From Gemmatimonadota bacterium (lineage in GTDB: Bacteria; Gemmatimonadota; Gemmatimonadetes; Longimicrobiales; Gaopeijiaceae): a stretch of 33,592 nucleotides of DNA. The DNA is taken from assembly GCA_009692105.1 (NCBI GenBank), contig SHZS01000016.1, forward strand, positions 1 to 33,592, read 5' to 3'. The number at the start of each line of letters is the position of its first letter. Position 1 is the first letter of the stretch. Of the stretch, positions 1 to 33,592 are shown in pieces. A program made the translations under genes and the position numbers. The notes under the pieces are model-generated. The model had not been told where the DNA came from and searched no databases. It worked only from the letters and a program-made list of their open reading frames with translations.

Positions 1-1000
1 GATCCGTGAACCACGCCATCACGAGGATCCCGCCCAGCGCCGCGGAGAAGAGGCCCCATCCCGCGACTCCGAGCCCGACCGCCCACCGAGCCCAACCCCG
101 CCCACGGCCGGCGAGCCGGCCGAGGCCTGCGAGCGCACCCCCCAGTCCCACGCCCAGCACGAGCCAGAGCGCGGAGAACGCCGGGGGACCGGCGGGGGCG
201 GGCGGGCGCGACCCCTGGAAGAGGACCTCCCTGGGAGCCAGGAGGGGGCCGGCTCCACCGGGTCCGCCGGTTCCGCTGTTTCCGCTTGGCCGGTCCACCT
301 CCTCCAGGAGCCGCATCAGCTCCATGGGGACGAACATCGCCTCCCACTCGGAGCGGGGAAGATCCCCGCGGGTGCCGAGGAGGAAGGAGAGCCCCTGATC
401 GATCCACAGGGTCTCCTGAACGAGCCTCCGGGTGTGCCAGCGGTAGCTCTCGGGGGTCGTCCGACTCTCGAACGTTTCCCGGAGGAGGCCTCCCAGCACG
501 CCGTCCAGGGCATCTCGGACGCGCGTGGAGCAGTTGTCCCGGAAGTAGTGATAGAGGTAGTTGCGGTTCTCGGGGAGGAAGTTCCGGCGAACCCGGGAAT
601 CGAGCTCGGCGGCTTCCTCCTGAGTCAGGAGGATTCGGTTCGCGTAGACCGTTCGGTCGGCCGAGACGTAGGAGTTGAGCAGGGCGCCGGGGTCCGCGGG
701 CCCCATGCTGTAGAGCATGCTTCCTCGAAGGAAGCGGGAGAGGAAGTCCGCGTCGTTGAAGTCGAAGAGTCCCCAGTTCCAGGCCAGCTCCTGTCCCGTT
801 GCCCGGTCCCGGATCAGGATCGCGTTGTGCCCGAAGCGCTCCCACACGTGGTCGCCCTGGTCCACCGTCCAGAGGAAGATCTCGTAGCGGTCCTCGGACG
901 GTGCGCTGGCGGCTTCCGCGTTCCCAGGGGGGGGCTGCTGCGCCGGGTCGGGGTGCATCGCAGCGACCATCCCGAGCACGAGCGAGAGAGCGGGGAGCAT
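1..1000 (-). CDS. DUF4105 (Lnb N-terminal periplasmic domain) membrane protein, 3' end beyond window
   Basis: The minus-strand frame is open from the ATG at 1000 to base 1, so the C-terminus lies outside the window. It starts with a hydrophobic signal-like segment (MLPALSLVLGMVAA), followed by the conserved DUF4105 blocks: an ERFGHNAILI motif, then FNDADFLSRF and a HYFRDNCSTRVRDALDG motif whose Cys and Asn are typical of the family. A Gly/Pro-rich linker leads to two hydrophobic stretches (about residues 275-330) that look like membrane spans. The family is predicted to act in the periplasm and its function is poorly defined; I infer an envelope-anchored hydrolase-like protein. An alternative in-frame GTG at 1036 would add basic residues before the hydrophobic core and make a better signal peptide, so the start is uncertain. 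It is divergent from uup across 179 bases. Confidence 0.8.
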   Translation of the reverse strand, partial: MLPALSLVLGMVAAMHPDPAQQPPPGNAEAASAPSEDRYEIFLWTVDQGDHVWERFGHNAILIRDRATGQELAWNWGLFDFNDADFLSRFLRGSMLYSMGPADPGALLNSYVSADRTVYANRILLTQEEAAELDSRVRRNFLPENRNYLYHYFRDNCSTRVRDALDGVLGGLLRETFESRTTPESYRWHTRRLVQETLWIDQGLSFLLGTRGDLPRSEWEAMFVPMELMRLLEEVDRPSGNSGTGGPGGAGPLLAPREVLFQGSRPPAPAGPPAFSALWLVLGVGLGGALAGLGRLAGRGRGWARWAVGLGVAGWGLFSAALGGILVMAWFTD

Positions 1001-1179
1001 GTGGATCCGGAGGCGGGGGTGCGACGCGGCAAGCACGAGGCCGCAACGCTTGATCCTCGATCCGGCGAGGCCACGGGTCAATATCCCGATCGCGGTCCGA
1101 CAGGCGCACCGACGTTGAAATCCACTGCGTCCGCGACGAGCTTCCTCGCAGCTGTGGTCCATACTGACGGGAGATTTTT

Positions 1180-3015
1180 TTGGCAGGGAGCCCTGTTCTC
1201 GACGTTCGCGGTCTCGGGAAGAGCTACGGAGGCCGGGTCCTTCTGGACCGGGTGGACTTCTCCGTGTCTGGGGGCGAGAAGGTTGGGGTTATCGGCCGAA
1301 ATGGGTGCGGAAAGTCCACTCTCTTCCGGATCCTCGCGGGGCTCGAGGGGAGCGACAGTGGGACACTCGCCCTCCGTCGCGGAGCGTCGGTTGCATACCT
1401 GGCCCAGGCACCGGAGCTAGACCCGGCCCGGACCGTCCTGGACGTGGTCCGCGAAGGCGCGCCGCACAGTTCGAGTGGGGAGTGGGAGGGCACGCACCGC
1501 GCGGAGGCTCTGCTCACTCGCCTCGGAGTCGGCGGCTGGGACCGGCTCGTCGGTGTGCTCTCCGGCGGGGACCGTCGGCGGGTCGCGCTCGCGAGGGTTC
1601 TGCTCTCCGAGGCTGACCTCCTCTTCCTGGACGAGCCCACGAACGACCTCGACGCCGAGACCGTGCTCTGGCTCGAGGAGTGGCTGTTCGACCTCCGTTC
1701 GACCATTCTTCTCGTGACGCACGACCGGTACTTCCTGGACCGGGTGGTGGACCGGATGCTCGAGGTGGCCGACGGGGCGGTCGTGTCCTACGACGGAGGA
1801 TACACGGAGTACCTCGAAGCCCGTACCGAGCGGGAGATCCGTGAGAGGGTGGAAGGGGGGAAGCGCGTCCAATTCCTCCAGAAGGAGCTTGCCTGGGTGC
1901 GGCGCTCCCCTCCGGCCCGAACGGGAAAGCAGAAGGCTCGGAGGCGACGGGCCGCGGACCTCGCGGCCGAGGAAGGGAGAAGGGGGGGGCGGGGCTCGCG
2001 GCTGGAGATCGACTCTGCGGCCGTCCCGAGGCTCGGGAGCCGTGTCATCGAGCTTCGGGGGGTCTCGAAGGGATATGGCGCTGACCTGCTGATCCGCGAC
2101 TTCTCGGACCAGGTCCTGGCGGGGGAAAGGATCGGGATCGTGGGACCGAACGGGGTGGGGAAGACCACCCTCCTGCGGCTCCTCCTCGGGACGGAGCTGC
2201 CGGATGCCGGCGAGGTCGTGCTCGGGCAGACGACCCGGGTCGGGTACTTCGACCAGGAGCGGAAGTTGGATCCCGAGCTGGGGCTCGCGCGAGTCATCTC
2301 CGACTCCGACTCCGTCCAGTTGGGGGGGAGGAGTGTTCCCCTGGCTGCCTACCTGGAGCGCTTTCAGTTCTCGGTGCACGAGCACAGGAGGAAGGTGTCC
2401 TCGCTTTCAGGGGGGGAGCGGAGCCGACTCGTGCTCGCTCGCCTCCTGATCGAGGAGGTAAATGTCCTCGTCTTGGACGAGCCGACGAATGATCTGGATC
2501 TGGAGGTGCTCGGGGTCCTCGAGGAGGCTCTGGACGCGTTCTCTGGCTGCCTCCTGTTCGTCACGCACGACCGCTTCTTCCTTGACCGGCTCGCAACCTC
2601 GCTCTGGGTCTTCGAGGCGGACGGGTGCGTGCGGCGGCACCACGGGAGCTGGGATGCGTATGTCCTTCGACGCGAAGAGGAGCGGCTGGCGCAGGAGACT
2701 CGCGCCCAGGAAACTCGGGGAAGGGTCGTGCGTCGGGGTGCGCCCGCCGGAACGACACCGCCCGCGGGTGGGAGCCCTTCTGCGGCGGGCAACCAGCGTC
2801 TCACCCACAAGGAGCGCCTTGAGCTCGAGGGTGCGGAGGCCAAGATTGCCGCGCTCGAGGGCGAGCGGGATCGCCTGGCCGGCATGCTGGGGGACCCCGG
2901 GTTCTACCAGGGAGATCCGGACGAGGTGGCCCGGGTGACGCGGCGATACCGCGAAGCGGAAGGGGAGGTGGCATCCCTCTACGCCCGGTGGTTGGAGTTG
3001 GGAGAGAGAGGATGA
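1180..3015 (+). CDS. uup: ABC-F family ATPase, Uup-like
   Basis: This 611-residue soluble protein carries two ABC ATPase domains and no membrane segments, which is the ABC-F layout. Domain 1 has Walker A GRNGCGKST (about 39-47), signature LSGGDRRRVALAR and Walker B LLFLDEPTNDLD. Domain 2 has GPNGVGKTT, LSGGERSRLVLAR and VLVLDEPTNDLD. A basic linker (RTGKQKARRRRA) lies between them. The last 80 or so residues form a charged coiled coil (HKERLELEGAEAKIAALEGE), the C-terminal domain seen in Uup rather than EttA. ABC-F proteins bind the ribosome or nucleic acid; Uup is linked to ribosome function and to suppression of transposon excision. The start is TTG, chosen because a GGGAG lies about 7 bases upstream. 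The stop overlaps the next start as ATGA. Confidence 0.93.
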   Translation: MAGSPVLDVRGLGKSYGGRVLLDRVDFSVSGGEKVGVIGRNGCGKSTLFRILAGLEGSDSGTLALRRGASVAYLAQAPELDPARTVLDVVREGAPHSSSGEWEGTHRAEALLTRLGVGGWDRLVGVLSGGDRRRVALARVLLSEADLLFLDEPTNDLDAETVLWLEEWLFDLRSTILLVTHDRYFLDRVVDRMLEVADGAVVSYDGGYTEYLEARTEREIRERVEGGKRVQFLQKELAWVRRSPPARTGKQKARRRRAADLAAEEGRRGGRGSRLEIDSAAVPRLGSRVIELRGVSKGYGADLLIRDFSDQVLAGERIGIVGPNGVGKTTLLRLLLGTELPDAGEVVLGQTTRVGYFDQERKLDPELGLARVISDSDSVQLGGRSVPLAAYLERFQFSVHEHRRKVSSLSGGERSRLVLARLLIEEVNVLVLDEPTNDLDLEVLGVLEEALDAFSGCLLFVTHDRFFLDRLATSLWVFEADGCVRRHHGSWDAYVLRREEERLAQETRAQETRGRVVRRGAPAGTTPPAGGSPSAAGNQRLTHKERLELEGAEAKIAALEGERDRLAGMLGDPGFYQGDPDEVARVTRRYREAEGEVASLYARWLELGERG

Positions 3016-3566
3016 CAAACGGGGGGGAGGCGCCATGGCTGAGCGAGCGTGCGCTCGCGGCCCTCATCATGGGACTGTCTGCGGTCGTGTGTTTGATCGT
3101 GCTCGCCCTGATCGCTTTCCCCGACGCCCTCCGGGTCGAGGGGCTAGATGTGTCCATCCTTCCCCGGGTCCACGCGATCCTGAATGGGACGACCGCCCTG
3201 CTCCTCTCGAGGGGCTACGTGCTCATCCGGAAGGGAAACATCTCAGCCCACCGCAGGACGATGATCGCGGCCTTCGTTCTCTCCTCGCTCTTTCTGCTCT
3301 CCTACGTGCTCTATCATTCCCAGGCGCCTTCGGCGCGATTCGGGGGGGAGGGCTGGATGCGAGATCTCTATCTCGCGATCTTGATCAGCCACGTCTCCCT
3401 CGCGCCGGTCGTGCTTCCCCTTGCCCTCTATACCCTGGTCCGCGGCCTCCGCGGGGAGCTCCGACAACACCGGAAGATCGCCCGCTGGACCTTCCCGGTG
3501 TGGCTCTACGTTGCCGTCACGGGAGTGGTCGTCTATCTGATGATGGCTCCGTACTACCCTTCTTAG
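3012..3566 (+). CDS. DUF420 family membrane protein (CtaM/YozB-like)
   Basis: This protein of about 184 residues has four to five membrane segments: around ALIMGLSAVVCLIVLALIAF, then an ILNGTTALLLSRGYVLI segment, AAFVLSSLFLLSYVLYH, a long SHVSLAPVVLPLALYTLV helix and a last span near VWLYVAVTGVVVYLMM. The conserved histidines (RVHAIL, SAHRRTM, LYHSQ, SHVSLAP, RQHRKIARWT) are the hallmark of DUF420. Relatives in Firmicutes (CtaM) are needed for maturation of haem-copper oxidases, so a respiratory role is likely but inferred. The ATG at 3012 overlaps the uup stop and follows a GGAGAGAGAG ribosome site; an upstream GTG at 2988 would lie inside uup and is less likely. The SCO copper chaperone at 11.5-12.2 kb could serve the same oxidase. 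Confidence 0.85.
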   Translation: MTNGGEAPWLSERALAALIMGLSAVVCLIVLALIAFPDALRVEGLDVSILPRVHAILNGTTALLLSRGYVLIRKGNISAHRRTMIAAFVLSSLFLLSYVLYHSQAPSARFGGEGWMRDLYLAILISHVSLAPVVLPLALYTLVRGLRGELRQHRKIARWTFPVWLYVAVTGVVVYLMMAPYYPS

Positions 3567-3717
3567 TCCTTCAACACTTCGGGTCGGCCCGGTGTCCAGA
3601 TCGCGACGCCGGGATCTCCACCTCAACGACGAATGTGACCATGCGCTAAGCCCTCGGTGGATATCGCGCACCTCTACTATTTGCCGTTTTGCATGATCTT
3701 TACGTCTCCCCTTTGCC

Positions 3718-3763
3718 AACAAAAACCTAAGCCCTCTCCCGCTAATTGAAGCGGGCGAGGGCT
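3718..3763 (-). terminator. Rho-independent terminator after tRNA-Asn
   Basis: The two arms AGCCCTC and GAGGGCT, plus inner arms CCCGC and GCGGG, make a 12-bp stem with one mismatch and an 8-base loop. On the minus strand the stem is followed by GGTTTTTGTT, a good U-tract. It starts 10 bases after the tRNA-Asn 3' end. On the plus strand the stem is followed only by TTTC, so it may also weakly stop transcripts from the DUF420 gene. Confidence 0.8.
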
Positions 3764-3772
3764 TTCAAACAC

Positions 3773-3844
3773 TGGGGCGGCAGGTCTCGAACCTGCAACC
3801 TCCTGGTTAACAGCCAGGCGCTCTGCCAGTTGAGCTACACCCCA
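3773..3844 (-). tRNA. tRNA-Asn (anticodon GTT)
   Basis: On the minus strand a complete 72-base cloverleaf can be drawn. The acceptor stem pairs TGGGGTG with CGCCCCA, the D arm contains GCTC and GAGC, the anticodon arm is CCTGG-CTGTTAA-CCAGG, and the T arm is GCAGG-TTCGAGA-CCTGC. The anticodon GTT reads Asn codons. The terminal CCA is not encoded, because AGT follows. A terminator lies just downstream and a partial copy of the 5' end lies just upstream. Confidence 0.97.
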
Positions 3845-3860
3845 CCAGTTGAGCTACACC
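3826..3860. repeat. Direct repeat: partial copy of the tRNA-Asn 5' region
   Basis: The 16-base string ccagttgagctacacc occurs at 3826-3841, inside the 5' half of tRNA-Asn, and again at 3845-3860, immediately outside it, with a 19-base period. The outer copy has no other tRNA parts. It would be transcribed in the tRNA leader. Confidence 0.9.
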
Positions 3861-3888
3861 GCGTCAGTCCGGCGGAAGGACGCCGCGA

Positions 3889-3916
3889 AAGATAATTCCG
3901 AGCCGGGGGGGATCAA
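3889..3916 (-). promoter_or_regulatory. Probable sigma70-type promoter for tRNA-Asn
   Basis: On the minus strand TTGATC (3916-3911) and TATCTT (3894-3889) are separated by 16 bases and sit about 45-70 bases before the tRNA 5' end. The -35 hexamer overlaps the stop codon of the nitronate monooxygenase gene. This is an AT-rich patch in otherwise GC-rich DNA. The assignment is by pattern only. Confidence 0.4.
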
Positions 3917-4935
3917 GTCTCGCCGGGCCGCTTGTTGACGAGTCCGGCCGCGCCCCTCGCGAGCCGGCGGACCACCTCCCCCGCGGGCTCGATCGTCGTG
4001 ATTCCGGACACGCTCTTCCCGGCCTGCCAGTACTCTCCCACGGTCGCCTCGCGTAGGGACGAGCGCTTGAGCCTGCGGAGGGAGCTCAGCGCGTACCATG
4101 TCCTCATCCAGTGCTTTGTGCGCTTCCACCGGAGGAGCCTTCGGGCCAGCGGCCCGGCCCGCGTTCCCATCGCGTCGACGTAGGGAGTCCGGATCACGGC
4201 CACCGGGACCCCCGTGATCCGCTCCGTCCAGACGATGTCCACCTCGTCGGCCTCCACAATCGCGCGCTTGTACGCCTCGGAGGCGTGGCACTCGGTCGTC
4301 GCGATGAAGCGCGTGCCCATCTGGACCCCGGCGTACCCCATCCCGAGCGCCGCCGCGAAGTCGTCCTCGCTTCCCACACCGCCCGCACACACCACCGGGA
4401 GCCCGAAGTCTCCGACCTCGTCCAGCAGCTCTCCTGCAGACAGTCGGCCGGGGTGCCCCCCGGCCCTCTGGTTCACGGCGATGAGGCCGTCCACTCCCGC
4501 CTCGACACCCTTCTCCGCCCATTTCCGCTCGGTCACGTCGTGGTAGACCTTCCCCCCGACGGCGTGGACCTTCCTCACGACCCAATCGGGCTTCCCCAGA
4601 GACGTCACGAAAAACCGGATGCCCTCCTCGAGGGCGACGTCGATCCATCGCTCCATGCGCCTGCGATACGCCGCCGAGGAGGCCTCGATGAGGGCGTTCA
4701 TCCCGATCGGGGCGGACGTGAGCGACCGGATCAGCTGGAGCCCTTCGCGAAAGGGGTGCCCGTGCACGTACGTGAGACTGATGGGTTGGACAATCCCGAT
4801 CGCGCCGGCCTCGCTCGCCGCCGCGACGAGCTCCGGGTTCGAGCAGGGGTACATGGCGCCGCAGACGAGGGGGACCGGACACCGTGCATCCCGCGTGAGT
4901 CCCGTCCGGAAGTGGGGGAGGGGAGCTTCGGTCAA
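3913..4935 (-). CDS. Nitronate monooxygenase family, FMN-dependent
   Basis: This 340-residue TIM-barrel protein belongs to the 2-nitropropane dioxygenase/nitronate monooxygenase family, which oxidises alkyl nitronates using FMN and oxygen. Visible family marks are the N-terminal [21 protein letters not shown] block (about residues 25-44), [11 protein letters not shown] around residue 161 with the His expected to be the catalytic base, [20 protein letters not shown] for phosphate binding of FMN, and [22 protein letters not shown] chose the TTG at 4935 because it overlaps the upstream stop as TTGA and gives the usual N-terminus; the open frame continues upstream to 5058 but only inside the DUF4442 gene. 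The C-terminal 90 residues (RWKRTKHW region, WQAGKSV) resemble a subgroup often annotated only as NMO. The true substrate is unknown; enoyl-ACP reductase-like activity is an alternative. Confidence 0.88.
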
Positions 4936-5420
4936 GGGGTTGGGCTCAGGCGCCAGAGCGCCCTCACGCGCGCGACCTCCTCCCCCGCCTCGTCTCGGAT
5001 GCTTGCGGTGACCCACTCCTCCGAGGACGCACCGGGTGGAAGGGCCGGTGTTGTCCACCGAGCTTCCGCCACGAGGCGCCCGCGGGCCTTCTTCATGTAC
5101 TCGGACTCGAGACGGACCACGATCCCCCGGATCCCGGCCGGGACGCCGGTTAACGCTGCGAGCCCGCTTGTGACCTCGCCCAGGTTCGTGAGAGCGACGG
5201 CGTGAATAGATCTCAGATGGTTTCGCACCTTTCGTCGGTCGCGGAGCACGACGCGGGCTCGGCCCGGCTCGAGGTGCTCGACGCGTGGCCCGATGGTGCC
5301 GCTGTACGGGACCCTCATCCCTAGGAGCAGGGAGAAGAGGAGCTTCCCTCCGGGAAGGGGCCGAAGCCCGGACCAGAGTCGGAGGAGTTGAGCCCCGGGG
5401 GCGGCGGGGGAGCTCGGCAT
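4932..5420 (-). CDS. DUF4442 hotdog-fold protein (putative thioesterase)
   Basis: The product is about 162 residues, a normal length for a single hotdog domain. The characteristic block [21 protein letters not shown] contains the N-H-x-x-S-I-H-A pattern of DUF4442 and PaaI-like proteins, followed by the strand [19 protein letters not shown] and the C-terminal [19 protein letters not shown]. These folds bind acyl-CoA or acyl-ACP, so a thioesterase or acyl-binding role is likely; no substrate can be read from the sequence. The ATG at 5420 is the best start ([16 protein letters not shown]). It is translationally coupled to the monooxygenase (TTGA overlap), so the pair may act on the same lipid-like substrates. 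It is divergent from asd across 132 bases. Confidence 0.8.
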
Positions 5421-5552
5421 TCCCGGAAGATCCGCCGTGCGCTCGGGGGCGGCAACCGCCGCGCCGACGGGCTTGGCTTGGCTGGCCGCCGGGTTAGCTT
5501 CCGAGGTACAGCTAGAGTACGGAAACGTCGGCGGAGAGGAGGAGACCCGGAG

Positions 5553-6650
5553 ATGGGGGGGGACCGTCGGATCCCGGTAGGGGTCCTGGGTGCGACCGGG
5601 AGCGTGGGTCAACGCTTCGTGCAGCTTCTTCACCGACACCCATGGTTCCGGGTGGCGGCGGTCACGGCGTCCGAGCGTTCGGAGGGGAAGCGCTACGGTG
5701 ATGCGGTGCGGTGGGTCCAAAACGAACCGCTCGCTTCTGAGATCGCTGAGCTCCCCGTGCTCCCCACCGCGCCTGGACTGGACGTAAAGGTCGCTTTCTC
5801 CGCGTTGGACTCGGGTGTGGCGGGCTCGGCCGAGACGGAGTTCGCCGAATCCGGAGTGATGGTCTTCTCGAACGCGAAGAACCACCGGATGGACCCGGAC
5901 GTTCCCCTCCTGGTCCCCGAGGTGAACCCGGACCACCTGGCCCTTCTGGAGAAGCAGAGCTTCCCGAAGGGGGGCGGGATCGTCACGAACCCCAACTGCT
6001 CCACGATCGGACTCGTGATCCCGCTTCGAGCGCTTCACGAGGCCTTCGGTGTGAACCGGGTCCACGTGGTGACTCTCCAGGCCCTCTCCGGAGCTGGCTT
6101 ACCGGGGGTCGCCTCCATGGAGATCATGGACAACGTGGTGCCCTTCATCGACGGGGAGGAAGAGAAGCTCGAGACTGAAACTCGGAAAATCCTTGGCTTG
6201 CTGAACGGGCAGGGCGTGGAGGATGCGGAGATCGTCGTGAGCGCACAGTGCACTCGCGTCCCCGTCCTGGATGGGCACCTCGAGATGGTCTCGATCGGGC
6301 TCGACCGACCGGCTACACCCGAGGAGGCGATGGAAGTCATGGCTTCCTTCCGGGGTGTGCCCCAGGAGATGGAGCTCCCCTCCGCTCCGAAGAGGCCCGT
6401 TCACCTGCTCTCCGGGAAGGACCATCCGCAGCCCCGCCTTCACCGGGACACCGAGGGAGGGATGGCCGTCTCGGTAGGAAGGGTCAGGCCATGCCCCCTA
6501 CTGGACCTCCGGATGGCGATTCTCTCGCACAACACGATCCGTGGAGCGGCCGGAGGGGCCCTTCTCTGCGCGGAGCTCGCCCTGGCCCAGGGGTGGGTGC
6601 CTGGTATGAGCGGTCCTGGGCGTGAACAGACCCTGACGAGGCGCCGATGA
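5553..6650 (+). CDS. asd: Aspartate-semialdehyde dehydrogenase, archaeal/fungal type
   Basis: The product (365 residues) reduces aspartyl phosphate to aspartate semialdehyde with NADPH, the branch point to Lys/DAP, Met and Thr. The N-terminal Rossmann motif is [17 protein letters not shown] (residues 10-26). The catalytic Cys149 lies in [16 protein letters not shown]. Two marks place it in the archaeal/fungal class rather than the common proteobacterial class: [20 protein letters not shown] (106-125) and LSGAGLPGV. The substrate-binding HPQPRLHRD block and the C-terminal [12 protein letters not shown] are present. The ATG at 5553 follows GGAGAGGAGG; upstream in-frame codons lie in the divergent promoter region. 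The last codons overlap proC as ATGA, so the two amino-acid genes are coupled. Confidence 0.93.
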
Positions 6651-7570
6651 CTACGAAAAAGCAGTTGACCCGGAAGCGAAAGACCCCTTCGAAGTCGATC
6701 GCATCGAAGTCGATCGCGTCGAAGTCGATCGCGTCGAAGTCGATCGCGTCGAAGTCGATCGCCGTCATTGGGGCGGGGAATCTGGGGAGCGCGATCGCAC
6801 GCGGGATCGTGCGCGCCGGTCTCCGGCGCGCACCGGAAGTACTGCTGACGCGCCGGCACCCGGAGGAGTTGGCCGAGCTTCGGGCTCAGGGCCATCCCGT
6901 CGGGCGCGACAATGCGAAGTTCGCCTCCGCGGCCCGGATCGTGATCCTCGCGGTCCAGCCGAAGCACACCGCTCGAGTCCTCGCGGAGCTGGCTCCTGTC
7001 CTGGATCCCAAGCGGCATATTCTCGTCTCGACCCTGACCGGAGTCTCGATCGAGGGTCTGCGGAGGCACGTGGGGAGCGAGGTGCCCGTCGTGCGCGTGA
7101 TGCCGAACCTGGGGATCCAGACGCTGAACTCGATGACCTGCTTGGCCCGGGATGCTCCTTCCGAGCCGGCCTTTTCGGAGGTCGAGGCGCTCTTCGCCGG
7201 GCTTGGCGAGACGGTCCGGATAGAGGAAGCCAACATGGGGGCGGCGACCGCGCTCTGCGCTTGCGGGATTGCCTTCTTCCTGCGGGCGATCCGTGCGGCG
7301 GCCCAGGGGGGGATTCAGATCGGCTTCCACGCGGAGGAGGCGATCCGCATGGCGGCCCAGACGGCGAAGGGGGCCGCGGAGCTCTTGCTGGTGAACCGGA
7401 GTCATCCGGAAACGGAGATCGACCAGGTGACGACACCGAACGGGTGCACGATCGCGGGATTGAATGAGATGGAAAACCATGGCTTCAGCTCGGCGCTGGT
7501 CCGCGGTCTCGTGGTCTCGGCTCAGCGGGCCGGGGCGCTCGACCCGAGTCGGGACCGGGGTGGTTCTTGA
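6647..7570 (+). CDS. proC: Pyrroline-5-carboxylate reductase with repeat-extended N-terminus
   Basis: ProC performs the last step of proline synthesis, NAD(P)H-dependent reduction of pyrroline-5-carboxylate. The Rossmann start VIGAGNLGSAIARG, the AVQPKH turn, the LVSTLTGVSIEGLRRH strand, VVRVMPNLGIQ and the C-terminal dimerisation region with TPNGCTIAGLNEMENHGF are all present. The protein is 307 residues against about 270 normally. The excess is an N-terminal tail: a basic [14 protein letters not shown] followed by five copies of SKSIA, the last of which runs into the first beta strand. Only ATG 6647 and TTG 6665 are in-frame starts upstream of the fold, so the repeats are translated either way. 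The gene overlaps both asd and the DUF2203 gene. Confidence 0.93.
   Translation: MTTKKQLTRKRKTPSKSIASKSIASKSIASKSIASKSIAVIGAGNLGSAIARGIVRAGLRRAPEVLLTRRHPEELAELRAQGHPVGRDNAKFASAARIVILAVQPKHTARVLAELAPVLDPKRHILVSTLTGVSIEGLRRHVGSEVPVVRVMPNLGIQTLNSMTCLARDAPSEPAFSEVEALFAGLGETVRIEEANMGAATALCACGIAFFLRAIRAAAQGGIQIGFHAEEAIRMAAQTAKGAAELLLVNRSHPETEIDQVTTPNGCTIAGLNEMENHGFSSALVRGLVVSAQRAGALDPSRDRGGS
6689..6763 (+). repeat. Five tandem copies of a 15-bp unit inside proC
   Basis: The unit tcgaagtcgatcgcg is repeated five times without a gap. Copies differ only in the last base (a in copy 1, g in copies 2-4, c in copy 5), which is synonymous. Each copy encodes SKSIA and holds the palindrome CGATCG. The unit length is a multiple of three, so copy-number changes would keep the frame. 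Confidence 0.97.
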
Positions 7571-8028
7571 CCCAGCGGTTCTTTACGGTGGCTGAAGCGG
7601 AGGCCCTGCTGCCTGAGCTCAACTCGGCGCTGGAGGAGGTCAAGGAGGCACGGCGAGAGCTCGAACGGGCGTCGGACAGGATCCAGCTCCTTGACGGTCT
7701 CTGGGGCGAAAAGATCCGGGCTCCGGAGAATCCGGACCGCGAGGAGTTCCTACGGGAGAAGGCCGCTCTCGAGGGCGGCCTCCGCCGACTCGAGCGCTTG
7801 GTCGAGGAGCGCGTTTTATCGCTCGGAGTCCGCTTTCCCGTCGGCGGGCTCGAGCACGGTCTCGTGGACTTCCCGGCGCGGTTCGAAGGAAGGACCATAT
7901 ACCTGTGCTGGCGGCTCGGAGAGGAGGATATTATGGCCTGGCATGAGATGGACTCGGGCTTCGCAGGCCGCCGCCCCCTCACGGAGGAAGACGTCCTCGC
8001 CATGGGACGGGAGCGCGACATCGAGTGA
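7567..8028 (+). CDS. DUF2203 family protein
   Basis: This small soluble protein (153 residues) opens with FTVAEAEALLPELNSALEEV, the signature of DUF2203, followed by a long charged helical hairpin (about residues 22-80, heptad-like, rich in Glu, Arg and Leu). The C-terminal half has the family core SLGVRFPVGGLEHGLVDFPARF and YLCWRLGEEDIMAWHEMDSGFAGRRPL. The family is widespread in Gemmatimonadota, Chloroflexi, cyanobacteria and Firmicutes and has no established function. The TTG start overlaps the proC stop as TTGA and the stop overlaps the next start as GTGA, so it is translated as part of the asd-proC-MATE run. No catalytic residues can be assigned. Confidence 0.88.
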   Translation: MTQRFFTVAEAEALLPELNSALEEVKEARRELERASDRIQLLDGLWGEKIRAPENPDREEFLREKAALEGGLRRLERLVEERVLSLGVRFPVGGLEHGLVDFPARFEGRTIYLCWRLGEEDIMAWHEMDSGFAGRRPLTEEDVLAMGRERDIE

Positions 8029-9386
8029 TCCCCCGTCCGAGCTGGGCGGACGTGGCCTCGGTGACACGCCTCGCACTTCCCGTGGCCGGGGTGCAGGTAG
8101 GGCTCATGTCGATGGGGATTGTCGACATCCTGATGGTGGGAAGGGTGTCGGCTCGGGACATGGCCGCGGTCGCACTGGGGAATCTCTACTTCTTCGCGGT
8201 GACGGTCTTCGGGATCGGCGTGCTTCTCGCGCTGGACCCGGTGGTATCCCAGGCGGTGGGGGCGGGGGACCGGGAGGCGGCTGCGCGGGGCCTCCAGCGG
8301 GGGCTCCTCATCGCGCTGGCCCTGGGCGTCCTTACCTCCCTCGCCCTTCTTCCCGCGGAAGCGGTGCTCCGGGTAGCTAGCCAGCCTGCGGAGGTCGTCC
8401 CAGTCGCGGCTGGGTACATCCTCGCATCTGTTCCCGGCACCGCACCTTTCTTTGTGTTCGTGGTGTTCCGACAGTCGCTCCAGGCGATGGGACGGGTTGC
8501 GCCCATCCTCGGGGTCGCACTGGCCGCGAACGTGGTGAACCTGGCTCTCAACTGGATGTTCATTTGGGGGCACTTCGGCGCTCCTGCCATGGGCGCGGTG
8601 GGCTCGGCGTGGGCGAGTACCGTCTCCCGTTGGTTCTTGGCGGTGGGGCTGCTAGCGGTCGCGTGGCCGGTTCTCCGGCCCTTCCTGCTGCCCTGGCGGC
8701 CCGGTGTCGGACAGGTGCGCCCGCTCGCCCGAATGGTGGCGCTCGGCGCCCCCGTCGGGTTCCAGATGCAGGTCGAGTACGGCGCTTTCGCGCTCGTCGG
8801 GATCTTCATGGGTTGGCTTGGGGCCGAATCCATGGCTGCCCATCAGATAGCGCTGAACCTCGCCTCCGTGACCTTCATGGTGCCCCTCGGGATTGGTGCC
8901 GCCGCGGCCGTGCGCGTCGGTCAGGAGGTCGGGCGCGACAACCTCGACGGTGCCCGGCGGGCCGCGGCCGCCGCCTTCGTTCTGGGCACGGGGTTCATGT
9001 TGTGCACCACCTCACTCTTCCTCTTTCTTCCGGCGTGGCTCGGGCGCGCGTTCACGAACGATCCGGTCGTGGTGGGGGTTGCCGCCCTCCTCATCCCTGT
9101 CGCGGGGGTCTTCCAGATTTTTGATGGTCTCCAGGCCGTCGCGGGAGGAGTGCTCAGGGGAGCGGGGGACACGCGTGCCCCGATGGTCGCCCATGCGATC
9201 GGCTTCTGGCTCCTCGGGCTCCCCCTGTCCGTCCTCCTTGGGTTCCGCCTAGGCTTCGGGCCCCGGGGGCTCTGGTGGGGACTCGCCGTGGGGCTCGCGG
9301 CGGTTGCGGTCGTTCTCGTGTTCCGAGTTCGAACCCGACTCGGGAGCCGCATCGAGCGGCTCGTCATCGAGGAGGTGGGATCCTGA
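8025..9386 (+). CDS. MATE family multidrug/Na+ antiporter
   Basis: The product (453 residues) is an inner-membrane exporter with about 12 hydrophobic segments arranged as two homologous halves. The first half begins RLALPVAGVQVGLMSMGIVDILMVG and contains LALDPVVSQAVGAGDREAAARGL; the second has APVGFQMQVEYGAFALVGIFMGWLG, AAHQIALNLASVTFMVPLGIG and AAAVRVGQEVGRDNLDGARRA, the paired MATE motifs. NorM/DinF-type relatives export cationic drugs, organic acids or lipid-linked compounds in exchange for Na+ or H+; the substrate here cannot be told. The GTG at 8025 overlaps the upstream stop, and the stop overlaps rfbC as TGATG. Placement between a DUF2203 gene and rfbC gives no clear functional hint. 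Confidence 0.92.
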   Translation: MIPRPSWADVASVTRLALPVAGVQVGLMSMGIVDILMVGRVSARDMAAVALGNLYFFAVTVFGIGVLLALDPVVSQAVGAGDREAAARGLQRGLLIALALGVLTSLALLPAEAVLRVASQPAEVVPVAAGYILASVPGTAPFFVFVVFRQSLQAMGRVAPILGVALAANVVNLALNWMFIWGHFGAPAMGAVGSAWASTVSRWFLAVGLLAVAWPVLRPFLLPWRPGVGQVRPLARMVALGAPVGFQMQVEYGAFALVGIFMGWLGAESMAAHQIALNLASVTFMVPLGIGAAAAVRVGQEVGRDNLDGARRAAAAAFVLGTGFMLCTTSLFLFLPAWLGRAFTNDPVVVGVAALLIPVAGVFQIFDGLQAVAGGVLRGAGDTRAPMVAHAIGFWLLGLPLSVLLGFRLGFGPRGLWWGLAVGLAAVAVVLVFRVRTRLGSRIERLVIEEVGS

Positions 9387-9946
9387 TGGCCAGCTTTCGC
9401 TTCGACCCGACGGAGATTCCGGACGTCGTACGGGTGCGCGTGCCGCGCTTCCGGGATTCTCGGGGATCCTTCGGCGAGCTCTTCCGCTCGACCGAGTTTC
9501 GGAATGCCGGGATCCCGACCGACTTCGTGCAGGACAACCTCGCGGTGTCGGAGCGGGGGGTTCTCCGTGGCCTCCACTTCCAGCTTCCGCCCTCCTCGCA
9601 AGGGAAGCTAGTCGCGCCCGTCGAGGGGAGGATTTTCGACGTGGCGGTCGACCTGAGGAGGCTCTCGCCGACCTTTCGACAATGGGTAGGCGTCGAGCTG
9701 GACGCGCAGGAGCTCGAGCTTCTCTGGGTTCCGCCCGGGTTCGCCCACGGCTACCAGGTGCTGTCGGATCGGGCGCACGTCCTCTACAAGGCGACGGCCG
9801 AGTACGACCCCGAGCGCGAGGATGGAATCCGATGGAACGATCCGGCCCTTGGGATCCGCTGGCCCCTTCCTGATCCCGTCACCTCCGCGAAGGATCAGGC
9901 CCTTCCCACGCTCGCCGAGATCACGCTCCCGGACGGACCGTGGTGA
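9386..9946 (+). CDS. rfbC: dTDP-4-dehydrorhamnose 3,5-epimerase
   Basis: This 186-residue cupin-fold enzyme epimerises dTDP-4-keto-6-deoxyglucose at C3 and C5 on the way to dTDP-L-rhamnose. Diagnostic stretches are FRDSRGSFGELF near the N-terminus, QDNLAVSERGVLRGLHFQLP with the probable catalytic His64, KLVAPVEGRIFDVAVDLRR, and WVPPGFAHGYQVLSDRAHVLYKATAEYDP carrying the active-site Tyr. The end IRWNDPALGIRWPLPDPVTSAKD is typical. The ATG at 9386 shares bases with the MATE stop. The other rhamnose genes (rfbA, rfbB, rfbD) are not in this window, so the pathway must be completed elsewhere if it is active. It is the last gene of the asd run; no clear terminator follows. Confidence 0.93.
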   Translation: MASFRFDPTEIPDVVRVRVPRFRDSRGSFGELFRSTEFRNAGIPTDFVQDNLAVSERGVLRGLHFQLPPSSQGKLVAPVEGRIFDVAVDLRRLSPTFRQWVGVELDAQELELLWVPPGFAHGYQVLSDRAHVLYKATAEYDPEREDGIRWNDPALGIRWPLPDPVTSAKDQALPTLAEITLPDGPW

Positions 9947-9998
9947 TCGGGACGCACTCCGCCCAGAGCCTTCAGCGACCTGCCTGAGTCGAAACGCC

Positions 9999-10943
9999 TT
10001 AGAACTCTCCCACCAAGGCGATCTCCGGGACGAGCTCGTGCCCGGTCTTATCGAGAACCGTCGTCCGGGCCAGATCGATCAGGTAGAGCACCTCGGTCGC
10101 CGTCGCGCCCCCGAGGTTCACGATGATGTTCGCATGCTTGTGGAAGATCTCTGCCGAGCCATGCACCCGTCCCTTGAGCCCGCACTCGTCGATGAGCCGG
10201 CCTGCGCCGATGCCCTCGATCTTCCGGAAGATCGAGCCCACGCACGGGTAGAGCCAAAGGTCCGGGTGCCGTTCGTCCCGCCACGCGAGATTATCGCGGA
10301 TCACGCGCCGGAGTTCTTCCTTCGGCGTGGGCTCGAGCCGGAAGGTGGCGGAGAGGACGACGTCCATTCGGTGCTGGAGGATCGACTTGTCGTATCCGAA
10401 TTGGAAGTAGTCCACGCCGACCGTTCTTCGCTCACCCTCCTTGGTGAACAGCTCAGCTGATTCGAGGACCTCTTCGATGAAGACGGTGCGCTCTCGGTCC
10501 GGGGCCGGCGACAGGAAGTGGAGGTTCTGCCAGAGAGCGCCCCCGACGGTGCTCGGGATCCCGACGAAGTGATGAAGCCCGCCGAGCCCCCTCGAAACGG
10601 TCGCCTGGATGAGGTCGGGGAAGGTCTCGACACCGGCCGCGGCCCGAACTCTCGTCCCGTCCAGGAAGTCGATCTCCTGGAGCTCGCACCGGATGACGAG
10701 GCCGCGGAAGCCCCGGTCTCCTACGAGGATGTTGGCGCCTCGGCCAAGGAGAAAGTGGGGGATCTGGAGCGCCCGTGCGGCCGCGATGGCGCACACCAGC
10801 TGCTCGGGCGTGCGGGGGCGCACGAGGAGGTCCGCGGGCCCTCCGATCCGGAACGTGGTGAGGGGCGCGAGCGGCACGCCCCTCTCCAAGCGAAGGCCCT
10901 CGAGGCGCTCTTCCAGCTCACGGATATCGCCTTGCCAGGTCAT
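9999..10943 (-). CDS. murB: UDP-N-acetylenolpyruvoylglucosamine reductase
   Basis: MurB reduces UDP-GlcNAc-enolpyruvate to UDP-MurNAc with FAD and NADPH, the second committed step of peptidoglycan synthesis in the cytoplasm. In this 314-residue protein the FAD-binding part shows LAPLTTFRIGGPADLLV, LGRGANILVGDRGFRGLVI and LHHFVGIPSTVGGALWQN. The substrate domain contains DYFQFGYDKSIL and the active-site block PCVGSIFRKIEGIGAGRLID, followed by FHKHANIIVNLGGATATEV with the catalytic acidic region near the C-terminus. The position equivalent to the proton-donating Ser/Cys lies in the CVGS segment. The ATG at 10943 was chosen over the longer open frame (to 11048) because upstream codons have no homology and run through a strong hairpin. 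Confidence 0.93.
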   Translation of the reverse strand: MTWQGDIRELEERLEGLRLERGVPLAPLTTFRIGGPADLLVRPRTPEQLVCAIAAARALQIPHFLLGRGANILVGDRGFRGLVIRCELQEIDFLDGTRVRAAAGVETFPDLIQATVSRGLGGLHHFVGIPSTVGGALWQNLHFLSPAPDRERTVFIEEVLESAELFTKEGERRTVGVDYFQFGYDKSILQHRMDVVLSATFRLEPTPKEELRRVIRDNLAWRDERHPDLWLYPCVGSIFRKIEGIGAGRLIDECGLKGRVHGSAEIFHKHANIIVNLGGATATEVLYLIDLARTTVLDKTGHELVPEIALVGEF

Positions 10944-10979
10944 CGTGCTCGAGTCAGGAAGTCGAATCCGAGATGCCAC

Positions 10980-11029
10980 GAGGTTCCCCCCAGGAGGCTG
11001 CCCTGCGCAGCCCTCCTGGGGGGTTCCTC
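10980..11029. other. Strong hairpin in the murB/DCC divergent intergenic region
   Basis: Left arm CCCCCCAGGAGG (10986-10997) and right arm CCTCCTGGGGGG (11012-11023) pair perfectly over 12 bp. Inside, CTGC and GCAG add four pairs around a 5-base loop with a one-base bulge; outside, GAGG and CCTC add four more after a 2-base mismatch. No T-run follows on either strand, so it does not look like a normal terminator. It lies 37 bases from the murB start and 42 bases from the DCC gene start, and either strand would form it in a 5' leader. Confidence 0.85.
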
Positions 11030-11070
11030 CGCATGTGGCGGCCCCCACATTGTAAGGGTAGGTTGGAGCT

Positions 11071-11502
11071 GTGGCACCGTCGCTCCTCCCCGGAAGCTTC
11101 GCGAATGGCCCGCGGGCGGCGGCCTCAGGCTATGTCCTCGTGTATGACGGAGAGTGCGGCTTCTGTCGTCGGTCCGTCGAGTGGGTGAGGGAGCGGGACT
11201 CCGAACGAGCGATCGAGACCGTTCCCTACGAAGACCCGAGCGTACGGGAGCGGTTTCCGGAGCTCCCCCAGGAGCGCCTCGAGGAAGCGATGCACCTCCT
11301 CGCGGCTGACGGGAGCCGTTGGGAGGGGGCCCGAGCGGTGGAGGAGCTCCTTCGCGTCCTTCCCGGGGTGGGGTGGATGGGATGGGCCTTCCGGACGCCC
11401 GGGGCCCGTTGGGTTGCCGCCAGGGCGTATCGCTGGGTCTCCCGGAACCGCTACCGCTTCGGGTGCGGTACCCACTGCGGGTCAGGGACGGAGACCAGTT
11501 AG
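11071..11502 (+). CDS. DCC family thiol-disulfide oxidoreductase (DUF393)
   Basis: The protein is about 143 residues. It carries the family-defining motif VLVYDGECGFCRRSVEWV, with the DxxCxxC centre at Cys29 and Cys32, followed by the second strand AIETVPYEDP and the mid-region EAMHLLAADGSRWEGARAVEELLR. The aromatic C-terminal part (GWMGWAFRTPGARWVAARAYRWVSRNRYRFG) is usual for DUF393. A cytosolic or membrane-associated thiol redox role is expected but not proven for the family. The start is a GTG with GGAG just upstream; the spacing is short. Its stop overlaps the stop of the convergent SCO gene by four bases. With BshA in the window, it may be linked to bacillithiol redox, but that is speculation. 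Confidence 0.87.
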   Translation: MAPSLLPGSFANGPRAAASGYVLVYDGECGFCRRSVEWVRERDSERAIETVPYEDPSVRERFPELPQERLEEAMHLLAADGSRWEGARAVEELLRVLPGVGWMGWAFRTPGARWVAARAYRWVSRNRYRFGCGTHCGSGTETS

Positions 11503-12197
11503 TGCCTGAGAAAAGGCTCGAGTGTCGCGAGTAGCCCGTCTGTGTCCAGGTTGGGGGGGAGGATGCGTGCGACCCGTCCCTTCCGATCTATGAGGAAGGT
11601 CCGGGCGGAGTGATCCACGAGGTACACCCCGGGGTGCGCATCACCCCCGGTGCCTAGGTGCGCTGCGTGCGGGTCCATGGCGGGAGTCTGCGAGGTTGGG
11701 GAGGCGGCGCCGGTCTCCGAGTCTGTGCGGATACTGACGAACACCCCCCAATCCTTCACAACGCGAGCGACCTGCGCATCGCTTCCAACCAGTCCCCGGA
11801 TGGAGGGATCGAAGCTGCCTAACCACCTTCCCAGCGTCGCAGGGGTGTCCCGTGCCGGGTCCACGGTGACGAAGATCCCTTGGAACTGACCCTGGTCTGG
11901 CCTCAGGCGATCAAGAGCCTGGGTCCAGGTGGAGAGTGTGACTGGGCACACGTCCGGGCAGTTCAAGAACCCGAAGAAGACGAGCGCGACCTCTCCGCGG
12001 AGAGCGGAAAGATCGAACGGCGTACCGTCCGTCTGAGGAAGGACGAGAGATGGCGCCACATAGGCAGGGAAGGGAGCGGCCACCATTGCCTGGGGCTCCG
12101 TCCGCCCGGGCCCCAGGACCCCCGACCAGAGGAGGACCGCCACGACGGCGAATCCCGACAGGGTTCCGGTCATGACCTGGAGTGCTCGGTGTAGCAT
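11499..12197 (-). CDS. SCO1/SenC-family copper chaperone
   Basis: The product (232 residues) has an N-terminal membrane anchor (LSGFAVVAVLLWSGVLG, about 13-29) and a periplasmic thioredoxin-like domain. The copper site is visible: FFGFLNCPDVCPVTLSTW with Cys80 and Cys84, and the later His196 in YLVDHSARTFLID. Such proteins deliver copper to the CuA site of cytochrome oxidase or act as thiol reductants. Between the fold core and the ligand His there is an insert (about 158-189) with extra His and Met residues (MDPHAAHLG, GGDAHPG). The ATG at 12197 was chosen because it places the anchor at the N-terminus; an in-frame ATG at 12278 would add 27 residues. Neither has a clear ribosome site. It converges on the DCC gene. 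Confidence 0.88.
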   Translation of the reverse strand: MLHRALQVMTGTLSGFAVVAVLLWSGVLGPGRTEPQAMVAAPFPAYVAPSLVLPQTDGTPFDLSALRGEVALVFFGFLNCPDVCPVTLSTWTQALDRLRPDQGQFQGIFVTVDPARDTPATLGRWLGSFDPSIRGLVGSDAQVARVVKDWGVFVSIRTDSETGAASPTSQTPAMDPHAAHLGTGGDAHPGVYLVDHSARTFLIDRKGRVARILPPNLDTDGLLATLEPFLRH

Positions 12198-12354
12198 GGA
12201 ACGGGACGGGAAAGAGGCGTCGGGGGGCCGAAGAATGCTTGACGTGCAAAGATAACCGATGAGGGGCAGTTGGCGCATGTTACGTCCGGTGATTAGCTTT
12301 CCCGGCCGCTCGACCTGTTGGACTTAGCGCGATCCTGCCCGCTTCAGAGAGGTA

Positions 12355-12657
12355 ATGACCGACCTCGTGCGACGCTCCACTCGGGTTCTCCTCGTGGAGG
12401 AGGAGCCTGACGACCTGGGCAACTTCCGAGAAGCGTTCTCCCGGCTCGACGACAGTTACTACCGGGTGGAATGGGCTGGGGAGCGCGCGCGCCCTGGAGC
12501 GGCTCTCCCTCCCGTGCTGATCCGCACGGGTGCCGAGGGGGAGGAGGCTGAGGTCGAACTCCTCGAGGCCGGTGCGGACGAGTACCTCACGAAGTCCATT
12601 CAGCCAGACCGCGTCATGGCGCGGGTGCGGGCCGTCCTTCGTCGTGCGGCACTGTGA
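12355..12657 (+). CDS. Receiver-domain protein lacking the phosphorylation-site segment
   Basis: The 100-residue product starts like a CheY-type receiver: RVLLVEEEPDD with the acidic pocket (residues 15-20). It ends like one: VLIRTGAEGEEAEVELLEAGADEYLTK with the conserved Thr58 and Lys80, then QPDRVMARVRAVLRR. The middle is missing. Residues YYRVEWAGERARPG are followed directly by ALPPVLIRTG, so about 30 residues are absent, including the strand with the phospho-acceptor Asp and the following LPGxDG loop. The frame is intact and a good ribosome site (AGAGGT) precedes the ATG, so it may still be made. As it stands it cannot be phosphorylated in the usual way. Either an in-frame deletion relic or a pseudo-receiver is possible. 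Confidence 0.7.
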   Translation: MTDLVRRSTRVLLVEEEPDDLGNFREAFSRLDDSYYRVEWAGERARPGAALPPVLIRTGAEGEEAEVELLEAGADEYLTKSIQPDRVMARVRAVLRRAAL

Positions 12658-12771
12658 GATCGACTCGTGACCTGAACGCCGCGATCGAATTGACACCCCG
12701 GCCCCTGCTGCGCGAAGTTGGCCGAGCACCCCGTTTGGTTTCGTTTCATCTCTTCGTCCCCAGCTGACGCC

Positions 12772-14448
12772 ATGCTTTCATCGCTCCGAGCGCGGATCAT
12801 CGTGATCCTGGCCGTGGTCGGGGTCTGTGGGTGGTACCTCTACCGCAACCAGACTCAGATCGGCACGGTGTTGAAGCTGGGGCTGGACCTCCAGGGGGGG
12901 ATGCACCTGGTGCTCGAGGTGGACGACCCCGAGGGGATCATGTCCGCGGCGGAGAAGTCCGACGCCATAGATCGCGCCGAACGGATCGTCCGAAACCGGG
13001 TGGATGAGTTGGGCGTGGAGGAGCCACTGATCCAGAAGGTGGGTCAGGAGAGGCTCATCGTCGAGCTCGCGGGCGTGGGGGACGAGCAGCGGGCGAAGGA
13101 CATCATTGGCGAGACGGCCCTTCTCGAGTGGAAGCTCGTCCGCTCGACCTCCGAGATCCAGGCGTATCTCCCGCGGATGGACCAGATGGTCGTTGCTGCG
13201 CTCGGGGTGGACTCGCTCCGGACCCTGGGGCGTGCCGTCGCCGGAACCACCCCGCCTGTGAACGAAACGGTCTCGGACCTCCTGTTCAATCGGACGCCGG
13301 GCGCGGCGGCGCCTGGAGACTCGGCCGCGGCCACAGCTGCGGGGACCGAAACCGCCGCGACCACGGACTCGTCCGCGGTCGCCTCTTCGGAGGGCGACCT
13401 GAAGCCCCTCTCGTCCCTCCTCTTCCAGGGACCGGACGCGGGCGAGTTTCTGGTGCCCACCGAGAGCTTCGAACTCGCCGCACAGCTCCTTGCGCTCCCG
13501 GGGGTGCAGAGTGTTCTGCCGCGGGCCGTGTCGCTCGAATGGGGATGGGAACCGATCGCTGTCGGGGGTGCCACGTATCGGGAGCTCTATGTCCTCGAAC
13601 GGGAAGCGTTTCTCACCGGGTTCGAGTTGGTGGATGCGCAGGCCCTCCGAGATCAACAGTTTAACCAGGCGGTCGTGACCTTCGAGCTGAACCGGGTGGG
13701 AGGCAGACGCTTCGAGGACATCACTGGACGGCACATCGGCGACCGAATCGCAATCGTGCTCGACGACCAGGTGGTAAGCGCGCCCGTCGTGCGGGCCCGA
13801 ATCGGAGCTCGCGGGCAGATCGAACTCGGCGCTTCCTCGCTCGAGGACGCGCGCGACCTTGCCCTGGTGCTTCGGGCGGGGGCGCTTCCTGCCCCCCTCC
13901 GTATCCTGGAGGAGCGCTCGGTGGGACCCTCCCTTGGAAGCGATTCGATTCAGGATGGAAAGGTGTCCGCAGTCGTGGGGATCCTGGCAGTGGTTCTCAT
14001 CATGGCGCTCTACTACCGGATCGCGGGGCTCCTGGCCGTGGCTGCGCTCGTCGTCTACGTGGAGGTGGTGCTCGGAGGGCTCGCCGCAATGAACGCGACC
14101 CTGACCGTGCCGGGGATCGCAGGGCTGATCCTTTCCATCGGAATGGCGGTAGACGCGAACGTGCTGATCTTCGAGCGAATTCGAGAGGAGATCGCCGAGG
14201 GTCGATCCGTCCGAACGGCGGTGGATGAAGGTTTCCACCATGCTCTCGCAGCGATCGTGGACTGCCACATCACGACTTTGCTCACAGCGCTCATCCTTTT
14301 CGAGGTTGGAACCGGCCCCGTGCGTGGATTCGCGGTCACCCTGTCCATCGGGATCATCGCATCATTCTTCTCGGCCCTTTACGTCACCCGGACCTTCTTC
14401 CTGCTGTACCTGGGGGGGAAGAGGGACCGAGAAACGATCAGTATCTGA
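12772..14448 (+). CDS. secD: Protein translocase subunit SecD
   Basis: SecD with SecF forms the proton-driven complex that pulls exported proteins across the inner membrane after SecYEG. In this 558-residue protein, the first membrane span (IIVILAVVGVCGWYLY) is followed by KLGLDLQGGMHLVLEVD, the classic SecD motif. The periplasmic P1 region ends with TFELNRVGGRRFEDITGRHIG and DRIAIVLDDQVVSAPVVRARI. Five C-terminal spans follow, including GLILSIGMAVDANVLIFERI with the conserved Asp of the proton path. A low-complexity Ala/Thr/Ser stretch (about residues 174-207) is inserted in P1. The ATG at 12772 is preferred to the in-frame TTG at 12718. A TTGACA at 12690-12695 could be part of a promoter. 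yajC is not adjacent. Confidence 0.95.
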   Translation: MLSSLRARIIVILAVVGVCGWYLYRNQTQIGTVLKLGLDLQGGMHLVLEVDDPEGIMSAAEKSDAIDRAERIVRNRVDELGVEEPLIQKVGQERLIVELAGVGDEQRAKDIIGETALLEWKLVRSTSEIQAYLPRMDQMVVAALGVDSLRTLGRAVAGTTPPVNETVSDLLFNRTPGAAAPGDSAAATAAGTETAATTDSSAVASSEGDLKPLSSLLFQGPDAGEFLVPTESFELAAQLLALPGVQSVLPRAVSLEWGWEPIAVGGATYRELYVLEREAFLTGFELVDAQALRDQQFNQAVVTFELNRVGGRRFEDITGRHIGDRIAIVLDDQVVSAPVVRARIGARGQIELGASSLEDARDLALVLRAGALPAPLRILEERSVGPSLGSDSIQDGKVSAVVGILAVVLIMALYYRIAGLLAVAALVVYVEVVLGGLAAMNATLTVPGIAGLILSIGMAVDANVLIFERIREEIAEGRSVRTAVDEGFHHALAAIVDCHITTLLTALILFEVGTGPVRGFAVTLSIGIIASFFSALYVTRTFFLLYLGGKRDRETISI

Positions 14449-14460
14449 GGAGATAAAGCG

Positions 14461-15438
14461 ATGCGACTTTTCGCGAACGCGCACTTCGACTTTCTCCGCT
14501 CGCGGAAGAAGGCCTACGTCCTCTCGGGCACCATGCTTTCGCTCGGGTTGATCGGAATCGTCCTGAACTTCGCCACGCTCGGAAGCTGGGCGAACTATGG
14601 GGTGGATTTCACCGGGGGCACGCTCATCCAGGTGCGGATGGCGGAGGGGGTTACCGACGCCGACCTGCGAGAGGCGCTAGGCGGCGTGAACTCGCCTCCG
14701 ATCACCCGTTTCGGAGCCGAGAATGAGTTCGTGATTCGCACGCCTTTGGCGGAGGGCGTGGACGTCGCAGCTGCGGATCAAGGCGTCCGTACGGAGCTGG
14801 CAGCGAGTCCCACCATCGGAGCGTTCGAGGTGGTACGGACGGAGTTCGTGGGTCCGAAGATCGGGGCGGAGATGAACCAAAGGGCCGCGATGGCGATCCT
14901 GATTTCCTTCCTCCTCATCCTGGTCTACCTCGCGTTCAGGTTCGAGCTGAGGTTTGGGTGGGCCGCGCTGATCGCGACCGCTCATGACCTGTTCATTACC
15001 CTCGGTTTCATCGCCCTCTTTCGCCTCGAGGTCTCGCTCACCACGGTCGCGGCGGTGCTGACGATCATCGGGTATTCCATGAACGACACGATTATCATCT
15101 TCGATCGGATTCGCGAGAATCTGAACAAGAAGGGCGGTCGGCGAGAGGATCCCCTGGTCCTCATCAATAGGGCCATCAACGAGACTCTCCCGAGGACCAT
15201 CCTGACCGTCGCCACGGTACTCGCGACCCTTCTTGCCCTTCTCGCCTTGGGCGGCCCGGTGGTCCGGGACTTCACGATCGTACTCATCCTGGGAGTCGTC
15301 ATCGGGACGTACTCTTCCATCTTTGTGGCCTCCCCCGCCCTGGTCGAGATCCAGCGCCGCTGGGGGACGAAGGAAGAGGCGGAACGGAAGAGGGAGGCCG
15401 GAAGACGGCCTCGAGGCAAGCAGGTAATCCCGGTCTGA
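14461..15438 (+). CDS. secF: Protein translocase subunit SecF
   Basis: The 325-residue product has six membrane spans. The first (AYVLSGTMLSLGLIGIVLN) is followed by the short periplasmic domain starting at GVDFTGGTLIQVRM, the SecF signature. The C-terminal transmembrane block has RTEFVGPKIGAEM, AATAHDLFITLG-like residues, and VLTIIGYSMNDTIIIFDRIREN carrying the conserved Asp. The tail is short and basic (KREAGRRPRGKQ), facing the cytoplasm. It begins 12 bases after secD with a clear GGAGATAA ribosome site, so the two are co-transcribed. Length and domain order are normal. Confidence 0.95.
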   Translation: MRLFANAHFDFLRSRKKAYVLSGTMLSLGLIGIVLNFATLGSWANYGVDFTGGTLIQVRMAEGVTDADLREALGGVNSPPITRFGAENEFVIRTPLAEGVDVAAADQGVRTELAASPTIGAFEVVRTEFVGPKIGAEMNQRAAMAILISFLLILVYLAFRFELRFGWAALIATAHDLFITLGFIALFRLEVSLTTVAAVLTIIGYSMNDTIIIFDRIRENLNKKGGRREDPLVLINRAINETLPRTILTVATVLATLLALLALGGPVVRDFTIVLILGVVIGTYSSIFVASPALVEIQRRWGTKEEAERKREAGRRPRGKQVIPV

Positions 15439-15484
15439 GCTTCCGCTGCGCGGCCACGGATCCCGCGGCCGACTGCGACGCCGG

Positions 15485-16288
15485 ATGCTCCTGGACACCC
15501 ACTGTCACCTGACGGACCCGCAGTATGGGCCGGATCTTGCGCTCGTTCTCGGTCGCGCACGCTCCGCCGGCGTGGGCGGCATCGTATGCGTCGTCTCAGA
15601 CCTGGACGATGCCCGCTCGGCTCAGTCCCTCCCAGGGGCGACAGGGGGCGCGGATCCGAGCCTTCCCCAGATCTGGAGCACGGTTGGCGTGCACCCGCAT
15701 GCGGCGTCCCGCGCACCGGGCGACATGAGGGCTCGGCTGGAAGACCTGCTCGACTCCTCAGGCCGAGTGGTCGCGATCGGCGAGTGTGGCCTCGATTTCC
15801 ACTACGACTTCTCTTCCCCCGCCGAACAGAGGCGAGCTTTTGAGCTCCAGCTCCGCATTGCCACCGATCGGGGGCTCCCTGCGGTGGTGCACTGCCGCGA
15901 GGCTGAAGCCGAGATGGCCGCCATCGTACGTGAAGCCGGGGAGGCCGGAGTCCGTGGCGTCCTGCACTGCTTCACGGGGGACCTTCCACTCCTAGACGCG
16001 GCGCTGGATGCGGACTGGCTCGTGTCGTTCACGGGGCTCGTGACCTTTCGCTCCTTCGCCGGTACGGAGGCTGTACGGATAACTCCCTCGGACCGTTACA
16101 TGCTCGAGACGGACGGCCCCTACATGGCTCCGATTCCCCACAGAGGAAAGCGGAACGAGCCGGCCTTCCTTTCTGAGATTCGGAACCGCGTGGCAGAGCT
16201 GAGGGGGGTGCCGCCAGACCGGGTGGAGCGGGAGAGCACGGAGACCGCCCGGCGCTTCTTCGGGCTTCTGAACGGGGAGGGAGGCTAA
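15485..16288 (+). CDS. tatD: TatD family metal-dependent deoxyribonuclease
   Basis: The product (267 residues) is a TIM-barrel amidohydrolase-like nuclease. The metal ligands are visible in order: DTHCHLTD (4-11), GECGLDFHYDF with the bridging Glu, VVHCREAEAEM, VLHCFTGD and MLETDGPYMAP with the catalytic Asp. TatD enzymes have 3'-5' exonuclease and AP endonuclease activity and act in DNA repair or quality control; despite the name they are not part of the Tat translocon. Spacing from secF is 46 bases and to mutL 19 bases, so it is likely in the same transcript, next to a repair gene. A short Gly-rich stretch (PGATGGADPSLPQ) after the second strand is slightly longer than usual. Confidence 0.93.
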   Translation: MLLDTHCHLTDPQYGPDLALVLGRARSAGVGGIVCVVSDLDDARSAQSLPGATGGADPSLPQIWSTVGVHPHAASRAPGDMRARLEDLLDSSGRVVAIGECGLDFHYDFSSPAEQRRAFELQLRIATDRGLPAVVHCREAEAEMAAIVREAGEAGVRGVLHCFTGDLPLLDAALDADWLVSFTGLVTFRSFAGTEAVRITPSDRYMLETDGPYMAPIPHRGKRNEPAFLSEIRNRVAELRGVPPDRVERESTETARRFFGLLNGEGG

Positions 16289-16307
16289 GCCTCCGCTTCA
16301 AGAGCCG

Positions 16308-18071
16308 ATGCCCAGAACGATCCAGATCCTGCCCGACGCCGTCGCGAACCAGATCGCGGCCGGTGAGGTCGTGGAGCGTCCCGCCGCGGTCGTGAAGGAG
16401 CTGGTGGAGAACTCTCTGGACGCGGGGGCACGGACGATCCTCGTACGGATCGAGCAGGGGGGAAAGCGAACGATCCGCGTGGGGGACGACGGGTCGGGGA
16501 TGGGCAGGGAAGACGCGCTCCTGTCCCTGGACCGCCACGCCACATCCAAGATCCGATCCGCCGAGGACCTGCGTGGGGTCGGCACCTTCGGGTTCCGGGG
16601 CGAAGCGCTCCCGTCGATCGCTTCGGTCTCTCGTCTCTCCCTCGATACGTGCGCCCGCGGCGAGGTGCTCGGCACGCGCATCCAGCTTCGCGGAGGGATG
16701 ATCGGCTCGGTCGAGGACGTGGCGCGTACGCCAGGGACCACGATCACCGTCGAGACTCTCTTCTTCAACGCGCCCGCTCGGGCCAAGTTTCTCAGCTCTC
16801 CGACAGCCGAGAGCCGGGCCGTGAGCGAAGCGATCATCCCACTAGCGCTCGCGCACCCCGGGGTGGCTTTCGCGCTCGAGTCCGAGGGGAGGAGCCTCCT
16901 CGATCTCCCACCCGCAGCGGACCTCGTCGAGCGCGTCCTGCAGCTCTGGGGAGAGGAAACGGCGGGAAAGCTGATCCCCATCCTGGCCCAGGATGGAGAG
17001 ATCACGGTCCGGGGCGTGATCCAGCGTCCGGACGCGACGCGTCCGGGGTTTCGCCGCGCCCACCTCTTCGTCGGAGGGCGCCCCTTTCGGGAGGCGGCTC
17101 TCCTTCGGGCTGCAGATCGAGGCTATCGCACGACGATTCCGGAGAAGAACCGCCCTTGGCTCTTCCTCTTCATCGAGTCCCCGCGGGGCACGGTGGATGT
17201 GAATGTCCATCCGACGAAGGCGGAGGTCCGCTTCCGCGACCGGAAGGCTATTGAGGAGCTGGTGGAAAGGGGGGTACGGGCAGCGCTCGAGGTGCCCGAG
17301 AGTGCAGCCACCTTCGAGGCGCGCCCGGCCCCGCCGGTCCTCCGTGTGGCGGAGCCACCGCCCCGTAGGTTGTCGCCGGCCGAGACTACCGAGCGGCAGA
17401 TGGCTCTGTTTTTGACGCGGTACGGGGCCGACGCGGCGGCGGAGGGATCAGGGGATGAGGTGGGGCACCAGCCCGGGGAAGGGGAAGAGGAGCGTGGGGC
17501 TCCCCCTCGGCTCTGGCAGGTGCATCATGCGTGGATCGTGGCGGAGGTCCGCGATGGCCTCCTCCTTATCGATCAGCACGCCGCCCACGAGCGGATTCTC
17601 TATGAACGGGTCATTGGGCGCTTCGAGAAGGGAGGGGAAGTGAGCCAGCGCCTGCTCTTCCCCCTCACGCTCCGCCTCACGGCGGCCGAGTGCGCCATGG
17701 TGGAGGATCTGAAGGGTCTCCTTCAACGGATGGGGTTCGAGGTGGAGGGGTTCGGAGGCGACACCGTCATCGTGCATGGAGTTCCGAGCCCGCACCCCTA
17801 CTTCGACTCGGAGCGGTGCTTCCGCGAGATGATCGCCGAGTTGACGGTCGGCTCCGAGCTCACGCGGGCAGCGCGGAACCAGCACGAACGTCTGGCCAAG
17901 AGCTTCGCGTGCAAGGCTGCGATCAAGGCGGGTCAGGCGCTCATGGCTCCCGAGATCCAGGAGCTCTTCGACCAGCTCTTCGCGACCGAGCTTCCCTATC
18001 ACGACGTGCACGGCCGTCCGACGACGGTGCGGCTCGGCTTGGGCGAGCTGGAGCGCAGGTTCGGTCGGTGA
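16308..18071 (+). CDS. mutL: DNA mismatch repair protein MutL
   Basis: MutL couples MutS recognition of mismatches to strand removal. The 587-residue protein has the GHKL ATPase at the N-terminus: IAAGEVVERPAAVVKELVEN, ENSLDAGA, DDGSGM, and RHATSKI with GTFGFRGEALPSI. The FFNAPARAKFL block and the DVNVHPTKAEVRF Lys follow. A linker of about 100 acidic, Pro-rich residues leads to the dimerisation domain. This contains DQHAAHERILYE (from residue 422), the DQHA(x)2E(x)4E endonuclease motif, and FACKAAIKAGQALM. The usual C-terminal CPHGRP is DVHGRP here (residues 566-571), keeping the His but losing the Cys. It probably nicks DNA itself, as in bacteria without MutH. Its stop overlaps miaA as GTGA. 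Confidence 0.95.
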   Translation: MPRTIQILPDAVANQIAAGEVVERPAAVVKELVENSLDAGARTILVRIEQGGKRTIRVGDDGSGMGREDALLSLDRHATSKIRSAEDLRGVGTFGFRGEALPSIASVSRLSLDTCARGEVLGTRIQLRGGMIGSVEDVARTPGTTITVETLFFNAPARAKFLSSPTAESRAVSEAIIPLALAHPGVAFALESEGRSLLDLPPAADLVERVLQLWGEETAGKLIPILAQDGEITVRGVIQRPDATRPGFRRAHLFVGGRPFREAALLRAADRGYRTTIPEKNRPWLFLFIESPRGTVDVNVHPTKAEVRFRDRKAIEELVERGVRAALEVPESAATFEARPAPPVLRVAEPPPRRLSPAETTERQMALFLTRYGADAAAEGSGDEVGHQPGEGEEERGAPPRLWQVHHAWIVAEVRDGLLLIDQHAAHERILYERVIGRFEKGGEVSQRLLFPLTLRLTAAECAMVEDLKGLLQRMGFEVEGFGGDTVIVHGVPSPHPYFDSERCFREMIAELTVGSELTRAARNQHERLAKSFACKAAIKAGQALMAPEIQELFDQLFATELPYHDVHGRPTTVRLGLGELERRFGR

Positions 18072-19009
18072 GGGCCATCGCGATCGTCGGGCCCACGGCC
18101 TCGGGAAAGACGCGGCTCTCGGTTCCGGTCGCGCGAGAGCTGGGCGCTGAAATCATCTCGATGGACTCCCGTCAGGTCTACCGCGGCATGGACGTGGGGA
18201 CCGCGAAGATCGCCGTGGAGCTGCGGAAGTCCGTACCTCACTACGGCCTCGACCTCGTGCGCCCGGACGAGTCTTACTCGGCGGGGCGATTCGCGCGGGA
18301 CGCACGCTGCTGGGTCGCTGAGATCAGGGTCCACGGAAAGCTCCCGCTCCTGGTCGGGGGAACGGGCTTCTTCCTGAAGGCGCTCACGCACCCTGTCTTC
18401 CGGGAGCCGGACATGGAGCTGAGTCGGCGAGGGCGCGTTCGACGCTGGCTTGGAGGGCTCGATCGACCCGAGCTGGCCCGTTGGGCGAGCGTGCTCGACC
18501 CGGAGCGAGCCACCCTTGCGGCGGAGGGGGGCCGACAACGCCTCGCTCGCACTCTCGAGGTCCCGCTGCTCACGGGCCGTTCGCTCAGCTGGTGGCATCG
18601 CCAGGCGATCCCGGACGGCGAGGCGCTCGACGTCGGGGTTGTGGTCCTTTCCCTTCCCCGGGACGATCTTGGTCGGCGGATCGACGCTCGGGTGGACGAG
18701 ATGTTCCGCGGCGGGCTGCTGGAAGAGGTCCGATGCCTCCTCGATGCGGGGTTCTCGGAGGAGGACCCCGGGATGACGGGAACCGGATATCGGGAGGCCG
18801 CGCGGGTGGTTCGGGGGGAGCTCCAGCTTGTTGAAGCCGTGGAGCTGGTCCGGAGAGCAACCCGCAGGTACGCCAGGCGGCAGCTCACCTGGTTCCGGCA
18901 CCAGCTCCCGGAGCCCTATCTCACGGTGGACGGCACCACCCCTATCAAGGAGCAGATCAGGCGCGTCGTTGGCTGGTGGAAGGGGATCGAGGCAGGGGTG
19001 CAGGGGTAG
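18068..19009 (+). CDS. miaA: tRNA dimethylallyltransferase MiaA
   Basis: MiaA adds the isopentenyl group to A37 of tRNAs reading UNN codons. The product (313 residues) starts at a GTG with the P-loop IVGPTASGKTRLSVPVA, then EIISMDSRQVYRGMDVGTAK, HYGLDLVRPDESYSAGRFARD, LLVGGTGFFLKAL and the C-terminal RRYARRQLTWFRHQ. The start is fixed by the four-base overlap with mutL. The mutL-miaA order is widely conserved in bacteria. One of its likely substrates, tRNA-Leu(UAA), is encoded in the same window. The central helical part carries a few changes (GMTGTGYREA) but remains in frame throughout. Confidence 0.94.
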   Translation: MRAIAIVGPTASGKTRLSVPVARELGAEIISMDSRQVYRGMDVGTAKIAVELRKSVPHYGLDLVRPDESYSAGRFARDARCWVAEIRVHGKLPLLVGGTGFFLKALTHPVFREPDMELSRRGRVRRWLGGLDRPELARWASVLDPERATLAAEGGRQRLARTLEVPLLTGRSLSWWHRQAIPDGEALDVGVVVLSLPRDDLGRRIDARVDEMFRGGLLEEVRCLLDAGFSEEDPGMTGTGYREAARVVRGELQLVEAVELVRRATRRYARRQLTWFRHQLPEPYLTVDGTTPIKEQIRRVVGWWKGIEAGVQG

Positions 19010-19044
19010 GGACCAAGCCACCCGAGAGGAGGAGCTGGAACTTC

Positions 19045-20220
19045 TTGAAGATCGCGATCACCTGCTACCCGACCTACGGCGGGTCCGGTGCAGTGGCGAC
19101 CGAGCTCGGGCTGGCGCTCGCGGAGCGAGAGCACGAGGTCCACTTCATTTCCTACGCGCAACCCTTTCGGCTGGAAGGGTTCCACGACCGCGTCTTCTTC
19201 CATGAAGTGGAGATGGAGCATTACCCGCTCTTCGAGCATCCGCCATACCCCCTCGCTCTAGCAGTCTCGATCTACGACGTGGCGGAGAAATACGGGCTGG
19301 ATCTCGTCCATGCGCATTACGCCATTCCCCATGCCACTTCGGCTTGGATCGCCACGGAGATGTTCGAGGGCCGGCCGAGCCCCCGCATCGTTACCACACT
19401 ACACGGTACCGACATCACTCTCGTGGGCCAGCACCCGTCCTTCCATTCCATCACGCGCTTTTCCACGCTCAAGTCGGACGGGATCACGGCGGTCTCCGAG
19501 TACCTGCGGAGGGAGACCGAAAAGAGCTTCGGCGTCGAGGGAGGGCGGATCCGGGTGATCCCCAACTTCGTGGATACGGATCGGTACCGCCGGGACCGCA
19601 AGCCGTGTCACCGAGCGAGTCTGGCGCCCAAGGGGCACAAGGTCCTCATGCACGTCTCGAACTTCCGCGAGGTGAAGCGCGTCGAGGACGTGGTGGAGGT
19701 GTACGCCCGCGTGCGGCGCCGCATCCCGAGCACTCTCGTCATGGTGGGAGACGGCCCCGATCGGCCGCGGGCTACCCAGAGGGCGAAAGCCCTGGGGATT
19801 GCGGACGACGTTCTCTTCCTCGGCAAGCATAGCTCCGTGGACGAGCTCCTCGCCTGTGCGGATCTCTTCCTGCTCCCGAGCGAGTCCGAGTCCTTCGGGC
19901 TCGCGGCGCTCGAGGCTCTGGCGTGCGGAACCCCTGTCGTGGCCTCTCGCACCGGGGGCCTTCCGGAGGTCGTGGACCACGGGGAGAGCGGGTACCTCTT
20001 TCCCGTCGGAGACGTGGAAGCGATGGCGGAGGGGGCCATCGAGATTCTCTCCTCCAAGGAGACGTGGAAGAGGATGAGTGAGGCGGGACGAAGGATCGCG
20101 GAGGAGCGCTTCGCTTCCCACATCGTCGTGCCCCGCTACGAGGCGCATTACGAGGAGGTCCTGTCGCCCGCCCCTACGCCGCAGACGAGCCCCGCAGGGA
20201 AAGGGCGGAAAGGGCGGTGA
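19045..20220 (+). CDS. bshA: N-acetyl-alpha-D-glucosaminyl L-malate synthase BshA
   Basis: BshA is the GT4 glycosyltransferase that joins UDP-GlcNAc to L-malate, the first step of bacillithiol synthesis. The N-terminal CYPTYGGSGAVATELGLAL with HFISYAQPFRL, then HAHYAIPHATSAWIA, TTLHGTDITLVGQHPSF and ITAVSEYLRRET are characteristic of BshA rather than other GT4 enzymes. The nucleotide-binding half has HVSNFREVKRVEDVV, MVGDGPDRPRA and PSESESFGLAALEALACGTPVVAS with the EX7E motif. The TTG at 19045 is preceded by AGAGGAGGAG and gives the usual MKIAITCYP start. The tail after residue 375 is short and basic. bshB and bshC are not in the window. The stop overlaps nadC. Confidence 0.92.
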   Translation: MKIAITCYPTYGGSGAVATELGLALAEREHEVHFISYAQPFRLEGFHDRVFFHEVEMEHYPLFEHPPYPLALAVSIYDVAEKYGLDLVHAHYAIPHATSAWIATEMFEGRPSPRIVTTLHGTDITLVGQHPSFHSITRFSTLKSDGITAVSEYLRRETEKSFGVEGGRIRVIPNFVDTDRYRRDRKPCHRASLAPKGHKVLMHVSNFREVKRVEDVVEVYARVRRRIPSTLVMVGDGPDRPRATQRAKALGIADDVLFLGKHSSVDELLACADLFLLPSESESFGLAALEALACGTPVVASRTGGLPEVVDHGESGYLFPVGDVEAMAEGAIEILSSKETWKRMSEAGRRIAEERFASHIVVPRYEAHYEEVLSPAPTPQTSPAGKGRKGR

Positions 20221-21185
20221 GTTCCGGCCTGGATCCGGGGGAGCGCTGGACCGAAGCGGCGGAGGCCGACGCGCGGGTGCTGGTGGCTCTCGCCCTCTCT
20301 GAGGACGTGGGCGCGGGGGATTGGACTACCCTGTGGGCCGTGGATCCCGATGTCCAAGCGGAAGCTACTGTCTTGGCGAAGGCGCCCCTCGTTCTGGCCG
20401 GGGCCGCCGTGGCCCGGCTCGCTTTCCATTCGGTGGACGCTGGGCTTGTGGTGGAGGTGCTGGGGAAGGAGGGTCCCTCGCTCGCACCCGGCACGGAGAT
20501 CCTTCACGTTTGTGGCTCCGCACGCTCGATCCTTACGGCGGAGCGGACCGCCCTGAACTTTCTCGGGCGGCTCTCGGGGATCGCCACCCTCACCCGCCAA
20601 TTCGTGGACGCGGTAAAGGGCACTCGTGCGCGGATCACCGATACCAGGAAGACGACTCCCGGCTGGAGGCACCTCGAGAAGTGGGCCGTCCGCGTCGGGG
20701 GCGGGACGAACCACCGGATGGGGCTCCACGACATGATCCTCGTGAAGGACAATCACATCGCGATCGCGGGCGGAGTCGCGGAAGTGACTCGGCGCGTCTT
20801 GGCGAGGAACACGGTGGGGCTTCCTGTAGAGGTTGAGGTGACTCGGTTGCAGGAGCTCGAGGAGTTGCGTGGGCTGGGAGTGGACCGGATCCTCCTCGAC
20901 AATATGGAGCTCAAGACGATGGCCGAGGCGGTCCGGCGCGTGGGGGAATGGCCGGATCCCCGCCCGGAGCTCGAAGCGTCGGGCACCATGACCCTCGATC
21001 GGGTGAGGGCCGTGGCCGAAACGGGAGTCGACTGGATCTCGATCGGCGCGCTCACCCACTCCGTTCGGACCGCGGACCTCTCCCTGCGGGTGTCACCCGG
21101 GTTGCGGCCGCTGGCAGAGGGCTCACAAGCGGTGACCTCGCGGCTGGAGACACCGGCTGCCGTTCACGGGAGAGAGCGCCGGTGA
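20217..21185 (+). CDS. nadC: Nicotinate-nucleotide pyrophosphorylase (quinolinate phosphoribosyltransferase)
   Basis: NadC converts quinolinate and PRPP to nicotinate mononucleotide in de novo NAD synthesis. The product (322 residues) shows LALSEDVGAGDWTTLWAV near the N-terminus, ERTALNFLGRLSGIATLTR, and the core block ITDTRKTTPGWRHLEKWAVR, followed by GGGTNHRMGLHDMILVKDNHI. The C-terminal barrel has VEVEVTRLQELEELRGLGVDRILLDNM and EASGTMTLDRVRAVAETGVDWISIGALTHS. The GTG start overlaps bshA. About 40 residues at the C-terminus extend beyond the usual end. nadA and nadB are not seen nearby. Confidence 0.95.
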   Translation: MSSGLDPGERWTEAAEADARVLVALALSEDVGAGDWTTLWAVDPDVQAEATVLAKAPLVLAGAAVARLAFHSVDAGLVVEVLGKEGPSLAPGTEILHVCGSARSILTAERTALNFLGRLSGIATLTRQFVDAVKGTRARITDTRKTTPGWRHLEKWAVRVGGGTNHRMGLHDMILVKDNHIAIAGGVAEVTRRVLARNTVGLPVEVEVTRLQELEELRGLGVDRILLDNMELKTMAEAVRRVGEWPDPRPELEASGTMTLDRVRAVAETGVDWISIGALTHSVRTADLSLRVSPGLRPLAEGSQAVTSRLETPAAVHGRERR

Positions 21186-22060
21186 CCTCGCGCGTGCGAG
21201 AGGGGTTTCCTTCGGCTTGGCGACGACTGGCCCTCGAAGAGTGGGCGGTGCAGCTCGGGGTGACAGTGCTCGAAATCCACGCCGTGCTCCCGTCCACGAA
21301 CGACCGCGTTCGGCGGCTGGCCCTCGAAGGTGCGCCCTCGTTCACGACCGTCGTGGCTGAGGCACAGACGAAGGGGCGGGGACGCGGCGGGAGAAGCTGG
21401 CACTCGCCCGCAGGCTCGGGGCTCTGGATCTCGGTACTCCTACCGTCGGGTTCCGATGGAACGGCGGGGCCTCTTTCGCTCGCCGTGGGCCTTGCCGCCG
21501 CCCGCGCGGTCGAGCATGTGTCAGGGATTCCGGTCCAACTCAAGTGGCCGAACGACGTGCTCCATTCCGGCCTCAAAGTGGCCGGGATCCTCTGTGAAAC
21601 TGGGGGAGAGGGCGGGCGGCAGGTCGTGGCGGGCATTGGGATCAACATCCGCCGCGCGGGAGCCGACTTCCCGCCCGAACTCGAGCCTGGGATGGCGTTC
21701 GTGGAGGAGATGGCAGGGCGCGAGGTGAGCGAGGCGGAACTGGCCGAAGCGCTTCTGGGAGAGCTTCGCAGCTGGGCGCGCTCCGCTCCCCGAGGTGTAA
21801 CGGGGGAGCTACGGGCCGAGTGGGAAGCTAGGGACTGCCTGCGAGGTCGACGGGTCGCAGTAGAAGGCGGCGACAGCGGCGTCTGTCGAGGGGTGCGGGC
21901 GGATGGGGCCCTCGAGATTGCGAGCCCGGATGGAACATTGATCGCTGTGCGGACGGGAAGTGTCCGTGTGATCGAACCGGGGCCGTCACCTGCGCTCCAC
22001 CGAGCCTCCTCCGGTGCCGAGAGGGAAAGCGCTGGAACCGTAGACGGGAGGGCGGGATGA
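21182..22060 (+). CDS. birA: Biotin--[acetyl-CoA-carboxylase] ligase
   Basis: The protein (292 residues) activates biotin as biotinyl-AMP and attaches it to carrier proteins. Visible are LPSTNDRVRRLA, the biotin/ATP loop KGRGRGGRSWHSPAGSGLW, LKWPNDVLHSGLKVAGILCE with the catalytic Lys, VAGIGINIRR and the C-terminal SH3-like domain (RGRRVAVEGGDSGVCRGV). There is no N-terminal helix-turn-helix, so this is the monofunctional class that does not act as the bio repressor. The GTG start overlaps nadC; the stop overlaps coaX as ATGA. A Pro/Ser/Gly-rich tail of about 30 residues follows the last domain. The nadC-birA-coaX order is common in several bacterial phyla. Confidence 0.94.
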   Translation: MTSRVREGFPSAWRRLALEEWAVQLGVTVLEIHAVLPSTNDRVRRLALEGAPSFTTVVAEAQTKGRGRGGRSWHSPAGSGLWISVLLPSGSDGTAGPLSLAVGLAAARAVEHVSGIPVQLKWPNDVLHSGLKVAGILCETGGEGGRQVVAGIGINIRRAGADFPPELEPGMAFVEEMAGREVSEAELAEALLGELRSWARSAPRGVTGELRAEWEARDCLRGRRVAVEGGDSGVCRGVRADGALEIASPDGTLIAVRTGSVRVIEPGPSPALHRASSGAERESAGTVDGRAG

Positions 22061-22860
22061 CGCACCTGGTCGTGGATGTTGGGAACACCGAGACGGTGGT
22101 GGGCATCTTCCGTCCGGGGTCACTCGAGGTATCTGGGCATTGGCGGTACACCACGGCGCTCCCCCGCACCTCCGACGAGCTTCTCCTCCTGTACCGGACC
22201 TTCCTGCGGGAAGCAGGGGTGGGGGCTGAGGCCATCGCCCGGGTCGTGGTTGGGTCCGTCTCTCCCGTTCAGACTGATCTTCTGCGACGGACACTTCCCG
22301 GCCTCAGCCCCGCGCGGCTTCACATCCTGGGCGGAGCCGAGGGGCTCCCGATCCGACTCGACGTGGAGGAGCCTGGGACCGTGGGGGCTGATCGGATCGC
22401 GAACACGCTCGCGGCTTCCCAACTCTACGATCAGGACACGATCGTGGTGGACCTCGGGACAGCCATTACCTACGACTGCATCGCCGCCGGCGGCGTGTTT
22501 CTCGGAGGCGTAATCGCTCCGGGGATCCTGGCGGGGCAGGAGTGGCTCGCCCTCCGGACTGCGAAGCTCCCGAGAGTCGAGCTCGTTCCCCCGAATACGG
22601 TGATTGGTCGGAGGACCGAGACCTGCCTCCAGAGTGGGCTCTTCTTTTCCGCCGTGGATGCTCTCGATGGGATCGTCGGGCGGATCAAGGCGGAATGGGG
22701 GCGTCCCGAGGTGCAGGTTGTAGCCACCGGCGGCCATGCGACCGTGGTCGCGGGCCATTCCCGAACGATCCAGCGTGTGGACCCATACCTGACGCTCGTG
22801 GGGCTCGAGCTCGCGGGGCGTTACCTGGACGGAGAGGTCACTGGCCGTCGCCGTTCATGA
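22057..22860 (+). CDS. coaX: Type III pantothenate kinase
   Basis: CoaX phosphorylates pantothenate, the first step of CoA synthesis; the type III enzyme belongs to the ASKHA fold and is not feedback-inhibited by CoA. The phosphate-1 motif is VVDVGNTETVVGIF, followed by the substrate region GTVGADRIANTLAA with the catalytic Asp, the second phosphate motif VVDLGTAITYDCI, and GGVIAPGI. The ending ATGGHATVVAGHS and LTLVGLELAG is typical. Length (267) is normal. The start is coupled to birA. The stop lies 22 bases inside the end of the convergent squalene/phytoene synthase-like gene, so the two 3' ends overlap. Confidence 0.95.
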   Translation: MTHLVVDVGNTETVVGIFRPGSLEVSGHWRYTTALPRTSDELLLLYRTFLREAGVGAEAIARVVVGSVSPVQTDLLRRTLPGLSPARLHILGGAEGLPIRLDVEEPGTVGADRIANTLAASQLYDQDTIVVDLGTAITYDCIAAGGVFLGGVIAPGILAGQEWLALRTAKLPRVELVPPNTVIGRRTETCLQSGLFFSAVDALDGIVGRIKAEWGRPEVQVVATGGHATVVAGHSRTIQRVDPYLTLVGLELAGRYLDGEVTGRRRS

Positions 22861-23836
22861 GGGCTAGCGCCTGGAGTCGCTCCCTCTCCAGCCATCCATT
22901 CGAGAAGAAGAGGATCCGGCTGAGGAGGATGATCCTCCCTACTTCGGAGCGGGTCACTCTGACGGGTACGCGGAACACCGCGGGGTTGCGGCGGCTCTTC
23001 GCCGCGGTCCTGCTCGCGAGCAGGGCCGGAATCACGCAGAAGATCCGGATGCCCCGCTCGGTCCTGGGGAGGGCCTGGCAATAGTCTAACGCGTCTACGA
23101 TATGCCGGCCCGCCTTTCGCACGAGGAAGTCCAGGATCCGGGACTGCTCCTCGCTCCCGAGTCTCCTCAAGTCGACGTTGGGCACGGCCGGCGGGAGGAC
23201 GGTCCTCGGCACGTAGCTCCAGCCGCGGGCGGGGTCCTCGTGGAGCCCGCGGATCACGTTCACCGTCTGGAGCCCGAGGCCGAAGGACACGGCCATCTCA
23301 CGGAGTGAATCGGCCCGCTCCCTGATCTGTTCTGAGTGGGCTGCGAAGAGATCGGTGAGCAGGAGTCCGACACGACCCGCGACCTCGAACATGTACCGGT
23401 CGAGGGCGGCCTCATCTGGGAAGTCGTCCCCCCGGATGGCCCATGAGGCCATGCCCCTCGTCGTATCCGCGGTGTGCTTTCGGATCGGCTCCCGGAACCG
23501 AGGAGGGAGAGCGGCGAGCCCGGCGAGAATCGAGGAGCCATCGAGCGCCGCCGCCTGATCGGGAAGGTCCACGTCCTTGGCGGATACTGCCTGTAGGAGA
23601 GGGCTGAACGCGGCTGGGTCTGGGGGCCGATCCGCCTGATCCAACAGCGCTGCCCAGCGGCTCAGGTGCTGGTTCTTCTCCTCCGGATCGAGCGATGGAG
23701 AATCCTCGAAGTAGTCGGAGACGCGGAGCACCAGATAGGCCAGCGTGACGGCGTCCCGAAGGGTCTCGGGGAGCGCTTCGATCCCGACTGCGAAGGTCCG
23801 GCTCGTGGACCGGAGGAGCGCGTAGTATTGCCTCAT
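22838..23836 (-). CDS. Squalene/phytoene synthase family protein
   Basis: This 332-residue all-helical protein belongs to the head-to-head prenyl synthase family, whose members condense two farnesyl or geranylgeranyl diphosphates. The N-terminal SRTFAVGIEALPETLRDAV and the first Asp-rich motif DYFED (41-45, in LRVSDYFEDS) are clear. The second motif reads NVIRGLHEDPARGWSYVP (193-210), so the first Asp of the expected RDxxED is Gly197 while Glu200 and Asp201 remain. YMFEVAGRVGLLLTDLF is also conserved. The product (squalene, a hopanoid precursor or a carotenoid) cannot be decided; no carotenoid or hopanoid genes are nearby. Altered chemistry or lower activity is possible because Mg2+ coordination may change. 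Confidence 0.85.
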   Translation of the reverse strand: MRQYYALLRSTSRTFAVGIEALPETLRDAVTLAYLVLRVSDYFEDSPSLDPEEKNQHLSRWAALLDQADRPPDPAAFSPLLQAVSAKDVDLPDQAAALDGSSILAGLAALPPRFREPIRKHTADTTRGMASWAIRGDDFPDEAALDRYMFEVAGRVGLLLTDLFAAHSEQIRERADSLREMAVSFGLGLQTVNVIRGLHEDPARGWSYVPRTVLPPAVPNVDLRRLGSEEQSRILDFLVRKAGRHIVDALDYCQALPRTERGIRIFCVIPALLASRTAAKSRRNPAVFRVPVRVTRSEVGRIILLSRILFFSNGWLERERLQALALMNGDGQ

Positions 23837-24001
23837 CGCCCGCGGTCCGTTGGCTGCTTGATCACCTCGCCGCCCTGCAGGAGCGGCGCAGCGGGAAGCT
23901 AAGGGCGCAAAGAGCGGGCAACAACCGGAGGCGCGCCCGATTCCACGTATCCATCCGAGCTCGGACCTGCCCCTAGTCCGAGCACCGCAAGTCCAAGCAT
24001 C

Positions 24002-24700
24002 CTACCCGGAGCTCTTCACGTCGGGCGGACTCTGCCGGAGTGCGGTGAGATAAGCGAAGGATTCTACCGTCCTCTGGGTTCGCTCGTAGGAGTGCCGCTC
24101 CTCCTTGGGGTGGAGAACTTCCCGGGCGGTGCCGGGCTTCCCGTTCATTTCGAGCGCCGCCACGTCGAGGGCGATCACGTTCAGAACGGACCCATCCCGC
24201 TGGAGTCGTCCCCGTACGGTGAGAAAGGGCTCCATCCGAACCGCTGTGCGGCACCTCTCGTAAACGTCCGGCTTCACGATCGCATTGATGTGGCCGAACT
24301 CGTCTTCGAGAAGGATGAACACATAGCCCTTGGCGGTCTGGGGTCTCTGACGAGCGATGACGACCCCCGCCAGTGTGACGATCGCTCCCTGGGGAAGGTC
24401 CACCAGCCGCTCGGACGATATCGTCCCCGGAGGGAGCCGATCCCGCACGAGCGCGAGGGGGTGGAGGTCGGTCGAAAAGCGGAGCATCCGGTACTCGGCG
24501 ACCATCCGGTCCCGGTCGTGGAGTTCCCCGAAGGGCCGGGTCGCGTCGGGGTCTTCGACCTCAATCGGGAGCTGGGGATCGTCGGACCTTCCCTCGGCGA
24601 GGGTACGCTCCTCGTCGGGGCCGAGCCATAGCCCGGTCTGCCAGAGAAGCTCGCGCCGCGTGAGCCCGAGGCCACTGGCCCGAGTGATCGAAGGTCTCAA
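24002..24700 (-). pseudogene. dnaE2: C-terminal relic of error-prone DNA polymerase DnaE2 (ImuC)
   Basis: The 232-residue frame matches only the last fifth of DnaE2, which is normally over 1000 residues. It begins GLGLTRRELLWQTGLW, then EYRMLRFSTDLHPLALVRDRLP, VTLAGVVIARQRPQTAKGYVF and ILLEDEFGHINAIVKPDVYER, the OB-fold region typical of DnaE2 rather than replicative DnaE1. The PHP, palm and fingers domains are absent; thiC ends only 143 bases upstream. The frame has no stops or shifts, so truncation is recent or the OB piece is kept. The only start is a TTG without a clear ribosome site. The last 45 residues (HPKEERHSYERTQRTVE onward) may be non-native. Alone it cannot be a polymerase. Confidence 0.8.
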
Positions 24701-24808
24701 CGAGATCGTTGGCGGTTGAGGCTCCTGACAACCAGGTGATGGCGGGAATGGCTAGGCTCGATAATTACTTTCCTAGCACCTGCCTCAGGAAGGTCACGTT
24801 TGGTCGAT

Positions 24809-24826
24809 CTTGGGGAGTCCCCCAAG
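24809..24826 (-). other. Small hairpin downstream of thiC
   Basis: CTTGGGG and CCCCAAG form a 7-bp stem with a 4-base loop 18-35 bases after the thiC stop. There is no U-tract after it on the minus strand (ATCGACC follows), so it is at best a weak terminator or 3'-end protector. Confidence 0.4.
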
Positions 24827-24843
24827 AGAGAGTTGCCCGCGGA

Positions 24844-27214
<2,371 letters not shown>

Positions 27215-27218
<4 letters not shown>

Positions 27219-28303
27219 GGGGTGAGACCCGCCGCGACGAGGAACGCGCGGCCCACGGGTTCCAGGTCGTAGCTCCCCGCGCGACGGAGGCCTTCCTCTC
27301 CGAATCGCGCCCGGGTCGAAGGTTCTCGGAGGAGGCGGGTCAGCGCCTCCGCGAGCTCCTCGTGGTCCCCCGCGCGGACGAGAAGCCCCGTCTCTCCGTC
27401 GATCACCAGTTCGGGCACCGCACCGGCCCGGGCCGCCACGACTGGGAGCCCCGCCGCCATGGCCTCGAGGAAGGCGATCCCGAACCCCTCCTGCCGGGAC
27501 GGAAGACAGAACACATGCGCCTCCAAGAAGGCTTGGCGTACGGCGCCGTCATCGGCCACCGGTCCGTGGAAGGTGACCACCCCCTCGAGGCGAAGGTGCC
27601 CCGCGAGCGAGCGGAGGCGCGGGAGCTCGGGACCTCCTCCCACAATGCGCAGGTGGACTCCGGGTACCGCGTCTCGGACGCGAGAGAGCGCCCGGAGCAG
27701 AGTGGCCGTGTCCTTCCGTCGGTATTGACGCGCCACGCTGAGGATCGTCGGGCGATCAGGAGTTGTGGGTCCCCGGCCCCGGAGACTGTCCCAGAGAGCG
27801 ATGTCGATCGGCTCGGGCACGACACGGATCCTGTCCGCGGAGAGACCGTACACTCTCCGCGCCACCTCCGCCGAGTACGCGCTGGGCACGATCACACGAT
27901 CGGCGCTCCTGGCGTTCCGCCGCTCGACGAGCCCGAGGGTGGAGAGGAGTCCGTGCTCGGGGACGGTTTGAGCGAATCGGGCCTCGTCCCAAGCGACGCC
28001 CTTCAGGGCGACGACATAGGGGGAAGGGCGCCCGACGGTACCTCCCCAGCGGACCCCGTCCACATCGAACCCCACCACCAGATCGGGGGTTGGTTCTGCG
28101 CGAAGCCTCACCGGGAGGCGCAGGTTGAATAGGATCCGGTCCGTCAGCCGGCCGCGCCCGCTCGGGGGTCGGAGGACGGTGACCTCGTGTCCGAGCCTCC
28201 TGAGCGCCGCTGAGAGGGAGGAGATGCCGACGGCAGTGCCGGACCCGTCGTGGGATGCCGTCCACCACGAGTCCAGGAAGGTGATCCGGAGCGTTCGACC
28301 CAA
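27215..28303 (-). CDS. GT4 family glycosyltransferase
   Basis: The product is about 362 residues with two Rossmann-like domains. The C-terminal donor site is clear: ILSVARQYRRKDTATLLRAL, LRIVGGGPELPRLRSLAG, then PSRQEGFGIAFLEAMAAGLP with the EX7E arrangement and GAVPELVIDGETGLLV. The acceptor half starts TLRITFLDSWWTASHDGSGTAVG; the loop near GSG and the VRWGGTVGRPSPYVVALKG stretch do not identify an acceptor. It probably transfers a sugar from a nucleotide donor to a lipid or polysaccharide at the inner face of the membrane. The TTG at 28303 was chosen because it lies 11 bases after the upstream stop; the open frame runs further into the DUF5916 gene. No other polysaccharide genes are adjacent. 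Confidence 0.88.
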
Positions 28304-28314
28304 ACGGTCAGCGG

Positions 28315-30708
28315 TCAGAATCTGAGGAGCCGAGTCACCTTGAGGGCCAGCCCGCGGTTCGTGAGCTCGGACCATCGGTCCAGGACGTCGGTGTCGCGCT
28401 CTTCCGTATAAACGAGGAAGAGCTCACTCCCAGGCGCCCACTCCCAACGGAGGCGAAAGTTTGTGCTGAAGGCGTCGGTTCCGGCGTTGTATTGGACGAG
28501 GCCGCTAACGTACATCCGAGGGGTCAGGGTGTAGGTAGCCCGGGTCACAGCCACGTGCTGATCGAAGTCACCCTGGGGAAGGGAGACCCAGTTGAAGGTC
28601 AGGCTGGGCTCGATGGAGAACTGCGGCGTCACCTCGATCCGGCCCTGGCTGAACGCCACGGAGGTCCTGTCCCCTGCATAATAGTCCGCCCGCTGGTAGC
28701 TCAAGCTGCCCGAGAAGCGACGCTGGGATCCGAAGAGGTAGCCAACCCGGAACGAGCGAGTGGAGTAGTCGCCCGCCGGAATCGTGGTACCCGAGATGCT
28801 CGCGGCCGTGAAGAGGCGCTCGAAGCTCTGGGTGTAACCGGAGCTGAAGACGTCGCTGCTCTCGAACTCGATTCCCAAGCTCACATCCTGGTCCCTTGCC
28901 TCGAGGACCCCTCGCTCCACGTTCTCGAGGTACTCGACGCCTCCCTGGAAGGAGAACTGCCGGGCCCATTCGATGGATGCGGGGCGCGGGCTGTACCGTG
29001 CGGACATCGTGCTCTGTCGGAATCCCCTCTGCCGAAGGAACCCCACCTCGGGATTGAAGTCGTCTCCAACGAAGAGGTGTCCCACGTTCGCGCCCCACGT
29101 GGCACCGGTGTACATGAGCTGTCCCCGGTAACTCTGATCGTCTCCAGTGAGCCCGTCGGTGCGTGTACCGTCCGTGTGCGTACCGGCCACGTAACCAAAC
29201 AGGTTCAGGTTCTCGTATGCGAACGAGCCGTCCAGCCCGTAGGTCTGGTTGGAGCCCATCTCGGCATCCCTGGCCTGCGAGCGGTTGGCGAAGAGCACTC
29301 CCACGCTGCTCCGGGCCAGGAGGTCCTTTCGGACCCTCAGCACAGTGAAGTTCGTGGACTCGGCTCCCGTGTCGCGGCGGTCATCGGTCTGGATGTTCAG
29401 CGCTCCCACGTCGAACGATCCGACCTTCCCGGTCAGCCGTCCGCCCCCGAGGATCGGAACCGGCTGGCCGCGGTAAAGCCCGATCTCCCGGCTGTAGAAG
29501 AGCGTGGGCACTCCTGCGGCAACACTTCCGCCCATTGCACCTCCGGCGCCGCCGCCCCCCGTCGCTGCCCCGACCCCGCCACCTCCCCCGCTACCTATTC
29601 CGAAGGCGAAGATGCCGCGTCCCTCGAGGAAGAACTCCCTCTTCTCGAGGAACGAAAGGCTGAACCGCGTCAGGTTGACCTGCTGCTCGTCGACCTCGAC
29701 CTGCGCAAAGTCGGCGTTGTACGTGAAGTCTGCCGTGAGGTTGTCTCTGATCCCGTACTTCACGTCGAGGCCGATGTCCGCGTAGCCGTCGTTCGAGACC
29801 GCCGGATCGACCGCGTTGTTCGTGCGCAGTCCGGACGTCACGTAGGGCTTCACCGCCACGTCACGCCCGGAAGGGGGTGTCTCCAGCCCCACCAGGGTTG
29901 CAGCCATCGAGATGCGGAGCATTCCCCCTGGCCCGGCGCCGGCTATGGAGAGAGGGATGAACGTCAGGTGATCCCATTCGTTCTTTCGTCGGATGATGCG
30001 CCGCAAATTGATTCCCCACACTTCCTGACCCGCACGGTAGCGCAGGGACTTGAACGGGATGGCCATCTCCACCGTCCACCCGCCTTCGAAGCGCCCCGTC
30101 CGGAGGTCGTAGACGGTGTTCCAATCCGGGTTCGAACTCCCCTCGTTCGAGATCTCGGTGTCGAAATACGCGCCCAGGGGGTTCGTGAAGAAGAGGAAGC
30201 CGTTTCGGCGGTCGTAATACGTGTCCAGCATCACCGCGAACTGGTCGTTTTGGCGAAGTTGGATCCCGTCACGCCGCATCTCGTTCGCGACCCATTCGCT
30301 CTCCGGCGCGGAGTCCCAGGCGCGCGCAGAGATGTAGACGTTGTCGTCGTCGAACCCGACCCATGCCTCCGTGAGCTCGGTCGGCTCCGCTCCCTCGTCC
30401 GGGAGCGTCTGAATGAAGTCGGAGATGGCCTTGGTGTTTTGGTAGAACGGCTCGTCGAGCACCCCGTCGATGCGGAGGGGCTCGCTGACCCTCACGGCCC
30501 GGATGGTCGTGTTGCCTTCCGCGTCACGGCTCATCACTTCGGGTGCTTCGGGTGGAGGCGGGCCTTGGATCTCCAGGCCGGATCCCTCCGCGCCTATCGG
30601 GGACTGGGCCACGGCGGCACCCGGTCGGGCGAACCACGCGGTGACGAGAAGGAGGGTGGCGGCCCCGAGTCGTAGCCCGGAGGTGCGACGGAATCGTCTC
30701 GTGTGCAT
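28315..30708 (-). CDS. DUF5916 outer-membrane protein with CBM9-like domain
   Basis: The precursor is 797 residues. A signal peptide (basic start, then ATLLLVTAWFARPGAAVAQS) is followed by a CBM9-like beta-sandwich (about 65-270: LRIDGVLDEPFYQN, AWVGFDDDNVYISARAWDS, GGWTVEMAIPFKSLRY). The rest is a DUF5916 beta-barrel with alternating aromatic strands and a terminal Phe (KVTRLLRF), as expected for BAM-inserted outer-membrane proteins. NADFAQVEVDEQQVNLTRFS and FFLEGRGIFAF are family blocks. A Gly/Ala loop (about 373-397) interrupts the barrel. The function is unknown; carbohydrate binding or uptake at the cell surface is a guess. The gene is 31 bases downstream of the pterin dehydratase gene, and a 5'-truncated paralogue lies beyond that. 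Confidence 0.9.
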   Translation of the reverse strand: MHTRRFRRTSGLRLGAATLLLVTAWFARPGAAVAQSPIGAEGSGLEIQGPPPPEAPEVMSRDAEGNTTIRAVRVSEPLRIDGVLDEPFYQNTKAISDFIQTLPDEGAEPTELTEAWVGFDDDNVYISARAWDSAPESEWVANEMRRDGIQLRQNDQFAVMLDTYYDRRNGFLFFTNPLGAYFDTEISNEGSSNPDWNTVYDLRTGRFEGGWTVEMAIPFKSLRYRAGQEVWGINLRRIIRRKNEWDHLTFIPLSIAGAGPGGMLRISMAATLVGLETPPSGRDVAVKPYVTSGLRTNNAVDPAVSNDGYADIGLDVKYGIRDNLTADFTYNADFAQVEVDEQQVNLTRFSLSFLEKREFFLEGRGIFAFGIGSGGGGGVGAATGGGGAGGAMGGSVAAGVPTLFYSREIGLYRGQPVPILGGGRLTGKVGSFDVGALNIQTDDRRDTGAESTNFTVLRVRKDLLARSSVGVLFANRSQARDAEMGSNQTYGLDGSFAYENLNLFGYVAGTHTDGTRTDGLTGDDQSYRGQLMYTGATWGANVGHLFVGDDFNPEVGFLRQRGFRQSTMSARYSPRPASIEWARQFSFQGGVEYLENVERGVLEARDQDVSLGIEFESSDVFSSGYTQSFERLFTAASISGTTIPAGDYSTRSFRVGYLFGSQRRFSGSLSYQRADYYAGDRTSVAFSQGRIEVTPQFSIEPSLTFNWVSLPQGDFDQHVAVTRATYTLTPRMYVSGLVQYNAGTDAFSTNFRLRWEWAPGSELFLVYTEERDTDVLDRWSELTNRGLALKVTRLLRF

Positions 30709-30739
30709 ATGGGTGATCTAGGAAGTTTCGCCCGGGCCG

Positions 30740-31072
30740 TCAGGCGAGCGTGTCGAGCCGCGCGGCGAGGATGAAGTCGTTCTCACTGAGCCCACCGATC
30801 GAGTGCGTCCAGATCCGGACCGTCGCCTTTCCCCAGGTGAGGGTGATGTCGGGGTGGTGTCCCTCGGTCTCGGCGGCCCCGCCAGCCCGGTTCGTGAACG
30901 CGAGCGCCCCGAGGAAGTCCTCGAAGGCGAACTCCCCCTCGAGATGGTGGTCATCCACCACCTTCCATCGACCCGAGACGGCCGCGAGATATGGGTCGGC
31001 GGCCTTTCCCTTGAGCGGTGGCGTGCCCTTCGGGAGCGGGGCGCAGTGACGGGAGAGGAGATCGATGGTCAT
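30740..31072 (-). CDS. 4a-hydroxytetrahydrobiopterin dehydratase (PCD/DCoH)
   Basis: The 110-residue product is a normal-length pterin-4a-carbinolamine dehydratase. It removes water from the 4a-hydroxy-tetrahydropterin made by aromatic amino acid hydroxylases. The active-site motif EGHHPDITLTWGKATVRIWTH carries His72, His73 and His90, and the FAFEDFLGALAFTNRAGGAAE helix matches the family. The ATG at 31072 shares bases with the stop of the truncated DUF5916 gene (TAATG), and the start is fixed by homology (MTIDLLSRHC). No phenylalanine hydroxylase is in the window, so its partner is elsewhere, or it serves in molybdopterin chemistry as proposed for some bacterial homologues. Its position between two DUF5916 copies is unusual. 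Confidence 0.92.
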   Translation of the reverse strand: MTIDLLSRHCAPLPKGTPPLKGKAADPYLAAVSGRWKVVDDHHLEGEFAFEDFLGALAFTNRAGGAAETEGHHPDITLTWGKATVRIWTHSIGGLSENDFILAARLDTLA

Positions 31073-32037
31073 TAGAGTCTCAGGAGCCGGGTCACCTTGA
31101 TGACTAGGCCACGGTTCGCGAGTTCGGACCATCGGTCCAGTACGTCGGTGTCGCGCTCTTCGGTGTACACGACGAATACCTCGCTTCCGGGCGCCCATTC
31201 CCAGCGGAGGCGGAGGTTCGAGCTGAAGGAGTCGCTCCCGGAGTTGTACTGAACGATAGCGCGCACGTACATCCGCGGGCTCACGCTGTAGTTCACCCGG
31301 GCCAGGGCCAGGTGCTGGTCGAAGTCACCTTGGGGAAGGGAGATCCAGTTGAAAGCCAGGGTGGGCTCGAGCGAAAGCTGTCGCAGGATCTCGATACGGC
31401 CCTGGCTGAACCCCAGCGAAGTCCGGCGTCCCGTGTAATAATCGCCCCGCTGGAAGGTCAAGGCGCCAGAGTAGGGGCGCTGCGACCCGAAGCCATAGCT
31501 AACCTGGACGTTCTTGGTCGAGTACCCTCCGGCTGCAATCGTGGTACCCAGAATGGGCGCGTCATTGAAGAGCCGCTCGAAGCTCTCCGTATAACTGGCA
31601 TTGAAGGAGTCGCTGTTCTCGAGCTCGATCCCGAAGTGCACGTCCTGGTCCCGCGCCTCGAGGACCCCCCGGCGCGCGTTCTCCAGGTATTCGACGCCGG
31701 CCTGGAAGAGGAGCCGTCGGATCCGTTCGACGGATGCCGGTCGCGGACTGTAACGTCCCGACATCATGCTCTGCCGAAACCCCTTCCGCCGGGCGAACCC
31801 CACTTCGGGGTTGAAGTCGTCCCCAACAAAGAGGTGTCCCATGTTGGCGCCCCACGTCGCTCCGTTGTAGCTGATCTGACTGCGATAACTCTTGTCATCG
31901 CCTGTGAGCCCGTCGGTACGCGTGGCTGCGAGGTAGCCGAAGAGCGTCACGTTGTCCTGGAACGCGAAGGAAGCATCCACGCCATACGTCTGGTTGGAGC
32001 CGGTCTCCGCTAGCATCTTCATCCGGAGAGGTGTCAT
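31072..32037 (-). pseudogene. 5'-truncated second DUF5916 gene (C-terminal barrel half)
   Basis: The 321-residue frame matches the last 320 or so residues of the intact DUF5916 protein at 28315-30708 closely and without gaps: ETGSNQTYGVDASFAF, NMGHLFVGDDFNPEVGFARR, LENARRGVLEARDQDV and WAPGSEVFVVYTEERDTDVL are near copies. The signal peptide, CBM9 domain and first half of the barrel are missing; similarity begins at AETGSNQ, after an unrelated MTPLRMKML. Without a signal peptide it cannot reach the outer membrane, so I call it a pseudogene. The frame is otherwise clean and ends in KVTRLLRL rather than the usual terminal Phe. Its stop overlaps the pterin dehydratase start, so the remnant may still be transcribed as a leader cistron. 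Confidence 0.85.
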
Positions 32038-32108
32038 ATCGTCGGAGAAGATAGGAAGAGGGACTACCGGACACGAGGGCGATGCCGGATGGGGGAGGCC
32101 TCGCTAGT

Positions 32109-32330
32109 CTACTGCTCCCACCACCCTCCCTCGACGAGATCGAGGTAAAGGGTCAGGAGTCTTCCGTTCTCCAGGACCACCTCATGATAGAGGCGCGAGA
32201 TCGGACGCCTTCACCACTCTTCGTGGAAGGCCTCGGAGGTGCGGGCCCCTCGAAGGATTCGCGTCCGGACGGGGCGCGGGCGCCTGGGCGCGGCGGCGAA
32301 GCCCTCCCGGGGGTCGTCAGCTGGAAGCAC
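32109..32330 (-). pseudogene. Probable C-terminal relic of ImuB-like Y-family polymerase, with in-frame stop
   Basis: Reading the minus strand to the TAG at 32111-32109, the last residues are RPISRLYHEVVLENGRLLTL followed by YLDLVEGGWWEQ. A Tyr-rich strand, E-N/D-G-R, LTLY.DL..GGW pattern is what I expect at the very C-terminus of ImuB-type proteins (catalytically inactive Y-family members). Upstream in the same frame is EAFHEEW, then a TGA (32213-32211), where related proteins often have a second Trp; a TGG-to-TGA change would explain it. Further upstream an Arg/Pro-rich stretch (PADDPREGFAAAPRRPRPVR) is compatible with the family. The extent is approximate and the identification comes from recall of family pattern only, so it may be wrong. 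Confidence 0.4.
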
Positions 32331-32392
32331 GGATCCGAGACTCCTCCTCCGCCACTTGGCGCGCGAGGCGTCGGGGGCCCTCAGGGTATCCT

Positions 32393-32700
32393 GTGTGGGG
32401 ATCTGGCAGTTCGAGGACGTTACGGACGGCGTCCGGTGTCTCGTGCGATTCGATCGTGGGGAAGGGGACCACGATCGAGATCGTCCTCCCGGTTGCTGTC
32501 ACCCTCCCGGTGAGCGAGAGGGAGCGGACAGGGCACGAGCGGGAGACCAAGAGCGGGTCGGCCGATCCGGCCCCCGCCCGGGTCCTGATCCTCGAGGACG
32601 AGCCATTTCTCGCCCGCCTCCTCGAGAGAATCCTCTCCCGAAACGGGTACCTGGTGGAAGTGGCCTCGACTCCGATCGAGGCGGAGCGCCAGTGGCCACG
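32393..32700 (+). pseudogene. Remnant of a hybrid histidine kinase (ATPase end plus receiver start)
   Basis: In this frame SCDSIVGKGTTIEIVLPVA matches the last strand and G2 box of a histidine kinase ATPase domain, with the usual GKGTT. After a linker of about 28 residues, RVLILEDEPFLARLLERILS and RNGYLVEVASTPIEA match the first 40 residues of a receiver domain with the acidic pocket. Nothing upstream of the G2 box can be read as kinase (no N, G1 or H box), and the receiver stops before its phospho-acceptor Asp. The frame then runs into the promoter region and tRNA-Leu. Both ends are therefore lost. The boundaries are approximate. Confidence 0.65.
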
Positions 32701-32734
32701 GCTGGGTCAGGAGGTGAACCTCTGGGGCACCCGT

Positions 32735-32762
32735 TTGTCACCGGAGCTGTCACCGATACCCT
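32735..32762 (+). promoter_or_regulatory. Possible promoter for tRNA-Leu
   Basis: TTGTCA (32735-32740) and TACCCT (32757-32762) are separated by 16 bases, placing a start about 40 bases before the tRNA. Pattern match only; the -10 box is poor. Confidence 0.35.
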
Positions 32763-32812
32763 ATGGTGCAGCTGAGAGGGAGGGCGGGAAGCTATTGTGG
32801 AATAAGAGAATT

Positions 32813-32896
32813 GCCGGGGTGGCGAAATCGGTAACCGCAGGGGACTTAAAATCCCCCGGGGGTAACCCCTTCTGGGTTCGAATCCCAGCCCCGGCA
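32813..32896 (+). tRNA. tRNA-Leu (anticodon TAA)
   Basis: An 84-base class II tRNA can be folded. The acceptor stem pairs GCCGGGG with CCCCGGC, the anticodon arm is GGGGA-CTTAAAA-TCCCC with anticodon TAA, a long variable arm (CGGGGGTAACCCCTT) follows, and the T arm is CTGGG-TTCGAAT-CCCAG. The discriminator base is A, as required for Leu. The CCA end is not encoded (TAG follows). It reads the rare UUA codon in this GC-rich genome and is a likely MiaA substrate (A after the anticodon). Confidence 0.97.
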
Positions 32897-32925
32897 TAGT
32901 CGCGCTATTTCTTGCGATGTGACCA

Positions 32926-32959
32926 GGGCTGGGACCTACGGGTCAGCGAATCCCAGCCC
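32926..32959 (+). other. Hairpin after tRNA-Leu containing a copy of the tRNA 3' arm
   Basis: GGGCTGGGA (32926-32934) and TCCCAGCCC (32951-32959) form a 9-bp perfect stem with a 16-base loop, 30 bases after the tRNA. The right arm lies in cgaatcccagcccc (32947-32960), a 14-base exact copy of the tRNA T-loop/acceptor 3' side at 32880-32893. No T-run follows, so terminator function is uncertain. Confidence 0.6.
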
Positions 32960-33172
32960 CCTCATGCAGCGAGTCGAGACCCCACGAGGTGATCTCCCTG
33001 CTTGCTTTCTCAGGGGTCATGGTCTATAGATGCCCGCGGCACACACCGGGGCGCATCGGGACCAGACTTCTCCGAGCGTCACAGGGCGGACGCGGCCGAG
33101 AGGGGTCCGAGACCTAACTGGTCGGCCTGGTCTGCGGAGTGCATTTGACCATTGAACCAGGGGAGCTTTGAC

Positions 33173-33592
33173 ATGAAGCAAACGATCAGGATGGGGATGT
33201 TCGCGCTCGCCATTTCCGCTGCTGCGGTCGTGGTCAGTTGCGGGCCGGCGTCGGAGCCGGAAGCGGGCTCGGCAGCGGCGACCGCCATCCCCGAGTACCC
33301 GAGCTACAGCCCGGTGGCGTGGCCAACGATTCCCAATAACTGGGTTTTTGGACTGGTGTCGGGTATTGCCCACGACTCGCAAGATCATATTTGGCTGATC
33401 ACACGCCCCCGCACCGTTCCGGAGGCCGACCGCGACCGGGCTTCACCGTCTGTCCTGGAGTTCGACGCGGCGGGAAACTACATCCAGGGCTGGGGCGGGG
33501 AGGACTACCGCGATTCGCAGGAATTCGAGTGGCCCAACACCGAGCACGGAATCAACGTTGACGATTCCGGTAATGTGTGGCTTGCCGGCAGC
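33173..33592 (+). CDS. Lipoprotein with NHL-type beta-propeller, 3' end beyond window
   Basis: The frame opens at an ATG preceded by GGGGAGC and runs off the right edge after 140 codons. The N-terminus is a type II signal peptide: MKQTIRMGMFALAIS, then AAAVVVSCG with the lipobox Cys at residue 23. After an Ala/Glu linker come two propeller-like strand units: VSGIAHDSQDHIWLITRP and GINVDDSGNVWLAG, each with the D-x-x-G/D-x-(I/V)-W pattern of NHL or SMP-30-type repeats, plus VLEFDAAGNYIQGWGG. Such proteins are exported, lipid-anchored and of varied function (binding or lyase/lactonase activity). Nothing more specific can be said from the visible part. The 276 bases upstream hold only the hairpin and no gene. 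Confidence 0.85.
   Translation, partial: MKQTIRMGMFALAISAAAVVVSCGPASEPEAGSAAATAIPEYPSYSPVAWPTIPNNWVFGLVSGIAHDSQDHIWLITRPRTVPEADRDRASPSVLEFDAAGNYIQGWGGEDYRDSQEFEWPNTEHGINVDDSGNVWLAGS

Follow-up and report, generated by a model that had tools for sequence, protein, structure and literature searches.

An in-frame 15-bp minisatellite at the N-terminus of a pyrroline-5-carboxylate reductase from an uncultured Gemmatimonadota bacterium

Bacterial genes carry in-frame variable segments (PMC2884548), and the coding minisatellites and VNTRs among them have units of 10-100 bp whose length is a multiple of three, arranged as near-identical head-to-tail copies within a gene so that the reading frame is kept when the copy number changes. 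The genes named there as carrying such repeats are those for the surface proteins SdrE, ClfB and SasG together with ftsK, whereas the array considered here lies in a biosynthetic enzyme and is seen in one genome. Titles and abstract beginnings of the openly licensed literature describe no tandem repeat in a bacterial ProC. The proC array has the same architecture as the known examples, with a 15-bp unit that fits the frame-keeping rule, at least three near-identical tandem copies (4.9 copies at 98% matches), and a translated (SKSIA)x5 product encoded downstream of every possible standard start. It is most likely a further instance of the known coding minisatellites, with no new mechanism, and it leaves the general picture of both ProC and bacterial minisatellites unchanged. 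It does provide a small and clean example of slippage adding disordered sequence at a permissive end of a housekeeping enzyme, and the array could serve as a strain marker.

The array was found in a window of 33,592 nucleotides, the whole stretch of DNA analysed, and its features are collected in Table 1. The unit consists of TCGAAGTCGATCGC followed by a variable last base, so that the array can be written as five head-to-tail copies of TCGAAGTCGATCGCN in which N is A, G, G, G and C in copies 1 to 5. TRF reports it at 6689-6762 with period 15 and a score of 141 that exceeds those of all 20 other rows for the window, whereas the best score in 100 dinucleotide-preserving shuffles of the whole window was 71 and the mean of the maxima was 47. 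The array is real and far above chance. The original prediction of five SKSIA-coding copies differing at a synonymous last base is borne out by the sequence, by TRF and by the translated reading frame, although its description of the repeat as perfect holds for three of the five copies, which are identical, and not for the outer two, whose synonymous differences it had itself stated.

Table 1. Features of the proC region (window coordinates) and other in-frame arrays from the same genome (locus coordinates; taken from the best 30 of 50 TRF rows)
Feature	Position	Strand	Description
asd ORF	5388..6650	+	directly upstream of proC
proC	6647..7570	+	pyrroline-5-carboxylate reductase, 307 aa; TIGR00112, PF14748, PF03807, ORF
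ATG	6647..6649	+	likeliest proC start; overlaps asd stop (ATGA)
Leader	6647..6688	+	non-repetitive, basic, 14 residues, preceding the array
TTG	6665..6667	+	sole other in-frame start before the array
SKSIA array	6689..6763	+	five in-frame 15-bp copies; (SKSIA)x5 = ProC residues 15-39
First Rossmann strand and dinucleotide-binding loop (GAGNLG)	6758..6787	+	IAVIGAGNLG, residues 38-47
45 bp x4.2 array	L096:5696-5884		in-frame, secreted-like protein
12 bp x3.2 array	L092:11358-11395		in-frame, signal-peptide-like N-terminus
15 bp x4.5 array	L095:19218-19284		in-frame, GSGAS-like units, 80% matches

The gene that carries the array is a complete proC by score and domain content, as had been proposed: its product scores 212.4 bits against the equivalog TIGR00112 (cut-off 196.75), matching positions 1-261 of the 263 in the model, and the Rossmann GxGxxG domain (PF03807, F420_oxidored) and the P5CR dimerisation domain (PF14748, P5CR_dimer) are both over their cut-offs. 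Its solved relatives are likewise pyrroline-5-carboxylate reductases. Where the protein differs from the family is at its N-terminus, with 37 residues before the first strand; family matches at this end start at residues 34-38, except for that of PF02826, which starts at residue 7 and is below cut-off. The expectation of an otherwise standard enzyme therefore stands as regards TIGR00112 membership, and requires amendment in that the protein belongs to a Bacteroidota-like branch, common to Bacteroidota and Zixiibacteriota loci, which has ACGIAF (in the branch, ACGIAFFLR) at the site of GSGPAY in the solved canonical enzyme (GSGPAYIYL in 5bse). Over residues of about 203-231 (window 7250-7340) the window protein reads ACGIAFFLRAIRAAAQGGIQIGFHAEEA and 5bse reads GSGPAYIYLAIEALADGG. 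We note that residues of the former type may reflect a difference in the substrate site.

The position of the start codons bears directly on whether the repeats form part of the protein. An in-frame stop lies eight codons upstream of the likeliest start, and no in-frame starts besides the ATG and the TTG listed in Table 1 occur from that stop to the first strand, just as the original prediction held. Downstream of the array, the next ATG, GTG or TTG codon is GTG 6809, which is past the GxGxxG loop (6770-6787), and an internal start that would skip the repeats was thus not found. Because every such start lies either upstream of the array or past the loop, a working enzyme has to contain the array, barring a non-standard start; if the enzyme works, the tail must be translated. 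The ORF directly upstream, which from its sequence we take to be asd (aspartate-semialdehyde dehydrogenase), probably has its true start at an ATG near 5553, and its TGA stop overlaps the proC ATG as ATGA. This overlap is a usual arrangement for translational coupling, and suggests that translation of the two genes is coupled. An asd motif is present upstream of proC at two of the 33 loci scanned, those of the window and of its closest relative (G030, L003).

An AlphaFold2 model of the protein, built on an alignment with 17 relatives, places residues 1-34 at pLDDT <50 and without secondary structure, and begins strand 1 (residues 38-41) inside the last SKSIA copy. The C-terminal domain of the model is poor (pLDDT <50 at 255-307), and the model informs on the N-terminus and not on assembly. 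As modelled, I38 and A39 of the last copy are in the first strand and the earlier copies hang free, in agreement with the proposal that the final copy merges into that strand. The 37 residues before the first strand contain 11 K/R and no D/E, and the tail is predicted to be disordered and positively charged.

Comparison with relatives shows that neither the repeat nor the tail is shared. Of the 154 genomes of the order, 72 contain a match to the window protein, and of the 121 in the family, 67 contain one to TIGR00112. We compared N-termini at 69 loci, one for each of 69 of the 72 genomes, the remaining three having one partial match and two marginal ones (G061, G111 and G049). Exact lagged runs within the tail reach 44 nt in the window, whereas those at the other loci do not exceed 9 nt. 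None of the 52 related ProC proteins (those of 46% identity or more in which a start could be placed, a set that leaves out the window, the broken frame at L142 and a low-identity type) has a similar tail or a tandem repeat, and the extension is not a conserved one; measured from the nearest start their tails have a median length of 8 residues and a maximum of 23, while the window tail has 31, or 37 when counted from the ATG. A degenerate search for two adjacent SKSIA units in any codons matched at the window locus and in none of the 153 other genomes of the order. On these comparisons, in which the other genomes of order and family are all from genera different from that of the window genome, the repeat is private to that genome. 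The tails of the relatives are unrelated to one another in sequence and are of several kinds, including acidic (L004, L105), Ser-rich and Lys-rich ones, and this freedom to differ indicates that the N-terminal region is permissive and free to change.

The ProC family is itself unevenly represented among these genomes. There is no TIGR00112 match (E <= 0.001) in 54 of the 121 family genomes, and the family holds two very different types of ProC, about 46-73% or 26-35% identical to that of the window, a patchy occurrence which suggests losses and exchanges. At L142 (G118:C50:21882-22677) proC is apparently split into two frames giving two partial matches, through either a frameshift or a sequencing error.

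We consider it likely that slippage expanded the array recently and in a nearly neutral manner, within a ProC tail that is disordered and permissive, and that the result is an ordinary coding minisatellite. The probability that five units would agree at their Ser, Lys, Ser and Ile codons, given window codon usage and independent choice, is about 5e-6, and the copies have most likely arisen one from another, with little time to diverge. The claim of a recent expansion, which the codon agreement and the absence of the repeat from the relatives examined both support, is thus the most likely reading. Slippage is the usual explanation of such arrays, and would be the mechanism of growth here; the unit holds TCGA twice as well as CGATCG, which offer points for mispairing, and the single-stranded array folds modestly better than shuffled sequences (z -2.1, with eight of 200 shuffles as good), which lends weak and not decisive support to slippage aided by hairpins. 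It is plausible that the native strand start was the source of the array, in which case a 15-nt stretch around the beginning of strand 1, encoding Ser-Lys-Ser-Ile-Ala and containing many short internal repeats, would have been duplicated first, and replication slippage would then have raised the copy number to five. Some 20-25 basic, unstructured residues would have been added in this way with the enzyme unchanged, and the expansion would have been tolerated because 15 is a multiple of three and the tail is outside the fold.

A different reading of the tail is that its Lys/Ser character was selected, either for binding to nucleic acid, a membrane or a partner or for processing, with the repeat number tuning its charge. 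A random tail need not be as one-sided in composition as this one, and there are Lys-rich tails in three ProC proteins of another genus (g29; L015, L069, L125) and Ser-rich tails of 13-32 residues at L010, L106, L117 and L118. However, the tails of the three nearest relatives (71.6-73% identity) are 11 residues long and two of them are acidic, most relatives carry 3-13 residues of unrelated sequence, and no structure is predicted, and we regard selection for a basic tail as unlikely. A more dynamic proposal makes the array a hypervariable switch, in which the number of SKSIA units varies among cells and the length of the tail tunes a second ProC activity; a central metabolic enzyme would then be length-variable by slippage and the tuned activity would be nucleic-acid binding, membrane binding or assembly, but we consider this exceedingly improbable.

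Other readings concern the DNA and the RNA rather than the protein. The genome is a 61-contig assembly and tandem arrays are recognised as places where assembly can go wrong (PMC6868369), such that the copy number or the sequence itself could be wrong. We think this very unlikely, as 75 bp is below the usual short-read length, the different last bases in the outer copies anchor the ends of the array, and the reading frame is preserved. The repeat could also act as RNA, with proC translation set by a structure in its 5' region, and indeed the units are self-complementary and the start region of 181 nt has a folding energy of -70.7 kcal/mol. This is not beyond what shuffled sequences do, however (z-score -1.03, with 29 of 200 shuffles folding at least equally well), and the ATGA overlap with asd points to coupled translation instead; we have rejected structure in the start region as a candidate, and give a role for the repeat as RNA hardly any credence. 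We likewise rejected the unit as a dispersed repeat. With up to two mismatches it has 45 matches on both strands of the genome, against eight for a reversed-pattern control; five of these are the array and the others are single, with none in tandem among the matches listed, and the 40 single near-matches, above control as they are, are taken as a product of codon and oligonucleotide usage.

The same genome has further arrays of this sort. In a tandem-repeat survey of the window and 20 further stretches (380,592 bases, of which 347,000 were sampled, a 21% sample of the genome), three arrays among the best 30 of 50 TRF rows have three copies or more and match at 90% or better, namely the SKSIA array, the 45-bp array at L096 and the 12-bp array at L092. 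The three other arrays in Table 1 indicate that in-frame minisatellites occur elsewhere in this genome. Like the SKSIA array they have periods that are multiples of three and lie in open frames, but they are built of other units, and two of the three are in signal-peptide-like or secreted-like proteins. The array at L095 also has five-residue units inside an enzyme-like frame, presumably an acyl-ligase-like enzyme from its motifs, although its copies are more diverged than those of SKSIA.

Some further observations concern the proline route and other parts of the window. Beside ProC the genome has an ornithine aminotransferase over cut-off (535.9 bits), and across the whole genome there is no ProA match and ProB matches are fragmentary only; among four relatives (G030, G023, G115 and G032), ornithine aminotransferase is found in all four and ProB over cut-off in none. 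Judged from gene content, proline is probably made from ornithine in the window genome. Elsewhere in the window, two minus-strand ORFs (28315-30708 and 31072-32037) clearly resemble each other over their C-terminal portions (RYSPRPAS..., ...VYTEERDTDVLDRWSEL). The shorter of them, 31072-32037, is perhaps a truncated paralogue of the longer, and a small ORF (30740-31198) lies between the two.
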